This document shows, piece by piece, positions 1 through 64,000 of a stretch of DNA of 64,000 nt; within the stretch, counting starts at the first letter, position 1; each line of letters opens with the position of its first letter. A program made the translations under genes and the position numbers. The notes under the pieces were generated by a model. It did no database searches. It saw only the letters and a list, made by a program, of their open reading frames with translations, and had not been told where the DNA came from. Source of the stretch: Bradyrhizobium ottawaense. GTDB taxonomy: Bacteria; Pseudomonadota; Alphaproteobacteria; Rhizobiales; Xanthobacteraceae. The stretch is taken from positions 7,141,001 to 7,205,000 of the forward strand of contig NZ_LT629693.1 in assembly GCF_900099825.1 (NCBI RefSeq). The letters are read 5' to 3'.

Positions 1-2
1 TG

Positions 3-683
3 AAGGTCGGCGTCGATATTCCGACGACGCAAGAGGTCGGGGTCATCATCGGCGCCGCGAAGGGACGCTGGAGGCCGGTCCTGATGACGGCGGCATTCGT
101 CGGGCTCCGCGCTAGTGAGCTACGCGGGTTGCGCTGGAAAGATGTAGACTTGAAAGGGGAGAAGATTCACGTCCGGCAGCGCGCCGATCGTCTCAATCAG
201 ATCGGCCGACCAAAGTCGGCCGCCGGCGATCGAGAGATCCCGCTGCGGCCCATCGTGCTCCAGACGTTGCGGGAATGGAAATTGGTCTGCCCCAAAGGTG
301 ACCTCGGTCTAGTTTTCCCCAATGGCGATGGTGGGATTGAGAACCTGTCGAACATCCTGCAGCGAGGTTTTCAGCCGGCGCAGGTTACCGCGGGCGTCAT
401 GGTCCCGGCCAAGGATGAGCACGGCAAGCCGCTTCGCGACGGGAATGGCAAGCCGGTCTTCGTGGCGAAATATTACGGAATACACTCGCTGAGGCACTTC
501 CACGCCAGCTGGCTAATCAACCGAAAGGCCGACGGGGGGCTGGAGCTTCCGCCGAAGGAGGTTCAGACGCGACTGGGTCACAGCAGCATAACCATGACGT
601 TGGACGTTTACGGTCATCTGTTTCCACGGGGCCGCGAGGATGTGGAAATTACCGACCTAGAGCGATCGCTGTCGCTTGCTTGA
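3..683 (+). CDS. Site-specific tyrosine recombinase/integrase, C-terminal catalytic part (5' end outside window)
   Basis: This is the catalytic domain of a phage-type integrase, which cuts and rejoins DNA at attachment sites. The frame is open to the left edge, so the true start and the N-terminal DNA-binding domain lie outside; the first in-window ATG is at 84. Visible catalytic signatures are the first Arg in GLRASELRGLRW, the H-x-x-R box in HSLRHFHASW, and LGHSSITMTLDVYGHLFP, which carries the second His and the Tyr nucleophile close to the C-terminus. It runs towards the truncated tRNA-Arg about 60 bp downstream and presumably inserted the element there. The catalytic half looks complete and is probably active if the rest is intact. 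Confidence 0.9.
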   Translation, partial: KVGVDIPTTQEVGVIIGAAKGRWRPVLMTAAFVGLRASELRGLRWKDVDLKGEKIHVRQRADRLNQIGRPKSAAGDREIPLRPIVLQTLREWKLVCPKGDLGLVFPNGDGGIENLSNILQRGFQPAQVTAGVMVPAKDEHGKPLRDGNGKPVFVAKYYGIHSLRHFHASWLINRKADGGLELPPKEVQTRLGHSSITMTLDVYGHLFPRGREDVEITDLERSLSLA

Positions 684-691
684 GTATAGGC

Positions 692-709
692 GCGACATGA
701 GTGCGACAT
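692..709 (+). repeat. Direct repeat GCGACAT, candidate integrase arm sites
   Basis: GCGACAT occurs at 692-698 and 703-709, 11 bp apart (one helical turn), between the integrase stop and the tRNA junction. That is where arm-type integrase sites are usually found. The repeat is short, so this is only a suggestion. Confidence 0.3.
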
Positions 710-741
710 AACGGCAAAAAATATAGCAAAATCAATGTAGT

Positions 742-764
742 GCATCGGAATCGAAATCCGATGC
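742..764. other. Candidate recombination core: perfect 8-bp inverted repeat at the anticodon stem-loop
   Basis: GCATCGGA (742-749) and TCCGATGC (757-764) are perfect inverted repeats around a 7-bp centre that is the anticodon loop. Tyrosine integrases often cross over between two such arms with a 7-bp overlap. The arms extend beyond the 5-bp tRNA stem, and the host/element junction falls at the left arm. Confidence 0.6.
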
Positions 765-788
765 TCTATCCAGCTGAGCTACGAGCGC
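742..788 (-). tRNA. Truncated tRNA-Arg(UCG), 5' half only (att junction)
   Basis: On the minus strand the sequence starts at 788 with acceptor strand GCGCTCG, followed by a standard D arm (GCTC/GAGC) and an anticodon arm with stem TCGGA/TCCGA and loop TTTCGAT. The anticodon is TCG (752-754), so it reads CGA (Arg). Homology stops just after the anticodon stem. No variable loop, T arm, 3' acceptor strand or CCA follows, and AT-rich element DNA starts instead. The tRNA cannot function from this end. An intact copy may be rebuilt at the other end of the element, outside the window. Confidence 0.8.
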
Positions 789-840
789 TTGTGGTTCGGT
801 CGATTATCAGACTTGGCCGGACAGGGCCAGCAGCGGGCGG

Positions 841-1104
841 TCAAAAGCAGGGGTGCCGCCGGCGGTCCTGACCGATATAGGCGGCCGCGCCCCGGTCGCA
901 GTGGTTGGTCGAGGGGCCGTCATAATAGGCAAATGTGCCGGGCTGCGGGCCGGGACCGTAATTATGGAGGTAGCTGATCGGGTAAGGCAGCGGCCAGTAG
1001 TGGCGGTAATGATGGTGCCGGTAATGCCGCGCCTCGGCGAGGCTGGGCGCCAGGGCCGACACGGAAAGCAGGGCGGCGGCAATCAGAAACTTGGCTTTTG
1101 TCAT
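841..1104 (-). CDS. Small secreted His/Tyr-rich protein of unknown function
   Basis: An 87-residue protein with a clear signal peptide (MTKAKFLIAAALLSVSALAP, cleavage likely after SLAEA). A short basic His/Tyr-rich stretch (RHYRHHHYRHYW) and a C-terminal part with two Cys follow. The start at 1104 is chosen because GGAG lies 8 bases upstream and the signal peptide begins there; the frame remains open to 1224. It is the first gene on the chromosomal side of the tRNA-Arg. Small secreted proteins of this type are common in Bradyrhizobium and their role is not known to me. The His cluster could bind metal, but nothing else supports that. Confidence 0.7.
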   Translation of the reverse strand: MTKAKFLIAAALLSVSALAPSLAEARHYRHHHYRHYWPLPYPISYLHNYGPGPQPGTFAYYDGPSTNHCDRGAAAYIGQDRRRHPCF

Positions 1105-1335
1105 CGCGATTCTCCGGAAGTCCTGCTGGAAACTACATTTTCGGCCGGTCTGGGTTCCATTTAGCGCGGAATGGGACGAAAAGCTGCGGGAAAACCGCCA
1201 CAGCGCGTCAATTTTTAGCCGCAACGGATGCTTAACGAATTACCAACACAGTCCGGCCAGAGTCCTGCGGTCAGGTCCGTTCCTTGAGGCCTGACCGCCC
1301 CGCGTCCGACAAGGCACCCCGGTTCCGATCGATCC

Positions 1336-1782
1336 ATGCGCATCACGTCCCTCATCCTTCTGGTCCTGACTGTCCTGGTCGCTGCGCCCGCGCGCGCCGA
1401 GCTGCACATCACACGCGACCACGGCGGCTACGTCGAGGAATACAAGGCCAAATATGCGCGCATCCGCGACCGCAAGGAACGCGTCATCATCGATGGCATC
1501 TGCAATTCGGCCTGCACGCTGGTGTTCGGCATCGTGCCGATGAACAAGATCTGCGTGACGCCGAAGGCCAGCCTCGGCTTCCACCAGGCCTATTACGACA
1601 AGGCCTTCACCTTCGGCATCAAGGTCACGAGCTTGGACGGGACGTCGGACCTGATGTCCTATTATCCCGACACCGTGAAGGACTGGATCCGCCGCAACGG
1701 CGGGCTCACCACCGAGATGAAGAAGATCAAGAACGGCAACGACCTCTGGAAGATCGTCGATCCCTGCCCGGAAGAGTGGTAG
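1336..1782 (+). CDS. Secreted ClpP/crotonase-like protein (COG3904 type)
   Basis: A 148-residue protein with an N-terminal signal peptide (cleavage near APARAE). The core VIIDGICNSACTLVFG followed by ASLGFHQAYY resembles the serine-containing turn and the His strand of small periplasmic ClpP-like proteins. If the fold is right, the Ser in NSACT would be the nucleophile and the His in GFHQA its partner. It ends in a Cys-containing tail (DPCPEEW). Genes on both sides point elsewhere and no operon is evident. The family match is by motif only, and the substrate is unknown. Confidence 0.7.
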   Translation: MRITSLILLVLTVLVAAPARAELHITRDHGGYVEEYKAKYARIRDRKERVIIDGICNSACTLVFGIVPMNKICVTPKASLGFHQAYYDKAFTFGIKVTSLDGTSDLMSYYPDTVKDWIRRNGGLTTEMKKIKNGNDLWKIVDPCPEEW

Positions 1783-1957
1783 CCGGGATTCACCGGCGCG
1801 ATCCCGTGACATGGTCTGGTGCCTCGCGTGGTTAAGCGAACCTGCCTGATCTCGGGAACATTGTGACCTGATCTTAACCCTTTCCCGCTAGTTTCGGGTC
1901 TCGTGGCGCGACCGCACAGCTTCGCGGTGGTCGCGCGCGGCGTAGCAAGGGCGTTTC

Positions 1958-4012
1958 ATGACTTCGACTGTCAATGGTTTCACGGCAAGCCAGATCGCCG
2001 TGCTGCCGACCTCCACTGTGTCGCAATGGACCAGTGCCGACGTCGCGTCATTGAGCACGGCGCAGGTTGCGGGCATCACGGGCGATCAACTGAATTCGCT
2101 GTCGTCGTCCGCGGTCGCGGCGTTCAGCCCGTCGCAGATCAGCGCCATTTCCTACGACACCTTCCTCGCGCTGTCGGGCGGGCAGACCGCAAATCTCACC
2201 GCCACGGAAGTAGGCGCGCTCTCTAATGTCCAGGTCAAGGCGCTGACGCCAACGCAGCTCAACAGCCTGACGAGCGCGGATCTGAATGCCTTGAACGTCG
2301 TCAGCCTGACCGCGGTGCAGGTCCGCAGCCTGAACACCACTGCGATCGGCAACCTCTCCACCGCCCAGGCCGATGCGCTGATATCAGCGCATCCGGGTGC
2401 GCTGTCGCCGACCCAGATCGGCGCGCTGACGACGGGCCAGCTCAACGGCATCTCGCAGTCGTCGCTGCAGTCCCTCGACATCAGCGCGCTGTCGACCGCG
2501 CAGCTTCAAAGCCTGACGACCGCGACCGTCGGCAACCTCGCATTCTATCAGCCGAGGTGGCTGTCCACGACTCAGGTCGCGGGTTTGACCGCGACGCAAA
2601 CCAGCGGCCTGTCGCGCGCCGCGGTCGCGCAGATGACCGATGAGCAGGTTGGGAAGCTTTCAGCGGCCGCCGTCGCCGGCCTGTCGCAGGCGGGGATCGC
2701 AGGGCTGGGCAAAGGCCAGATCCGCGCGCTTTCGGTCGCCGCGCTCAACAGCCTGTCGGCGACGCAGATCGGCGGCTTCTCGTCGGAGCAGACAAAGGCG
2801 CTGACGGCGAGCCAGCTCAACGGCCTCAACCAGGCGAACCTCAACGCGCTCGATGTCGGCGATTTCACCACCGCCCAGTTGCAGGGACTGAGCGGACTGA
2901 CCAACCTGAGCACCGCGCAGGTGAGCCATCTGTCGCAGGTCCAGCTCGTCGCCCTCGATCCATCGCAGCTCGGCAGTCTCGGCGGCGGCAGCGTCAGCGC
3001 GCTGTCCACGCAACACCTTGCGCAATTGTCGGCGCAGCAGACCGCGTCGCTGCTTGCCAATCAGGCCGACAGCCTGTCGGTCGCCCAGATTTCCTCCTTC
3101 ACGGACAAGCAGCTCTCGACCACGACGGTGGTCGGCGCCACGAACGGCCTGCAGTTCAACCTGTCCTGGGGCTCGAGCACGGCGAATGCGCCGGCCGGCT
3201 TCCGCAATGCGGTTGTCGCCGCCGCGGCCGGCCTTTCGAACCAATTCGGCAACAACACGGTGGTGAACATCCAGGTCGGGTATGGCGAAGTGGCCGGCTC
3301 GCCGGTTTCGCCGGGCGCCGCCGCGCAGAGCGTCAGCTATGCGCGCGGTGTCAGCTATTCCGCGCTGGCGACTGCGATCCAGGGATATGCCGGCAATTCG
3401 GCGGTGCAGGGCACCGCGGCCGCGAGCCTCGGCGGCAGCGACCCGACCAGCGGCGGCAGTTTCGCGATCACGACGGCGGAAGCCAAGGCGCTTGGCATCA
3501 GCGGCGCAAGCGCCAACCTCGACGGCTATATCGGCCTTTCGAGCGCGATCCCCTTCGAGTTCAACCAGAACGCGGTCGCGGGCAAGTATGACGCGATCGG
3601 CGCCATCCAGCACGAATTCAGCGAGATCATGGGCCGGCTCTCTTCGGTCGGCGCCGGCCTCGGCCCGAACGTCTATACCCCGCTCGACCTGTTCCGCTAC
3701 ACCTCGACCAACAACGCCGATCCCTCGGCCGGAACGCCGATCCGCGCCTTGACGCAGCAGAGCGGCAACGTCCAGTACTTCTCGATCAACAACGGCAATC
3801 CGAATCTGGGCGGCTTCAATTCCTCGACCGGCGCCGCCGACTATGGCGACTGGAACGCCACGATGGGCACCGATCCGTTCGGCTTCAGCTTCTCCGGCGT
3901 CACGGAGCCCTTGAGCGGCAACGACGTCGTGGTCATGGCCGCGCTCGGCTGGAATCCGACGGCGCTGGGCGTGACCCACGCCCAGGCCGCCGCGACTTAC
4001 GCGCTGGTCTGA
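1958..4012 (+). CDS. Octapeptide-repeat protein with NF038122-type metalloprotease domain
   Basis: A 684-residue protein in two parts. Residues about 9-386 are nearly unbroken 8-residue repeats with consensus (S/T)-x-x-Q-(V/L/I)-x-x-L, about 48 units. Residues about 395-684 form a globular domain with HEFSEIMGR (His552, Glu553, Glu556), the zinc-site signature I associate with the NF038122 metalloprotease family; the second ligand position of the usual HExxH is Glu. There is no Sec signal peptide and no Cys. The Ala/Ser/Gly/Asn-rich composition suits a type I-secreted or surface protein, but no secretion genes are adjacent. The start is the first ATG after a 175-bp gap. The substrate is unknown. 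Confidence 0.8.
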   Translation: MTSTVNGFTASQIAVLPTSTVSQWTSADVASLSTAQVAGITGDQLNSLSSSAVAAFSPSQISAISYDTFLALSGGQTANLTATEVGALSNVQVKALTPTQLNSLTSADLNALNVVSLTAVQVRSLNTTAIGNLSTAQADALISAHPGALSPTQIGALTTGQLNGISQSSLQSLDISALSTAQLQSLTTATVGNLAFYQPRWLSTTQVAGLTATQTSGLSRAAVAQMTDEQVGKLSAAAVAGLSQAGIAGLGKGQIRALSVAALNSLSATQIGGFSSEQTKALTASQLNGLNQANLNALDVGDFTTAQLQGLSGLTNLSTAQVSHLSQVQLVALDPSQLGSLGGGSVSALSTQHLAQLSAQQTASLLANQADSLSVAQISSFTDKQLSTTTVVGATNGLQFNLSWGSSTANAPAGFRNAVVAAAAGLSNQFGNNTVVNIQVGYGEVAGSPVSPGAAAQSVSYARGVSYSALATAIQGYAGNSAVQGTAAASLGGSDPTSGGSFAITTAEAKALGISGASANLDGYIGLSSAIPFEFNQNAVAGKYDAIGAIQHEFSEIMGRLSSVGAGLGPNVYTPLDLFRYTSTNNADPSAGTPIRALTQQSGNVQYFSINNGNPNLGGFNSSTGAADYGDWNATMGTDPFGFSFSGVTEPLSGNDVVVMAALGWNPTALGVTHAQAAATYALV
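1982..3115 (+). repeat. Array of ~48 octapeptide-coding repeats
   Basis: Each unit is normally 24 bp and encodes S/T-x-x-Q-hydrophobic-x-x-L, for example STAQVAGI, TPTQLNSL and TASQLNGL. Phase is broken only by five- or six-residue units (NVVSL, DISAL, DVGDF, SGLTNL). Three of these follow a related block of the form QLNxLxxxxLxxL, which suggests a higher-order repeat. The DNA units have diverged, so the array is held at protein level. Confidence 0.85.
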
Positions 4013-4027
4013 TTTCTCACCGGTTGT

Positions 4028-5155
4028 CTAGAACGTCACCACGCCGCGGATCGATTCGCCGCGCTTCATCAGTTCGAACGCGTTGTTGATGTCGGCAAGC
4101 GGCATCACATGCGTGATCATCGGGTCGATCTGGATCTTGCCCTGCATGTACCAGTCGACGATCTTCGGGACGTCGGTGCGACCCCTGGCGCCGCCGAACG
4201 CCGATCCTTTCCAGACCCGGCCGGTGACCAGCTGAAATGGCCGCGTTGCAATCTCAGCGCCCGCGGGCGCGACGCCGATCACGATCGACTGGCCCCAGCC
4301 GCGGTGACAGGCTTCCAGCGCCTGACGCATCACGGTGACGTTGCCGGTGCAGTCGAACGTGTAGTCGGCGCCGCCGATCTGGTCCGCTCCCGATTTCGTC
4401 ATGTCGACGAGGTGAGGGACGAGGTCCTTGCCGAGCTCCTTCGGATTGACGAAATGCGTCATGCCGAAACGCTCGCCCCACGCCTTGCGGTCGTTGTTGA
4501 TGTCGACACCGATGATCATGTCGGCGCCGGCCAGCCGCAGGCCCTGCAGCACGTTGAGGCCGATGCCGCCGAGCCCGAACACGATCGCCTTGGCGCCTTG
4601 CTCGACCTTGGCGGTGTTGATCACGGCGCCGATGCCGGTGGTGACGCCGCAGCCGATGTAGCAGACCTTGTCGAACGGCGCGTCCTCGCGGATTTTCGCC
4701 ACCGCGATCTCCGGCAGCACGGTGTAGTTCGCGAACGTCGAGGTGCCCATGTAATGATGGACGGATTTGCCGTGAAGCGAGAAGCGCGAGGTGCCGTCGG
4801 GCATCAGGCCCTGGCCCTGCGTGGCGCGGATCGCGGTGCAGAGGTTGGTCTTGCGCGACAGGCAGGACGGGCATTGCCGGCATTCCGGCGTGTACAGGGG
4901 AATGACGTGGTCGCCCTTTTTGACGCCGGTGACGCCCTTGCCGATGTCAACCACGACGCCCGCGCCTTCATGGCCGAGAATGGCGGGAAACAGCCCCTCC
5001 GGGTCGGCGCCTGACAGCGTGAACTCGTCGGTATGACAGACGCCGGTGGCCTTGATCTCGACCAGCACTTCGCCCTCGCGCGGCCCGTCAAGCTGGACGG
5101 TGGTGACTTCCAGCGGTTTTCCGGCAGCGACGGCAACGGCGGCGCGAACGTCCAT
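4028..5155 (-). CDS. frmA: S-(hydroxymethyl)glutathione dehydrogenase / class III alcohol dehydrogenase
   Basis: A 375-residue cytosolic zinc enzyme that oxidises the glutathione adduct of formaldehyde to S-formylglutathione using NAD, as part of formaldehyde detoxification; the family also reduces S-nitrosoglutathione. Visible features are Cys40-His41 in GVCHTDEFT, His62-Glu63 in GHEGAG, the four structural-zinc Cys at about 92, 95, 98 and 106, and the nucleotide loop GLGGIG. Length and ends match the family. No S-formylglutathione hydrolase is adjacent: the downstream gene is the convergent repeat-protein gene 15 bp away. The upstream region holds a 15-bp tandem repeat. Confidence 0.95.
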   Translation of the reverse strand: MDVRAAVAVAAGKPLEVTTVQLDGPREGEVLVEIKATGVCHTDEFTLSGADPEGLFPAILGHEGAGVVVDIGKGVTGVKKGDHVIPLYTPECRQCPSCLSRKTNLCTAIRATQGQGLMPDGTSRFSLHGKSVHHYMGTSTFANYTVLPEIAVAKIREDAPFDKVCYIGCGVTTGIGAVINTAKVEQGAKAIVFGLGGIGLNVLQGLRLAGADMIIGVDINNDRKAWGERFGMTHFVNPKELGKDLVPHLVDMTKSGADQIGGADYTFDCTGNVTVMRQALEACHRGWGQSIVIGVAPAGAEIATRPFQLVTGRVWKGSAFGGARGRTDVPKIVDWYMQGKIQIDPMITHVMPLADINNAFELMKRGESIRGVVTF

Positions 5156-5185
5156 GGCATTTCCTCATTGCAGATGATTGGATTG

Positions 5186-5230
5186 CAGGTCTTTGAATTT
5201 CAGGTCTTTGAATTTCAGGTCTCTGAATTT
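5186..5230. repeat. Three tandem 15-bp repeats upstream of the formaldehyde dehydrogenase gene
   Basis: The unit caggtctttgaattt occurs at 5186-5200 and 5201-5215, and with one change at 5216-5230; a degenerate fourth start follows at 5231. The array lies 31 bp ahead of the dehydrogenase start codon, in its leader or promoter. A variable-number repeat here could alter expression. Confidence 0.8.
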
Positions 5231-5316
5231 CAGGCTTCGGTATGTGCCGGCGCGCGGGCGGCCCCGCATGCTTCGGCCTTGCCGCATAGCATATGATCGG
5301 GCAACACGGGCCGTAA

Positions 5317-6192
5317 ATGAATCAGCAATTTGAGCAATTCGCCGCACGCACGGCGCCGGCGATCTTCGTGGTGCTCTGGAGCACCGGCTTCGTCGCGACC
5401 AAGTACGTGCTCAACAGCGCCGAGCCGTTGACCTACCTCTCGATCCGCATGGCGTGCGTGGTCGGATTGATGGCGATCATTGCTGCCATCGCGCGGCCGA
5501 AATGGCCGGATCGCGCCGGCATCGGGCACAGCATCGTCGCCGGCCTGCTGGTGCACGGATTTTATCTCGGCGGCACGGCGGTAGCGATCTCGCATTCGAT
5601 TCCGGCCGGGCTCTCGGCGCTGATTCCGGGCCTGCAGCCGATCCTGACCTCGACGCTCGCCAACCGCTGGCTCGGCGAACGCGTCACGCCGCTGCAATGG
5701 ACCGGGTTGCTGCTGGGCCTCGCCGGCGTCGTGCTGATCCTGCACAACCGGCCGATGAGCGGGGAAGCCGGCTGGGGCTGGTTCGCCTCCGGTGTCTCGC
5801 TGGTCAGCATCACGCTCGGCACGCTCTATCAGCGACGCTACTGCAACGCGATCGACTGGCGCGCCGGCAATCTCGTGCAGTACATCGCGGTGACGATTTT
5901 CTTCGGCCTCGGCGCGTGGCTGTTCGAGAACAACGAGGTGCACTGGACCGCCGAATTCGTCCTGGCGCTGAGCTGGCTCGCGGTGGTGCTGTCGATCGGA
6001 TCGATCGGGCTGTTGTACTGGTTGATCCGCCGCTCGGCCGCGACCTCGGTGGCAAGCCTGTTCTATCTGGTGCCGGCGGTGACCTCGCTGATGGCCTATG
6101 TGCTGTTCGGCGAAAAGCTCGATGCCGTCGCGATAACCGGCATGACGGCCTGCGCAGCGGCCGTGTTTCTGGTCAACCGGCGGTCGGCTTGA
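5317..6192 (+). CDS. DMT-superfamily transporter (EamA type)
   Basis: A 291-residue inner-membrane protein of about ten hydrophobic helices made of two EamA halves. The N-terminal half opens with PAIFVVLWSTGFVATKYVL, typical of EamA metabolite exporters, and the end of the first half is rich in Gly and Pro (SALIPGLQPILTSTLANRWL). Exported substrates of relatives include amino acids and purines; nothing in the sequence identifies this one. It is divergent from the dehydrogenase gene and is followed by a palindromic intergenic repeat. The start is the first ATG of the domain. Confidence 0.9.
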   Translation: MNQQFEQFAARTAPAIFVVLWSTGFVATKYVLNSAEPLTYLSIRMACVVGLMAIIAAIARPKWPDRAGIGHSIVAGLLVHGFYLGGTAVAISHSIPAGLSALIPGLQPILTSTLANRWLGERVTPLQWTGLLLGLAGVVLILHNRPMSGEAGWGWFASGVSLVSITLGTLYQRRYCNAIDWRAGNLVQYIAVTIFFGLGAWLFENNEVHWTAEFVLALSWLAVVLSIGSIGLLYWLIRRSAATSVASLFYLVPAVTSLMAYVLFGEKLDAVAITGMTACAAAVFLVNRRSA

Positions 6193-6203
6193 CGCTTCTC
6201 TCT

Positions 6204-6322
6204 CGTCATTGCGAGCCAACGGGTCGGGCGAACGCCCGCCCGATGACAGGCTCCGCGAAGCAATCCAGTCTTTTTTCCATCGAAGCATGGATTGCTTCGT
6301 CGCTTCGCTCCTCGCAATGACG
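6204..6322. repeat. Palindromic intergenic repeat, family A, copy 1
   Basis: The ends cgtcattgcgag (6204-6215) and ctcgcaatgacg (6311-6322) are perfect inverted repeats, and the interior contains gcaatcca and its complement around gcttcgtcgcttcgct. A second copy lies at 34842-34919. Such elements are frequent between genes in Bradyrhizobium. It separates two convergent genes. Confidence 0.85.
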
Positions 6323-6323
6323 G

Positions 6324-7799
6324 CTATGTTGTCGATGCATTGCGCACCTTCGCGTAAGCCGCCAGCGCGCGTTCGCGGCCGACCTTGTGATCGACGATCG
6401 GCTCGGGATAGTTGTTGCCGAGTTCAACGCCGGCGCTTGCGAGTTCGAGCGGCGTCGCGGTCCAGGGTTGATGGATCAGATTGTCGGGAAGCGCCTTCAG
6501 CTCCGGTACCCAGTGCCTGACATAGACGCCATCGGGATCGAATTTCTCGCCCTGCAGGATCGGATTGAACACCCGGAAGTAGGGCGCGGCGTCGGCGCCG
6601 GAGCCCGCCACCCATTGCCAGTTGGCGGGATTGCTGGCGGCATCGGCATCGACCAGCGTATCCCAGAACCATTGCTCGCCATGACGCCAGTCGATCAGGA
6701 GATGTTTTACCAGGAACGACGCCACCACCATCCGCACCCGGTTGTGCATCACGCCGGTGTGCCAGAGCTCGCGCATGCCGGCATCGACGATCGGATAACC
6801 GGTCCGGCCGCGCTGCCACGCGCGCAACGCCTTGGCATCACTCTTCCACGGGAACGCATCGAACGACGGCTGCAGGTTGCGCATCGCCAGATCGGGCACG
6901 TCGAACAACAGGTGACGGCAGAACTCGCGCCAGCCGAGTTCGCTCAGGAGTTTCTCGATATCGCCTGCCAGGCGAGGGTGCTCGGCCGCGGCAAAGCGCG
7001 CGGCGTGCCAGAGCTGGCGCGGGCTGATCTCGCCGAAACGAAGATGCGGCGAAAGCCGTGAAGTGCCGTCGCGGTCGGGCCGGTCGCGTTCGCCGGTGTA
7101 GCCGGCGACGCCGCTTTTAAGGAATGACTTGAGTTGCGCCTGGGCCTGCGCCTCGCCCGGCTTCCAGCTTTCGCGCAAGCCGCCGGCCCAATCGGGTTTG
7201 GCAGGTTCGAGCTTCCAGTCTTCCAGCCGGTCGCTGGCAAGATCTTTCACGCCGCTCAGCTTCTTCGGCGCCGGCAGCGGCGTTGGCGGATTGCCCAGCG
7301 ATTGCACGCGCCGCCAGAACGGCGTGAACACGCGCAGGCCCCGGTTCTCCTTGTTGCGGATCGCGCGCGGCTCGACCAAGAGATCGCCGGCGAAGCTTTG
7401 GCGGCCGACGCCGATCTCGTCGAGCGCTTTTGCCACCTGACCGGCGACCGCAAGGTGCGGCGCTTGCGCGATCTCGTTCCAGAACACGGTCCCGGCGTCG
7501 ATCTCGCGCGCCAGATCGGCGATCACCTTGGCGGCTGGTCCCTTGCGCAGCACCAGCGTGGCGCCGAGCCCGGTCAGGCTCGCCTGCAAGGCGCGCAGCG
7601 ACTGCGCCAGCCACCAGCGCGCGGCGCCGCCGAGCGGTCGCGCTTCCGGCGTCTTCAGCGTGGGGCTGTGCTCGTCGAGCACGTAAAGGCAGACCACCGG
7701 CGCGCCGGTTCTGGATGCGGCATGCAACGCGGGGTGATCGGAGAGACGCAGGTCGTCGCGGAACCAGACGATGCAGGGACGGGTGGTTTGGCTCGGCAT
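6324..7799 (-). CDS. phrB: Deoxyribodipyrimidine photolyase
   Basis: A 491-residue flavoenzyme that repairs UV-induced cyclobutane pyrimidine dimers with blue light. The N-terminal antenna-chromophore domain opens with CIVWFRDDLRLSDHPAL. The C-terminal FAD domain carries the family blocks GRTGYPIVDAGMRELWHTG, MHNRVRMVVASFLVK and WQWVAGSGADAAPYFRVFNP. Length is typical of class I CPD photolyases. It stands alone between two palindromic repeats. A cryptochrome-like role cannot be excluded, but the conserved blocks favour repair. Confidence 0.95.
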   Translation of the reverse strand: MPSQTTRPCIVWFRDDLRLSDHPALHAASRTGAPVVCLYVLDEHSPTLKTPEARPLGGAARWWLAQSLRALQASLTGLGATLVLRKGPAAKVIADLAREIDAGTVFWNEIAQAPHLAVAGQVAKALDEIGVGRQSFAGDLLVEPRAIRNKENRGLRVFTPFWRRVQSLGNPPTPLPAPKKLSGVKDLASDRLEDWKLEPAKPDWAGGLRESWKPGEAQAQAQLKSFLKSGVAGYTGERDRPDRDGTSRLSPHLRFGEISPRQLWHAARFAAAEHPRLAGDIEKLLSELGWREFCRHLLFDVPDLAMRNLQPSFDAFPWKSDAKALRAWQRGRTGYPIVDAGMRELWHTGVMHNRVRMVVASFLVKHLLIDWRHGEQWFWDTLVDADAASNPANWQWVAGSGADAAPYFRVFNPILQGEKFDPDGVYVRHWVPELKALPDNLIHQPWTATPLELASAGVELGNNYPEPIVDHKVGRERALAAYAKVRNASTT

Positions 7800-7846
7800 T
7801 AGTTGTTCAACTCGGCAGGCAGGGCTTGGGTCCCTGCTTCAGCCTT

Positions 7847-7941
7847 CGTAGGGTGGGCAAAGCGCAGCGTGCCCACCATCCCAGTCCAGCATTTCGAAGT
7901 ATTGGTGGGCACGGCGCAAGTGCGCCTTTGCCCACCCTACG
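7847..7941. repeat. Palindromic intergenic repeat, family B, copy 1
   Basis: The ends cgtagggtgggcaaag and ctttgcccaccctacg are perfect inverted repeats 95 bp apart, with inner gtgcccacc/ggtgggcac. A diverged copy is at 13927-14020. It sits between the peroxiredoxin and photolyase genes, both on the minus strand. Confidence 0.85.
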
Positions 7942-7956
7942 AGCGCGCGGCTGCCG

Positions 7957-8616
7957 TCACTTCGGCTGCGGGACAATCCGCAAATACGGCTTCGGCGATT
8001 TCCAGCCGGCCGGATAGATCGTCTTGGCCTCGTCGTCGCTGACGGAGCCGGCGATGATGACGTCCTCGCCCTGTTTCCAGTCGGCGGGCGTCGCCACGCG
8101 ATGCTTGGCGGTCATCTGCAGGGAATCGATCACGCGCAGGATTTCCTGGAAATTGCGGCCGGTCGTCATCGGATAGACCAGCACCAGCTTGATCTTCTTG
8201 TCGGGCCCGATGATGAAGACGTTGCGGACGGTCATGTTGTCGGCGGCGGTGCGCGTCGCCGGGTCGCCCGAGGTGGAGGCGGGCAGCATGTCGTAGAGCT
8301 TCGACACGTTGTAATCGGTATCGCCGATCATCGGATAGTTCGGCGCAGCACCCTGCGTCTCCTTGATGTCCTCGGACCATTTCGAGTGCTTGTCGACGGG
8401 ATCGACGCTCAATCCCATCAGCTTGACGCCGCGCTTGTCGAATTCCGGCTTCAACTTCGCGAGAGCGCCGAGTTCGGTGGTGCAGACCGGGGTGAAGTCC
8501 TTCGGATGCGAGAACAACAGCGCCCAGCTATTGCCGATCCAGTCGTGGAATTTGATTTTGCCCTCGGTGGTCTGGGCTTCGAAATCAGGGGCGGTGGCGC
8601 CAATTTGGAGTGCCAT
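7957..8616 (-). CDS. 1-Cys peroxiredoxin (Prx6 type)
   Basis: A 219-residue cytosolic thiol peroxidase that reduces hydrogen peroxide and organic peroxides. The peroxidatic Cys45 lies in HPKDFTPVCTTELG, the PVCTTE form of the Prx6 subfamily. The long C-terminal dimerisation domain (IGPDKKIKLVLVYPMTTGRN onward) also fits. No resolving Cys is present, so an external thiol donor is needed. The start follows a weak purine-rich site; the 375-bp upstream gap is shared with a divergent gene and is the likely promoter region. Confidence 0.95.
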   Translation of the reverse strand: MALQIGATAPDFEAQTTEGKIKFHDWIGNSWALLFSHPKDFTPVCTTELGALAKLKPEFDKRGVKLMGLSVDPVDKHSKWSEDIKETQGAAPNYPMIGDTDYNVSKLYDMLPASTSGDPATRTAADNMTVRNVFIIGPDKKIKLVLVYPMTTGRNFQEILRVIDSLQMTAKHRVATPADWKQGEDVIIAGSVSDDEAKTIYPAGWKSPKPYLRIVPQPK

Positions 8617-8991
8617 GGTTTGACCTCATCTCATTCAGTTTACAGGGGAATTCGTCCTGGAAAGTATACGGGCTAGTAGAGGTTATGGGAACCCGTTCAC
8701 GTAAAAGGTGAAATCCTTCTCCGTGGGTGGGAACTCTTAGCATCTTCTTGTCGTCGGCGCCCCTGCGACGAAAACAACACATCGGGAATAAAAGCACTGT
8801 CCGCCCCGATATTGCCTTTTATAACCCGCATCACGGCCCGGCCGGATTGCCGGCTCGAACCGTGACCGAGTTCAAAGCGACTAATTGGCAACCATCTAAA
8901 AATCTCGGAATGCAAGTTTCGAATCGTTAACCACTCGTTTACGCCCGCATGGAAATGCTGGGTCTGAAAATGAAATTGAGAAGTGCAAACT
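8617..8991. other. Divergent intergenic region, no gene seen
   Basis: 375 bp between the peroxiredoxin gene (leftward) and the gene at 8992 (rightward). No reading frame with a plausible start site and family match is visible. It should contain both promoters. I looked for a GGAAC-CGTT general-stress (EcfG) promoter and found only a partial match near 8726, too weak to call. Confidence 0.5.
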
Positions 8992-9579
8992 ATGTCCGCC
9001 TTTAGTGCCAAGGCCACCGAAAAGTCCGCTGAAGCGTCCGGTGTGCTTCAACCGTCCTGCCGCAAGACCGCTGCCCACGCTCTGACCATCGTGCGCGATG
9101 GCGTGATCACCGGCGAGGGGCCCACCACCAGGGGCCGCATCCATTTTTCCCGCACGCTCGATGCCGACGACGCCGCCTGGTGCGCGCGCATCCTGACCGT
9201 GACCGAGGTCGAGCATCAGCCGGTGAGCCGCGCCGAAGTCGAGGCGCTGTTTGAAATTTCCGACGCTGCCGCCGAGCGCAACGACGACGGCCGTTTCGAC
9301 GATCTGCTCGCCAAGGCGGTCGCCCATCACACGGCGTCCGAGTCCGGCCTGCCGGTGCCGCCGCGCACGGTCGCGCTGTCGCCCGACACTGACATCGAGA
9401 GCTGGGCGCCCGCACAGGCCAACAAGATCGATACCAAGGTGCTGGAATGGCTCGCCGGCCAGATGCGCGGCAAGCGCCGCAGCCACCACACGCTGGCCGC
9501 GATGGTCGCGACCGTGGTCGGCGCCGCGGCCCTGCCGCTGGCGCAGTTGCCGCGCGTGCTCGATATGGGATTGATGTAA
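8992..9579 (+). CDS. Conserved hypothetical protein
   Basis: A 195-residue protein, not recognised as any enzyme. It is acidic in the middle and has a short basic patch (RGKRRSHH) before a hydrophobic C-terminal stretch (TLAAMVATVVGAAALPLAQL) that could be one membrane segment, so it may be tail-anchored. An Ala/Asp/Glu-rich region (ALFEISDAAAERNDDGRFDD) recalls the calcium-binding or tellurite-resistance-like helical proteins of rhizobia, but not enough to name it. ATG at 8992 is preferred to GTG at 8983. A strong terminator follows 31 bp after the stop. Confidence 0.75.
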   Translation: MSAFSAKATEKSAEASGVLQPSCRKTAAHALTIVRDGVITGEGPTTRGRIHFSRTLDADDAAWCARILTVTEVEHQPVSRAEVEALFEISDAAAERNDDGRFDDLLAKAVAHHTASESGLPVPPRTVALSPDTDIESWAPAQANKIDTKVLEWLAGQMRGKRRSHHTLAAMVATVVGAAALPLAQLPRVLDMGLM

Positions 9580-9610
9580 GTCTGGCATCCCCATTTTCCG
9601 GATTTCGAAA

Positions 9611-9640
9611 CGGCGGGGCATTCCCCGCCGTTTTTGTTTT
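9611..9640 (+). terminator. Rho-independent terminator
   Basis: An 8-bp perfect GC stem (cggcgggg/ccccgccg) with a 4-base loop is followed by a T-rich run (tttttgtttt), 31 bp downstream of the hypothetical gene ending at 9579. Confidence 0.9.
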
Positions 9641-10437
9641 TGGTCTCAACTGTCTTCCCCCGCGCATGCGGGGGATCCAGTACGCCTCGGCCTATCGTTC
9701 AAATTATCAGCGTCTCTGGAATACTGGATCATCCGCTTTCGCGGATGATGACAACTGAGCGTGTGTTCGCGTTCTCGCGGCGCTGATCGCCCGGAGTTTT
9801 GCATTTCGTTTGCCCTCTGGAAGAGAAGAGGGCGCAGGGAAGACCGGATGCGCGCTGCACCCGCGGTCTCGCGTGCGATTTGCATCAAAAAGTTTGCACA
9901 CGAGCATACAGGTTCAGCGGAGAACACCCGGCCTTCCCTGCGCAATGGCTTTACGGCTTATACGTAATCGTCCTGGTGACCGGCTTTCTTGCCACCATCG
10001 TCCGCTTCAGCTTTCGCTTCCGCCAACTTGACGCCAGCACCGGGGCGTCGGACCCAAACGATTTCACCGTACGCAAGGCCGCGCTCGTCAGTCGCGACCC
10101 TGCGTCCACCGCATCCCACCGCACGTCGTGACGATCGCGATCGCCCCTCTCGTCGGGTGAGACGGGCGGAGTTAGACGTCTGATTTGCCCGACGGGGCAA
10201 CGGAAATATTTTTACGCGAGGGGCTGGACAGACTTTTGGTGATTTGCCCGTCGGGTTGATTTGTCGCAGGTGCCGCGCGAAATTTTTCTTGCGCGGGAAG
10301 CGAAGCAGGGCGCCGTGCAAGTGGTCAGAGATCGTTTCCTATATCAGCTGAGCGATAGGTGGGCCGCTTCAGTCCAGGCCGTCGGTATCTCTCAATTTTT
10401 TGGATAGGCCAGATTGAGCTTTGGGATTGAGTGCAGG
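9641..10437. other. Long intergenic region of repeat-derived DNA, no gene called
   Basis: About 800 bp without a credible gene. The first 100 bp are a palindromic repeat (9651-9753). The rest contains short frames (for example at 9761-9967 and 9799-10131) that I recall as recurring, probably spurious ORFs in Bradyrhizobium intergenic repeats. It also has small palindromes around gcccgacgggg near 10190 and 10240. I treat it as decayed or dispersed repeat DNA. Confidence 0.55.
9651..9753. repeat. Palindromic intergenic repeat, family C
   Basis: It has two hairpins: ccccgc-gcat-gcgggg near 9657 and atcatccgc-tttc-gcggatgat near 9730. The flanking halves atccagta and tactggat are inverted. This is the hairpin-rich layout of dispersed rhizobial palindromic elements. 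Confidence 0.75.
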
Positions 10438-13614
<3,177 letters not shown>

Positions 13615-14067
13615 TTAGCTGATCGATTGCGCGAGGACCGCGGCTATCGAAGCTCTTCTTCCCGAGCATTACGGCCAAGGGAGCCGCTCCGAGTACTATC
13701 CGGGCTGATGCAAATTCGCGCCGGGGCGAAAAGTTCCGGCAGTTTTGCAATTTAGAAATAGGGTCAATCGCGACCGGGGGCTAACCGGAGGCAAATCCCG
13801 CCATATCGGTTGTTCCGCCGAAAGCGGAAGCGAGTTCAACGGGTTCGCGGCATCCCGGCCAGCCTTCGCGGCGCAATGGTATCGCCGCCGCGCGGCCTGT
13901 TTGGCGCAGATGGCGCAAATACGGTGCGTAGGGTGAGCAAAACGCGCGCTTGCACCGTGCCGACCATCTATCGATCAATGTCTTCGAATGGTGGGCACGC
14001 TACGCTTTGCCCACCCTACGATGTGTTGGTGAAGCCGAGCCGCGTCGCGGCCTGATCGCGACCGCGG
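13615..14067. other. Intergenic region with one palindromic repeat
   Basis: 453 bp between the kinase gene and the phosphatase-family gene, both leftward. Apart from the family-B repeat at 13927-14020 I see no gene, RNA or clear terminator. The right half of the kinase promoter should lie at 13615-13760. Confidence 0.5.
13927..14020. repeat. Palindromic intergenic repeat, family B, copy 2
   Basis: It starts cgtagggtgagcaaaa and ends ctttgcccaccctacg, with an inner gtgggcacg segment. It is a diverged copy of the element at 7847-7941. Confidence 0.8.
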
Positions 14068-15903
14068 TTACTTCCCCGCGGTTTTCTTGTTTTCTTCCGC
14101 TTCTAGCCCGAGGGTGCGGCCCGGGAATCCTGCGGTGTCGAAATAGCGCTGGGTGCCGACGCGCTGGAAATTCAGCACGGTACGCAGCCCGTTCGCCGCG
14201 GGCTTCGACTTCACGGTGCCGGCATAGGCCTGCGGCGTCGCGCCGTTCGGCATCGCTTCGGTCATGACGCGGCCGACCAGCGGGCCCTTCGGCTTTTGCG
14301 TCAGGCCCATGACTTTTGCGGCGGTGGCGCCGACATCCGCATTGCTGACGGGGAGGGCATCGACATAACCCGACTTGAAGTCGGGCCCGATCGCGGCGGT
14401 GAAGTTCAGCGTGTCGCCGCGGCTGAAGCTGCCATGCATGCCCTGGCCCTGGCGCAGCACGGTATCCGCCACCTGCACCGAGCAGTTGGTCGGCTCCTCG
14501 CAGCCCGACGACCACGAGCGGAAATTGACCACGATCGACGGCTGCGGCGTCACCGCCTTGCCGATCAGGCCGAGTTGCGACATCGGCAACGTGCCGGGGA
14601 AACGCCCGAGATCGTCGTTGACGAAAATGCCGCTGACATAGTCCTGCTCCAGCAGCGCCTTGATGGTGCGGTCCACCAGCTTGCGGTCCTTGCCGGGAAT
14701 GTAGACGAGGTCCGATCCGCCGTTGGTGGCGATCACGACCTCGGGCTTTGTCGGATCCTTGCCGAGCACGCCGTTGCCGGCCTTGGGGTGGGCGTCAGCG
14801 GCGACCGCCGCATTCTTGTCGTTGGGGTCGAACAGCGGAAGGTTCAGCGCCTTCGCCAGATCGATGGCGAGGAAGCCCATGGGCAGGAAATCCTTTGGCG
14901 TATCGGCGTAGGAAATCTTCGCCGACGGGCTGGTCTTGCTCTCCTTCGAAATCGTCGAGAAGCCGTGATCGGAGGAGATCATGATATTGGTCGAGGCACT
15001 GAGCCCGAGTTCGTCCAGCGCCTTGCGCAATTGCGCGAGGTTGTCGTCGGCATTCTTGATGCCGGCCATCGAGGTCGGGCCGTTGATCCCGGGCGTCGTA
15101 CTGTTGAGGCTGTCGCCGGTATTGTGCTGGCTGCCGTCGGGATCGCGCGACCAGAACACCAGCACGAACGGCTTGCTGCGCGCCTTGAACATCGGCAGCA
15201 CGACCTTGGCCGCGACGTCGGCCATGTAGGCCTGCTGCGCGACATTGGCTGACGTGGTGCCCGGCGTCTTGGCGTCGCCGGCCTTGCCGTTGTCGCCGCG
15301 CCCGGGCGTCGCCACCGGCAGGTTGGCCTTGGTCAGGGCGTCCTTCATTTCGTCGGACAGCGGCACGCCGTTCTTGCCGCCGGTGGAATCGTCGATCACG
15401 ATGGTGGTCTTGCCACGGTCAGCGTGGTCGAACTGCAGGGTAGGGCCGAGCTTGCCGATCGCGGCGGTGGAGAAGCCTTGCGCCCGCGCCATCTTCAGCA
15501 GGGTTTCCTCGTTCAGATAGTCGCCGCTGAAATGCTCGTCGATGTCGCCGAGCACGGCGTCATTCTCGATGAAGGGAACGACGGTGTCGCCGGCGGGCAC
15601 CGACGTGTAGCCGGTAAAGATGGTGTTTGAGAACACGCCGGTATCGCCGAGGTAATGGCCGGTCGCCATCGCCGAGCCGTTCGCCATGGTGAAGGTCGGA
15701 AACAGCGAGTGCGAATTCTTGAAGTGGACGCCCTTGTCGCGAACCTCGGCCATCGCGGGTGCGGTCTGCGGCGTCACGATCCGTCCGCGCAAGCCGTCCG
15801 GCACGAACAGGATCAGGTTACGCGGTGCGGCATTTTGCGCCGACGCGGCAGTTGCGGTGAGCGCGATCAGGCTGGCGGACAGCAACACGGTTGTGCGGCG
15901 CAT
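14068..15903 (-). CDS. Secreted alkaline phosphatase superfamily protein (nucleotide pyrophosphatase/phosphodiesterase-like)
   Basis: A 611-residue exported protein. The start at 15903 is chosen because GGGGAG lies just upstream and it begins a signal peptide (MRRTTVLLSASLIALTATAA, cleavage near ASAQ); the frame stays open further upstream. The mature part opens with NLILFVPDGLRG, where the Asp is a metal ligand, and has NSHSLFPTFTMANGSAMATG with the candidate Thr nucleophile. Later metal-site blocks are SSDHGFS and VFWSRDPDGSQHN. These fit the type I phosphodiesterase branch of the superfamily. It hydrolyses phosphate mono- or diesters in the periplasm or outside; the substrate is unknown. 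Confidence 0.85.
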   Translation of the reverse strand: MRRTTVLLSASLIALTATAASAQNAAPRNLILFVPDGLRGRIVTPQTAPAMAEVRDKGVHFKNSHSLFPTFTMANGSAMATGHYLGDTGVFSNTIFTGYTSVPAGDTVVPFIENDAVLGDIDEHFSGDYLNEETLLKMARAQGFSTAAIGKLGPTLQFDHADRGKTTIVIDDSTGGKNGVPLSDEMKDALTKANLPVATPGRGDNGKAGDAKTPGTTSANVAQQAYMADVAAKVVLPMFKARSKPFVLVFWSRDPDGSQHNTGDSLNSTTPGINGPTSMAGIKNADDNLAQLRKALDELGLSASTNIMISSDHGFSTISKESKTSPSAKISYADTPKDFLPMGFLAIDLAKALNLPLFDPNDKNAAVAADAHPKAGNGVLGKDPTKPEVVIATNGGSDLVYIPGKDRKLVDRTIKALLEQDYVSGIFVNDDLGRFPGTLPMSQLGLIGKAVTPQPSIVVNFRSWSSGCEEPTNCSVQVADTVLRQGQGMHGSFSRGDTLNFTAAIGPDFKSGYVDALPVSNADVGATAAKVMGLTQKPKGPLVGRVMTEAMPNGATPQAYAGTVKSKPAANGLRTVLNFQRVGTQRYFDTAGFPGRTLGLEAEENKKTAGK

Positions 15904-16075
15904 CAGGTTCTCCCCATCAGAAGCAATTGCGGCGATCTGCCGTTGCCTCCGTTTAGTTTTGCTCTGCGACAGATTTGTTACAGGTAAGCCGTCGCGGTCA
16001 ACGGGCTTTTGACGTCCAGATGCGTTTCGGCGCAGGACCGCCGGTTTAGAGCCATTTCGTCGCCAGTCTTCGCGT

Positions 16076-19000
16076 TCACGGCGAAGGCTGGGGCGATACC
16101 GTCGGCGTCGCGCGGGATGACGGCTGGACGGCCGCACGGCCGTAGCGCGCGTAGAGTGCAGGAAGGATGGCCAGCGTCAGCAGCGTCGCGCTGATCAGGC
16201 CGCCGATCACGACGGTGGCGAGCGGCTTTTGCACCTCGGCCCCCGTTCCCGTGGCAAATGCCATCGGCACGAAGCCCAACGCGGCGACCAGCGCGGTCAT
16301 CACGACCGGACGAAACCGGGTGAGGGCGCCATTCTCGATCGCCAAGGCAAGCGGCATCCCGCTCTGGCGGAGCTGTCGGATGTAGCTCAGCATCACCAGC
16401 CCGTTCAGGACGGCGACGCCTGACAGCGCGATGAAGCCGACCGCCGCCGAAATCGAAAACGGCATGCCACGAAGCCAAAGCGCAAAAATGCCGCCCGTGA
16501 GTGCCAGCGGCACCACGCTGAACACCAGGAGCGCGTCGCGCGCCGAACCCATCGCTGCCAGCAACAGCAGAAAAATCATCGCAAAGCAGGCGGGAACGAC
16601 GATCGCCAGTTTTTGCGGGGCGGCCGCCAGGTTCTCGGACTGTCCGCCCCAGGTCATCCAGTATCCAGGCGGCAGGCGAACGCCCTGTTTGACGCGCGTT
16701 TGCGCCTCCTCGACCACCGAGCCGAGGTCGCGCCCGCGCACATTGGCGGATACGACGATGCGGCGCTTGCCGTTCTCGCGGCTGATCTGGTTCGGGCCTT
16801 CGCTGAACGAAAACCGGGCGACGCGGTTGAGCGAAAGGCTTTGCACCGGCGAATTCGGCGTTGCCCGGGGAAGCGCCACGGGCAGGTTGCCGAGCGCCTC
16901 GAGGTCGGAGCGCACGCTTTCCGGCAACCGCACGACAATGTCGAAGCTGCGGTCGCCCTCGAACACCACGCCGGCCTCCTCGCCGCCGACCGCGGCGCCG
17001 ATCACCTCCTGCACCGTCGATACGCTGAGGCCGCGCCGCGCAATCGCCGACTTGTCGACCTTGATCTCCAGCACCGGGAGGCCGCCCGCCTGTTCGACCT
17101 TGACGTCGGTGGCTCCGCGCACGTCGCGAAGCGCCGCCGCGACCTCGTTAGCTGCTTTCAGCATCGGCTCGAATTCGTCGCCAAACACCTTGACGGCGAT
17201 GTCGCCGCGCACCCCGGCCAGCAGCTCGTTGAAGCGCATCTGGATCGGCTGGGTGAATTCATAGACATTGCCGGGGAGCCGGTTGACGGCCGCGGCGATC
17301 CGCTCGATCAGCGCGTCCTTGGTGAGCGATGGATCGGGCCACTGATCGCGCGGCCTTGGGATAATGAAGGTGTCGGACGCGTTCGGCGGCATCGGATCGC
17401 TTGCCATCTCCGCCGTGCCGGTCTTGGAGAACACGAAGGCGACCTCGGGAAAGCGACTGACGGTTTTCTCGACGGCGAGTTGCATGGCCTGCGACTGCGA
17501 CAGCGCGGTGCTCGGAATCCGCAGCGCGTGCATCGCGATGTTCTTCTCGTCGAGCGTCGGGATGAATTCCTGGCCGAGGCGCGTGAAGCCGAACAGGGCG
17601 GTGGCAAACAACACGACCGCGGTGGCAAGGACCGGCGCGGGCGAGACGATCGCATGATGCAGCAGCGGCCGGTACAGCCCCTTCAGCCGCGCAACGATCC
17701 GGTTCTCGCCTTCCTGGACGCGGCCGCCGATGGCGAGCGCGATCAGCGCGGGAACGTAGGTCAGCGACAGCACGAACGCCGAGGCCAGCGCCAGGATCAC
17801 GGTCAGCGCCATCGGTTCGAACATTTTTCCTTCGACGCCGGTAAAGGTCAGGAGCGGCACGTAGACCAGCAGGATGATGGCTTGCCCGTAAAGGCTCGGC
17901 CGGATCATCTCGACGGTCGAAGCCCGCACCGTGGCGAGGCGTTCCTCGCGCGTCAGGATACGGCCGAGCTCGTGCTGCCGTTCGGCGAGATGGCGCAGGC
18001 TGTTTTCGGTGATGATCACGGCGCCGTCGACGATCAGGCCGAAATCGAGCGCGCCGAGGCTCATCAGATTGGCGCTGATGTGACCGCGCCACATCCCGAT
18101 CGCGGTCATCAGCATCGCGAGCGGAATCACCAGGGCCGTGATCAGCGCTGCGCGGAAATTTCCGAGCAAAGCGAACAGCACGGCGATCACCAGCAGGGCG
18201 CCTTCGGCCAGATTGCGCGTCACCGTGCCGATGGTGGCGTCGACCAGCTGGGTGCGGTCGAGGACCGGCTTGACCTCGATCCCCGGCGGCAATGACGGCG
18301 CGATCGCGCGCAGGCGGGCGTCGACATCAGAGGAAACCGTACGGCTGTTGGCGCCGATCAGCATCAGCGCGGTGCCGACGACGACCTCGCGCCCGTTCTC
18401 GCTGGCGCTGCCGGTGCGGGTCTCGCCGCCGATCGAAACGGTGGCGAGGTCCCGGATCCGGACCGGTACGCCGCCGCGGGTGGAGACGACGACGGCGCCG
18501 AGTTCCTCGATGCTCTCGATGCGGCCGCCGGAGCGCACCACGATGCCTTCGCCGTTGCGCTCGATATAGCGCGCGCCGCGGCTGACATTGTTGCCTTCGA
18601 TGGCTTTTGCCACGTCCGCAAAGGTCAAGCCCAGCGCAATCAGCTTCGCCGCATCGGGATTGACCTGGTACTGCTTGAGATAGCCGCCGATCGAATCGAC
18701 GCCGGCAACGCCCGGCACCATCCTGATTTGCGGTTTCAGGATCCAGTCCTGCACGGTGCGCAGATAGGCGTTCTTTTCGATGTCGCTTGCGAGCAGCGCG
18801 CCCTCGGGCGTCAGAAAACGGCCGTCGCCTTGCAGGCCCGGCGCACCGTCCGATGCGGCCCCGGTGCCGGAGAAATGCACCGTCCACATGTAGATTTCGC
18901 CAAGACCGGTCGAGGTCGGGCCGACGCGCGGCTCGATGCCCTGCGGCAGACGGCCGCGAACCTCGGTCAGCCGCTCGGCAACCTGCTGGCGCGCGAAATA

Positions 19001-19309
19001 GATGTCGGTGGCTTCGCTGAACACCGCCGTAACCTGCGAAAATCCGTTGCGCGACAGCGAGCGGGTGCTTTCCAGACCGGGGGCGCCGGCCAGCGCCGTT
19101 TCGATCGGAAAGGTGATCTGCTTCTCGATCTCCGCAGGCGACAGGGCGGGCGCGGTGGTGTTGATCTGCACCTGCTTGTTGGTGATGTCGGGCACCGCGT
19201 CGATCGGCAGCATGGTGAGCGCCCAGCCGCCGAGCATCATGACGACGGCGCCGAGGGCTATGACGGCCCAGCGGCGCCGGATCGAAAGGTCGACGATCCA
19301 TTCAATCAT
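16076..19309 (-). CDS. Heavy-metal efflux RND permease (CusA/CzcA family)
   Basis: A 1077-residue inner-membrane proton/metal antiporter, the pump of a tripartite metal exporter. The signature GALDFGLIVDGAVIITEN in the fourth membrane segment is that of the heavy-metal RND branch; MLPIDAVPDITNKQVQINT and FSEATDIYFARQQVAERL are also typical. The start at 19309 has GGAG 8 bases upstream and overlaps the adaptor stop by 8 bp, so the two are translationally linked. Which metal it exports cannot be decided; the ordering resembles Czc (Co/Zn/Cd) more than Cus. No outer-membrane channel gene is present in the window. Confidence 0.93.
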   Translation of the reverse strand: MIEWIVDLSIRRRWAVIALGAVVMMLGGWALTMLPIDAVPDITNKQVQINTTAPALSPAEIEKQITFPIETALAGAPGLESTRSLSRNGFSQVTAVFSEATDIYFARQQVAERLTEVRGRLPQGIEPRVGPTSTGLGEIYMWTVHFSGTGAASDGAPGLQGDGRFLTPEGALLASDIEKNAYLRTVQDWILKPQIRMVPGVAGVDSIGGYLKQYQVNPDAAKLIALGLTFADVAKAIEGNNVSRGARYIERNGEGIVVRSGGRIESIEELGAVVVSTRGGVPVRIRDLATVSIGGETRTGSASENGREVVVGTALMLIGANSRTVSSDVDARLRAIAPSLPPGIEVKPVLDRTQLVDATIGTVTRNLAEGALLVIAVLFALLGNFRAALITALVIPLAMLMTAIGMWRGHISANLMSLGALDFGLIVDGAVIITENSLRHLAERQHELGRILTREERLATVRASTVEMIRPSLYGQAIILLVYVPLLTFTGVEGKMFEPMALTVILALASAFVLSLTYVPALIALAIGGRVQEGENRIVARLKGLYRPLLHHAIVSPAPVLATAVVLFATALFGFTRLGQEFIPTLDEKNIAMHALRIPSTALSQSQAMQLAVEKTVSRFPEVAFVFSKTGTAEMASDPMPPNASDTFIIPRPRDQWPDPSLTKDALIERIAAAVNRLPGNVYEFTQPIQMRFNELLAGVRGDIAVKVFGDEFEPMLKAANEVAAALRDVRGATDVKVEQAGGLPVLEIKVDKSAIARRGLSVSTVQEVIGAAVGGEEAGVVFEGDRSFDIVVRLPESVRSDLEALGNLPVALPRATPNSPVQSLSLNRVARFSFSEGPNQISRENGKRRIVVSANVRGRDLGSVVEEAQTRVKQGVRLPPGYWMTWGGQSENLAAAPQKLAIVVPACFAMIFLLLLAAMGSARDALLVFSVVPLALTGGIFALWLRGMPFSISAAVGFIALSGVAVLNGLVMLSYIRQLRQSGMPLALAIENGALTRFRPVVMTALVAALGFVPMAFATGTGAEVQKPLATVVIGGLISATLLTLAILPALYARYGRAAVQPSSRATPTVSPQPSP

Positions 19310-20525
19310 GACCGTGCTCCGCATCGGCTTTTTCAAGCTCGGCCTTCAGCGTGAAACTGTTGGCGACTGCGATGGTCTCGCCGGCCGCGAGGCCGCCAAG
19401 GATTTCGACGTCATCGTCGTCCTCGCGGCCGGTCCGCACCGATCGGGCCTCGAAGCCGGCGGCGTCGCGCACGAACAGCGTGGGCTTTCCCTTGACGATC
19501 TGCAGCGCGGTCCGGGGAACCAGCAGTTTCGAAGGTTCGCTTGCGAGCGGGACTTCGGCGGTAATGAAAGTGCCCGGCTTCCAGCGATGGTCGGTGTTGG
19601 GCATGGTCGCGATGACGCGGGCGTTGCGGGTTTCGCGGTCGAGCAGGGGGCTGACAAAGATCACCTGCGCACGCGCCTCATCGCCGGTGCCGATGGCGCG
19701 CACCGTGATCGGCCCGCCTTCGCGCACCGCGGCGATGTCCTCGGGCGAAACCGCAAGATCGACCCAGACGTCGTCGAGATTGACAATGACGAACAGCTCG
19801 CTCTCCTGGCCTTCGCGCCCAATCAGCCCGCCGAGATCGACCCGGCGCTCCGAGACGCGGCCCGAGATCGGCGCGCGCAGGAATTGCTTGTGCAGGGTTT
19901 CCTGCGGCTGGTTCGGCAGGTCGGCGATTTCGCTTTCCGACAGGCCGAGTGCGAACAGCTTCTGCCTGGAGCCGTCGAGCTTGATCTGCGCGTCATTGGC
20001 GGTGAGACGGGTGCGGAGAAAGTCGTTTTCCGAAACCGTCCGGGTTTCGGCAAGCGTCTTCTGCCGGCCATAGAGGGTTTGCTGCAGGTCGTTGGTCAGC
20101 CGTGCGGCGAGATACTCGCTCTTGGCATCGGCGACTTCGCGGCTCTCGATCACGGCGACGATCTCGCCTTTCTCGACGCTGTCGCCGAGGCGCTTGCGCA
20201 ACTCGGCCACCGTTGCCAGCACGCGCACCGATACCCGGCCGATATGGTCGGCATCGGGAACCAGCGAACCCGGCGCCAGGAAGTGACGCTTGAGCGCCCC
20301 GCCGGCGACGCGCGCCAGCGCAATGCCAGCATCCCGGATCTGGTCGTCGCCAAGATCGACCCGCTCGGGGCCGTGATGCGCGCTCTCGGCTTTTGACGGA
20401 GCCGCGATTGCGGCGTCCGGTGGCTTGAGTTCGAACGACAACGGCCATCCGCTCCAAAAGGCGGCGGCGACAATGAGGGTGATGCCGACAAAAATGCCGG
20501 CGAGGAAGACGATAATCCGTTTCAT
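19302..20525 (-). CDS. Periplasmic adaptor subunit of the metal RND pump (CusB/CzcB type)
   Basis: A 407-residue membrane fusion protein with one N-terminal membrane anchor (MKRIIVFLAGIFVGITLIVA). Coiled-coil and barrel segments (VAVIESREVADAKSEYLAAR, ISGRVSERRVDLGGLIG) follow. It bridges the RND permease to an outer-membrane channel. The C-terminal HGHD gives a short His/Asp tail. The start at 20525 removes nine upstream residues and begins the anchor. It lies 113 bp downstream of a small His-containing protein gene and overlaps the permease gene by 8 bp, so the three probably form an operon. Confidence 0.92.
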   Translation of the reverse strand: MKRIIVFLAGIFVGITLIVAAAFWSGWPLSFELKPPDAAIAAPSKAESAHHGPERVDLGDDQIRDAGIALARVAGGALKRHFLAPGSLVPDADHIGRVSVRVLATVAELRKRLGDSVEKGEIVAVIESREVADAKSEYLAARLTNDLQQTLYGRQKTLAETRTVSENDFLRTRLTANDAQIKLDGSRQKLFALGLSESEIADLPNQPQETLHKQFLRAPISGRVSERRVDLGGLIGREGQESELFVIVNLDDVWVDLAVSPEDIAAVREGGPITVRAIGTGDEARAQVIFVSPLLDRETRNARVIATMPNTDHRWKPGTFITAEVPLASEPSKLLVPRTALQIVKGKPTLFVRDAAGFEARSVRTGREDDDDVEILGGLAAGETIAVANSFTLKAELEKADAEHGHD

Positions 20526-20638
20526 GTGCGCTTTCCCGCAAGCCGCCGGCAAACGCCCGCGACTGCTGCGACATCGATATGTGCGAGGGAGGTCCGCCGC
20601 CCGCGGGCAGCGTGACCGAGGCGGTCAGTTCGACCGGA

Positions 20639-21004
20639 TCAGGCGCGGGGCGGTTCGAACGGAGAGCGCGGACAGGCGCCGTCCGGCGACGGCAGGCTGA
20701 CGATGCGGTAGCCATGCGCGACATATTCGATCGCGATGGCGGTTTCCTGCGGGGTCACCGATGACAGATGCGTCAGGCAATGATCGCCATGGAGCGGGGC
20801 AGGATGGGCCGGAGTCTTGCCGGTCGTATCGCCCGAGCCTTGCGCGATCGAGATCGCCGGCGCGCCGTCGTCGTGATCGAAGCTCAGGCCGTGGAAGAAC
20901 GACAGCGCGAACGCAACCGAGACCAGCGCGGCGAACAGCCGGCGCCAATGGCGCGGCGTCGGCTGACGCTGAACGGAATGCGTTGCGGTGAATCGGACTT
21001 CCAT
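20639..21004 (-). CDS. Small His-rich membrane-anchored or exported protein at the head of the metal-efflux operon
   Basis: A 121-residue protein with a basic N-terminus, one hydrophobic segment (LFAALVSVAFALSFFHGLSF) and a periplasmic part with His, Asp and Cys clusters (FDHDDG, HPAPLHGDHCLTH). It is first in the apparent operon with the RND adaptor and permease. The His/Cys content suggests metal binding or sensing in the periplasm, but that is inference; I do not recognise the family. DUF2946-type small proteins, which also sit in metal loci, are a possible relation. Confidence 0.6.
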   Translation of the reverse strand: MEVRFTATHSVQRQPTPRHWRRLFAALVSVAFALSFFHGLSFDHDDGAPAISIAQGSGDTTGKTPAHPAPLHGDHCLTHLSSVTPQETAIAIEYVAHGYRIVSLPSPDGACPRSPFEPPRA

Positions 21005-21104
21005 GCTGCGCTAGTTAGCGCCCGCGGCCTTCAGGTTCAAGGCGTGGCTTTCGACCAGGTGGCGAATGTTATAATGTTCGCGGTCGCCAAGCAGGGAAAA
21101 TGCA

Positions 21105-21914
21105 ATGAAACGCCTTATCGCCGCGGTCGCCAGCCTCGCACTCGTCTGCGGCGCATCCGCGCAGGAACGAACGATCACCGTCGCCTCGACGACGTCGACG
21201 GAGCAATCGGGATTGTTCGACTATCTGCTGCCGCGCTTTACGTCGGTGAGCGGTATCGGCGTCAAGGTGGTTGCCGTCGGTACCGGGCAGGCGCTCGACA
21301 TCGGCCGCCGCGGCGACGCCGACGTGGTGTTCGTCCACGACAAGGTGGCGGAGGCCAAGTTCCTCGCGGACGGGTTCGGCGTGAAGCGCTACGAGGTCAT
21401 GTACAATGACTTCGTGGTGATCGGGCCAAAGGCCGATCCGGCGCACATTGAAGGCGGCAAGGACGTCGCCGAGGCCCTGCGAAAGATTGCCGCGGCAAAA
21501 TCCGTGTTCGTCTCGCGCGGCGACCGTTCCGGCACCCATGAAGCGGAGCTGCGGCTCTGGAAGGAAGCGGGCGTCGATCTCGCCGCGGTCAAGGGCGACT
21601 GGTATCGCGAAATCGGGCAGGGCATGGGCGCGGCGCTGAACATGGCGTCGTCGTCGAACGCCTATCTGCTGGCGGATCGCGGCACCTGGCTGTCCTTCAA
21701 GAACCGTGGCGAACTTGCGGTCCTGACCGAAGGCGACCGGCGGTTGTTCAACCAGTATGGCGTGATGCTGGTCAATCCGGTCAAACATGCCGGCGTCAAA
21801 GCCCGGGATGGCCAGGCCTTCATCGACTGGCTGGTCTCTGCCGAGGGACAAAAAAACATCGCCGACTACAAGGTCGGCGGTGAACAGCTATTTTTCCCCA
21901 ACGCGTCCGAGTAG
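21105..21914 (+). CDS. tupA: Tungstate/molybdate-type ABC transporter substrate-binding protein
   Basis: A 269-residue periplasmic protein with a signal peptide (cleavage after GASA) and the anion-binding start TVASTTSTEQSGLFDYLLP. The STTST-x-x-SGL loop is typical of TupA, which binds tungstate with very high affinity. Further blocks (GTGQALDIGRRGDADVVFVH, FVSRGDRSGTHEAELRLW) also match TupA. It faces the permease gene and overlaps it by 27 bp at the 3' ends, so the two cannot share one transcript. No ATPase gene is adjacent. Confidence 0.9.
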   Translation: MKRLIAAVASLALVCGASAQERTITVASTTSTEQSGLFDYLLPRFTSVSGIGVKVVAVGTGQALDIGRRGDADVVFVHDKVAEAKFLADGFGVKRYEVMYNDFVVIGPKADPAHIEGGKDVAEALRKIAAAKSVFVSRGDRSGTHEAELRLWKEAGVDLAAVKGDWYREIGQGMGAALNMASSSNAYLLADRGTWLSFKNRGELAVLTEGDRRLFNQYGVMLVNPVKHAGVKARDGQAFIDWLVSAEGQKNIADYKVGGEQLFFPNASE

Positions 21915-22586
21915 CAGGAACGCCACCGTACTCACCGTTACGCTCAGCGACACCAGGACGAGCCCGAGCCCGAGCGCGAGCGACAATTCGCCCTTGCTGG
22001 TTTCCAGCGCAATCGCCGTCGTCATGGTGCGGGTGTAGCCGCGAATATTGCCGCCGACGATGAGGATGGCGCCGACCTCGGCGATCGCGCGCCCGAAGGC
22101 GGCGAGAAAGGCGGTGAGCAGGGAAACCCGTCCTAGCGACATCATCAACGCGATGCTGCGCAGATGCGACAGGCCATCGGTGCGGGCGAGGTCGGCATAT
22201 TCGGCCCACAGCAGCGACACCGGGCGGTGCACCAGCGAAACGACGATCGGCGTCGCCAGCATCACCTGCGCGATGATCATGGCCGGTGGCGTGAACAGCA
22301 ACCCGGCAAAGCCGAAGACACCCGTCCGGGAGAGCAGCAGATAGAGCACGAGCCCGGCCACGACCGGCGGCAGGCCGAGCAGGGCGTTGGCAAGCACGAT
22401 CAGGACCTGTCGCCCGCGAAACCGGCTGATCGCAAGCCAGATGCCGAGCGGCGCGCCGATCGCCAGCGCGATCAGGCTGGCCGAAAGGCTGACGCGCAGC
22501 GACAGCCAGACGATCGTGACCAGTTCGGAATCGAGGCGGCCGATCAGCGCCAGCGCCGCGGCGACGGATTGGGTGAAATCGTTCAT
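21888..22586 (-). CDS. tupB: ABC transporter permease, tungstate type
   Basis: A 232-residue inner-membrane protein with about five or six helices and the permease coupling loop EVGAILIVGGNIRGYTRT. The family match is to TupB. The start at 22586 (ATG) is preferred to an in-frame TTG at 22595. Its 3' end overlaps tupA on the opposite strand by 27 bp. The ATP-binding subunit TupC is not in the flanking genes, so the transporter must use an ATPase encoded elsewhere or the locus has been rearranged. Confidence 0.88.
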   Translation of the reverse strand: MNDFTQSVAAALALIGRLDSELVTIVWLSLRVSLSASLIALAIGAPLGIWLAISRFRGRQVLIVLANALLGLPPVVAGLVLYLLLSRTGVFGFAGLLFTPPAMIIAQVMLATPIVVSLVHRPVSLLWAEYADLARTDGLSHLRSIALMMSLGRVSLLTAFLAAFGRAIAEVGAILIVGGNIRGYTRTMTTAIALETSKGELSLALGLGLVLVSLSVTVSTVAFLLLGRVGEK

Positions 22587-22626
22587 CCGGCTCAATGAAG
22601 CAGAGATTCGGGCCTGAAGCGTTAAG

Positions 22627-22680
22627 TTTTGACGCGTCTTCTTGACGCGAACCGGTATCCACTTCGCTTGAAAACGCTAT
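22627..22680. repeat. Dispersed repeat, family D, copy 1
   Basis: It reads ttttgacgcgt...cttgacgcgaaccgg...ccacttcgcttgaaaacgctat. Copies are at 23762-23854 (with an insertion) and 36270-36325 (inverted). It lies in the leader of tupB, between two genes on the same strand. Confidence 0.8.
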
Positions 22681-22684
22681 GCAG

Positions 22685-22921
22685 CTATTTCCCCGCGTCG
22701 GATTCAAGGCACTGAATCAGGAAGGCGGTGCGTTCGCGCGGTGCCACCTTTTCCGCATCCGCCCTGTGCGCGCATTCCTGCTGCCTGATCTGTTCGGCGC
22801 GGCGCTTCTCCGCCGCCTCCCGGTATTCCGGAGCCACCTTGGTCGGATCAACCAATTTCTGCGCCGATAGTGGCGAGGCGATCGCGATCGAAACCAGCAC
22901 TGCTGCCACAATATGCTTCAT
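22685..22921 (-). CDS. Small secreted protein, PsiF-repeat-like
   Basis: A 78-residue protein with a signal peptide (MKHIVAAVLVSIAIASPLSA) and a mature part with two Cys in QQECAHRADAEKVAPRERTAFLIQCL. This resembles the Cys-containing helical repeat of phosphate-starvation-inducible PsiF proteins, though only one unit is present. The start at 22921 has GGAG 9 bases upstream; the upstream part of the open frame has no signal peptide. The function is unknown. Confidence 0.65.
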   Translation of the reverse strand: MKHIVAAVLVSIAIASPLSAQKLVDPTKVAPEYREAAEKRRAEQIRQQECAHRADAEKVAPRERTAFLIQCLESDAGK

Positions 22922-23193
22922 GAAAAATCTCCAACGATGAAATATGGAAAATCGGATTGCTAAAGCGCAAAGCATAGCAAAAAGCCGGTCTCCCCGATAC
23001 CGCGCCGGCCGCATCCGGGTGGTTGTTTTACCGACGACACCGTCAGGGTGTGATGTGGGTTGAAATATCGCGCAGATAGAAAACGTGCCTGTCCGCACAA
23101 ATACCGGCTTCTCCCGGTACCCGCGTAAGCAAACGTTTAGGGGCAGCCTGTAGGATACCTGTCGTCACCTCCTGCATTAACCCCCGGTTAGTC

Positions 23194-23742
23194 ATGCGCT
23201 TGCTGCCGATGAAAGAGCCCGATAAGGCCTGGCGCGCGATCAAAAGCCAGTGGAAGAAGGACGCCGAAGCCGTCGGGGAGGACTATTCCACCCTCGCGAT
23301 GGGCAGCTACGCCGTCATCGACGGCCTGGCCAAGGACGACAAAAACCCGAGCCTGTTCTGCCTTTCCGAAGGTGACCGGTCGCATGCGGTGTGTCAGGTC
23401 AGCCGCATCATGATGAGCAAGTATCCCGCGCCGACCCTGCGCGCGCGCTTCACCACCCTGTCGCCGGTCTACGAACTCGGGATTGCCGACCTCGCTCAAT
23501 ACGCCCAGATCATGGTCGCGCTGTTCTCCGGCATCGTATGGCTGTCTCGGGATACGCTTTCGGGGAGCCACATCCGGTTCTTCCTGAAGAGCCCGGGCGA
23601 CGCCCAGTTTTTTGCAGCCCTGCGGGTCGAATCACTGCTGTCGCCGTTCTCGAAGTTCACGATCGACGGGTCCCTGATCGAATGCAGCATGAGGGAAACG
23701 GAGACCGCCGAAGCGGACGAGATGGCGAAGGCGATGGCCTGA
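23194..23742 (+). CDS. Conserved hypothetical protein
   Basis: A 182-residue soluble protein with no signal peptide or membrane segment and no motif I recognise. It has a basic start (KAWRAIKSQWKKDAEAVGEDY), a central hydrophobic region and an acidic C-terminus (METAEADEMAKAMA-like). An internal ATG at 23209 (MKEPDKAW) is an alternative start. It stands alone between the PsiF-like gene and the GGDEF-EAL gene, and a family-D repeat follows at 23762. No function is assigned. Confidence 0.7.
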   Translation: MRLLPMKEPDKAWRAIKSQWKKDAEAVGEDYSTLAMGSYAVIDGLAKDDKNPSLFCLSEGDRSHAVCQVSRIMMSKYPAPTLRARFTTLSPVYELGIADLAQYAQIMVALFSGIVWLSRDTLSGSHIRFFLKSPGDAQFFAALRVESLLSPFSKFTIDGSLIECSMRETETAEADEMAKAMA

Positions 23743-23761
23743 TTGCGCAAAGCCTTGTTTT

Positions 23762-23854
23762 TCGACGCGTTTTCTACCGCAGATAAGTCTACGCAATCTG
23801 CGTAAACTTGATTGCTATGCGAACCGGTGCCCACTTCGCTCGAAGACGCTATAG
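23762..23854. repeat. Dispersed repeat, family D, copy 2
   Basis: It starts gacgcgttttct and ends gaaccggtgcccacttcgctcgaagacgctat, with an extra internal palindrome (taccgcagataagtctacg...cgcaatctgcgtaa) not present in the other two copies. It lies between 23742 and the GGDEF-EAL gene, so it may end the upstream transcript. Confidence 0.75.
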
Positions 23855-23938
23855 TCTCTTTAACCTCGCAATAACTCACTTTGCTAACGCCCCCTTGGGT
23901 AGTGCTCCCCTAAAAAAACATCTGTGGGGGCAGCGATA

Positions 23939-26653
23939 ATGCTGGACAGTTCATCTCGGGGCGTCATGACGGAGAGCTTGCGCGGATCGATCGGCGGCAT
24001 GCTGTTCCGGTCCAGATTCGGCGCGATTCAATGGCTCGTCGTGTGCGGCGCAGCCCTCGTGATCGCGATCGCGCTCGGCACCGCCTACTTCGCCATGCAA
24101 TTCCGCCAGCGCGCCCTCGAGGTCGCCGAGCGCGAGCAGAACAACACGGCGCTGCTGCTGTCGCGCCATTTCGACCAGCAGCTCGGCGATCTCCAGCACG
24201 TCCACAACGAGGTCATCGCCTACATGCAGGCGAGCGCCGGCGAGACCGCTGCCGACTTCGAGAACTCGATGTCGACGTTATCAGCGCATGAAATGCTGCG
24301 CACAAAGCTGGAGGCGCTGCCGCAACCCAACGGCCTGCATCTCTACAATGCGGCGGGAAAACTGATCAACGCGACCGAGGTCTGGCCGGTGCCCGATGTT
24401 TCGATCGCGGACCGGCGCTACTTCAAGGACTTTGCGTCCGGGAAACCAACGCCGGATGTGCTCGTCGAGCCCGTCAAGAGCAAGGTGACGGGGCTTTGGA
24501 CCACGGTGTTCGCGCGCAAGATCGTCAACCGCCGCGGCGAGATCGTCGGTTTCGCCAGCCGGGCCCTGCGGCCTTCGCACTTTGAGAACTTCGTCGCGTC
24601 ACTGGCGCTGGGCCGCGACACCGGAATTTCGGTGATCCACCACGACGGCACCATCATCGCGCGCTATCCGCAGAACGACAAATATGTCGGCCGCAACGTG
24701 TCGGGGATGGCGCAGTTTCGCCGCGCTATGGAGCTCGACGGCAACATTTCGGGGCGGTTCAGGAGCAGCCTCGGCGAAGACCTGATCGGCTCCGTCAGGC
24801 CGCTGATCCATTTCCCGATCGTCGTCGTCGCAACAGCCGACACGTCGGTCGCGCTGGCCGATTGGCGGGCGCAGACCAAGCTGCAGTTTTTCGCCGCGGT
24901 ACTGGCCGTCGTCGTCGTCGTCTTCATGATCTTCCTGATCGTGCGCCAGATGCAGCGCCAGCATGCGGCCGCGCAGCACAAGCTGTCGGAAAAGAGCCAG
25001 CATCTCGACATCGCCATCAACAACATGACGCAGGGGTTGCTGCTGTTCGACAACACGGGTTGTCTCGTGTTCTGCAACCAGCAATATATCGACATGTTCG
25101 GCGTCTCGCCGGACGTCGTCAAACCCGGCTGCCACCTACGCGAGCTCATCCTGCACCGCCAGCAGCTCGGTTCATTTGTCGGCGATGTCGACAGCTATTG
25201 CGCCAAGTTCCTCGATCCCAAGGGCGGCATCAACGAAACCGTGATCTCGACGCCCGACGGGCGCACGATCCGGCTGATCTACAAGCGGTCGGCGGACGGC
25301 GGCTGGGCCACGACGCTGGAAGACGTCACCGAAAACCGGCGCGTCCAGGCCCAGATCGAGCATCTCGCCCACTACGATCCCCTGACCAACCTGCCGAACC
25401 GGACGCTGTTCCAGCGCCACGCGGAAGGATTGCTGCTGCAGACCGCAAGCGTCCAGTTCGCGATCCTCTATATCGACATCGACGAGTTCAAGGCGATCAA
25501 CGACTCACTGGGCCATTTGATCGGCGACGAATTCCTCAAGGGCGTCGCGGAACGGCTGCGCCAGTCGGTCGGGCCGAGCGACTTCATCGCTCGCCTCGGC
25601 GGGGACGAGTTCGCGATCCTTCAGCACGATGTGGAAAACGACGACGATGTCAGCGCCCTGGTCGAGCGGATCTATCGGGCGTTGCGGACGTCGTTCGACT
25701 GCAACGGCCACCAGCTCGCCAGCGATGCCTCGATCGGCATCGCGATTGCCCCGCGCCACGGCACCGACCTGTTCGATCTGCTGAAGAGCGCCGACCTGGC
25801 GATGTATGCCGCGAAAGCGGCCGGCCGAAGGACCTATCGTTTCTTCGACCCGGCGATGGAAGCCGAAGCCAACCATCGCCGCGAGATCGAATGCGATTTG
25901 CGCAACGCGCCGGCGGAAGGCCAATTCGAGATCCACTACCAGCCGCTGGTCGATCTGCTGAGCGACGAGGTCACCGGCTGCGAGGCGCTGTTGCGCTGGC
26001 GGCATCCGGTGCGCGGCATGGTCTCGCCCGCCGACTTCATTCCGGTCGCCGAGGAGACCGGCCTGATCGAGGAGATCGGGCAGTGGGTGTTGCGTACCGC
26101 CTGCGCCGAAGCGGCCACCTGGCCGGCCCATGTCCGGATCGCCGTCAACGTCTCGCCGATCCAGTTCAAGTCGGAAACGCTGTCGCTGAAAGTCGCCGCC
26201 GCACTCGCCGAGACCGGGCTCGACCCGCGCCGGCTCGAACTCGAGATCACCGAAGCCGTGCTGATCGCTGACGACGACGCGGCGCTGGCCGCGCTGAATC
26301 AGCTTCGCGTGCTCGGGGTCAGGATTGCGCTCGACGATTTCGGAACCGGCTATTCCTCGCTGCAATATCTGCAGCGTTTCCCGTTCGACAAGATCAAGAT
26401 CGACCGCAGCTTCGTCAAGGAAGTGGTCCGCAATTCCTCGTCGGCCTCGATCATTCGGGCGGTGGTCTCAATCGCCGCCGACCGCGACATGGTCACGACG
26501 GCCGAAGGCGTCGAAACCTTGCAGCAGCGCGAAACCGTACAAAATCTCGGCTGCACGCAGATGCAGGGATACCTGTTCAGCGCCGCGCGTCCGGCGCATG
26601 AAATCCGCGGGCTGCTGGCGGCGAGCGCTGCGGCGGTCGAAAACCCGGCTTAG
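23939..26653 (+). CDS. Membrane-bound cyclic-di-GMP signalling protein: dCache, PAS, GGDEF, EAL
   Basis: A 904-residue protein: a membrane helix near residues 27-52 (WLVVCGAALVIAIALGTAYF), a periplasmic dCache-type sensor, a second helix near 315-340 (FFAAVLAVVVVVFMIFLIVR), a PAS domain, GGDEF (LGGDEFAIL, near residue 554) and EAL (CEALLRWRHP, near 682, with DDFGTGYSS). Both catalytic signatures are intact, so it could make and break c-di-GMP; which dominates cannot be told. The start at 23939 (ATG) follows ggggg; GTG at 23924 is also open. It stands alone as a transcription unit. Confidence 0.92.
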   Translation: MLDSSSRGVMTESLRGSIGGMLFRSRFGAIQWLVVCGAALVIAIALGTAYFAMQFRQRALEVAEREQNNTALLLSRHFDQQLGDLQHVHNEVIAYMQASAGETAADFENSMSTLSAHEMLRTKLEALPQPNGLHLYNAAGKLINATEVWPVPDVSIADRRYFKDFASGKPTPDVLVEPVKSKVTGLWTTVFARKIVNRRGEIVGFASRALRPSHFENFVASLALGRDTGISVIHHDGTIIARYPQNDKYVGRNVSGMAQFRRAMELDGNISGRFRSSLGEDLIGSVRPLIHFPIVVVATADTSVALADWRAQTKLQFFAAVLAVVVVVFMIFLIVRQMQRQHAAAQHKLSEKSQHLDIAINNMTQGLLLFDNTGCLVFCNQQYIDMFGVSPDVVKPGCHLRELILHRQQLGSFVGDVDSYCAKFLDPKGGINETVISTPDGRTIRLIYKRSADGGWATTLEDVTENRRVQAQIEHLAHYDPLTNLPNRTLFQRHAEGLLLQTASVQFAILYIDIDEFKAINDSLGHLIGDEFLKGVAERLRQSVGPSDFIARLGGDEFAILQHDVENDDDVSALVERIYRALRTSFDCNGHQLASDASIGIAIAPRHGTDLFDLLKSADLAMYAAKAAGRRTYRFFDPAMEAEANHRREIECDLRNAPAEGQFEIHYQPLVDLLSDEVTGCEALLRWRHPVRGMVSPADFIPVAEETGLIEEIGQWVLRTACAEAATWPAHVRIAVNVSPIQFKSETLSLKVAAALAETGLDPRRLELEITEAVLIADDDAALAALNQLRVLGVRIALDDFGTGYSSLQYLQRFPFDKIKIDRSFVKEVVRNSSSASIIRAVVSIAADRDMVTTAEGVETLQQRETVQNLGCTQMQGYLFSAARPAHEIRGLLAASAAAVENPA

Positions 26654-26866
26654 ATCTCGATCGGTTCTGATCAGGGCGTGAACCGCAAATTGTGAGGGTC
26701 AGCGGGCGTCGGCCTTGGCGCGCATGGCAGACCCACGTCGGACATCGCTCCATGTCCGAAAAGTGCCAAAGGTGGAAGTAACAATTGACCTGACATCGCC
26801 GATCCCTGGTTGCCATCTCAGCCCGGCGGGAGGATGCTGTCGCTTGCGACCACCAGGGAGAGCAGC

Positions 26867-27109
26867 ATGAGCAAGGCAGGTCTGGACAATCGTCATCGCA
26901 ACCACGACGGCGAAATCAGCCACAAGCACGGCAACACCCTCGTCGGCACGTTGCGCAAGATTTACGGACGGGGCTTCGCGGCCGGCTATCCTGAAACCGA
27001 GAAGCTGAGCGAGGTCCTGGTTCAGCTAAACGAGACGTCGCTGAGCCAGCTCCGCCGCGATCATGAAACCGGCCACCTGGAGCACAAGATCGCCAACGCT
27101 TCGAAGTAA
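26867..27109 (+). CDS. Small conserved hypothetical protein
   Basis: An 80-residue soluble, His-rich, charged protein (NRHRNHDGEISHKHGN). Its C-terminal half is predicted helical (LSEVLVQLNETSLSQLRRDHE). The start at 26867 has agggag just upstream. Length and composition resemble small cytosolic proteins annotated as hypothetical in Bradyrhizobium. No function can be given. Confidence 0.65.
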   Translation: MSKAGLDNRHRNHDGEISHKHGNTLVGTLRKIYGRGFAAGYPETEKLSEVLVQLNETSLSQLRRDHETGHLEHKIANASK

Positions 27110-27488
27110 GGCCGCCAATCGCGAAGACTCTATTTTCGATACACGCTTTGCGGTCACGGGGGCATTAGAATTCGGAGCTCGACCTCCGCAACCGCAAAGT
27201 CCGCTTTATCCCGCATTGCAGGCATCGCGCACCACAAACGCTCTGTCCGAAAGTGCCAAAACCGGAAAAGCTCAATACGAGCAAATGTTTTCCGCTCTGC
27301 TCCCAGAAGCACACATCGCAACGGCTTCAAGCGAGCGGTCAGCGTTCTCTCCGGGTTGACATGTCGACGGCGGGACGCCGGGCAAATATTGCGAGCCTCA
27401 GTGGCCCAATTCGGAAATTCGGGCTAGTTTGAGTGGTGTCGTGCACACATGGGCAAGGGAAAGTCCGACTTCTCGGGAGGATATGATC
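27110..27488. other. Intergenic region without a gene
   Basis: 379 bp with no convincing frame, RNA or terminator. It contains tgtccgaaagtgccaaaa (27246-27263), similar to tgtccgaaaagtgccaaa at 26753-26770, which looks like a scattered short repeat. The right end should hold the promoter of the gene at 27489. Confidence 0.4.
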
Positions 27489-28052
27489 ATGAGATTGTCA
27501 TCCCGCTTTGTCGCGCCCTCGGCCGTCGCTATCCTGTCAACCGCATTGCTGTGCGCCCTCGGCGGCCCGGCAGCGCCGCAAACCGCCAGCACGCTTCCCA
27601 GCATCACGGTCGACGCGCCGAGGCAAGTGGCAAGGCCGCAACGGCCGGAGGTAACGCCACAAGGGTCCGGTCGGGTGGCACACCGAGCGGGCCGCACATC
27701 GCGATCCACTCAAACGGCGACTGGGACGCCGACGACTGGGACGCCGTCGGCTGCGCGGGGTCCTATCATGGCAAAGCTTGCACGGCTCGAGAGAGAGGCC
27801 AGCAGTTGCAACGATGGTTGCGAATCAAGCTTCAAACGCGGCAAGGACCCTTGGGTTGGATGCAGCGAATCGGCGGGTTATTACTCAGTTTTCTCAGCAA
27901 CCTGCAAAGACACCCTCACTCACAGGGACTACGCGCAATGCGTAGAAACCAAAATGTTCCTGGGCTGGGACCGACAACGATCCTGGTGGTATTGCACCGG
28001 CATGCTGGCTGGGGGAAAATTTCGGGTCACCGCAGAGAATCGAAACAGGTAG
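27489..28052 (+). CDS. Secreted Cys-containing hypothetical protein
   Basis: A 187-residue protein with a signal peptide (MRLSSRFVAPSAVAILSTAL, cleavage near APQ), a low-complexity Thr/Pro/Arg linker and a C-terminal part with five Cys (CNDGCESSFKRGKDPWVGC, and further Cys in ATCKDTLTHRDYAQC). The start at 27489 is chosen because ggagg lies 8-9 bases upstream; ATG at 27483 would be too close. The Cys pattern suggests disulphides in the periplasm or outside. I do not recognise the family. Confidence 0.65.
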   Translation: MRLSSRFVAPSAVAILSTALLCALGGPAAPQTASTLPSITVDAPRQVARPQRPEVTPQGSGRVAHRAGRTSRSTQTATGTPTTGTPSAARGPIMAKLARLEREASSCNDGCESSFKRGKDPWVGCSESAGYYSVFSATCKDTLTHRDYAQCVETKMFLGWDRQRSWWYCTGMLAGGKFRVTAENRNR

Positions 28053-28457
28053 CGCATGCGTATCGAGGCTCGATAGCGGACAGCTGAACCTCGGGTGTCA
28101 TTTGTCTTCGGACAGCTCGATCGAAATGTAGTCGCTGCAAATACAATATCGATTCCAGGGTTCCATCCCCCTGACCAGAGCTCAACCTAAGTCCGTTCCG
28201 GGTCAAAACGGAAGTTGAGCTGGCCGACACCGACTTCCGCTTTACCTCTCAAGGCGGACATTCGGCGGGCAGGCTGACATCACGTAGAACGTCTAAGTTG
28301 GGCCATCCATGTCGATTTTGGCATGTCTGCGGCATGTCCGGTCAGCGGGAGCTCTCCGAAATGCCGGTTCTCCGGTTTGTTGAAGCCATTGGCCTGGACT
28401 GGAACTCTCGCCATGGCAACGCGTTCTCCTGCCGGGGCCGACCGGTGCAGGATTTAA
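28053..28457. other. Intergenic region without a gene
   Basis: 405 bp. It includes an imperfect inverted pair aacggaagttgagc / gacttccgcttt near 28208-28250. No reading frame has both a plausible start and composition. The promoter of the RlpA-like gene should lie at the right end. Confidence 0.4.
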
Positions 28458-28754
28458 ATGCGAATTTCGATCGTCTTGGCGGCCCTGCTGCTGCTTGGCA
28501 GTTCGGTCGCGCGTGCGGAGACCGGGAAGGCCTCCTACTATCCCGGTGTCGGCAGAAGCGGTGAAATGACCTGCGCGCATCGCAGCCGGCCGTTCGGCAG
28601 CATGGTCCGGGTCTCCTTCGGCAATCACAGCATTCAATGCCGCGTCAACGATCGCGGGCCGTTCATTCGCGGCCGCATTATCGATGTCTCGACTGCCGCG
28701 GCGCGGGCGCTGGGGATGATGAAGGCCGGCGTCGTCAGGGTCTCGATCGAATAG
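28458..28754 (+). CDS. Small RlpA-like secreted double-psi beta-barrel protein
   Basis: A 98-residue protein: signal peptide (MRISIVLAALLLLGSSVARA) followed by a single RlpA-like barrel with GKASYYPG, the CAHRSRPFGS block and VNDRGPFIRGRIIDVSTAAA. RlpA family members bind or cut peptidoglycan glycan strands lacking stem peptides. This protein lacks the SPOR domain of full-length RlpA, so it is probably a small periplasmic relative. The catalytic Asp in NDRGPF is present. Whether it is a lytic enzyme is unknown. Confidence 0.85.
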   Translation: MRISIVLAALLLLGSSVARAETGKASYYPGVGRSGEMTCAHRSRPFGSMVRVSFGNHSIQCRVNDRGPFIRGRIIDVSTAAARALGMMKAGVVRVSIE

Positions 28755-28778
28755 CGTGCAATGGTCGCCGGCCGGTCG

Positions 28779-31253
28779 CTACGCGCTTTCCGGCTTTTGC
28801 GCCGAAATCGCTTTCCGCAGAATCCGCGACAGCACCTCCACCGAATAGGGCTTTTGGATCAGCTCGAAGCCGCGATGGGCATTTTCCGCCAGCACGTTGC
28901 TGTAGCCAGAGGTCAGCACCACCGGCAGGCCGGGGTACCGTTCGCGGATGATGCCGGCGAGTTCGACGCCGTTCATGCCGGGCATGATGACGTCGGAGAA
29001 CACCAGATCGGCGGAGAACTCGTCCGCGGCCAGCATGGCGAGCGCAGCGCTGGCGTTGGCGACGCGGCGGACCGTATAACCGAGATCCTCCAATAGCTCG
29101 GTGGAGAAGCGCCCGACGTCGTCATTGTCTTCGACGACAAGCACGCGATAGCCGCGTCCGCGAATGGCGGGCTCGCTGCCGGTGGCCGCGGCTTCGGCCG
29201 CATCCGCCGGCATCTCGGCCTGCGGCAGATAGATGGTGAAGGTCGCGCCCTGGCCGGGCGGGCTCGTCACCTCGATGTCGCCGCCGGATTGTTTGGCGAA
29301 GCCGAAGGCCTGGCTGAGGCCGAGACCCGTACCTTTACCGACTTCCTTGGTGGTGAAGAACGGCTCGAAGATCGCTTCGAGCTGGTCGGCGGCGATGCCG
29401 GTGCCGGTGTCGGCCATCGCGATGGCGACGAAGTCGCCGCGGCGCGTGGACTGGGCGCGGAGCGGCGGGATGGCGCGCACCTTCCGGACGCAGATGGTGA
29501 GCTGACCTTCGCCGTCCATGGCGTCGCGGCCGTTGACGGCGAGGTTGATCAGGGCGGTCTCGAACTGCGCGATGTCGGCGATCGCAAAACAGTTGCAGTC
29601 GGATAGCTCGACGTCGATCCTGATCCGGCTGCCGACGAGGGGACGAATGAGCTGCGCCACGGCGTCGACCTGGTTGCCGACATTGAAGACCTGCGGCTTC
29701 AGCGGCTGGCGGCGGGCGAACGCCAGCAGCTGCGCGGTCAGCTTGGAAGCCCGTTCCACGGTCTCGGAAATCGCGTCGACGTAGCGGCGGCGGCGCTCCT
29801 CCGGCAATTCGCGGCGGCGCAGGAAGTCGGTCGCCGAGCGAATAATGGTCAGCAGATTGTTGAAATCGTGCGCCACGCCGCCGGTCAACTGGCCGACCGC
29901 TTCCATCTTCTGCGACTGACGCAGCACTTCCTCGGCCTTGCGGCGCTCGGTAATATCAACGGCCTCCGGCACCGCGCCGATGATGGCGCCGTGCCGGTCG
30001 CGCATCGGGCGCATCGCGAAATCGAAATAGCGCTCGCCGATCGGCAGCTGAAGCCGCATCTCGGTCCGGATCTCTTCACCCTTCATCACGGCGAAGAAGG
30101 CATCGCGGACAATGTCGCGCATGCCTTCGGTCGCTGAAAACCAGGGGGTCGTCCAGTACGGCGTACCGATCACGTCGATGGGCTTGGCGCCGATGCCGTT
30201 GAGCGACGTCCGGTTGGCGTAAAGCAGGTCGCCATCCGGATTGAGCAGCCCCTGATACTGATGGCTGGTCTCGAAGATCGCGCGCATTTGCGCTTCGTTG
30301 GATTCGAGCTGTGCGGTTCGCTCGGTGATCCGCTGCTCGAGGGTCTCATTGAGCCGGCGCAGGTCGCTTTCGGCCTGTTTCGACGCGGTGATGTCGTGGG
30401 CGACACCGATGAAGCCGATATGGTTGCCGGTCGGATCCCAACGCGGCTGCGATTCCGATCGCAGCCAGCGCCATTCGCCGTCGGCGCGCCGGTAGCGGGC
30501 TTCGAGGACGAATGGCTTGAGCGAGGCCTCGCCCGCAACCGATTCCTGCAGGACGCGCTGCAAATCGTCCGGATGCAGTACCTTGCGCCAGTCGAACGCG
30601 ATGGCTTCCTCGAACGGCAATCCAAGGAAATCGACGTAGGCCTGGTTGGCAAAAGACCGCGTGCGATCGAGCTTGGTGACCCAGATCGGCACCGGCGCGC
30701 TGTCGGCGATCAGGCGGAAGCGTTGTTCGCTTTCGCGCAGCTTTTCCTGCGCCAGCATCCGCTCGGTGACGTCGATATGGGCGCCGACCAGCCGCAGCGC
30801 GCGGCCGCCGGCGTCGCGCTCGATCTTCGCGATGACATCGATCCACCGCGTCTCGCCGTCGTTCGGCCGCACGATCCGGTAGGTCGCGAAATAATCCTCG
30901 TCGCGGCCTTTGAGGGCATCGAGGAATTGCTTGACGGTGCGCTCGCGGTCGTCGGGATGAATCCGGTTGACCCAATCCTCATGGGTCTCGTTGGCCGCGT
31001 CCGGCGGCAGCCCGTGAATGATGAGATATTCCGGCGAGCGGCGGTTCTTGAAACCGTCGTGGAAGTCGACCTCGACGCCGCCGACGCGGCCGATGCGCTG
31101 GATCCGCGCCAGTTCCGCTTCGCGTTCCTGCAGCGCGCGATGCGCCCGGTCGCGTTCGCGCGCGATCTCCTCCAGATGCTGCCGCAACCGTTCGGCGGCT
31201 TCAACTTCGGGCAGGACGTTCGATGGTTCGGAAGGGGGCATACGCGACGGCAA
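28779..31253 (-). CDS. Soluble multi-PAS hybrid sensor histidine kinase with receiver domain
   Basis: An 824-residue cytosolic kinase: N-terminal coiled coil (20-55), three different PAS/PAC domains (about 55-175, 180-305 and 325-440), HisKA with His462 in GGVAHDFNNLL, an ATPase domain with GKGTGLGLSQAFGF, and a C-terminal receiver with Asp754 in LVFSDVIMPG. The domain order matches the kinase at 38806 and the two share similar kinase and receiver sequences, so they are probably paralogues. No separate response regulator is adjacent, and the signal is unknown. ATG at 31241 is an alternative start. Confidence 0.92.
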   Translation of the reverse strand: MPSRMPPSEPSNVLPEVEAAERLRQHLEEIARERDRAHRALQEREAELARIQRIGRVGGVEVDFHDGFKNRRSPEYLIIHGLPPDAANETHEDWVNRIHPDDRERTVKQFLDALKGRDEDYFATYRIVRPNDGETRWIDVIAKIERDAGGRALRLVGAHIDVTERMLAQEKLRESEQRFRLIADSAPVPIWVTKLDRTRSFANQAYVDFLGLPFEEAIAFDWRKVLHPDDLQRVLQESVAGEASLKPFVLEARYRRADGEWRWLRSESQPRWDPTGNHIGFIGVAHDITASKQAESDLRRLNETLEQRITERTAQLESNEAQMRAIFETSHQYQGLLNPDGDLLYANRTSLNGIGAKPIDVIGTPYWTTPWFSATEGMRDIVRDAFFAVMKGEEIRTEMRLQLPIGERYFDFAMRPMRDRHGAIIGAVPEAVDITERRKAEEVLRQSQKMEAVGQLTGGVAHDFNNLLTIIRSATDFLRRRELPEERRRRYVDAISETVERASKLTAQLLAFARRQPLKPQVFNVGNQVDAVAQLIRPLVGSRIRIDVELSDCNCFAIADIAQFETALINLAVNGRDAMDGEGQLTICVRKVRAIPPLRAQSTRRGDFVAIAMADTGTGIAADQLEAIFEPFFTTKEVGKGTGLGLSQAFGFAKQSGGDIEVTSPPGQGATFTIYLPQAEMPADAAEAAATGSEPAIRGRGYRVLVVEDNDDVGRFSTELLEDLGYTVRRVANASAALAMLAADEFSADLVFSDVIMPGMNGVELAGIIRERYPGLPVVLTSGYSNVLAENAHRGFELIQKPYSVEVLSRILRKAISAQKPESA

Positions 31254-31297
31254 CCTCTGCCGGCACTCTCACACACCAGGCGGTAATTTTGCCAGCG

Positions 31298-32071
31298 TCA
31301 TTTGCCCTTGCTGGGCGACCGGCAATTGTAGGCCTTGCGGAACCCGGCGCCCTGCGCGTCCTCCTCTGAACAAAACCAGCGGTCCGGCCGGGTGGTGCCG
31401 GGATAACTCCGGCAGGCCTGCAGGTGATAGATGCCGAGATTGCCGGTCACGCGGGCGCGCACGGCGTATTTGCCCTTGATGTTGCAGCCGGACGGCTGGA
31501 CCAGTTCGTCGGGGAACAAGGCTTCGCGGATTTCGCGGTCGCGGTCGGCGCGGCATGAACCGCCGAGCAGGGCGCCATCCTTGCGTCCAAGGCGGAACTC
31601 GCGCGGCGCGATGAAGCAGCCTTTCCACAGGCCTTGCTTGTCGTCTTTGGCGCGGGCCTCGTCGTCCTTGAAACGTCCCTTGACCGATGGTTCCAGGTTC
31701 AGGGCCAGGCCCAGTCTGACCATCGCCTGGTTGAGGCTGGTCTTCTCGCCATCGACCGAGCAGATGCCGATGTGCCGTTTCTTGTAGAGGGGATCTGCGC
31801 CCAGATCGTCGCAGTGCACCGATCGGCCGCCGATCAGTTTGGACAGTTGATCGCGGGCCTCGACGCCGCAGGTCCAGCTATCGGCATGGTCGTCGATGCA
31901 GAGCTGGTCGAAGGCGGGGGCTTCGACGCCGTCGAGGCGGTAGGTCACGCTGCCGAGTTGCAGCGTGCTGCCGTCGCGGACGGTGGGGGAGGCGGCCCAA
32001 GTCGAGTTCGAGGAGAGGGCTGCTAAAAAGAGAGCCGCAACCAGGGAAACGCGCAACTGCATTTGTTTCAT
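31298..32071 (-). CDS. Secreted staphylococcal-nuclease-fold protein with C-terminal Cys domain
   Basis: A 257-residue protein with a signal peptide (cleavage near TWA). The N-terminal SNase-type domain is recognisable in DGSTLQLGSVTYRLDGVEAP and in LNQAMVRLGLAL. The second domain, NIKGKYAVRARVTGNLGIYH to WFCSEEDAQGAGFRKAY, is one often attached to such nucleases. The residue after AP, usually the catalytic Glu (APE), is Ala here (VEAPAFDQ), so nuclease activity may be lost. The start at 32071 begins the signal peptide; the frame is open further up. It is not obviously operonic. Confidence 0.8.
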   Translation of the reverse strand: MKQMQLRVSLVAALFLAALSSNSTWAASPTVRDGSTLQLGSVTYRLDGVEAPAFDQLCIDDHADSWTCGVEARDQLSKLIGGRSVHCDDLGADPLYKKRHIGICSVDGEKTSLNQAMVRLGLALNLEPSVKGRFKDDEARAKDDKQGLWKGCFIAPREFRLGRKDGALLGGSCRADRDREIREALFPDELVQPSGCNIKGKYAVRARVTGNLGIYHLQACRSYPGTTRPDRWFCSEEDAQGAGFRKAYNCRSPSKGK

Positions 32072-32142
32072 TTCAAAATGTCTTGTGTACCTGCGCGACC
32101 GTTCTAGCACATGCCGCCATCGGGGAAACCAAGCGCAGGGGT

Positions 32143-32322
32143 CTATGTATCCGTCACGTTTATGCCGTGGGCATTTAAAGCTTCAAGGAGAGCTTCGATA
32201 AGCTCGGGTTCAACAAGCCTGTGGGCAGATGGCGGTATGAGCTCGTTGATCTGGTCAAATGTCATGAAGCCGTTTTGGCTACCGATTTCGACGGCTCGTC
32301 GCACGATCGCTTGCCAGTCCAT
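32143..32322 (-). CDS. Standalone sigma-70 region 1.1-like small protein
   Basis: A 59-residue protein, too short for usual ORF cut-offs. It has a good Shine-Dalgarno (GGGAG, about 8 bases upstream). Its sequence, with AIVRRAVEIGSQNGFMTFDQ, INELIPPS and EPELIEALLEALNAHGINV, follows the pattern of region 1.1 of the primary sigma factor (helix, G-(Y/F)-(V/M)-T-(Y/F)-(D/E)-Q-INE-LP, then IE-L-L-GI-V). Region 1.1 normally blocks DNA binding by free sigma-70 and occupies the RNA polymerase main channel. A free copy could act in trans on polymerase. It is on its own; the nuclease-like gene lies downstream on the same strand, 71 bp away. Confidence 0.8.
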   Translation of the reverse strand: MDWQAIVRRAVEIGSQNGFMTFDQINELIPPSAHRLVEPELIEALLEALNAHGINVTDT

Positions 32323-32435
32323 TCATCCGCTCCCGAAATTTGCACCTCTATAAGAGGCAAGACGAAGCGAGCCATTGACTTCACAAGAACAAAAGAAGAA
32401 CTTATCTTCCCTCAGCGCACCATGGAAATTCCGCC

Positions 32436-32645
32436 ATGCCCTCATCGTCGCAGCCGTCGCCCGAGCCAGATGACGGGCTGGAAGCCGCTGCGGATCAGGC
32501 CATTTCGGCCTGCGGCGGCAATGTGCGGGCGACCATCCGGGCGCTGATCGTGGCCAACGACTATCTGGAGACCGAGGTCGGCGAACTGATGAAGGCGGTC
32601 AGCCACGCCTATGCGCGCGGCCGGTTCAACAGCTATTCCGGCTGA
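32436..32645 (+). CDS. Small conserved hypothetical protein
   Basis: A 69-residue acidic protein with a disordered start (SSSQPSPEPDDG) followed by helices (ACGGNVRATIRALIVANDYL, then a helix ending KAVSHAYARGRF). The NVRATIRALI-VANDYLE pattern recalls small helical proteins found in Bradyrhizobium genomes without known function. It lies 170 bp upstream of pccA on the same strand and is divergent from the sigma-1.1-like gene. An in-frame ATG is used; no strong ribosome-binding site is seen. Confidence 0.6.
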   Translation: MPSSSQPSPEPDDGLEAAADQAISACGGNVRATIRALIVANDYLETEVGELMKAVSHAYARGRFNSYSG

Positions 32646-32815
32646 AATGGCGCCTTGACGCGAGCGGGCGGCCCTGAGTCCCGTTGGCCCGGCCCGGCGG
32701 GTCGGCAGGAGAGAGTTGCCTCGGTCGATTTTTGCTGTACGACGGGTTTGTTACCCGCATCCCCGCATGCCACAGTGCGGGTGAGGATCCTGCCCAAAGC
32801 TCAAGCAAGAAGAAC

Positions 32816-34831
32816 ATGTTCAAACGAATTCTGATCGCAAATCGCGGCGAGATCGCCTGCCGGGTCATCAAGACTGCGCGCCGTATGGGGATCGAGACGG
32901 TAGCCGTGTATTCCGAGGCCGACCGCGACGCGCTCCATGTCGAAATGGCCGATGAGGCCGTGCTGATCGGCCCGCCGGCGGCGTCCGAGAGCTATCTGGT
33001 GATCGACAAGATCGTCGAGGCCTGCCGCAAGACCGGCGCCCAGGCGGTGCATCCCGGCTACGGCTTCCTGTCCGAGCGCGAAGCCTTTCCGCGCGCGCTG
33101 GAAGCGGCCGGCGTCGTCTTCATCGGTCCCAATCCCGGCGCCATCGCCGCGATGGGCGACAAGATCGAATCCAAGAAGGCCGCCGCCAAAGCCAACGTCT
33201 CGACCGTGCCCGGGCATCTCGGGGTGATCGAGGACGAAAAGCATGCGGTGAAGATCGCCGACGAGATCGGCTATCCCGTGATGATCAAGGCTTCCGCCGG
33301 CGGCGGCGGCAAGGGCATGCGGATCGCGCATTCGACCTCCGAAGTCGCCGAAGGCTTCAACCTCGCCAAGGCCGAGGCCAAGTCGTCGTTCGGCGACGAC
33401 CGCGTCTTCATCGAAAAGTTCATCGTCGATCCCCGTCACATCGAAATCCAGGTGCTCGGCGACAAGCATGGCAACGTGATCTATCTCGGCGAGCGCGAAT
33501 GTTCGATCCAGCGCCGCAACCAGAAGGTCATCGAGGAAGCGCCGTCGCCGCTGCTGGACGAGACCACCCGCCGCAAGATGGGCGAGCAGGCGGTGTCGCT
33601 GGCGAAAGCCGTCAATTACGATTCCGCCGGCACCGTCGAATTCGTCGCCGGGCAAGACAAGAGCTTCTACTTCCTGGAGATGAACACCCGCCTGCAGGTC
33701 GAGCATCCCGTCACCGAACTGATCACCGGCATCGACCTCGTCGAGCAGATGATCCGTTCCGCCGCCGGCGAGAAGCTGCAGCTTTCGCAGAAGGACGTCA
33801 CGCTGACCGGCTGGGCGGTGGAATCCCGCGTCTATGCCGAGGATCCGTTCCGCAACTTCCTGCCCTCGATCGGGCGCCTCGTGAAATACCGTCCGCCCGC
33901 CGAATCGCGCCACGACGGCATCACCGTCCGCAACGACACCGGCGTGCAGGAGGGCGGCGAAATCTCGATCCATTACGATCCGATGATTGCCAAGCTGGTG
34001 ACGCATGCGCCGTCGCGGGCGGCGGCGATCGAGGCGCAGTCGACCGCGCTGGATTCCTTTTATATCGACGGCATCCGCCACAACATTCCGTTCCTGTCGG
34101 CGCTGATGAGCCATCCGCGCTGGCGCGAGGGCAAGCTCTCGACCGGATTCATCGCGGAAGAATTCCCGAAGGGATTTGCCGCGCGTGCGCCGGAGGGCGA
34201 GATTGCGCGGCGGCTGGCCGCCGTCGGTGCGGCGATCGATCATGTGCTCGGCGAGCGCAAGCGGCAGATTTCCGGTCAGCTGACCGGCCGGCTGGTGCAG
34301 CGCGAGCGCCGTCGCGCGGTGTGGCTCGGCCGCGAGGAAATCGCGCTCGACGTCGCGCGCGAGGCCGACGGCATCGCGGTGCGCTTCATTGGCGCCGATG
34401 GTCTGCCCGGCAACCCGCATCAACTGGTCTCGACCTGGACGCCGGGCGAGCCGGTCTGGCAGGGCCGGATCGACGGCAACCTGATCGCGATGCAGGTGCG
34501 CGCGATTCCGAACGGCATCCGGCTCGCGCATCAGGGGTTTGAAGTCCCGGTCAACGTCTTCACCGAAAGCGAGGCGGCAGCCGCCCGGCTGATGCCGGTG
34601 ACGTCGGCGGCCGATACCGGCAAGAAGCTGTTGTGTCCGATGCCGGGCCTCGTGGTTTCGATCGCCGTCAACGAAGGCCAGGAGGTCAAGGCCGGCGAGA
34701 CGCTTGCCGTGGTCGAGGCCATGAAGATGCAGAACGTGCTGCGCGCCGAACGCGACGGCACGGTCAAGAAGATTCACGCCGCCGCCGGCGCCACGCTGGC
34801 GGTCGACGCGCTGATCCTGGAATTCGCGTAG
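32816..34831 (+). CDS. pccA: Propionyl-CoA carboxylase alpha subunit (biotin carboxylase plus biotin carrier)
   Basis: A 671-residue protein that carboxylates biotin with ATP and bicarbonate and passes the carboxyl group to the beta subunit. This makes methylmalonyl-CoA in propionate, odd-chain fatty acid and branched amino acid breakdown. It opens with MFKRILIANRGEIACRVIKT, has the ATP loop KASAGGGGKGMRI, and the biotin-carboxylase block MNTRLQVEHPVTELITGIDL. The carrier site is EAMKMQN with Lys637 to be biotinylated. The length and the domain between carboxylase and carrier fit PccA rather than acetyl-CoA carboxylase AccC. The start at 32816 is the conserved one. The beta subunit gene is not in the window. 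Confidence 0.93.
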   Translation: MFKRILIANRGEIACRVIKTARRMGIETVAVYSEADRDALHVEMADEAVLIGPPAASESYLVIDKIVEACRKTGAQAVHPGYGFLSEREAFPRALEAAGVVFIGPNPGAIAAMGDKIESKKAAAKANVSTVPGHLGVIEDEKHAVKIADEIGYPVMIKASAGGGGKGMRIAHSTSEVAEGFNLAKAEAKSSFGDDRVFIEKFIVDPRHIEIQVLGDKHGNVIYLGERECSIQRRNQKVIEEAPSPLLDETTRRKMGEQAVSLAKAVNYDSAGTVEFVAGQDKSFYFLEMNTRLQVEHPVTELITGIDLVEQMIRSAAGEKLQLSQKDVTLTGWAVESRVYAEDPFRNFLPSIGRLVKYRPPAESRHDGITVRNDTGVQEGGEISIHYDPMIAKLVTHAPSRAAAIEAQSTALDSFYIDGIRHNIPFLSALMSHPRWREGKLSTGFIAEEFPKGFAARAPEGEIARRLAAVGAAIDHVLGERKRQISGQLTGRLVQRERRRAVWLGREEIALDVAREADGIAVRFIGADGLPGNPHQLVSTWTPGEPVWQGRIDGNLIAMQVRAIPNGIRLAHQGFEVPVNVFTESEAAAARLMPVTSAADTGKKLLCPMPGLVVSIAVNEGQEVKAGETLAVVEAMKMQNVLRAERDGTVKKIHAAAGATLAVDALILEFA

Positions 34832-34841
34832 AACATCATCC

Positions 34842-34919
34842 CGTCATTGCGAGCGAAGCAATCCATAGCCAAAAAGAAGAAAGCTGGATTGCTTCGTCGC
34901 TTCGCTTCTCGCAATGACG
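34842..34919. repeat. Palindromic intergenic repeat, family A, copy 2
   Basis: The ends cgtcattgcgag and ctcgcaatgacg are perfect inverted repeats, with inner gcaatcca and tggattgc. It is the same family as 6204-6322 but shorter. It fills the gap between pccA and the next gene. Confidence 0.85.
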
Positions 34920-34935
34920 AACAGGGAGTTTCGCC

Positions 34936-35799
34936 ATGGCCTTCCGGAAACGCCGCGAGGCGCTGCGTTCGATCCTCAACGGTTCCGGCTGCATCCGGCC
35001 GGGCTCGGTCTATGACGCCACCTCGATCCGCATTGCCGAAGACCTCGGCTTCGAGGTCGGCATGTTCGGCGGCTCGGTGGCCTCCTTGGCGGTGCTTGGC
35101 GATCCCGACATTGCGCTGATCACGCTGACCGAACTTTGCGAGCAGATGCGCCGGATGTCGCGCGCAGCAGCCCTGCCGGTGCTGGTCGATGCCGACCACG
35201 GCTATGGCAACGCGCTCAATGTCCGTCGGACCGTGCAGGAACTCGAGGCCGCGGGTGCTGCCGGGCTGACCATCGAGGATACGCTGCTGCCGCAGCCGTT
35301 TGGGCAGGCGAAGACGCAGTTGATTTCGCGCGAGGAAGGCGTCGGTAAGATGAAGGCCGGGCTCGACGGGCGCGGCGATCCCTCGCTTGTGATCATCGGG
35401 CGTACCGGCGCGGTATCGATCACCGGCCTTGACGACGCGATCGCGCGGGCAAAGGCCTATGAGGCGGTCGGCGTCGATGCGCTGTTCTTCACCGGCATCA
35501 AGGATCGCGGCGAGTTGGAGGCGATCTCGGCGGCAACGAAGCTGCCGATCGTGCTCGGCGGCGCGCCCGAGGAGATGACCGGGCTCGATTATCTCGCAAA
35601 CCTGCGGGTGCGGATCGCGCTGCAGGGCCACGCGCCGTTCGCCGCAGCCACGCAGGCCGTCTACGAAACGCTGAAAGCGCTGCGCGACGGCGCCTCGCCG
35701 AAGAATTTGAAGGGTTTGGCGTCGGCGGAATTGACCGCAAACGCGATGCGCGAAGCCGACACCAAGGCGCGCGCGAACGAATTTCTCGGTCTGAAGTGA
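34936..35799 (+). CDS. Oxaloacetate decarboxylase / isocitrate lyase-PEP mutase superfamily
   Basis: A 287-residue cytosolic enzyme of the PEP mutase/isocitrate lyase superfamily. The metal-site Asp pair lies in [18 protein letters not shown], and the block [17 protein letters not shown] carries the acidic ligand. The fold, length and [14 protein letters not shown] block match the PA4872-type oxaloacetate decarboxylases, which convert oxaloacetate to pyruvate and CO2. It lacks the isocitrate-lyase Cys signature KKCGH. The start follows ggagtttcgcc. Acylphosphatase starts 1 bp after its stop, so they form one unit. Confidence 0.85.
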
Positions 35800-35800
35800 C

Positions 35801-36100
35801 ATGAGTGCCGTGGTTCGCCACGTCACGGTTCGCGGCCGCGTGCAGGGCGTCGGTTACCGCGCATGGGTCGACCATGAGGCGAGGGCACGCGGTCTCGAAG
35901 GCTGGGTGCGTAACCTCAGGGACGGCAGCGTCGAGGCGGTGTTCGCAGGCGCAGAGGACGTGGTTGCGGCCATGATCGCTGCGTGCCGGCGCGGGCCGTC
36001 GCTGGCGCGGGTCGAGGCGGTGCAGGAAGAGGCCGGCCATTCCGACGCGCTAAACCTGCGACGGCCGGGAGAGCGCTTTTCGGTGTTACCGACAATCTAG
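35801..36100 (+). CDS. acyP: Acylphosphatase
   Basis: A 99-residue cytosolic enzyme that hydrolyses acyl phosphates such as acetyl phosphate. Catalytic Arg20 lies in [11 protein letters not shown] and Asn38 in [12 protein letters not shown]; both are conserved. The family length is about 90-100 residues. It starts 1 bp after the oxaloacetate decarboxylase stop (tgacatg), which suggests translational coupling. The small membrane-protein gene at 36126 may extend the unit. Confidence 0.95.
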
Positions 36101-36125
36101 ACTTCAAAACAGACAGGGTGATTCC

Positions 36126-36266
36126 ATGAAGCCGACGGCCCCTCGACGCGACTGGAGGCGAATCCATCACTCACCGATCTTCTGGGTCGGGGTGGTGATG
36201 TGCCTGGCGGCGATCACGATCTACGTGCTGTCGGATGACCTGTCGTGGCGGCCGGGCGCGCGCTAG
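36126..36266 (+). CDS. 46-residue single-pass membrane protein
   Basis: A tiny gene below usual ORF cut-offs. It has a basic N-terminus (MKPTAPRRDWRRIHHSP), one hydrophobic helix (IFWVGVVMCLAAITIYVL) and a short tail (SDDLSWRPGAR). The frame has typical GC-rich third positions and a possible ribosome-binding site (agggtg) upstream. It sits 25 bp after acyP on the same strand and faces another tiny membrane protein gene, with a family-D repeat between. The function is unknown, and no homologue was checked. Confidence 0.6.
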   Translation: MKPTAPRRDWRRIHHSPIFWVGVVMCLAAITIYVLSDDLSWRPGAR

Positions 36267-36269
36267 CCG

Positions 36270-36325
36270 CTATAGCGTTTTCGAGCACAGTGGACGCCGG
36301 TTCGCGTAAAGAAAACGCGTCAAAA
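36270..36325. repeat. Dispersed repeat, family D, copy 3 (inverted)
   Basis: It reads ctatagcgttttcgagc to gaaaacgcgtcaaaa, the reverse complement of copies 1 and 2. It lies exactly between the stops of two convergent tiny genes and could serve as a bidirectional terminator. Confidence 0.8.
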
Positions 36326-36329
36326 GGCG

Positions 36330-36482
36330 CTAGAAAAATCCCGGGCTGAGATCGACACCGTAGGTCATCAGCAGTACGGAGACGAACAGCCCCGCGAGGC
36401 AAAACAGCAGCAGCTGCTTGAGGGTGTCGGCTTCGTTGACGCTGACAAAAGCGCGTGACAGCGCGCGTGCGATAGCAGTCAT
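36330..36482 (-). CDS. 50-residue single-pass membrane protein
   Basis: A tiny gene below usual ORF cut-offs, with an excellent ribosome-binding site (GGAGG, 8 bases upstream). The N-terminus is amphipathic (MTAIARALSRAFVSVNEADT), followed by one hydrophobic helix (LLLFCLAGLFVSVLLMTYGV) and a short periplasmic tail ending DLSPGFF. The strong start signal and helix make it a real gene. Its function is unknown. It is convergent with the 46-residue gene. Confidence 0.7.
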   Translation of the reverse strand: MTAIARALSRAFVSVNEADTLKQLLLFCLAGLFVSVLLMTYGVDLSPGFF

Positions 36483-36596
36483 TTGCGACCTCCATGCTCC
36501 TGCTACCCGGCAGTGCTGGATTCGAAGCTAGCGCAGATCGCGGCGGCCGAATGTGAGCTGGCTCACCTGTCGAAAAAATTCAGGCGGTTGAAGCGG

Positions 36597-38573
36597 TTAC
36601 TTTGCCGTGAGGTCGATCGGTTGGCGCATCGGCTCCTGCTGGCCGGCCGGGCCTGGCGGATCGGGCTGGATCGATGCGGCATCGACATAGCGCAGGTCGA
36701 TCGCGGAATAGACCACGCTGCGGTTGCGGCCGAGCCGCTTGGCCTCGTAGAGCGCAGTGTCAGCTTCCCCGACCAGCGCGGTTTCGTCGAGCGTAGCGGG
36801 GGTTCTCGCGGCAACGCCGGCGCTGATGGTGACATAGCCGCGGCTGGCGGCGACGTTGAGAATTCCCAGCGCCCGGACGGTCAGCCGGATCGATTCGGCG
36901 GCCTTCAACGCGGCGTCTTCCGAGGTGTTCGGCAGCACCACCGCGAATTCCTCGCCGCCGTAACGTGCCGACAGGCCCGAAATGTCCGAGGTCGCGTCGC
37001 CGATCACCCGGGCGACGGCCTGCAGGCAGCGGTCGCCGGCCTGGTGTCCGTAGCTGTCGTTGTAGCCCTTGAAATTATCGATATCGAACAACAGCACCGA
37101 AATCCGCTCGCAGGCCTCGTATTCCCGGCGCAGGAAGCTGTCGAAGGATCGCCGGTTGGTCAGTCCGGTCAGTCCGTCGGTCGCGGCGAGCTGGGTGAGG
37201 CGGCGGTTGAGCAGGTTGAGCTTATCCTCCATGCGCTTGCGTTCGGTGACGTCGCGCAGCACGCCGACGAATTCCGTCCGGGCGGCGTCATCGTTATCGG
37301 ACGCCCGCTTGAAGTTGACTTCGACCCACGCCAGCGAGCCGTCGACGCGGGGGATCCTGAACGCGACGGTGCTGACGGCCCCGGGGTCGCCGAGCCGCGC
37401 GCTTGCCGCCTGGACAGCTGCCACGTCGTCGGGGTGAACGAGGTTGAAGCACGATGTGCCGATCAGATCCTGCGCGCGCAGTCCGAGCACGGGTTCGACC
37501 GAATGCGAGACGAAGCGAAGGATGCCGCGGGCATCGATCAGGATGATGATGTCGGCGATGTTGTTGGCGAGCAGGCGATAGCGGGACTCGCTGTCCCGAA
37601 GCCTGCGCTCGGTCCGGATGCGAAAGCGGAACTGCGACGACAACACCGCGGCGAGCAGGACGATGACGCACAACAGCACGCCGGCGACCAGCGCGTCGGT
37701 GCGCAATGTCGTCATCCAGCCGGCCAGCAGCCAGTCCTCGGACATCGCTACCGTGACGACCACGGGATATTTCGGCGTTTCCTCGTAGCCGAAATATTTC
37801 GCGATGCCGTCGAACGGCGAGACGATCTTGTAGGCGCCGACGGAGCTCAGCTTGAGGTGTTTTGTGAACAGGTCGGTTTTTGACAGATCGGCGGTCGCAT
37901 CCGAGAGCGGCCAGCGGATCAGAACGGTGCCGTCGCTCCGGATCAGGGTGATGCCGCCGTCGGGCCCGAGCTGGAACATCCGGTAGAAGCCGTTGAAATA
38001 GTCGCTGTCAACAGCGGCGACGAGCACGCCGGCAAAGTTGCCGTCCTGATGCTCGATGCGTTTGGTAAGCAGGATCGTCGGCCGTCCGGTCAGGCGCGAC
38101 TGAAACGACTCGCTGATGCGCAGCGCCTTGCCGGGCGTGTCGCGATGGAAGATGAAGTATTTGCGGTCGGCATTGTTGTGATGCGGCGTCTCTGGCAGCG
38201 ATGAATATTGCCACTCGCCATCGACGTCGAGCACGCCGATCTCGCGCAGTTGCGGCAGCGTGGCGACCGCCTCCGCCAGATATTTGTTGAACCGTTCCGG
38301 CAACGGGTCCCGATATGCGAGCAGGCTGACCATGCCTGTTAACGTGATGTCGGCCGCCTGAATGGTGTGCGCGGCGTGCTCGGCCAGCGAGTGGGCGAGG
38401 TTCTGAATGTCGGTATTGCCGCGTGCCAGCGTCGACGTCTTGGCTTCGAGCGCCTTCCAGACCACGATGCCGACGATGCAAGCCGTCATGACCAACGCGA
38501 AAATGATGACGACGGCGCCCGGTGTAAACAGCCGCAACGGCCCGCCGGAACTGGACTGCCTTCGATCGCTCAT
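36597..38573 (-). CDS. Membrane diguanylate cyclase: Cache, PAS, GGDEF
   Basis: A 658-residue protein: one helix near residues 20-43 (GAVVIIFALVMTACIVGIVV), a periplasmic Cache-type sensor, a second helix near 300-320 (ALVAGVLLCVIVLLAAVLSS), PAS/PAC, and GGDEF with YGGEEFAVVLP near residue 538. The GGEEF signature is intact, so it should make cyclic-di-GMP. No upstream RxxD inhibitory site is visible. The start at 38573 (MSDRRQ) is chosen as the first after the upstream frame extension. A hybrid kinase gene lies upstream on the same strand with a 230-bp gap. Confidence 0.92.
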   Translation of the reverse strand: MSDRRQSSSGGPLRLFTPGAVVIIFALVMTACIVGIVVWKALEAKTSTLARGNTDIQNLAHSLAEHAAHTIQAADITLTGMVSLLAYRDPLPERFNKYLAEAVATLPQLREIGVLDVDGEWQYSSLPETPHHNNADRKYFIFHRDTPGKALRISESFQSRLTGRPTILLTKRIEHQDGNFAGVLVAAVDSDYFNGFYRMFQLGPDGGITLIRSDGTVLIRWPLSDATADLSKTDLFTKHLKLSSVGAYKIVSPFDGIAKYFGYEETPKYPVVVTVAMSEDWLLAGWMTTLRTDALVAGVLLCVIVLLAAVLSSQFRFRIRTERRLRDSESRYRLLANNIADIIILIDARGILRFVSHSVEPVLGLRAQDLIGTSCFNLVHPDDVAAVQAASARLGDPGAVSTVAFRIPRVDGSLAWVEVNFKRASDNDDAARTEFVGVLRDVTERKRMEDKLNLLNRRLTQLAATDGLTGLTNRRSFDSFLRREYEACERISVLLFDIDNFKGYNDSYGHQAGDRCLQAVARVIGDATSDISGLSARYGGEEFAVVLPNTSEDAALKAAESIRLTVRALGILNVAASRGYVTISAGVAARTPATLDETALVGEADTALYEAKRLGRNRSVVYSAIDLRYVDAASIQPDPPGPAGQQEPMRQPIDLTAK

Positions 38574-38805
38574 TTCTCGCCTTGTCGGGCCGCAGCCGGC
38601 CACTGCCACCGGCGGGTAAATGCGAGCCGGAATCTAGCGGCCGATAGGTGCCGATGAGGTTAACAAACTGGTCGAAAACCAACCGGGGAGGGCCTTTGTC
38701 GTGGTTCCCCGGAGAGATCCGGATGCATCGAGACGACCATTTTTTCAGCCATCAGCCGTCATCGACCGCGCCGGACTGTCATCAGGCCGGGCGTCCTTGC
38801 TCGCG

Positions 38806-40329
38806 CTACTTCGGCAATTTCGCGATCGCCTGGCTGAGCTGGTGGATTTCATACGGCTTGCGGAGAATCGGAAAATCCCCGCGCACGTTTGCGGCGGCAT
38901 CGCTGTAGCCGGTCGCCAGCAGGATCGGCAATCCGGGCCGATGGGCCTTCAGATGACGGGCGAGGGCGAGACCGTCCATCTTGCCGGGCATCACGATGTC
39001 GGAGAACACAAGGTCGATCCCGTCGCGTTCGATTTCGGTCAACGCAGCTTCGGCATCCGCCACCCGGCGGACGGTATAGCCGAGTTGCTCGAGCAGGCTG
39101 GCGCTGACAGTCGCGACATCCGGATTGTCGTCGACCAGCAGCACCGTGCCACTGCCGCCAGTTGCGGCAGCCCGAGTTTCTTCAGCCGGTAGTGTGACAT
39201 CCTTGCGCGGCAGCAGGATCGTGATCTTGGTGCCCTTGCCGATTTCGCTGGCGACCCTGATCGTTCCGCCGGCCTGGTGCGCAAAGCCATGGACCTGCGA
39301 AAGCCCCAATCCGGTACCCTTGCCGACCGGCTTGGTCGTAAAGAAGGGGTCGAATATCCGGCTCATCAGATCGGGCGCGATGCCGACGCCGGTATCCTCG
39401 ACCGAGATCGCGACGCAGTCGCCGGCATGGACAGCCTCGTTCAGCGTATCGTTCCGCACCGATACCGTAATGACGCCGCCGCTCGGCATCGCGTCACGCG
39501 CGTTGATGACGAGATTGACCAGCGCGGTTTCGAACTCCGTGACATCGACGATAATCGGCCACGCGCCGCGGTCGATGTCGAATTGCAGCGTCACCGCGCC
39601 GCCGACGCCGGTGCCGAGCACCTCGCGTATTGCATCGATCCGTTCGGCGACACTGATCGGCTCCGGATTGACGCTTTGACGCCGCGCAAACGTCAGCAAC
39701 TGGCTGGTGAGGGCTGCGCCACGTTTGGCGGCCACTTCGATCGCCGCCAGCGCGCGCAGGCGCCTCGGATCGTTGTCGAGGCCCTTCCTCAGCGTGTGAA
39801 GACTGCCGCTGATGATCATGAGAAGATTATTGAAATCATGCGCTACGCCGCCGGTGAGCTGGCCCAGCGCGTCGAGCTTCTGCGATTCCGCCAGTTGCGC
39901 CTGCATGTGCTCGAATTTGAGCTGGGCCTCGCGCCGCTCGGTGATGTCGCGGGTGATCTTGGCGAAGCCGACAATCCTGTCGCCTTCCCGGATCGGATCG
40001 ATGACGACGCTGGCCCAGAAGAACGTTCCGTTCTTGCGGACGCGCCAGCCTTCCTCCTCATAGCGGCCCTGTTCCTCGGCCGTGCGCAGGGCTCGGGCCG
40101 GCTTGCCGTTGGCGCGGTCGGCTTCTGTGTAGAAGCAGGAGAAGTGCCGGCCGATGATCTCCTCGGGCGAATAGCCCTTGATGCGCTGGCCGCCAATGTT
40201 CCAACTGGTGACGATGCCAGACGGGTCCAGCATGTACAACGCGTAGTCGACAACACCCTCGACCAGAAGCCGGAAACTACGTTCGCTCTCGAACAGATCC
40301 CGCTGTTGTTGCTTGTCTTTTCCGAACAT
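38806..40329 (-). CDS. Soluble PAS hybrid sensor histidine kinase with receiver domain
   Basis: A 507-residue cytosolic kinase: PAS/PAC (about 15-140), HisKA with His164 in GGVAHDFNNLLMI, ATPase domain (GKGTGLGLSQVHGFAHQAG), and receiver with Asp444 in LVFSDIVMPGKMDG. It is probably a short paralogue of the kinase at 28779. PAS signature residues suggest a cofactor-binding pocket (VVDYALYMLDPSGIVTSWN), but the ligand is unknown. The start at 40329 removes ten residues (MRLGPLGRTR) and follows AGGACG. No cognate response regulator gene is adjacent; the downstream gene on the strand is the diguanylate cyclase. Confidence 0.92.
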   Translation of the reverse strand: MFGKDKQQQRDLFESERSFRLLVEGVVDYALYMLDPSGIVTSWNIGGQRIKGYSPEEIIGRHFSCFYTEADRANGKPARALRTAEEQGRYEEEGWRVRKNGTFFWASVVIDPIREGDRIVGFAKITRDITERREAQLKFEHMQAQLAESQKLDALGQLTGGVAHDFNNLLMIISGSLHTLRKGLDNDPRRLRALAAIEVAAKRGAALTSQLLTFARRQSVNPEPISVAERIDAIREVLGTGVGGAVTLQFDIDRGAWPIIVDVTEFETALVNLVINARDAMPSGGVITVSVRNDTLNEAVHAGDCVAISVEDTGVGIAPDLMSRIFDPFFTTKPVGKGTGLGLSQVHGFAHQAGGTIRVASEIGKGTKITILLPRKDVTLPAEETRAAATGGSGTVLLVDDNPDVATVSASLLEQLGYTVRRVADAEAALTEIERDGIDLVFSDIVMPGKMDGLALARHLKAHRPGLPILLATGYSDAAANVRGDFPILRKPYEIHQLSQAIAKLPK

Positions 40330-40408
40330 CCGCGTCCTGCCTAATGGGCCCAAACGCACGACGGGTACATTCGTTCCATGGCGCCGGAATGTTTCCTCAA
40401 ACGGACCG

Positions 40409-41263
40409 TTACACCGCGGCCGCGACGCTTCGAAACGTCGCCGCCAGTGTCCGCAGCGCCGCCCGTTTGGCGGGGTCGCTGACCCTGGAATGCAGCATCA
40501 CTTTCGACGTGCCGAGGCCAGGCAGTTTCTCGGACGGTCCGATATCGATCAGGCCCACAGGCGCGATCCGGCGGGCGAGCGGGGCGACCGCCAGCCCCGC
40601 CAGGGCCGCGGCGGCGACGGCCGTGACGCCGCCGCCGACAAATGTCTCGTTCCAGCCGATACCGGCCTTGTCGAGCGCGCGGACCGCGATCGCGCGCACG
40701 CCGCAGGGCGGCGCCAGCGTCGCCAGCCGCAACGGCTCGCCCCGGCGCCAGGCGAAGCGTTTGGCGGCAAACCAGCCGAATTCATCCACCGTCAGTTTCT
40801 CGCCGCCGCGTCGGCTGCCTTCCTGCCGCACCACGATCGCATCGAGTTCGCCGCCATCGTAGGCATCGGCGATCTCGCGGGAAAAGCCGATCGTGACGTT
40901 GAGCGCCAGTTGCGATGACATCGCGTGCAGCCGCTCCAGCAGCGGCACCAGTTCCGGCCCGCCGGCGTGATCGCTGATCCCGAGCGACAGGGTCTGCCGC
41001 ACCGGCAGCCCGCCGGACAGCGCGCGGTCATGCGCCTCCATCAGCGTCCGCGCGTGATGCAGGAATGCCGCGCCGTCGGCAGTCAGTCCCACCGACCGCG
41101 GCGAACGTTCGACCAGCCGCTCGCCGACCACGGCCTCCAGCCGCTGCAGCTTCAGGCTGACCGAGGCCTGCGTCGTGCCGAGGGCTTCGGCGGTGCGGGT
41201 AAAGCTCTGCAGTTCGGCGACCAGCAGGAAGGCCTGCACGGTATCGATGTCGAGGGTACTCAT
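40409..41263 (-). CDS. LysR-family transcriptional regulator
   Basis: A 284-residue DNA-binding regulator with an N-terminal winged helix (VQAFLLVAELQSFTRTAEAL, then TTQASVSLKLQRLE) and a periplasmic-binding-protein-like effector domain. It is divergent from a tautomerase-family gene, and LysR proteins commonly control such a neighbour; that is inference. The start at 41263 (MSTLDIDTV) is preferred; the frame is open to 41299. The 121-bp shared region has an inverted repeat (41281-41305) suited to a LysR site. Confidence 0.93.
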   Translation of the reverse strand: MSTLDIDTVQAFLLVAELQSFTRTAEALGTTQASVSLKLQRLEAVVGERLVERSPRSVGLTADGAAFLHHARTLMEAHDRALSGGLPVRQTLSLGISDHAGGPELVPLLERLHAMSSQLALNVTIGFSREIADAYDGGELDAIVVRQEGSRRGGEKLTVDEFGWFAAKRFAWRRGEPLRLATLAPPCGVRAIAVRALDKAGIGWNETFVGGGVTAVAAAALAGLAVAPLARRIAPVGLIDIGPSEKLPGLGTSKVMLHSRVSDPAKRAALRTLAATFRSVAAAV

Positions 41264-41280
41264 TTCATCATCAACAATCA

Positions 41281-41305
41281 TTATCACTGTTATGAACATA
41301 GATAA
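41281..41305. promoter_or_regulatory. Candidate LysR operator
   Basis: TTATC (41281-41285) and GATAA (41301-41305) form an inverted repeat with a 15-base centre, between the LysR gene start (41263) and the tautomerase gene start (41385). LysR sites usually have an interrupted dyad of this size upstream of the target gene. Confidence 0.4.
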
Positions 41306-41384
41306 GATACCAAAATGATGCGGGCAGGTCTAGTTACAGGTGGCGCGGTCGATACGCGCAAAGCGAACCCAAAGGAGAACGATC

Positions 41385-41813
41385 ATGCCGCTCATCACCG
41401 TCACCTATTCGAGCTTTCGCAAGGCGCCGTCGCTGAAGGCTGAGATTGCGTCCGCCGTCAGCGGTCTGACCGCTGAAATCCTGCACAAGGATCCCCGGGT
41501 CACGGCTGTCATCGTCAAGTCGGTCGACGCCGCCGACTGGTTCGCCGGCGGCAGGTCGCTCGGGGAACAGAGCCTCGCCAGCTTCTGGCTCGACGTCCAT
41601 GTCAGCGAAGGCACCAACACCAAGGACGAGAAGGCGGCCTATCTTGCCGCGGTCTTCAAGCGCATGGGCGAACTGCTCGGGCCGCTGCATGAAGAGAGCT
41701 ACGCGCATGTCGACGAGGTCAGGGGCGATGCCTACGGCTTCGGCGGGCTGACGCAGGAGCGCCGCTACATCGCCGGCAAGCTCGAAGTCGCGCCGCAGCG
41801 GGCTGCGGCGTGA
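41385..41813 (+). CDS. Tautomerase-family protein (4-oxalocrotonate tautomerase-like)
   Basis: A 142-residue protein starting MPLITVTYSSFRK; Pro1, exposed after Met removal, is the catalytic base of the superfamily. Length is about twice that of 4-OT, so it is a fused two-unit tautomerase with YAHVDEVRGDAYGFGG near the end. Substrate and pathway are unknown. The start at 41385 has aaaggag 8 bases upstream. It is divergent from the LysR gene and is followed by an epoxide-hydrolase-like gene. Confidence 0.85.
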   Translation: MPLITVTYSSFRKAPSLKAEIASAVSGLTAEILHKDPRVTAVIVKSVDAADWFAGGRSLGEQSLASFWLDVHVSEGTNTKDEKAAYLAAVFKRMGELLGPLHEESYAHVDEVRGDAYGFGGLTQERRYIAGKLEVAPQRAAA

Positions 41814-41876
41814 CGCGCGCGCTGGACACGGCGAAGGGGCAACTTATAGTTGGACCATTCGCCGGGAGCCGTGTGC

Positions 41877-42845
41877 ATGCCAATCGACTTGCAGATGATT
41901 GACACCGGCGCCGCGCGGCTTCGCGTGGCGGTCGCCGGCGAGGGGCCCTTGATCGTTCTGATCCATGGCTTTCCCGAGAGCTGGTACTCCTGGCGCCATC
42001 AGATTCCGGTGCTGGCGGAGGCCGGGTTCCGCGTGGCGGCGCCGGATGTGCGTGGCTATGGCGGCAGCGACAAGCCGCACGCGATCGAAGCCTACGCGAT
42101 CAAGGAGCTGTGCGGCGACATCGCCGGCCTGATTGCCGCGCTTGGTGCACAGCAGGCCGTCGTTGTCGGCCATGACTGGGGCGCCCCGATCGCCTATGCG
42201 ACCGCGCTACTTCATCCCGCGCGCGTTCGCGCGGTAGCCGGATTGAGCGCGCCTTATGCCGGCCGCGGGCCGGCGCCGAGCATCGAGTTGTTTCGCAAGA
42301 TCTATCAGGACCGCTTCTTCTATCAGCTCTATTTTCAGGAACCCGGCGTTGCCGAAGCCGAACTGGAAACCTCGATCCGCGCCAGCCTGCGCAAGTTCTA
42401 TTACGGGAGCAGCGGAGAAGCGCGAAAGGCAAACGACAGGGTCGCAAATCCGACAGGGCCGGGATTGCTGGATCGCCTGGTCGATCCCGCGCAGTTTCCA
42501 TCCTGGCTGACCGATGCCGATCTCGATTATTACGCGAGTCAATTCCGTGACAGCGGATTTCGCGGCCCGCTCAATCGCTATCGCAACTCCGAGCGCGATT
42601 TTTCCGACATGGCCGGGTTCGACGGCCGGCAAATAACGCAACCGGCGGCATTTCTGGCCGGCAGCCTTGAACCGATCCTGGGCATGATCCCCGGCGTCGA
42701 CATGGTCGAGCGGATGCGGGCCCAATGCGCCGACCTTCGCCAGGTCAAGATCATGGAAGGCGCCGGCCACTGGCTGCAACAGGAGCGGCCCGCCGAGGTC
42801 AACGCGGCGTTGCTCGAGTTTCTGGGCACGCTGCCGGGAGTCTAG
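41877..42845 (+). CDS. Alpha/beta hydrolase, epoxide hydrolase type
   Basis: A 322-residue cytosolic enzyme. Oxyanion block [10 protein letters not shown] and nucleophile elbow [12 protein letters not shown], with Asp as nucleophile, match epoxide hydrolases. The cap domain carries the Tyr that should activate the epoxide, and near the end [11 protein letters not shown] carries the catalytic His. The start at 41877 follows gggagccgt. Its stop and that of lipB are on opposite strands and overlap (ctag), so they are convergent. The substrate is unknown. Confidence 0.9.
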
Positions 42846-43570
42846 CTCGCCACTTCCGGCAGGCGCATGGCAGTGGCGCCGAACACCTCGCCAAAAGCCT
42901 GCCGGAGCGCGACGTCGACATCTTCCATGGTCACGGGAAGGCCGAGATCGACCAGCGAGGTGACGCCGTAGCGCGGGTCGACGACGCCGCAGGGCACGAT
43001 CGCCTGGAAATGCGACAGTTCCGGCTCGACATTGATGGCGATGCCGTGGAACGACACCCAGCGCCGCAGGCGCACGCCGATCGCTGCGATCTTGTCTTCG
43101 TGTCCGGCGCCCTTGTCGGGCCGCTTCACCCAGACGCCGACGCGATCCTCGCGGCGTTCGCCACGAACGTTGAAGGCATCGAGCGTACGGATGATCCATT
43201 CTTCCAGGCCTGCCACATAGGCGCGCACGTCCGGCCGCCGCCGCTTCAGGTCGAGCATCACATAGGCCACCCGCTGGCCGGGGCCGTGATAGGTGAGCTG
43301 GCCGCCGCGTCCGGTGGTGAACAGGGGGAATCGCGGATCGAGCAGGTCGTCCTGCCTGCCGCTGGTTCCGGAGGTGTAGAGCGGCGGATGCTCCAGCAGC
43401 CACACCAGTTCGGACGCCTTTTGATCGGCGACACCGGCCGCGCGCGCTTCCATGGCGGCGACGGCCTCGGGGTAGGGCACGGGGGCGGCCGCAATCCGCC
43501 ATTCGACGTCCGCGCCGCCCTGGGGCCGCGCGAAGGTCGTCAAGTCAAGGCTTTGGCGGTCATTAACCAT
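42842..43570 (-). CDS. lipB: Octanoyltransferase (lipoate biosynthesis)
   Basis: A 242-residue cytosolic enzyme that moves octanoyl from acyl carrier protein to lipoyl domains. The signature [19 protein letters not shown] is present, the catalytic Lys is in [20 protein letters not shown] and the Cys in VPCGVVD. Length is typical. It is divergent from the fliN-like gene across 64 bp and convergent with the hydrolase gene. The next enzyme, lipoyl synthase LipA, is not in the window. Confidence 0.95.
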
Positions 43571-43634
43571 TGGCTAACCATAACGTGGTCAGTTGGGACC
43601 CAACAGATTTAGTTCTCAGTTTGGTGGTTCAGAA

Positions 43635-43877
43635 GTGGCGACCCTCGATAAAGTCAGCGTCGATCTCATGGTGGTGCTCGGTACCACCACAATGCCGGTC
43701 CACCAGGTCATGCGGCTCTCCCGAGGCGCCATCATCGAGCTGGATGCCACCGAGGCGGACGAGGTCAAGATCCTCGCCAACAACCTGCCGGTGGCTTCCG
43801 GCGTGGTGTTGGTGGATCGCAACCGGATCGCGGTCGAAGTCAAGCAAATGCTGCCGAAATTGCCGGGTGTTAGGTAG
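43635..43877 (+). CDS. fliN: FliN-type flagellar motor switch protein
   Basis: An 80-residue protein covering only the FliN/SpoA C-terminal domain: VSVDLMVVLGTTTMPVHQVM, then LSRGAIIELDATEADEVKIL and NNLPVASGVVLVDRNRIAVE. FliN is part of the C-ring that sets motor direction. It is isolated from other flagellar genes. The start is GTG at 43635; an in-frame TTG lies at 43593, so the N-terminus is uncertain, and the short length may be genuine since relatives of about this size exist in Bradyrhizobium. tRNA-Leu starts 98 bp downstream. Confidence 0.85.
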   Translation: MATLDKVSVDLMVVLGTTTMPVHQVMRLSRGAIIELDATEADEVKILANNLPVASGVVLVDRNRIAVEVKQMLPKLPGVR

Positions 43878-43974
43878 TTAATTCGGTCGCAAAACTGCCT
43901 TGTCCCCCCATCTCTGATTTGTTACATCGGCGCCGTTGATCCGGCAGGCCGCATCCATCCAGCCGGTATCCCAA

Positions 43975-44059
43975 GCGCTCGTGGCGGAATTGGTAGACGC
44001 GCTGCCTTGAGGTGGCAGTGAGTAAAATCGTGGGGGTTCGAGTCCCTCCGAGCGCACCA
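43975..44059 (+). tRNA. tRNA-Leu(GAG)
   Basis: An 85-nt gene: acceptor GCGCTCG/CGAGCGC, discriminator A and encoded CCA (44057-44059). The D arm starts TGGCGGAATTGG, the anticodon arm CTGCC-TTGAGGT-GGCAG has anticodon GAG, and there is a long variable arm and T arm GGGGG-TTCGAGT-CCCTC. It is complete. Its 3' end (44046-44061) is repeated at 49205-49220 and 56377-56392, so it is the integration target of the tandem cassettes. Confidence 0.95.
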
Positions 44060-44061
44060 CA
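44046..44061. repeat. att repeat 1 (tRNA-Leu 3' end)
   Basis: ctccgagcgcaccaca is the tRNA 3' end plus two bases. It matches exactly at 56377-56392 and, with one substitution in the CCA-proximal part, at 49205-49220. It marks the left boundary of cassette A. Confidence 0.75.
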
Positions 44062-44401
44062 GGCAATAAGACATTGATACGAAAGATATTTTCGCGGTTT
44101 CTCCGCATTGATACTCACAGCGAGCGCTAGTTTTTGTTCCGCGTAATCTTCCCAGTTTGATCTCGCGCGTCTTGGTGCAGTGCTCGCTCTTGCGGTCGTC
44201 GCATCTTTTTTCTTGAACCAACGCCGCGCAAAGGAAAACCACCATTTGCTCACGAGTGGGCACTGGCGTAGCCCCGCGCAGAAGTCGGCCGGTTCGTACT
44301 CTCATCCGTGGGCGCTACGCGGTATCCCGGACTGCGTGTCCATCAAAAAAATGCGGGCAGGGTGCGGTCCGCAGATTTCCTGTCAACGTCCTTGAGCAGG
44401 C
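44060..44401. other. Left end of cassette A (repeat L, copy 1), no gene
   Basis: Positions 44060-44292 are about 80% identical by eye to 49221-49452, with shared blocks ctcacagcgagcgct, ttttgttccgcg, ttgatctcgcgc and gtcgtcgcatctt. Frames that cross it (for example 43870-44253 on the minus strand) are artefacts of translating the tRNA complement. The function of the block is unknown: it could be the element end, or a dispersed repeat that follows tRNAs. Confidence 0.65.
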
Positions 44402-44827
44402 CTACCGCCTCATGCCGATGATCTGCCAGGCGCTGGCGCCGCTCGCCTTCGCTGAGGCGTTTCGCTCGCCGCGACGTGAGGGCCGCGTCGACCGTGACCC
44501 AGACTTCGCACGCAGGTTTTCGGGATCAGCGCTCGCGCCGACAACGTCGCGTGCCATTTCCAGGCAGGTTAGCAGCTCGACATAGCTTGCGAAGCCGCCG
44601 ATCTGCGTCGTCGCCATGCAGGACCGCTTGTCGGCACCGACAAACTGCACCCATTCCGTCTTGAGCTGTCCCAGTGCCGCCGTTTCGTCTTGCGAACACC
44701 ACTCGACATTAGCGGCCGACCCGCCCTCATAGCGGCACTCTCTCACAATGTCGTACGTCGGTACCGTGTCGGAGACGTGGATTGGCGAAAGCGTTGCCAG
44801 GATTGCGATTGGTAGGTGAAGCAACAT
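44402..44827 (-). CDS. Small secreted hypothetical protein next to the MFS pump
   Basis: A 141-residue protein with a short signal peptide (MLLHLPIAILATLSPIHV). The Cys-containing helical domain runs from CRYEGGSAANVEWC, through LGQLKTEWVQFVGADKRSC, to SYVELLTCLEMAR; a basic tail follows. The same Cys/Trp/Tyr pattern occurs in small periplasmic proteins of rhizobia. The start at 44827 has aagggag 9 bases upstream; the frame is open far upstream without a signal peptide. It is the last gene of the emrA-emrB run, 53 bp after the emrB stop, and may be co-transcribed. The function is unknown. Confidence 0.65.
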   Translation of the reverse strand: MLLHLPIAILATLSPIHVSDTVPTYDIVRECRYEGGSAANVEWCSQDETAALGQLKTEWVQFVGADKRSCMATTQIGGFASYVELLTCLEMARDVVGASADPENLRAKSGSRSTRPSRRGERNASAKASGASAWQIIGMRR

Positions 44828-44880
44828 GTCAAACTCCCTTGGTTGGAGGTTAGGCAGAGAATGAAGCGATGCGTTCGATC

Positions 44881-46482
44881 TCAATGGCCCATGTGGGCAG
44901 GACCGCCGAGCTTGACCTTGCGCAGGCTTAGGGCGAGCGGCACGGCTGAAAGCGAGATCAACATCAGGACCCAGAACGCATCCATGTAAGCAAGGAATGA
45001 CGCCTGCGCCTGCACCTGCGCGCCAATCCATTGAATGGCCTGGTCATGCGCCTGCATCAGCGAGCTCCCATGGGCCGTGAAGTAGTTCGTGATCTGTTGC
45101 AGTGTGTCCTGGTACGTTGTGCTTGACGGGATCACCTGCTCGACCAACCGGCTCTGGTGAAACTGCGCGCGATGCGTCAACACGTTGGAGACGATGGAGA
45201 CGCCGATCGAACTTCCGGTGTTGCGGGCTGCGTTGATTAAGGCAGAGGCCTGGTCGGTCTTGGACGGCTCAATGCCGTCGTAGGATGCGGCCATGATCGG
45301 CACAAAGATCAGCGGCAGTCCAACGCCGAGCAGGATGCGCGAGCGGGCCATGAACCAGAAGTCGAGATCGGCGTACACGTTGGTCATGCCGTACATGGAA
45401 AGCGCGATGAGCACCGCGCCCGCGACGATGAGATATTTGGGCTGCACCTTGGCCGCCACACGGCCCACCACGAACATCATCGCCATGGTGACCACGCCGC
45501 CCGGCGAGAGCAGGAGACCGGCCAAGGTGGCGGTATAGCCGAAATCCTGTTGCACCAGTTGCGGCAGGAATTGTGTGGTCGCGAGCAGGATTGCGCCGGT
45601 CGTCAGCATCACCAGGAAGCAGGCGCCGAACTGGCGCGTCGCCACCATGCGCAGATCGATGATCGGATTGCCGCGGGTCAATCCCCACGGAATCATCAGC
45701 ACGAACGCCAGACCCGAGATGACCGCGAACGTGACGATGAAAGGTGAACCAAACCAATCGTCCTCCAGACCGCGGTCCAGTACGACCTCCAGCGCGCCGA
45801 GGAACGTCGCAATCAGGATGAAGCCGAGGACGTCGAATCCGTTGCCTTGCTGCGAGTGGCTTTCCGCATGCGCGGTTCGGGGCTCACGCAGGACCAGCGA
45901 GATCAGCGCCATTGCGATCACGCCGACCGGCACGTTGATCAGAAAGCACCACTGCCAGGAGACATTGTCGGACAACCAGCCGCCAAGCGTCGGGCCCACT
46001 ACCGGCGCTACGACAACGGCGACGCCGAACAGCGCAAAGGCCTGGCCGCGCTTTGCCGGTGGGAACAAATCCGCCAGGATCGACTGGGCGACCGGTACCA
46101 TGCCGCCGCCACCAACGCCCTGCATAATACGGAACAGCAACAGCGCGTTCAGATTCGGGGCAAAGCCGCTCAGCAGCGAGCTTAAGGTGAACAATCCAAG
46201 ACAGATCAGGAAGAAGGTCTTGCGGCCAAGCATTCGCGCCAGATAGCTGCTGGCCGTCAGGATGATGGCATTGGCGACCAGATAGGTGGTGACCACCCAG
46301 GAGGCTTCGTCCTCGCTCACCCCCATGCCGCCCGCAATGTAGGGCAACGCCACGTTGGCGATCGTGGTGTCGAGCACCTCCATAAAGCTCGCGAGCGCGA
46401 CCAGCATGGCGATCAGCCAGGGATTGACGCCGGTGCCGCCTGCCGCGGCGGGAGCATCGGTTTCGATGACGGCAGTGCTCAC
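44881..46482 (-). CDS. emrB: DHA2-family MFS multidrug efflux permease (EmrB type)
   Basis: A 533-residue inner-membrane proton antiporter with 14 predicted helices. It has MEVLDTTIANVALPYIAGGM at helix 1, the loop YLARMLGRKTFFL and ADLFPPAKRGQAFALFGV in the DHA2 pattern. It expels hydrophobic drugs together with the EmrA adaptor. It starts with GTG, which overlaps the emrA stop by 3 bases (gtga), so the two are translationally coupled. Transcription should be controlled by the divergent TetR gene. Confidence 0.93.
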   Translation of the reverse strand: MSTAVIETDAPAAAGGTGVNPWLIAMLVALASFMEVLDTTIANVALPYIAGGMGVSEDEASWVVTTYLVANAIILTASSYLARMLGRKTFFLICLGLFTLSSLLSGFAPNLNALLLFRIMQGVGGGGMVPVAQSILADLFPPAKRGQAFALFGVAVVVAPVVGPTLGGWLSDNVSWQWCFLINVPVGVIAMALISLVLREPRTAHAESHSQQGNGFDVLGFILIATFLGALEVVLDRGLEDDWFGSPFIVTFAVISGLAFVLMIPWGLTRGNPIIDLRMVATRQFGACFLVMLTTGAILLATTQFLPQLVQQDFGYTATLAGLLLSPGGVVTMAMMFVVGRVAAKVQPKYLIVAGAVLIALSMYGMTNVYADLDFWFMARSRILLGVGLPLIFVPIMAASYDGIEPSKTDQASALINAARNTGSSIGVSIVSNVLTHRAQFHQSRLVEQVIPSSTTYQDTLQQITNYFTAHGSSLMQAHDQAIQWIGAQVQAQASFLAYMDAFWVLMLISLSAVPLALSLRKVKLGGPAHMGH

Positions 46483-47762
46483 AGGTCCCTCCTCAACTTC
46501 TCAATCAGCGACGAGGTGGATTCGACGCGCACCGTCGGGACGACCGACAGGCCTGGGCCCAGCGCGACATCGACTGGCGGATTGTCCATGATGATCTTCA
46601 CGGGCACGCGCTGGACGATCTTGACGTAGTTGCCAGTGGCATTCTGAGCCGGGAGCAGCGAGAACGCGGTGCCGGACCCAGGCTGCACGCTCTCAACATG
46701 ACCGTGGATTTTGCGGTCCGGATAGGCGTCGATCGCGAGCGTTGCCGGATCGCCGGGCCGCATGTGGTCGAGTTGAATCTCCTTGAAGTTTGCCGTGACC
46801 CAGATCTGATCCGGCACAAACATCGTCAGGCTCGTGCCTGGTTGGGCGAATTGACCGACCGCGGCGGTCAGATTAACGACGCGTCCCGGCTGCGCCGCCG
46901 TCACCGTCGTGTAGGACAGATTGAGTTCAGCCTGGTCACGCTGCGCTTCGGCTTGCCGCAGACTTGCAACAGCGCTGTTGCGCTGAGCCTTGAGCGCCTC
47001 GACCTGCCGCTGCGCCAGCTTCAGGGTCGCCTGCGCACTCGCGAGCGCGGCCTGCTGCTGGTGGAGCTGCGAGGTATATTGCTGTTCGTTCTGAACGGTG
47101 CCGTAGCCGGTTTGCCCGAGGTGCTCGTACCGCGCTGCCTGCTGCTCGGCAAACACCAGTGCGGCCTGCGCCTGATCCACCTGTGCCTGGTTGGCGCTGA
47201 TCTGTGCCTGCTGCACATCGAGCTGCGCGTCGATGTTCTCAATGCTGGCGTGCGCGGCCGCGACTTGCGCCTCCGCTTGATCGAGTGCCGTGCGATAGTC
47301 ACGGTCATCGATACGGGCGATCACGTCGCCAGCCTTGACATGTTGGTTGTCGGTGACGGGGACGGCGGTCAGGTAGCCGGACACTTTGGGGGCGAGCGAG
47401 GATTGCCGCGCGGCGATGAATGCATCATCGGTGGACTGAAAGTGTCTGGCGTAGTCCAGGTAAAGATAGCCGCCGCCCAACGCAGAGGCGAGGAGCATCG
47501 CACCGATGGCGGAGACAATAGGGCGGCGACGCAGGAAGCCGGCTCTGTGCCCTTTGCCGGTGGCCTGCGTCTGAGCTGGTTCCGCCTGAACGGGTGAGGC
47601 TGGCGCTTTGGCAACCGGGCTTTCGTGCGGGGAGGGAGCCCGCGCCGTGACGACGAGTTTTTCGGACGCAGCGCTGGGCTCGTGGGAGGCCGTGACAGAT
47701 TGGGGGATTTCGACGCCCTCGAGCACCCGTCCGTCCCGTTCCAAAAAATTGTCTTCGAACAT
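46479..47762 (-). CDS. emrA: HlyD-family adaptor subunit of the MFS pump (EmrA type)
   Basis: A 427-residue membrane fusion protein: acidic cytosolic N-terminus, a membrane helix (IVSAIGAMLLASALGGGYLYL), the lipoyl-type motif TDDAFIAARQSSLAPKVSGY, long Gln/Ala-rich coiled-coil hairpins, and a beta-barrel domain (RPGDPATLAIDAYPDRKIHG). It links EmrB to an outer-membrane channel. The start at 47762 has caggag 10 bases upstream; upstream frame to 47843 would cross operator 1. The promoter lies in the 207 bp to the TetR gene. Confidence 0.93.
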   Translation of the reverse strand: MFEDNFLERDGRVLEGVEIPQSVTASHEPSAASEKLVVTARAPSPHESPVAKAPASPVQAEPAQTQATGKGHRAGFLRRRPIVSAIGAMLLASALGGGYLYLDYARHFQSTDDAFIAARQSSLAPKVSGYLTAVPVTDNQHVKAGDVIARIDDRDYRTALDQAEAQVAAAHASIENIDAQLDVQQAQISANQAQVDQAQAALVFAEQQAARYEHLGQTGYGTVQNEQQYTSQLHQQQAALASAQATLKLAQRQVEALKAQRNSAVASLRQAEAQRDQAELNLSYTTVTAAQPGRVVNLTAAVGQFAQPGTSLTMFVPDQIWVTANFKEIQLDHMRPGDPATLAIDAYPDRKIHGHVESVQPGSGTAFSLLPAQNATGNYVKIVQRVPVKIIMDNPPVDVALGPGLSVVPTVRVESTSSLIEKLRRDL

Positions 47763-47812
47763 GATTGCCGCTCCTGCTGTCAGGCGAGGTCCGCGAAAGG
47801 CTATCGCCAAAA

Positions 47813-47833
47813 GAAACGAAACCGTTCCGTTTC
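47813..47833. promoter_or_regulatory. TetR operator, site 1
   Basis: Ten-base arms GAAACGAAAC and GTTCCGTTTC around one centre base, with one mismatch. It is in the emrA/tetR divergent region and shares the gaaacg core with site 2. Confidence 0.75.
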
Positions 47834-47872
47834 TATAAGCCAAATAGTTCGCCCAGATCGGCTCGTCAATAG

Positions 47873-47891
47873 GAACGAAACGGTTTCGTTC
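47873..47891. promoter_or_regulatory. TetR operator, site 2
   Basis: A perfect inverted repeat of nine-base arms GAACGAAAC and GTTTCGTTC around one centre base. It is 59 bp from site 1 centre to centre, between emrA (minus) and the TetR gene (plus), so it may control both directions. Confidence 0.8.
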
Positions 47892-47969
47892 TATTTACAA
47901 GCAGACGTGATCTGCATAAATTGAGCTGCGCCGCCGACCATCAGCGGTGCGGAACCCGGATCAATCGCG

Positions 47970-48674
47970 ATGAAAACCAGCAGTTTGAAGAAGACACCGG
48001 CGGCGAAGGCAAAGCGCGCCGCGGTGCGCTTTGGTCGCCCGCCGAAGGAACTTGCCGGGGAGGTTGACACACGCATCCTCGATGCGGCGCGCAAGGTCTT
48101 TCTGGAGCGCGGCTTTGAAGGCGCGAGTATCGACGAGATCGCCGAGGTAGCGCGCTCGGGAAAGCCGACGATCTACGCCCGCTTCCGCGACAAGCGGGCG
48201 CTGTTCACCGAAGTGGTGACACGGGACATCCTTTCTCGCATTACAGAGTTCAAGAGTGAGGCGCCGACCGGCGCAACAATCGAGGAGCGCCTCACGAGTG
48301 CCGCGATCACCCTGGTGCACTGGGGTTTCGACAGCGACAGGATCGCACTGATGCGGCTGGCGGTTGCGGAAGCGCGCCGATTCCCCGATCTGGCAAGCAC
48401 CGTCAGCCGGACCGCGCGTGATCTCAGCACTGAACTCGGGGTCCGGCTGCTGGGCGAACTGGCGCAATCGGACGAGCTTTCGTCGCTGCCGGCCTTCGCC
48501 CCGGAGCGCCTCGCGACGACGGCCCGGCTCTTGCTCGATCTCGTTGCCGTGCCCATGCTGCTTCGGGCGCTGTTCGAGGTAAACCTCAAGGTGCTGGATG
48601 CAGAGATCGACGCGCACGTGGCGCGCAGCGTTGCGTTCTTCCTTGCAGCGTGCAAAAACGGCGGCGTGAGTTGA
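47970..48674 (+). CDS. TetR/AcrR-family repressor of the EmrAB-type pump
   Basis: A 234-residue regulator. A basic N-terminal tail precedes the helix-turn-helix RILDAARKVFLERGFEGASI to SGKPTIYARFRDKRALFTEV; the C-terminal ligand domain is of the AefR/AcrR type. It is divergent from emrA with two palindromes between, so it most likely represses the pump and itself until a drug binds. The ligand is unknown. The start is the only good ATG ahead of the domain; the basic tail is long but may be real. Confidence 0.93.
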   Translation: MKTSSLKKTPAAKAKRAAVRFGRPPKELAGEVDTRILDAARKVFLERGFEGASIDEIAEVARSGKPTIYARFRDKRALFTEVVTRDILSRITEFKSEAPTGATIEERLTSAAITLVHWGFDSDRIALMRLAVAEARRFPDLASTVSRTARDLSTELGVRLLGELAQSDELSSLPAFAPERLATTARLLLDLVAVPMLLRALFEVNLKVLDAEIDAHVARSVAFFLAACKNGGVS

Positions 48675-49121
48675 ATCTCGAAAAGTCATGCGAGCTCTAG
48701 CTCGGCACCTTTAAGCGGTACGCGACCGCTCCAGCGACTCGCCCCACGCCTCGATCTGCCAGCGGTGACGCGCGCTCATAGTTGGACTTGTCGCTGTAAG
48801 CCGTTGATGTCCAATGCTCGGATTCTGGCGCAGTTGGAAAAAATCGCTCGAGATATCAATCTGAGACCATGTCTCTTAATCAGCGGCCCTGTCCGAATCC
48901 GTTCACGCAATAACCTCGGGAATCTCCCGTTCAACACTTCAGATAAGTGCTACACCGTCCGCTCCTCGCTCAAAGCAAGGCGCTCCCCACAACGCCCGCG
49001 CGCGGGGAGGCAGCTCTTCGAGTGATCTCAAGACAACGACCGGCCGCGACACTAATCGCGCCGTGGGAACGGGGCGCTCCGTGGAAAAGGCGACTGGACG
49101 AGCCGCTCCTTGGGCGCTGCT

Positions 49122-49204
49122 TTTGAAAGGTACTTTGGGTTTGAAATGCACCTTATGGTTTGATAGATCTTTCTAACCTATTGATACCGCAACAAATGCG
49201 ACCG
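49122..49204. repeat. Repeat R, copy 1 (right end of cassette A)
   Basis: It shares gaaatgcacc, attgata-cgc and gcgaccgc blocks with 56293-56376, in the same order and spacing, immediately before an att repeat. Confidence 0.7.
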
Positions 49205-49220
49205 CCCTCCGAGCGGACCA
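49205..49220. repeat. att repeat 2
   Basis: ccctccgagcggacca matches the tRNA-Leu 3' end (44044-44059) at 15 of 16 bases. It lies between repeat R copy 1 and repeat L copy 2, the junction of the two cassettes. Confidence 0.75.
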
Positions 49221-49452
49221 AGGGCGTAAATCATTGATGCGAAAAGTGTTTTCGCGATTTATACTCCAACATTGTTACTCACAGCGAGCGCTGGTTTTTG
49301 TTCCGCGCTATCTTCCCTGTTTGATCTCGCGCATCTTGGTGCAGTGCTTGCTCTTTCGGTCGTCGCATCTTTATTTGAACCAACGCCCCGCGAAACCACC
49401 ATCTCCACGCGAGAGTGTAGTGGCGTAGCCCAGCGTAGAAATCGGCGGGCCT
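49221..49452. repeat. Repeat L, copy 2 (left end of cassette B)
   Basis: Matches 44060-44292 along its length with scattered substitutions and small gaps, including ttttgttccgcg, ttgatctcgcgc, cttggtgcagtgct and gtcgtcgcatctt. Confidence 0.8.
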
Positions 49453-49472
49453 CCTGCTTCATGATGGTGTCC

Positions 49473-52400
49473 CTAAAGCTTCTTGTCGAACCGGAAGAGC
49501 AGCAAATATCCGGCCGGCACAAAGAACAGTGTCAACAGCGAAGCGATGGCAAGCCCGGACATCATGAGCACGGCCATGGGCTGCCATAATGCGCCGCCGG
49601 CGATCGCCATCGGCGCCAGTCCGAGAACGGTCGTTGCCGATGTCAGCAGGATCGGTCGCAATCGCTTTTCAGAGGCGACAACAATCGCGTCGCGCAGGTC
49701 AAGCTCCCTTCGCTCGATGTCGATCTGATCGATCAGCACGATGGCGTTGTTGATGATGATTCCCGACAGGCTGATGATGCCGAGCGTTCCAAAGAACGAA
49801 AGCGGCTGTCCGGTCAGCAGCAGGCCGAATGGGATGCCGATCACGATCAGCGGAATGGTGATGAATGTCAGCAGTGTGCGCCGAAAGGAGTTGAATTGCA
49901 GAATGATCGCCAGCACCATGATGCCAAGGGCGACAGGAAATCCTGCGGCAAGCTTCTGGTTGGTCTCCGCACTCTTCTCGATCTCGCCCCCGATCGTGTA
50001 GTGATAGCCGCCGGCCAGGTCGAGCGCCTGCAGGCCGGGGCGAATGGACTCCAGGAGCTGCCCGGCCGTCAGCGAAGCGCTCCGGGCGGTGACGGTGATC
50101 GTTCGTTCCTGGTTTTTCCGCCTGATGCGAGCAAAATCGAACCGCGGCCTTAGCCTGGCCACCTGTGCGAGTGAGATCAATCCGCCGTTCTTCGCGAAGG
50201 TCGCGCTGGTGAGCGCTTCCAGATTCTCGAAGGTGTATGCTCCCGCGCGGAGCACGATGGGAATGAGATTGTCGCCTTCGCGGTAGATCGACACGGCGGC
50301 GCCGCTGAAATAGGTATTTAGGAGCTGCGTAATCTCTTCGGATGTTATTCCAAGCTGCCGCGCGCGATCCTGATCGATCTCGACAACCACCTTGATGAGC
50401 TTGTTGCCCCAATCGTCTTCGTTGTCGTGAACGTCCGGCGCCGCCCGAAACAGCGCTTGTACGCTTTCGCTGAGCGCCAGCAGCCGGTCGGCGTCGGGGC
50501 CGGAGATTTCTACGTCGACGATGCCGGATTCCACCGCGCCCATCGCCAGGCGCTTGATCTTGAACCTCGCTTCCGGGTGATTCGCGTAAAGATATTTCCA
50601 GGCGCGATCCGCAGCCCGCACTGCACCGGTGTAGTCGTTGGTGTTGATCAGGAAGAAGGCCGACGCGGGATCGGACGCCACGGGAGTCAGCGTCAGATAG
50701 AATCTCGGGCCGCCATCCCCGATGTAGCCGATGTTGCTCGCGATCTCGGGGTTTTGGGTCTTGTCGCCGAGCCATCCGGAGATTTCGAGCGCTTTGGTCT
50801 CGGTGCGGGAGACGTCGGTTCCATCAGGCATGTTCATGTAAATGAGGAACTGGTTGCGCTCGCTCAGCGGGAACATCTGTTTTGGCACGCGGCCGAACAG
50901 CGAGAGCGACAGCACGACCAGGACGATGCAGGCGGCCAGCACGATCGGCGAAAAGCGGAGCGCGGCCCGCAAGGCGATCGCGTAGAACCCTTGCAACCGT
51001 GAAGGAGAGGCAGCCTGGTTTTCCGCAACCTGGCCGCGGTCGAACAACCAGACCGTCAACGCCGGAAGGATGTAGACGGCCGAGATCCACGAGCCGGTCA
51101 GCGTCAAGGCGACGACCGCGGCGAGCGAGTAGCCATATTCGCCCGACGATCCCGGAAGCAGAAACAGCGGCAGAAAAGCCGCAACCGTCGTGACCGACGA
51201 TATCAGCAGGGGAAGCGCGTATTGCTCGCCGGAGGCGAGACCCGCAGCCTGGGCCGGCACGCCGCGGCCCATCCGGCTGACAATATCCTCGACGATCACC
51301 ACGCCGTTGTCGACCAGGAGACCCAGGGCTATGATGATGGCAGCAATCGATACCTGCTCGAGCGCAATGCCGAGCCAACGCATGCCGATGAGCGAAAACA
51401 TCACGGCGAAGGGAACAATCATCGCCGCGACCAATCCCGCGCGCAGGCCCAGAAACAGCACGACCAGAGCGGCCACGACGACAAAGGTCTGCGCCACGTT
51501 TGACAGCGCAGAGTTGACGGAGGCACGGACCTGTTCCGCCTGGTAAGTCGCGAAATGGATCGCATATCCGATCGGGAGCTGCTGCTCATAGGCGCGTGCC
51601 GTCGCGCGCAGCTTTTGCCCGAGCTGAGTTACATCCTGATCGGGCTGCATGATCACGCTGAGCACGACTGCGGATCGCCTGTCGAAGTAAACCGGCTTGA
51701 TTTTGGGGGAGACGTAACCGCGGTGAACGGTGACGAGATCGGCAAGTCTTACCAGGTTGTCCGTCGCACCCACGCGGGTCAGCATGGTTTCGACGGCACG
51801 CACATCCGGAAAGTCACCTGATGTTTCCAGCAGCAGGCGCGTGCCCTCGACATTGATGGATCCCGACGGCAGCACGACGTTCTGCGCCTGAAGGTCCTTG
51901 ACCAGGGCGTTGAGCTGGACGCCGACGGCCGCGAGTTTTCGCGTGTCCAGTTCCAGCCAAACCCGTTCGTCCTGAACCCCGAAGAGATCAATCTTGGAGA
52001 TTCCCGTCAGCTGGTAGAGTTTCTTGCGGAAATCGTCCGCGACATCCTTCAGTTCGCGCGGTGAAAAACCTTCGCCGGTTATCGCGATCGTTGCAATGGC
52101 GACATCGCCGAAGTCGCTGTTGACGAACGGGCCGACGACGCCGTCGGGCAGTTCGATCTTGACGTCGCCAACCTTGTCGCGCAGCCGTTGCCAGGTCGCG
52201 TTGACATTGCCGACCTCATCGTTGAGGTCGACGTAGATCGTCAGCGATCCTTCGCTCGCAAGCGTCCTGATATCCTTGACTTCGGCAAGCTCGCGGATTT
52301 TCCGTTCGATCGGAACTGCAATCAGGTTTTCGACGCGCTCGGGCGCCATTCCCGGGAACAGCGCCGATACCACCGCCGTGCGAATGACGATGATCGGGTC

Positions 52401-52511
52401 CTCGCGCTTGGGAAAATTCGGATAGAGGACCACGCCGGCAACAAGCAGCCCAATCATGGCCGCAATGGTGAATCGCGATCGCACGAGACCAAATCGCGTG
52501 AGGAGATTCAC
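49473..52511 (-). CDS. RND efflux permease (AcrB-like, HAE type)
   Basis: A 1012-residue inner-membrane proton antiporter. The fourth-helix block IAAIIIALGLLVDNGVVIVE is that of the drug/solvent type rather than the heavy-metal type, and SALFPGMAPERVENLIAVPI matches the porter N-terminus. It takes its adaptor from the gene 5 bp upstream (52517-53623). The substrate is unknown. The end at 49473 is only 20 bp from the left-end repeat, so it is the last cargo gene on that side. No outer-membrane channel gene is present. Confidence 0.93.
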   Translation of the reverse strand: MNLLTRFGLVRSRFTIAAMIGLLVAGVVLYPNFPKREDPIIVIRTAVVSALFPGMAPERVENLIAVPIERKIRELAEVKDIRTLASEGSLTIYVDLNDEVGNVNATWQRLRDKVGDVKIELPDGVVGPFVNSDFGDVAIATIAITGEGFSPRELKDVADDFRKKLYQLTGISKIDLFGVQDERVWLELDTRKLAAVGVQLNALVKDLQAQNVVLPSGSINVEGTRLLLETSGDFPDVRAVETMLTRVGATDNLVRLADLVTVHRGYVSPKIKPVYFDRRSAVVLSVIMQPDQDVTQLGQKLRATARAYEQQLPIGYAIHFATYQAEQVRASVNSALSNVAQTFVVVAALVVLFLGLRAGLVAAMIVPFAVMFSLIGMRWLGIALEQVSIAAIIIALGLLVDNGVVIVEDIVSRMGRGVPAQAAGLASGEQYALPLLISSVTTVAAFLPLFLLPGSSGEYGYSLAAVVALTLTGSWISAVYILPALTVWLFDRGQVAENQAASPSRLQGFYAIALRAALRFSPIVLAACIVLVVLSLSLFGRVPKQMFPLSERNQFLIYMNMPDGTDVSRTETKALEISGWLGDKTQNPEIASNIGYIGDGGPRFYLTLTPVASDPASAFFLINTNDYTGAVRAADRAWKYLYANHPEARFKIKRLAMGAVESGIVDVEISGPDADRLLALSESVQALFRAAPDVHDNEDDWGNKLIKVVVEIDQDRARQLGITSEEITQLLNTYFSGAAVSIYREGDNLIPIVLRAGAYTFENLEALTSATFAKNGGLISLAQVARLRPRFDFARIRRKNQERTITVTARSASLTAGQLLESIRPGLQALDLAGGYHYTIGGEIEKSAETNQKLAAGFPVALGIMVLAIILQFNSFRRTLLTFITIPLIVIGIPFGLLLTGQPLSFFGTLGIISLSGIIINNAIVLIDQIDIERRELDLRDAIVVASEKRLRPILLTSATTVLGLAPMAIAGGALWQPMAVLMMSGLAIASLLTLFFVPAGYLLLFRFDKKL

Positions 52512-52516
52512 GATAC

Positions 52517-53623
52517 CTACTCCACGACGGGTAGAAGCTTGACTTTTTGTCCGTCAAGCAAATAGGAGACGCCGGCCGCGGCAACGATGTCGCCCGCGGC
52601 AAGGCCTTCCGTGACGATCAGGCGATTGTCACGGACTCCTCCAACTGTGACCTTGCGCTTGTTCACCGTCGAGCTGGCGCCATTATAGACAAAGACGGTC
52701 GCAACGCCCTCCAGTTCCCTGCCGGCCTCGGGCGCAATGACACTGAGCGGAAGCAGAAAACCGCTGGCTACACCGATCAGTGGCTCCTGGATCGCGACTT
52801 CGACCGACATCCCGGCATTCAGCCCCGCAACCCTGTCTTCCAGCCGCACAACGACCGGGAACGCGGAGACCTGCTCTGCCTTGGACCCGAGCTCCTTGAT
52901 CTCTCCCTTGAGCGAGAGATCAGGCATGTCGGCGACCTTGACGGTGACCGGTTGCCCGACCCTCAGGGTTTGAAAGGTCGGGGAGGGAATGAGGAAAGAC
53001 ATCTCGAAACGGTCGTCACTGTACAAGGTGACAATCGGTTGCCCGGCTGAAACCTGTGCGAACGACTTGACCTCGACGCGGGCGATGGTGCCGGAGAACG
53101 GCGCGACGAGCTTGCTGCGGTCCATGTTGTGTTCTGCCAGTTCGAGCTGGCGCTTCGCCTGGTCTAATTGCGCTCTCGCAGTGAGCAAGGTCGCTTTCGA
53201 CTGATCGAATATTGCTTGGGTTGTGACCCCTTTTCCGAGCAGGTCTTCCTTGCGCCGGAAATCGCTTTCTGCGTTATCGAGCTGGGCCTGCGCCTGCTGC
53301 ACGCCGGCACTGGCCTGGTCGACCTGCGATTGCAGCGAGCGCGAGTCGATTTCCGCCAGAAGGTCTCCCAACTGCACCTTTTGGCCGACAGCAAGCGATA
53401 CTGCTTTCAATTGTCCGGCAATTTCGAAGGATAAGCTGCTGACGTCTGCCGGCTGCAGGACTGTGGGAAAGCGGCGAACCCGGCTCTCGGCTTTTGCGTT
53501 TACCTTGAAGGCGCGAAGCCCCCGCACGGGTTGCTCGGTGACTTCCTGATCCTTTCTGCTGCAGGATTGCAAGCCGAACACGACTATCGCGCAGATCACA
53601 AACCGCAACGGTCGTCGACTCAT
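52517..53623 (-). CDS. RND adaptor lipoprotein (membrane fusion protein)
   Basis: A 368-residue adaptor with a lipobox (FVICAIVVFGLQSC, Cys anchor near residue 20), a coiled-coil hairpin (QVDQASAGVQQAQAQLDNAE and beyond) and barrel segments (VKVADMPDLSLKGEIKELGS). It bridges the RND permease downstream to an outer-membrane channel. The start at 53623 has GGAG 6 bases upstream; the in-frame ATG at 53635 and TTG at 53644 lack one. It overlaps nothing and is 5 bp from the permease gene, so they are one operon. Confidence 0.9.
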   Translation of the reverse strand: MSRRPLRFVICAIVVFGLQSCSRKDQEVTEQPVRGLRAFKVNAKAESRVRRFPTVLQPADVSSLSFEIAGQLKAVSLAVGQKVQLGDLLAEIDSRSLQSQVDQASAGVQQAQAQLDNAESDFRRKEDLLGKGVTTQAIFDQSKATLLTARAQLDQAKRQLELAEHNMDRSKLVAPFSGTIARVEVKSFAQVSAGQPIVTLYSDDRFEMSFLIPSPTFQTLRVGQPVTVKVADMPDLSLKGEIKELGSKAEQVSAFPVVVRLEDRVAGLNAGMSVEVAIQEPLIGVASGFLLPLSVIAPEAGRELEGVATVFVYNGASSTVNKRKVTVGGVRDNRLIVTEGLAAGDIVAAAGVSYLLDGQKVKLLPVVE

Positions 53624-53981
53624 TGTCGGCTCCATCTGAGGCAATTTGAGGCTGCGTCAGCGTGTTGCATTCTTCCCCAAACAATGCCGCCTGCCAAGAG
53701 CGACCGATCTCATGAATGCGATCTTTGCGCGATAGCGTCCGGCGGGAAGCTTCCCTTCCGGCGTTGTTCCCGCCATTCTCTGGTTGCATCGCAATGCGAA
53801 CACCGTGCACGCCACCAAACCCATGATGTCGCTCTTCCAGGTCATAAGATCGTTACCCGGCGAAGCACGGTAAGCGGGGCTTTCCACTTCCGCTTCAACG
53901 CAATCTAAACTTGAAAACATCCGACTTAAAGCGCAAACATGCTTGCGCTGCTTCTCGTGCCGCCCTCACTGGAGTGATCGT
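53624..53981. other. Divergent intergenic region, no gene
   Basis: 358 bp between the adaptor gene (leftward) and the COG4337-like gene (rightward). I see no gene or strong terminator. It should contain two promoters; none can be placed with confidence. Confidence 0.5.
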
Positions 53982-54467
53982 ATGACTATCACCGAGAGGC
54001 AAGTGAATGCGGCTCAACAGGCATGGTGCGATGGTTTAGTGAGGATCGGAACGGTCTATAAGGCGTCTGGAGATTTTCGGGCGGCTGCAACGGTCGTGAT
54101 CGATGAACTCTACGATTACCAGGACGGAGTGGTGTTTTTCAAACCCACGCAGGCTCACGGCCGTCAGACGTTTCGCAATACGGCGCGAGGAGCACTGTCA
54201 TACTTTGTCGGTGGCGATCCCGAATTTCCCGATGACAAGGGCTTTGCCTTAAAGCCCTGGGCGCGCGTCTGGTACGACAACAATGCCGCTGAAAATGGAA
54301 TTCAGATTCACGGAATAATTGCCATTACCATGGGCAACGTATATCTCGCCGATTATGAGGGGAACGAAATCATGGTCGACAAGACCTTCGTCTTTCGCCT
54401 CTGCAAGGATGGCAAGCTTCGGCTTTGCGCCCACAAATCGGCGCTCCCTTACGTTCCAGATGCCTGA
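53982..54467 (+). CDS. COG4337 / iota-carbonic-anhydrase-like protein
   Basis: A 161-residue soluble protein of NTF2/CaMKII-association-like fold. QQAWCDGLVRIGTVYKASGD, VVFFKPTQAHGRQTFRNTAR, GALSYFVGGDPEFPDDKGFA, GIIAITMGNVYL and the final HKSALPY (151-157) follow the pattern I know from COG4337 proteins, the group that includes iota-class carbonic anhydrases and is often mislabelled phosphoribosyl-AMP cyclohydrolase. The C-terminal motif, which I recall as HHSSLPY in those enzymes, is AHKSALPY here, so activity is doubtful. ATG at 53982 follows ggag. The SulP start overlaps its stop. A role in bicarbonate supply is inference. Confidence 0.7.
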   Translation: MTITERQVNAAQQAWCDGLVRIGTVYKASGDFRAAATVVIDELYDYQDGVVFFKPTQAHGRQTFRNTARGALSYFVGGDPEFPDDKGFALKPWARVWYDNNAAENGIQIHGIIAITMGNVYLADYEGNEIMVDKTFVFRLCKDGKLRLCAHKSALPYVPDA

Positions 54468-56202
54468 TTGTTTCCATACCGTTCACGAGGGTGAACTTGC
54501 CGGTTCTGTCCGGGGAGTTGGAAAAAGGGGGGGAATTTTGTCAGGGTTCGCGATCACGCGTGGCGACATTTTTGGCGGCATAACTGCCGGCATCGTAGCG
54601 TTGCCGCTTTGCCTCGCGTTCGGCGTTGCGTCGGGATTGGGGCCGGGCGCCGGATTGTACGGTGGAATTGTCCTGGGCATCGTTGCCGCACTGTTGGGAG
54701 GCACGCCAGTCCAGATCTCCGGTCCGACGGCACCCATGACGCTCATTGCGGCCAGCGTCGTTGCGGCAAACACATCATCCAGCGGAGAAGTGCAGCTCGC
54801 GCCGGTTGTTGGAATTTTTTGCCTCGCGGGTGCCTTGCAGGTGCTCTTCGGGATCGCAAGGCTTGGAAACTATATTCGGTTCCTGCCATATCCGGCGATC
54901 TCGGGCCTGATGACAGGCATCGGGATTATCATCATCATTCAGCAGATTTTCCCAATAGTCGGTCTGCCTTCGCCATCATCCAATCCGGTCGAAATCCTGA
55001 AGTCTTTCGGCGCCCTCGCGCAGGGCGCCCGCCTTGATGCGTTCCTGCTTGCGGCGGCGACCGTCGCGATATCATTTCTGCTCCCGCGCTTTCTTTCGGC
55101 CGTGCCTCCGTCTCTCGTCGCATTGATCCTGCTGACGGGCATAGCCGTAGCTTTCGGGCTTTCGGCGCCGACCATCGGCGACATTCCCAGGGGGCTGCCG
55201 GACTTTGTCCTGCCCGGGCTCAACATTGCCGACTTCAAGTTTTCCTTCATTGCTGCATTTCAACTGGCATTCTTGGGCGCGATCGACGCTTTAACGACAT
55301 CGCTCGTCACGGATAACATGACGAAGACGCATCACGACAGCAATCGAGAGCTGATCGGCCAGGGTACCGGCAATATAGGTGCGGCGCTGTTCGGCGGTAT
55401 CCCGGGCGCCGGCGCGTTCGTGCGAACCGCCATCAATGTTCGGGCCGGTGGACGGCATCGCTCCTCGGGAGTGATACATGGTCTCTTCCTGCTGGCGGTT
55501 CTTCTCGGTCTATCCAGCGTAGTGCGGTACATTCCTCATGCCGTCTTGTCAGGAATTCTGGTCAGCGCCGGGTTGAGCATCATCGACTATCGCAGCCTTG
55601 CTCATCTGTTTCGTGCGCCGCGCGGCGACACGTGGGTGATGCTGATCGTTGTTGTATTGACGATATTCACTGATCTGATCACCGCGGTGGGCACCGGCGC
55701 CGTGCTTGCTTCCCTGATTTTCATGACCAAGATTGCGCGCACGATGGAACAGAACACGACTCTGACGCTGGTCGAAGATGAGTTGTGGCAGGATGAACTC
55801 GAGCTTCCGGACGAACTAAAGCAGCGGCTTCTGATCAAGCATGTCAACGGGCCGCTGTTCTTTGGATTTGTTTATGCTTTCCGCCGAATTGCGGAGCGAG
55901 CGATGGATGGAAAAATGCTCGTGCTGCGGATGGAGCGCGTCACCTATATGGATCAATCCGGAATTTATGCACTGCAGGACGTATTGGTCGATCTGGAAGG
56001 CGCTGGACTAAAGGTATTTGTTATCGGACTTCCTCAAGACCAGATCGATCAGCTTGAGGCAATGCATATTGTTCCGACGGTTTTGTCTGAAGAGGACTTC
56101 TTCCAGAATTTCGATGAGTTCAAGCAACGGCTCCCCGAAATCGTTGAAGAGCTCAGCCGCACGAGCGGCGCGGGCCGGCCAATCAAGACGATCGAGAGTT
56201 AA
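54460..56202 (+). CDS. SulP-family anion transporter with STAS domain
   Basis: A 580-residue inner-membrane protein: about 10-14 helices from residue 30 (DIFGGITAGIVALPLCLAFG, then SGPTAPMTLIAASVVAANTS) and a C-terminal STAS domain with MERVTYMDQSGIYALQDVLV. SulP proteins move sulfate, bicarbonate or dicarboxylates. The start at 54460 overlaps the preceding stop by 8 bases; TTG at 54538, preceded by aaggggggg, is a serious alternative and would cut the charged leader. Pairing with a carbonic-anhydrase-like gene favours bicarbonate, but sulfate cannot be excluded. Confidence 0.85.
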   Translation: MPDCFHTVHEGELAGSVRGVGKRGGILSGFAITRGDIFGGITAGIVALPLCLAFGVASGLGPGAGLYGGIVLGIVAALLGGTPVQISGPTAPMTLIAASVVAANTSSSGEVQLAPVVGIFCLAGALQVLFGIARLGNYIRFLPYPAISGLMTGIGIIIIIQQIFPIVGLPSPSSNPVEILKSFGALAQGARLDAFLLAAATVAISFLLPRFLSAVPPSLVALILLTGIAVAFGLSAPTIGDIPRGLPDFVLPGLNIADFKFSFIAAFQLAFLGAIDALTTSLVTDNMTKTHHDSNRELIGQGTGNIGAALFGGIPGAGAFVRTAINVRAGGRHRSSGVIHGLFLLAVLLGLSSVVRYIPHAVLSGILVSAGLSIIDYRSLAHLFRAPRGDTWVMLIVVVLTIFTDLITAVGTGAVLASLIFMTKIARTMEQNTTLTLVEDELWQDELELPDELKQRLLIKHVNGPLFFGFVYAFRRIAERAMDGKMLVLRMERVTYMDQSGIYALQDVLVDLEGAGLKVFVIGLPQDQIDQLEAMHIVPTVLSEEDFFQNFDEFKQRLPEIVEELSRTSGAGRPIKTIES

Positions 56203-56292
56203 CCAACGTCTTTTCAATGTTCCGCAGGGTCGGCCGCGGAGCTACTGAAACGGCGCCGCGCCCCCGACTTGGTGCAGCCTGGGTATTCCGCT

Positions 56293-56376
56293 CGAAGGGC
56301 ACTTATAGGAGGGAAATGCACCGTACGGCTTGACAAGTCTTGGCAACCCATTGATATCGCGGCAAACGCGACCGCT
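56293..56376. repeat. Repeat R, copy 2 (right end of cassette B)
   Basis: Same blocks as 49122-49204: gaaatgcacc at 56313, attgatatcgcggcaaa near 56350 and gcgaccgc just before att 3. Confidence 0.7.
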
Positions 56377-56392
56377 CTCCGAGCGCACCACA
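56377..56392. repeat. att repeat 3
   Basis: ctccgagcgcaccaca, identical to 44046-44061 (tRNA-Leu 3' end). It ends the island; the DNA after it shows no similarity to the left ends at 44060 or 49221. Confidence 0.75.
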
Positions 56393-56592
56393 AAATCATG
56401 CAGTTTGGGTTCAACCCAATCGATTCGGCGAGCTCACGCGCTTGTCCGCGGCATCGCGATTCCTTGAGGGCAAGGGAATGTCGATACCTTACTGTAACGC
56501 CGTTGGCGTAAGCTGACCGGACCCGCCTGCTGGCGATCTCAGCCCGCTCGCCGCAGTTCGGCGCTTCCAAGATCACTCCCCGGAGCACTGTC

Positions 56593-56967
56593 ATGCTGTT
56601 TCTGAGCTACGCCTACCGATTCCTGTCCAATTTCGTGTTCCTGGCGCTGGTTTATTTCGCTCTGAATTTTCTGGAAAAGTACCAGCACCGCGTGGTCGTC
56701 GCGGTTCTGGTGCTGGTCTATGCCGGCATGCATGCGGCATCGGCGCTGCGTTCGTTCCATTTCTTTCAACGCATCGAGCGGCTGGAGATCGAGGCGCGCC
56801 GGCTGGTGGCTGCATTGGGCGAGGGGCCCAATTCGAGCTCTGCGCGCAAGCAGATCGTCACGGACGTCAGCGCGCTCCGCCATGCCGGCGAGATGAAGTC
56901 GTATATCGACCTGCTGTTTCTCGCCCTCGTCATCCTGCTCTGCGTCACCAAGATCCTGACGAACTGA
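56593..56967 (+). CDS. Membrane protein of unknown function
   Basis: A 124-residue protein with about three hydrophobic helices (FLSNFVFLALVYFALNFL, VVVAVLVLVYAGMHAASAL, IDLLFLALVILLCVTKIL) and a charged coiled segment (RIERLEIEARRLVAALGEGP) between the second and third. I do not recognise the family. The start has ggag 9 bases upstream. It is the first gene outside the island on the right and is convergent with a deacetylase gene 11 bp away. Confidence 0.75.
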   Translation: MLFLSYAYRFLSNFVFLALVYFALNFLEKYQHRVVVAVLVLVYAGMHAASALRSFHFFQRIERLEIEARRLVAALGEGPNSSSARKQIVTDVSALRHAGEMKSYIDLLFLALVILLCVTKILTN

Positions 56968-56978
56968 GCCGGGATCTT

Positions 56979-58352
56979 TTAGCGCTTCTTGAGGCCGGCA
57001 ACCCGGACCGAGCGCGGCTTCTTCTTTCCCTGCACCGCCTGCTGCGGCACGCCGCGGCCGGCATGTGCGGCGTGCCGGCTCTGGTGCGCGGCAGGCTTGG
57101 CGGTGGTTTGCCCGCCATGCGCCTGCTGGGTCAGAGCGCCGCGCGCCGGTCGCCGGGATTTGCCGGGCTGTACCGGGGCCAGCCTGGCTGAGGCCTCTGC
57201 TTCAAGCGCCGCCTGGGCTGCTTGTTCGGTGCGGCGCAGGGTGCCCAGCATCGTGACCCCGGTCGATTCCGGCATATTGAAGAGGCTCGCGGCCGGAACC
57301 GGCAATACGGTCGCGGCGCCGTTCTCCGCCACGACCAGTTCGCGGGGCCACTGAGTCCGCTGCGCCAGCGGCACGCCACGCATGCGGCGCGTCAATATGC
57401 CGAGCTCGGCGTCGCGCCAGTCGAAATCGAACCAGGCCGGCGCAGGAAGCGCGGACGTGGCGGCATACGCGAAATTCGGAACTTTCGGCCAGCGCGAAAT
57501 CGCCACCGTCTCCGAGGTCGGATGCAACTGCCATTGCTGCGGCTCGGTCGGCGTCGCCGGCCGTTCCGGCGTCGCCGGCACCACATGCACGATGCGATAG
57601 CCGCGCGCTTTCAGGGTTTGCAGGATCTTCGGCAGGGCAGCCACCGTGCGCGCCTGAATGTCGTGCAGCAGCAGAATGCCTTTTCCCTTGGCCTCCAGCC
57701 GCTGGATCGCAAGATCGTAGACGCGCTGCGGGGAGACACGGCGCCAATCGTCGGCCGGAAAATCCGCGCTCCAGACCTGGATGCCCTTGGATTCCGCATA
57801 GGTCTCGATGGCGTCGTTGCGGCCGAGGCCGGGAATGCGGAAGAATGGCGCAGGTCCCGTGCCGTCGGCGAGTGCTGCCGTTACCGAGGCGATGCCGTCG
57901 TCGATCTCCTTTTGCGCGCGGTCGATCGGCATGCGCTGCATGTTCGACGGATGGTTTTGGGTGTGGGTGGCGACGGTGTGGCCGGCATCGCGGACCTTGC
58001 GCACGCCTCCCGGATTGGCCCTGGCCTGCGCTCCGACCAGGAAGAAGGTCGCCTTCACGCATTGGTCGGCGAGGATTTGCAGGACTTGATAGCTGTTCTT
58101 CGGGATCGGGCCGTCGTCGAACGTCAGAACTACCTCATGGTCCTGAAGCGGCAGCGTCTTGGCGTATTGCATGGTGCCGATGATGGGATATTCGCGCGGA
58201 TCGACCACCAGCGTGCGCGACGTGCCGAGCGCGTCGGGATGGCCGGGGCAATCGGCAGCCGAAGCACGTTGTGCCGGGATCAGAGCCAGCACGCTCAGGC
58301 AGAGCGCGGCCGATATCCGGCCCCGGTGCCTCACACCTACGCTCGCAATCAT
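56979..58352 (-). CDS. Secreted polysaccharide deacetylase-family protein (NodB homology), long form
   Basis: A 457-residue exported protein with a signal peptide (cleavage near RASA) and the NodB motifs LTFDDGP, HTQNHP, FRIPGLG, SADFPADDW and LLLHDIQ, in that order. Metal-binding Asp and the two His are present. It has a C-terminal Ala/Arg/Gln-rich basic extension of about 160 residues that is not part of the domain. It probably removes acetyl groups from a cell-wall or surface glycan. It is paralogous to 58563-59357 and both start with the ALGTSR-LVVDP segment. The frame at 58521 gives no better start. Confidence 0.88.
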   Translation of the reverse strand: MIASVGVRHRGRISAALCLSVLALIPAQRASAADCPGHPDALGTSRTLVVDPREYPIIGTMQYAKTLPLQDHEVVLTFDDGPIPKNSYQVLQILADQCVKATFFLVGAQARANPGGVRKVRDAGHTVATHTQNHPSNMQRMPIDRAQKEIDDGIASVTAALADGTGPAPFFRIPGLGRNDAIETYAESKGIQVWSADFPADDWRRVSPQRVYDLAIQRLEAKGKGILLLHDIQARTVAALPKILQTLKARGYRIVHVVPATPERPATPTEPQQWQLHPTSETVAISRWPKVPNFAYAATSALPAPAWFDFDWRDAELGILTRRMRGVPLAQRTQWPRELVVAENGAATVLPVPAASLFNMPESTGVTMLGTLRRTEQAAQAALEAEASARLAPVQPGKSRRPARGALTQQAHGGQTTAKPAAHQSRHAAHAGRGVPQQAVQGKKKPRSVRVAGLKKR

Positions 58353-58562
58353 AACACCCCGGCTTCATTCCAAAGAGGACGCAACTATCTACCTGTGGCG
58401 CCATGAATGACGCCTTAATCGTCCGAATTCCACCCCTAATTTGGCCGCAGGCGACGATCCGGACCGGAACGGGCGCGGCGGCAACAGGAGCCATTCGAAT
58501 CATCGAAAAGATGGTGCCCAAACAATGAGATCAGATCATGATCCGATCCATTGCCTGATGAT

Positions 58563-59357
58563 CTACCGCGCCTTGTCGGCGACGGTTTTCGGCGGGGGTG
58601 GGACCACATGGACCACGCGATAGTGATTGTCGCGGAGGTAGCGCAGGAAGGCCGGCAGCATCGCCGCGGTCTGCGCCTTGGGATCGTGCAGCAGGATGAT
58701 GCCCTTGCGGGCGATCGTGAGCCGTTCGGTGAGCAGTTTCAGCTCCTGCTGCGGCGTCATCTTGTTCCAGTCGCTGGCCCACAGGTCGGCGCCGAACACC
58801 GCAATGCCGCGCTTTTCCAGATCGTCGAGCGTCCGGGGCGTCGTGTCGAAGTAGGGAAAGCGAAAGAACGGCGTCGTCGGGTTCGTGGTCGCGGCGCTGT
58901 GAAGGGCCGTCTCCACCGCCGCGATGCCCTTGTCGATCTCGACGGCGGCATTTTCAGGCTTGGAGTATTTGAGATTGCGATGGGTCCAGGTGTGGTGGGC
59001 GATGGTATGGCCTTGGGCGGCCATCGTCCGCACCAGTTCGGGGTGTTCCGAGGCCGATTTTCCAATCAGGAAGAACGTCGCACGCACGCATTCGTCCGCC
59101 AGCGCCTTTAAAACCTTCGAGGTCGTGGCCGGCCACGGCCCGTCGTCGAAGGTCAGCACCACCTCGTGATCTCCAAGCGGCAACGTCTGCGGAAAGCTCT
59201 TCAGGCCGACGCGCGGAGAGGTTGTGGGGTCGACGACGAGAACGCGTGACGTGCCGAGCGCGTCCTTGCGGGCGCATTCGGTTGCCTGTGCTGCCATGTT
59301 CGTGGCGAACAGGGCGACGGCGGCCGCGCACAGCGTCTTGATCGGGTTTCCGGTCAT
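58563..59357 (-). CDS. Secreted polysaccharide deacetylase-family protein (NodB homology), short form
   Basis: A 264-residue exported protein with a signal peptide (cleavage near MAAQA). NodB motifs are LTFDDGPWP, HHTWTH, FRFPYFD, GADLWASDW and ILLHDPK. The Asp/His/His metal triad is complete. It is a paralogue of the upstream-numbered neighbour (56979-58352), in tandem on the same strand with a 210-bp gap, but lacks the long C-terminal tail. The role is likely the same class of glycan deacetylation; the substrates may differ. Confidence 0.9.
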   Translation of the reverse strand: MTGNPIKTLCAAAVALFATNMAAQATECARKDALGTSRVLVVDPTTSPRVGLKSFPQTLPLGDHEVVLTFDDGPWPATTSKVLKALADECVRATFFLIGKSASEHPELVRTMAAQGHTIAHHTWTHRNLKYSKPENAAVEIDKGIAAVETALHSAATTNPTTPFFRFPYFDTTPRTLDDLEKRGIAVFGADLWASDWNKMTPQQELKLLTERLTIARKGIILLHDPKAQTAAMLPAFLRYLRDNHYRVVHVVPPPPKTVADKAR

Positions 59358-59464
59358 TCCAAGTTCTACATATTTGTCATTGCGCTGGGCATTGCCGATT
59401 GGGTAATGCGTGCTGCGATAGCTCAGACGAGTTCTCTCATTCTGTCAAACCGGCGAGGCGCGGC

Positions 59465-60901
59465 ATGGCCGAGAAAATCGACGTGGCCCAACCCGCCGAA
59501 GCGCACGCCGGCGACAGCGCCGTGCTCGATCATCTCCAGATGCGGGATGAAGACGGCCAAATCCGCCAGGAATTTGTCGAAGAGATCACGCGCGCCATCC
59601 GGGCCGCCGAAGCGCCGCGGCTTCGCGAAGTCGTAGCGGAACTGCACGAGGCCGATCTCGGCGATTTGATCGGCGCGCTTGAACCCGATGACCGCGTCAG
59701 CCTGGTTGAATTGACCGGCACGGATTTCGACTTCTCGGCGCTGAACGAGGTCGATGACGCCGTCCGCGAGGAAATCCTCGAGGAACTCGAGCCGGCAACG
59801 GTCGCCGAAGGCGTTCGCGAACTGGAATCCGACGATGCCGTCGAACTGCTCGAAGGCCTCGACGAGGAGGACCAGGAAGAGATCCTGGAAAAGCTGCCGC
59901 CGTCCGAGCGCGACGCGCTGGAGCGCAGCCTGCTGTATCCGGAAAACTCCGCCGGCCGCCGCATGCAGTCCGAATTCATCGCGGTGCCGCCGGACTGGAC
60001 CGTGGGGCAGGCGATCGACTACATGCGCGACACGCCCGATCTGCCCGCGCGCTTTTATGAGATCTACGTGGTCGATTCCGAAAAGCACTGGCAGGGCGCG
60101 GTGTCGCTTGACGCATTGTTGCGCGCGCGCCGCCCGGTCAAGATGAGCGATCTCATTGACGAGGACCGCCGCCGCGTTTCCGTGCTGGACGACCAGGAAG
60201 AGGTCGCGCGGATGTTCGGCAAATACAATCTTGTCGCAGCCCCCGTGGTCGATACCACCAACCGTCTGGTCGGCGTCATCACCATCGACGACGTCGTCGA
60301 CGTCATCGAGGAAGAAGCCGACGAGGACCTGAAGGCGCTCGGCGGCGTCACCAGCGACGAAGAACTGTCCGACAGCGTCTGGACCATCGCGCGGGCACGG
60401 TTCAACTGGCTGCTGGTCAATCTTGCGACCGCCTTTCTGGCATCCTCCGTGCTCGGCCTGTTCGAGGGCCAGCTCGAGAAGATGGTGGCGCTCGCGGTGC
60501 TGGCGCCGATCGTGGCGAGCCAGGGCGGCAACGCCGCGACCCAGACCATGACGGTGGCGGTGCGGGCGCTGGCGACCCGCGAACTCGGTTCCAAGAACGC
60601 CATGCGGGTGGTGATGCGCGAGGCGATGGTCGGCCTCGTCAACGGGCTCGCCTTTGCGGTCATCACGGGCGTTGCCGCGGTGGCCTGGTTCAAGATCCCC
60701 GGCCTTGGTATCGTGATCGGCCTTGCCATCATCTGCAACCTGGTCGCCGGCGCGCTCGGCGGCATCCTGATCCCGATGGTGCTGGAGCGGGTCCGCGCCG
60801 ACCCGGCGGTGGCATCGGGTACCTTCGTCACGACCATCACCGACGTGGTCGGCTTCTTCTCGTTTCTCGGCATCGCCACGCTGTGGTTCGGGCTGCAATA
60901 G
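59465..60901 (+). CDS. mgtE: Magnesium transporter MgtE
   Basis: A 478-residue inner-membrane magnesium channel. The cytosolic N-domain has the helical repeat (VRELESDDAVELLEGLDEED, IEKLPPSERDALERSLLYPE-like), followed by a CBS pair (VVDTTNRLVGVITIDDVVDV), and the C-terminal five-helix membrane domain has APIVASQGGNAATQTMTVAV. Magnesium binding between N, CBS and plug closes the pore. The start at 59465 (MAEKIDV) is the family start; 59399 is open but unlikely. No M-box riboswitch is visible. Confidence 0.95.
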   Translation: MAEKIDVAQPAEAHAGDSAVLDHLQMRDEDGQIRQEFVEEITRAIRAAEAPRLREVVAELHEADLGDLIGALEPDDRVSLVELTGTDFDFSALNEVDDAVREEILEELEPATVAEGVRELESDDAVELLEGLDEEDQEEILEKLPPSERDALERSLLYPENSAGRRMQSEFIAVPPDWTVGQAIDYMRDTPDLPARFYEIYVVDSEKHWQGAVSLDALLRARRPVKMSDLIDEDRRRVSVLDDQEEVARMFGKYNLVAAPVVDTTNRLVGVITIDDVVDVIEEEADEDLKALGGVTSDEELSDSVWTIARARFNWLLVNLATAFLASSVLGLFEGQLEKMVALAVLAPIVASQGGNAATQTMTVAVRALATRELGSKNAMRVVMREAMVGLVNGLAFAVITGVAAVAWFKIPGLGIVIGLAIICNLVAGALGGILIPMVLERVRADPAVASGTFVTTITDVVGFFSFLGIATLWFGLQ

Positions 60902-61015
60902 TTCGAGCGACAGCCTGCCCCGATCCGGGGTGGATCCCGGTTCGCTTGCAGCCTCATCATCGTTAAGCGGACCTTAACGCGCATCGCCGATCATGTTGGG
61001 CCTACGAGGTCGAAC

Positions 61016-61408
61016 ATGCAGCGCCTGCGATTGAAAGCGGACGGACGGATCGTTGAATTGCGGGACGGGCAGGAATTTCCGCTTGCGCCCGGAGTCGCAC
61101 TTGCGATCCCGGCGATGCCCGGACTCGCTTCAGCGATGCCCGGGCTTGCGTCAGCGATGCCCGCTGAGGCTTTGACCGCCGGGCCCTGCGAGGCCGCGGC
61201 GTTGCCTGCGGTGCGCGACTTGCGCCGCCGCGCGCGTTTGACCCAAACCGAATTTGCCAGCCGGCTCGGCGTCCCCGTCGAAACCATCCGGAACTGGGAG
61301 CAGGGCAAGCGCGCCCCGCGTGGACCGGCTCGGGCGTTGCTCGCCGTGATCGCCCATTCGCCCGACACCGTATTTGCCGCCCTGGCCTCGGAGCCGACGC
61401 CCGCCTAA
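61016..61408 (+). CDS. HTH (XRE-like) DNA-binding protein
   Basis: A 130-residue regulator. The N-terminal 60 residues include an imperfect PGLASAM repeat (residues 32-50) coded by a 21-bp tandem. The C-terminal XRE-type HTH is RARLTQTEFASRLGVPVETI to NWEQGKRAPRGPARALLAVI, similar to the antitoxin/NadS-like group. No toxin gene is adjacent. The N-terminal half may be a domain of unknown fold. The start is the ATG with aacatg context; no strong ribosome-binding site. Confidence 0.8.
   Translation: MQRLRLKADGRIVELRDGQEFPLAPGVALAIPAMPGLASAMPGLASAMPAEALTAGPCEAAALPAVRDLRRRARLTQTEFASRLGVPVETIRNWEQGKRAPRGPARALLAVIAHSPDTVFAALASEPTPA
61112..61164 (+). repeat. 21-bp tandem repeat inside the HTH gene
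   Basis: Two copies of a 21-bp unit (61112-61132, 61133-61153) and part of a third (61154-61164) encode AMPGLAS-AMPGLAS-AMP. Copy number could vary in frame. Confidence 0.75.
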
Positions 61409-61493
61409 TTCTTCCGCTGCGTTCGAAGACGCCGTGAGTTGGCACCGCTGCCGCGGCGGCTCATAATGGGCGCTCGATGTGAGAGTACCCGTA

Positions 61494-62312
61494 ATGCATT
61501 TTGTCGAGGCCAATGGCGCGAAAATCCCGGCGATCGGGCTGGGCACCTGGGAATTGCGCGACCGGACCTGCGCGCGCATCGTCGAGCAGGCGCTGCGGCT
61601 CGGCTATCGCCACATCGATACCGCGCAGGTCTACGACAACGAGCGCGAGGTGGGCGAGGGCGTGCGCGCCTCCGGCGTGAAACGCGACGAGATATTTCTC
61701 ACCACCAAGATCTGGACCACCCATTTCAAGCCGAACGATCTCGAGCGATCCGCCAAGGAGAGCCTGGCGCGCCTGCGCATGACCGAGGTCGACCTGCTGC
61801 TGCTGCATTGGCCGAACCCGCAGGTGCCGCTCGCGGACACACTGGGTGCGCTGGCACGGGTCAAGAGCCAGGGGCTGGCCCGCCATATCGGCGTGTCCAA
61901 TTTCACCGTGGCCCTGATCGACGAAGCCGTGGCGGCATGCCCGGAGCCTCTGGTGTGCGACCAGGTCGAGTACCATCCTTATCTCGACCAGACCAAGGTT
62001 CGCGAGGCCTGCGCACGGCACGGTATGGCGGTCGTGGCCTACAGCCCGGTCGCCAAGGGCCGCATCAAGAACGACCGCGCGCTGCTGCGGATCGGCGATC
62101 GCTACCGCAAGACGGCGGCGCAGGTTTGCCTGCGCTGGCTGGTGCAGCAGAATGTCGTGGCGATCCCGCGCACCTCGAAGCTGGAACGGCTGTCGGAGAA
62201 CATCGAGATCTTCGATTTCGAATTGTTCGAGGACGACATGAAGGCGATTTCCGCCATGGGCAGTGCCGGCGGCCGGCTCACCAATTATGGTTTCGCGCCG
62301 AATTGGGATTGA
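61494..62312 (+). CDS. Aldo/keto reductase
   Basis: A 272-residue cytosolic NADPH-dependent reductase. The catalytic tetrad is visible: Asp and Tyr in YRHIDTAQVYDNEREVG, Lys in TTKIWTTH, and His in LLLLHWPNP. Family motifs SNFTVALIDEA and IPRTSKLERLSENIEIF are present. Length fits. The substrate is likely an aldehyde such as methylglyoxal or a keto acid derivative. The start at 61494 (MHFVEANG) is preferred to GTG at 61479. Confidence 0.93.
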   Translation: MHFVEANGAKIPAIGLGTWELRDRTCARIVEQALRLGYRHIDTAQVYDNEREVGEGVRASGVKRDEIFLTTKIWTTHFKPNDLERSAKESLARLRMTEVDLLLLHWPNPQVPLADTLGALARVKSQGLARHIGVSNFTVALIDEAVAACPEPLVCDQVEYHPYLDQTKVREACARHGMAVVAYSPVAKGRIKNDRALLRIGDRYRKTAAQVCLRWLVQQNVVAIPRTSKLERLSENIEIFDFELFEDDMKAISAMGSAGGRLTNYGFAPNWD

Positions 62313-62406
62313 GCCAAAAGGGCAAAAAGGCAAAAAAGATTGAGGAACGGCTGCGTCGGGCGTTATGCTGGCCGTCAGGGGAAACTTCGAAACTTGTTCG
62401 GGTACG

Positions 62407-63264
62407 ATGAACCTGCGGCGGATCATACCCACCGACATCACGGTATCGGCGATCGTTCATCTGTCGCTGCTGACCTTGCTGTTGCTGTTTTCCGAGGTCC
62501 ATCAATTCGGTTCGGTGACGGCCGAGACGATGGCGGTCGAGATCGTCGCGCCGCAGGATATTCCGCAAGAGCCGACGACAGAGAAACAGCCGGAGCCGGT
62601 TCCAACGCCAACGCCAACGCCGCTGCCGGATTTTTCGCTGTTCGACAACAAGTCCGCGCCGCCGAGTGCGGCTCAGCCGGCGGCGAAGTCACAGCCGGCC
62701 GCGCGGCAGCAGAAGCAGGCAGCACTTGCTGCGCCACCCGCCGCCCAGCCACAGCCGGCGGCTCCACTGCAACCGGCGGCCCCGCCGCAGCAACCGGCCG
62801 CGCCGGCTTACAAGCAGCCCGAGCCTGATCTGACGCTCAAATATCAGGTGATGCTGGGCTTGCCGCCGGATCTCTCGCCGACCCTGCCTGCGGCGCCACA
62901 AGGTCTTGCCAAGAGCGATGACAATTTCGACGCGCCGGCGACGCAGGACGCCGACGTCGCTTCCAGCGTCGTCACCGCCTTCCGGCGTCATCTCAGGACC
63001 TGCCTGAAATTGCCGCCCTCGCTGGCGGCGTCCGACGACGTCAGGGTCAAGCTGCGCGTGATGATGACGCAGCGGGGAACGCTGGCCGGCGATCCGATCC
63101 TGATCGAGGCCAGCGCTTCGATGAAAGGGCCGCTCCTGATGCAGGGCGCGGTCCAAGCGCTGCAGGCCTGCCAGCCTTATGCGATGCTGCCGGCGGACCG
63201 TTACGGCGAATGGAAAGTGCTCGATCTCAGCTTCACGCCGCGGGATTTCGGCGGCGCGTCATAG
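62407..63264 (+). CDS. TonB/TolA-like envelope protein
   Basis: A 285-residue protein with one N-terminal membrane segment (ITVSAIVHLSLLTLLLLF), a long Pro/Ala/Gln-rich periplasmic linker (PAAPLQPAAPPQQPAAPAYK), and a C-terminal folded domain (RRHLRTCLKLPPSLAASDDV to MQGAVQALQACQPYAMLPAD) with two Cys. This is the layout of TolA and TonB, which span the periplasm to energise outer-membrane functions. The C-terminal pattern with ACQPY is TolA-like. No ExbB/ExbD or TolQ/R genes are adjacent. The start at 62407 begins the membrane segment. Confidence 0.8.
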   Translation: MNLRRIIPTDITVSAIVHLSLLTLLLLFSEVHQFGSVTAETMAVEIVAPQDIPQEPTTEKQPEPVPTPTPTPLPDFSLFDNKSAPPSAAQPAAKSQPAARQQKQAALAAPPAAQPQPAAPLQPAAPPQQPAAPAYKQPEPDLTLKYQVMLGLPPDLSPTLPAAPQGLAKSDDNFDAPATQDADVASSVVTAFRRHLRTCLKLPPSLAASDDVRVKLRVMMTQRGTLAGDPILIEASASMKGPLLMQGAVQALQACQPYAMLPADRYGEWKVLDLSFTPRDFGGAS

Positions 63265-63281
63265 AGCAAGATGCCACTTCT

Positions 63282-64000
63282 CTATCGATCAAGCGAAATC
63301 TGGTAGCGTTCGGCGATCGCCGTTAGCTGGTTCCAGGTCTCTTCCTCAACGTCGATGCCGTTTTTGATGCGCTCGGCCCGCGCGATCTGCTCGGGCTCGC
63401 CCGCCACCAGGACCGGGAGATCAGGGTCGGAAGGTTTGGCCGATTTCACCCAGCCGATCATGGCATCGATTTCGGCCAGCATGCTGTCGCGGGTGGACAG
63501 CCGGCCAGGGTCGATGACAATGCTCAGCATGCCGTTGATAATGCCGCGCTCCGGCGGCGTGTTGGTCGACACGCTTGCCGAGCCCACGATCGCGCCGGCC
63601 AGCAGTTCGCATACCAGCGCCAGGCCGGAGCCCTTGTGATCGCCGAACGGCAACACCACGCCGCGTGGCTCGGTGTACATGACGGATGGATCGGTCGTCG
63701 GCTGTCCGGCATGGTCGAGCAATGCGCCGTCAAGCATCGGCTTGCCGGCATTGTGCGCCACGCGCACCTTTCCCAGCGCAACACGGCTGGTGGCGAAATC
63801 GAGCAGGATCGGCTCGTTGCTGGCTGTTCCGGGAATAGCGATACAGACCGGATTGGTCAGGAAACGCCCCTCACGTCCGCGAAAGGGTGCCACCGGTGGC
63901 GGGCCTGAAGCGACGTTGACGAAGTGCAGCGCCACCATGCCCGCGCGCGCGGCAATCTCGCCATAGGTGCCGACGCGACCGATGTGGTGCGCGTTGCGCA
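63282..64000 (-). CDS. Malate/L-lactate dehydrogenase family oxidoreductase (5' end beyond window)
   Basis: The C-terminal 239 residues of a family oxidoreductase (Ldh2/MdlB type, NAD(P)-dependent dehydrogenase of 2-hydroxy acids). The frame is open to the right edge: HHIGRVGTYGEIAARAG is read before the internal Met at 63938, so the start lies outside. Family blocks are NPVCIAIPGTASNEPILLDF, DHKGSGLALVCELLAGAIVG and the end DPDLPVLVAGEPE. The substrate could be malate, lactate, ureidoglycolate or similar; not decided. Confidence 0.88.
   Translation of the reverse strand, partial: RNAHHIGRVGTYGEIAARAGMVALHFVNVASGPPPVAPFRGREGRFLTNPVCIAIPGTASNEPILLDFATSRVALGKVRVAHNAGKPMLDGALLDHAGQPTTDPSVMYTEPRGVVLPFGDHKGSGLALVCELLAGAIVGSASVSTNTPPERGIINGMLSIVIDPGRLSTRDSMLAEIDAMIGWVKSAKPSDPDLPVLVAGEPEQIARAERIKNGIDVEEETWNQLTAIAERYQISLDR

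Follow-up and report, generated by a model that had tools for sequence, protein, structure and literature searches.

Two tandem integrase-less cassettes at a Bradyrhizobium tRNA-Leu(GAG) gene, probable non-autonomous elements with conserved ends of their own

Islands that lack an integrase are generally regarded as remnants. CIMEs are defined as decayed elements that undergo tandem accretion with ICEs and IMEs, according to the part of PMC5704250 that was available. For the ssrA islands of Dehalococcoides, the accessible text of PMC3146451 describes 16 whose left edge carries an integration module and 15 that have none, the latter regarded as possible cis-mobilizable elements. Additive flexible genomic islands, as excerpted from work on Alteromonas (PMC5217437, PMC4119200) and Methylophilaceae (PMC10872708), resemble the locus described here in their variable cassette number at a tRNA gene, their tRNA 3'-end repeats, and their operon cargo that includes efflux pumps. 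Within Bradyrhizobium, the islands of USDA6 and USDA110 (PMC3927601) and of B. cosmicum (PMC7656271) are likewise bounded by partial tRNA copies and stacked, at trnK, trnQ and trnI, and some of 3-30 kb are listed without an integrase. In the sections of these papers at hand, no apparent nucleotide similarity is reported among 15 islands of B. japonicum USDA6 and USDA110 (PMC3927601), and tRNA-Leu(GAG) is not named as a site (PMC3927601, PMC7656271).

The stretch of DNA analysed here, called the window throughout, is 64,000 nucleotides long and belongs to an 8.34-Mb genome. In it a tRNA-Leu(GAG) gene and two extra copies of its 3' end delimit two recombinase-free cassettes, A and then B, as the first-pass annotation had proposed. 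The repeated 16-nt core, CCCTCCGAGCGCACCA, forms the tRNA end at 44044-44059 and recurs with one mismatch each at 49205-49220 and 56375-56390; that annotation had placed the second copy exactly, and the first and third two nucleotides off. With at most one mismatch allowed, the genome holds three forward copies, those of the array, with none in reverse and none for a reversed-pattern control; the triplication exceeds chance. The features of the array are:

43975..44059, + strand: complete tRNA-Leu(GAG), target site (attL); ARAGORN, Rfam RF00005
44044..44059, + strand: core copy 1, the tRNA 3' end; sequence match
44060..44292, + strand: L1 left end of cassette A; 82% identical to copy 2, L1 profile match (this end belonged to the profile's training set)
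44481..48674, no strand: putative captured operon, the stretch in common with a chromosomal locus of genome G089 (87%), which extends as far as the stop codon of tetR
44881..46482, - strand: EmrB-like MFS efflux permease (cargo A); PF07690 E 2e-59, TIGR00711
46479..47843, - strand: EmrA-like membrane fusion protein (cargo A); PF16576/PF13533, TIGR00998 below cut-off
47970..48674, + strand: TetR regulator (cargo A); PF00440
49122..49204, + strand: R right end of cassette A; alignment, R profile
49205..49220, + strand: core copy 2 (one mismatch), the A/B junction; sequence match
49221..49452, + strand: L1 left end of cassette B; alignment to copy 1, L1 profile
49473..52511, - strand: RND efflux permease (cargo B); PF00873 E 6e-149
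52517..53644, - strand: RND periplasmic adaptor (cargo B); PF13437, TIGR01730
53943..54467, + strand: protein resembling metal-independent carbonic anhydrase (cargo B); NF047901 E 9e-47, below cut-off
54319..56202, + strand: SulP/BicA-like anion transporter (cargo B); PF00916 E 9e-81, NF050096 E 7e-122, below cut-off
56293..56374, + strand: R right end of cassette B; alignment, R profile
56375..56390, + strand: core copy 3 (one mismatch; attR); sequence match
56593..56967, + strand: 124-aa chromosomal gene, the right-flank marker of the site in relatives

The two L blocks (44072-44292 and 49232-49449) are 82% identical over 225 bp and the two R blocks 77-79% identical over 62-78 bp, so that the kinship first claimed within each pair holds. 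Among the candidates scored, the 241-bp L block occupies two places in the window's genome, both in the array, and the matches to the R profile are the array's two R blocks. None of the genome's 24 Phage_integrase (PF00589) matches, for which all positions are listed, falls inside the array, again in line with the first-pass annotation, and a search of the array for structured RNA (Rfam, E 0.1) found the tRNA alone. A plasmid origin of the cassettes was considered and dropped, as neither R nor L1 blocks matched any of 72,556 plasmid records, a collection from which entries close to the window's genome may have been omitted.

The cargo assignments first made, EmrAB with a TetR regulator in A and an RND system plus a COG4337/SulP pair in B, have been kept and refined: the COG4337 protein most resembles metal-independent carbonic anhydrase, and the nearest family of the SulP protein is that of BicA-like transporters, each match scoring under its curated cut-off. 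A Pfam scan gave no match for the former, and the real start of the latter probably lies close to or past 54467. Domain scans for relaxase and conjugation families found none among the window's main cargo proteins, nor among 30 proteins from 13 other cassettes, three of these 30 being without any match; for serine recombinases, too, the coverage was that of Pfam scans of part of the proteins. Against the cassette reading, the first-pass annotation had set the prospect of the same cargo at the same place in related strains without repeats or end blocks; in the one case read, A-like cargo without cassette ends lies at an unrelated chromosomal place, in G089. There the operon sits between genes that genome G000 has at 5.33 Mb without it, the corresponding gap holding ~1.1 kb that on visual inspection looks like a LysR-type gene (L213); the difference may reflect a move, a loss or a horizontal gain.

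The site occurs in three states: empty in G089, the insert-free state that the first-pass annotation had suggested looking for, with B alone in G268, and with A and B in the window. The 124-aa flank gene lies 225 bp from the tRNA core in the empty site, and 224 bp (G268) and 218 bp (window) from the last core. In G084 two identical 6,875-bp cassettes stand behind an intact integrase element, a duplication that could be a product of assembly or of homologous recombination.

We surveyed 265 genomes, inferred to represent the genus Bradyrhizobium. The L1 profile matched at least 72 of them (97 sites, the weakest being an integrase-bearing end) and the R profile at least 131, both figures being lower bounds since 17 candidates per genome were scored for L1 and 15 for R. 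A local scan that dropped ends and blocks below 40 bits left 76 L1 ends and 83 R blocks. Of these L1 ends, 31 lie behind tRNA-Leu(GAG), 41 behind an R block and 4 behind neither; in one of the last four (G176) an R match is 8 nt off. No integrase was found between any of the 76 and the next core, an interval covered fully in the 27 closed cassettes, many of the fetched stretches stopping within 20 kb. The closed cassettes measure 1-54 kb (median 6.9 kb), although those of 29-54 kb may contain a further end that escaped recognition, and three HMMs detected no tyrosine recombinase in any of the 27, while the generic domain HMM detects 12 of 12 true integrases. Cargo varies widely between the L1/R cassettes read in relatives and, in the annotated ones, is mostly single and operon-sized. 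The recurrence of L1/R ends at the same tRNA-Leu, in the cassettes read mostly with other cargo, thus defines a cassette family. The first-pass annotation had anticipated such a family at this or other tRNA-Leu copies: the former is seen in many genomes; use of a different tRNA-Leu was not observed. Short motifs recur in the arms: TTGA stands at a fixed distance in 60/76 L1, 11/12 L2 and 76/83 R ends, and GTTAC[TC] is present in 47/76 L1 and 12/12 L2 ends, as against 84/1520 shuffled L1 arms.

L2 is the left end of a second class of elements at tRNA-Leu(GAG), which agree with the L1 cassettes in core and R type, differ from them in a left end that is related yet distinct, and carry a tyrosine recombinase of ~500 aa. 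There were 17 full-length matches to this integrase; in all of the 12 that were read, a complete tRNA-Leu(GAG) precedes the gene, with 31-35 bp between its core and the integrase. When named loci including fragments are taken, the core directly precedes the gene in 20 of 20 (18 at the tRNA and 2 at an R block); the two sets overlap by at least five loci, and those five were excluded from the 27 integrase-associated tree ends used below. Several broken or fragment integrase genes stand behind the tRNA (L229-L233). The integrase retains the expected catalytic residues R, K, HxxR, W and Y; the Pfam match, 26.1 bits, is just under the curated cut-off of 27.1. Detection was by domain HMM, a generic HMM from unsorted ORFs having missed the integrase, and a predicted structure (mean pLDDT 57.4, catalytic part mostly below 60) was set aside. 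Past six integrase genes the next known R block scores 67-90 bits, none of these blocks being in the training set. Cargo is also shared, with at least 12 ORF families in one order common to a 42-kb L1 element (G085) and the integrase element of G084. L2-like tips follow 21 of the 83 R blocks; the majority of these tips have no integrase, and a few were met where no tRNA-Leu was in view.

Integrase matches occur in 51 genomes, of which 38 were counted and 13 excluded, their best match being 34-40% identical. L1 and integrase are found together in 22 genomes (72 with L1, 38 with integrase, of 265; Fisher p 1.6e-5, uncorrected for phylogeny), and in 50 of the 72 genomes with L1 no integrase match reaches 55% identity. 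The arms are weakly related, 11/76 L1 arms reaching 5 bits or more on the L2 profile against 0/760 shuffles, and the integrase may therefore not act on L1. In a left-arm tree all 27 integrase-associated ends separate from all 76 L1 ends, with support of 0.88 (90 nt) and 0.85 (first 32 nt), in a set where L1 was chosen by its profile and L2 by integrase presence. As to transfer, in 9 of 11 genomes PF02534 (VirD4-type coupling protein) has no match between the integrase and the nearest known R beyond it, while in G262 a single match falls inside this interval, there 168 kb long; judged by PF02534 in these 11 genomes, the partner mostly does not show the coupling protein or T4SS expected of an ICE.

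We consider it probable that A and B are non-autonomous, CIME-like integrative elements recombined in trans, most likely by the L2 integrase. The unit would run from L1 through a host operon to R and core. The enzyme acting in trans, in all likelihood the ~500-aa tyrosine recombinase with which the L2 sister elements insert at the same tRNA, would join the core of a circular form to the identical 3' end of tRNA-Leu(GAG); recombination at an identical end leaves the tRNA whole and a new core copy at the far end. Repeated insertion would stack cassettes with the newest adjoining the tRNA, B having entered first and A later. We infer action of the integrase on L1, circle formation, passage between cells and the entry of operons between L1 and R; the in-trans layout that the first-pass annotation had expected has gained a matching integrase in the sister elements, on which mobilisation would depend. 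Points that weigh against this reading are the weak kinship of L1 and L2 arms, the L1 genomes that lack a close integrase match, the broken integrase genes behind the tRNA, the L2-like tips behind R blocks, and the integrase's sub-threshold Pfam match and poor structure model. No copy of the L2-type integrase was found in the window's genome, and A and B are thus probably immobile at present unless an L2 element enters.

That each cassette is an ordinary CIME, an island remnant whose integrase was lost by its own deletion before tandem accretion, seems to us rather unlikely. The definition fits and tandems are common, at least in the available text of PMC5704250; decayed integrase genes occur behind cores within arrays (G137, G152, G226, G143, L221, L228) and near one in G028, and the L2-like tips behind R blocks are mostly integrase-free. 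The integrase remnants, however, lie behind L2-type ends, no L1 end has an integrase match before the next core, and the clean split of the left arms argues for one ancestral integrase loss rather than many. It is distinctly improbable that L1 cassettes are served by another recombinase of the same core specificity, whether their own lost partner, a phage enzyme or an unrelated island integrase. L1 is unlike L2, the L2 integrase is missing from most L1 genomes, and the window's genome has its 24 Phage_integrase matches to offer, but R type, core and motif spacing are common to L1 and L2 elements, and the integrases beside tRNA-Leu(GAG) form one family, though the search was seeded with it.

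Comparison of the window with G268 gives 96.3% identity for cassette B but 90.6% and 89.3% for its flanks, like a recombined patch, as would be expected had the cassettes no present site-specific step and spread by homologous recombination across tRNA, L1, R and flanks. We give this little credence: the junction cores and the empty, B and A+B states need site-specific insertion at least originally, and, whole-sequence identities being compared, the excess could also come from stronger constraint on the cargo. The remaining alternative, raised by the first-pass annotation, made the L block a dispersed repeat trailing tRNAs. As stated it is refuted, and has practically no chance of being right: both copies found in the window's genome are in the array, and in relatives 72 of the 76 L1 ends are directly behind tRNA-Leu(GAG) or R, with no other tRNA adjoining any of the 76.

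Beyond recombination in trans, we tentatively entertain, at somewhat less than even chances, a two-tier system largely confined to Bradyrhizobium, in which autonomous elements with the L2 integrase would coexist with a long-lived, separately evolving, non-autonomous L1 lineage that captures whole host operons between fixed non-coding ends, a dependence like that of non-autonomous transposons on their autonomous relatives. If true, a tRNA gene would here host the equivalent of integron cassettes on the scale of operons, and a large part of the turnover of operons at tRNA-Leu(GAG) would be accounted for. With ends, a probable partner integrase, and empty, single and double states across one genus, it can be tested directly whether a bacterial integrative element maintains a lasting class of passengers equipped with distinct ends, and the same material lets the entry of host operons into that class be tested. 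The L1 profile detects such cassettes independently of cargo, as in the 72 or more genomes above.

A literature search of open-access journals found no description of the L1/R cassette family in the titles and abstract openings of the papers it listed. Of the known kinds, CIMEs (available part of PMC5704250) are like it in keeping attL and attR, as A and B appear to do with a core at both ends of each, in having no integration gene (no PF00589 in the array, 0/27 closed cassettes by three HMMs) or transfer gene (in the cargo proteins scanned), and in stacking at one tRNA with integrase-bearing relatives. The difference is that the elements without integrase described here form a class whose conserved left end is distinct from that of the integrase-bearing class, that its cargo, where annotated, is mostly one operon-sized unit, and that the partner interval is without a VirD4-type protein in 9 of 11 genomes. 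The Dehalococcoides islands are also in tandem after an RNA gene, with bounding 3'-end repeats and conserved flanking bases, but use a serine recombinase module at ssrA instead of a tyrosine recombinase at tRNA-Leu(GAG), and the accessible text describes no separate left-end class for those lacking the module (PMC3146451). For additive flexible genomic islands, cargo-independent end blocks or a matching integrase are not described in the excerpts available (PMC5217437, PMC4119200, PMC10872708). Tycheposons, compared by their description in the available text of PMC10872708, are tRNA-targeted cargo elements with a tyrosine recombinase, at other tRNAs and in other lineages. As regards integron cassettes, which have attC sites and an IntI beside attI, the junctions seen here consist of a tRNA 3' core flanked by conserved arms, and tRNA-Leu is where the partner gene is located. 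What is unusual among these known kinds is a separate, conserved lineage of integrase-less ends with a partner that can be named.

The tRNA-Leu(gag) gene stands at the head of an array formed by itself and two tandem cassettes, A and B. A search of the whole 8.34-Mb genome for the core (the last 16 bases of the tRNA), with at most one mismatch, returned three forward copies, all in the array, and none in reverse; these three therefore are the complete set in the genome. The features of the array are:

43975-44059: tRNA-Leu(gag), the sole tRNA gene of the window
44060-49220: cassette A, with an EmrB-EmrA-TetR operon as cargo
49205-49220: core copy 2, one mismatch
49221-56390: cassette B, with an RND pump and adaptor, a metal-independent carbonic anhydrase-like protein, and a SulP/BicA-like transporter as cargo
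56375-56390: core copy 3, one mismatch

The left blocks (L1) behind core copies 1 and 2 are 82% identical to each other over 225 bp, and the right blocks (R) ahead of copies 2 and 3 are 77-79% identical. None of the genome's 24 Phage_integrase matches falls inside the array. A tyrosine recombinase fragment cut by the window start (3-680; PF00589, E 6.7e-15; integrase in PHROG) lies 43 kb from the tRNA-Leu. The carbonic anhydrase-like protein of cassette B is closest to NF047901 (E 9e-47) and the BicA/SulP-like transporter to NF050096 (E 7e-122), both below the curated cut-offs; their genes are paired at 53943-56202, and the two may serve bicarbonate uptake as a pair carried by a mobile cassette.

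The L1 and R ends define a cassette family. The R plus core profile matched at least 131 of the 265 genus genomes, and the core plus L1 profile at least 72 at no fewer than 97 sites; both genome counts are lower bounds, with 15-17 candidates scored per genome. Among the 76 L1 ends reaching 40 bits within the fetched stretches, 31 lie directly 3' of a complete tRNA-Leu(GAG), 41 directly after an R block, and four after neither. Conversely, the 83 R blocks of at least 40 bits are followed by an L1 end (39), by a tip resembling L2, the left end of integrase-bearing sister elements (21), or by something else (23, chromosomal flank included). Multi-cassette arrays occur, such as three L1 cassettes plus one further element in genome G265, and the 27 closed cassettes, from L1 end to R block, measure 1.06 to 54 kb (median 6.9 kb).

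Empty and partly filled sites were found as well. Genome G089 has the empty site: the distance to the 124-aa gene that follows the window's array is 225 bp there, measured from the tRNA core, and, measured from the final core, 224 bp in G268 and 218 bp in the window. G268 holds only cassette B, directly adjoining the tRNA, and in the window A is interposed between the two. Cassette B is 96.3% identical between window and G268, the flanks 90.6% and 89.3%, and in 500-bp steps identity drops abruptly at the right end of B, from 95.2 to 82.2%; this fits a transfer of B after the two lineages split. Stronger constraint on the cargo of B, instead of transfer, may also explain the 96.3%, and the same steps give 94.8% for the left neighbour of B and up to 96.0% for parts of the right flank. 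Excision and transfer of the cassettes are proposed from sequence comparison.

The cargo is varied. We scanned 30 proteins from 13 cassettes besides those of the window (the L1 end being weak in one of them, that of G072) and found sets with catalase, aquaporin and an AraC regulator; a TonB receptor with MFS, binding-protein and ABC genes; an AMP-binding ligase with an acyltransferase; and short-chain dehydrogenases with a sigma factor, besides a chloride channel and the copper chaperone PpoB2. Three of the 30 had no family match at all, and none matched recombinase, transposase or relaxase families. Cargo is sometimes common to several elements, as with B in the window and G268 and with the repeated RND genes. 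The interior of cassette A matches 171 of the 265 genomes, the window's own counted. Its best match elsewhere (87%) is in G089, far from the tRNA-Leu of that genome; the common stretch, 44481-48674, ends 3' at the tetR stop codon, and the L1 and R profiles had no match in G089. The genes flanking the G089 operon are retained in the window's genome, where the operon is absent from between them. Cassette A therefore looks like a host operon placed between L1 and R.

With a genus-derived integrase-domain profile, a protein of about 500 aa was found right behind tRNA-Leu(GAG) in two genomes. It matches Phage_integrase in Pfam (E 8.6e-6, one bit below the curated cut-off) and integrase in PHROGs (2.9e-18), with no match in the NCBIfam scan. 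Arg, Lys, His-x-x-Arg, Trp and Tyr, which by analogy with the family would be the catalytic residues, are conserved at the expected places in 12 intact copies and a 29-row alignment. Relatives at E 1e-30 or better occur in 51 of the 265 genomes, reaching at least 55% identity in 38, and the window's genome has none; at E 1e-60 the protein is confined to this genus among 296 family genomes (47 genera sampled), and a database relative of 82% identity is labelled Rhodopseudomonas palustris (metagenome assembly). Twelve of the 17 full-length matches were read, and each of these genes ends 31-35 bp past the core belonging to a complete tRNA-Leu(GAG). The named GTDB genomes, with B. centrolobii, B. 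stylosanthis, B. tropiciagri and B. murdochi among the carriers, show the core directly ahead of the integrase gene in 20/20 loci, fragments included: 18 follow the tRNA, several of them frameshifted or fragments (L229-L233), and two, both frameshifted, follow an R block (L221, L228). The elements so marked have the same R as the L1 cassettes and a different left end, L2. In eight of the 20 named loci, which are homologous and thus not independent, weak antisense R-profile matches (10-13 bits) fall at one place ahead of the integrase gene, which might serve in binding or regulation. A VirD4-type protein (PF02534) was absent between integrase and next known R in nine of 11 genomes checked; of the other two, G019 and G262, the latter has one match, in a 168-kb stretch that may hold several elements. 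Plain conjugative elements are therefore an improbable description of the partners, which may pass between cells by transduction, by transformation or by conjugation in trans.

Both kinds of element share arrays. In G084 the tRNA is followed by an intact integrase element, two identical 6,875-bp L1 cassettes and a further L1 end; these tandem cassettes (C1:3779517-3793266, L052-L055) carry RND-type genes. G180 has the same order, its integrase element being closed at 6.8 kb, and in G263, G124 and G276 the tRNA and integrase come first, with an R-L1 junction 63-91 kb further (intervening stretch partly read). A large inversion has apparently divided the array of G019: its tRNA and integrase map to 5.99 Mb, its remaining cassettes and the chromosomal flank to 3.86-3.92 Mb in opposite orientation. 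G019, G023 and G265 have 294-aa and 198-aa ORF families in common in the element that adjoins the right flank, perhaps an ancestral insertion; this flank-adjoining element opens with an A-rich CCTC tip in G023, G265 and G064, not in G019.

In a tree built from the 90 nt that follow the core, all 27 integrase-associated ends stand apart from all 76 L1 ends (support 0.88), as they do with the first 32 nt (0.85), a region preceding the end of the integrase gene in L2; L1 ends were chosen by profile and L2 ends by integrase presence, so that the trees lack any end belonging to neither kind. At 5 bits or more, the L2 profile matched 11 of 76 L1 arms, none of 760 shuffled arms, and one of 750 random windows, the last at 75.6 bits, where the random draw had probably hit an L2 end. 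By this comparison L1 and L2 are related, their likeness being weak. Tyrosine integrases bind motifs at fixed distances flanking the core on both sides. TTGA follows the core by 12-15 nt in 60/76 L1 ends and by 17 nt in 11/12 L2 ends and precedes it by 22-25 nt in 76/83 R blocks, and GTTAC[TC] occurs in 47/76 L1 and 12/12 L2 arms (84/1520 shuffled L1 arms); by analogy, these motifs look like integrase binding sites. Moreover, at least 12 ORF families recur in the same order in an L1 element of 42 kb (G085) and an integrase element of 33 kb (G084), including acetate kinase, phosphate acetyltransferase, PPK2 and a Crp regulator. Against recombination in trans by the L2 integrase stand the faintness of the L1-L2 resemblance, the 50 of 72 L1 genomes without a match to the partner integrase, and R blocks with an L2-like tip and no tRNA-Leu in the stretch read (G010, G025, G165, G229 and others). 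At G165 C1:3413938-3426803 (L060, L061), the sequence after R-core-L2-like tips resembles, by eye, a different tRNA's 3' end; a second tRNA may likewise host such elements or what is left of them.

By anatomy the cassettes are CIME-like: as in the CIME description, attachment ends are kept, related integrase elements are stacked alongside, and integration or transfer genes are not seen (PMC5704250). CIMEs are defined by arising through decay, an origin that is a possibility for the present cassettes. The additive islands of aquatic bacteria are similar (PMC5217437, PMC4119200, PMC10872708). Stacked tRNA islands that lack an integrase occur in B. japonicum USDA6 too, and their authors found no sequence similarity among them (PMC3927601). 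The closest array described is that of the Dehalococcoides ssrA islands, 15 without and 16 with an integration module (PMC3146451). What is unusual here is an integrase-less class with its own conserved end, separate from the integrase class, and a probable partner that can be named; these two traits therefore set the cassettes apart as a variant among the known kinds.
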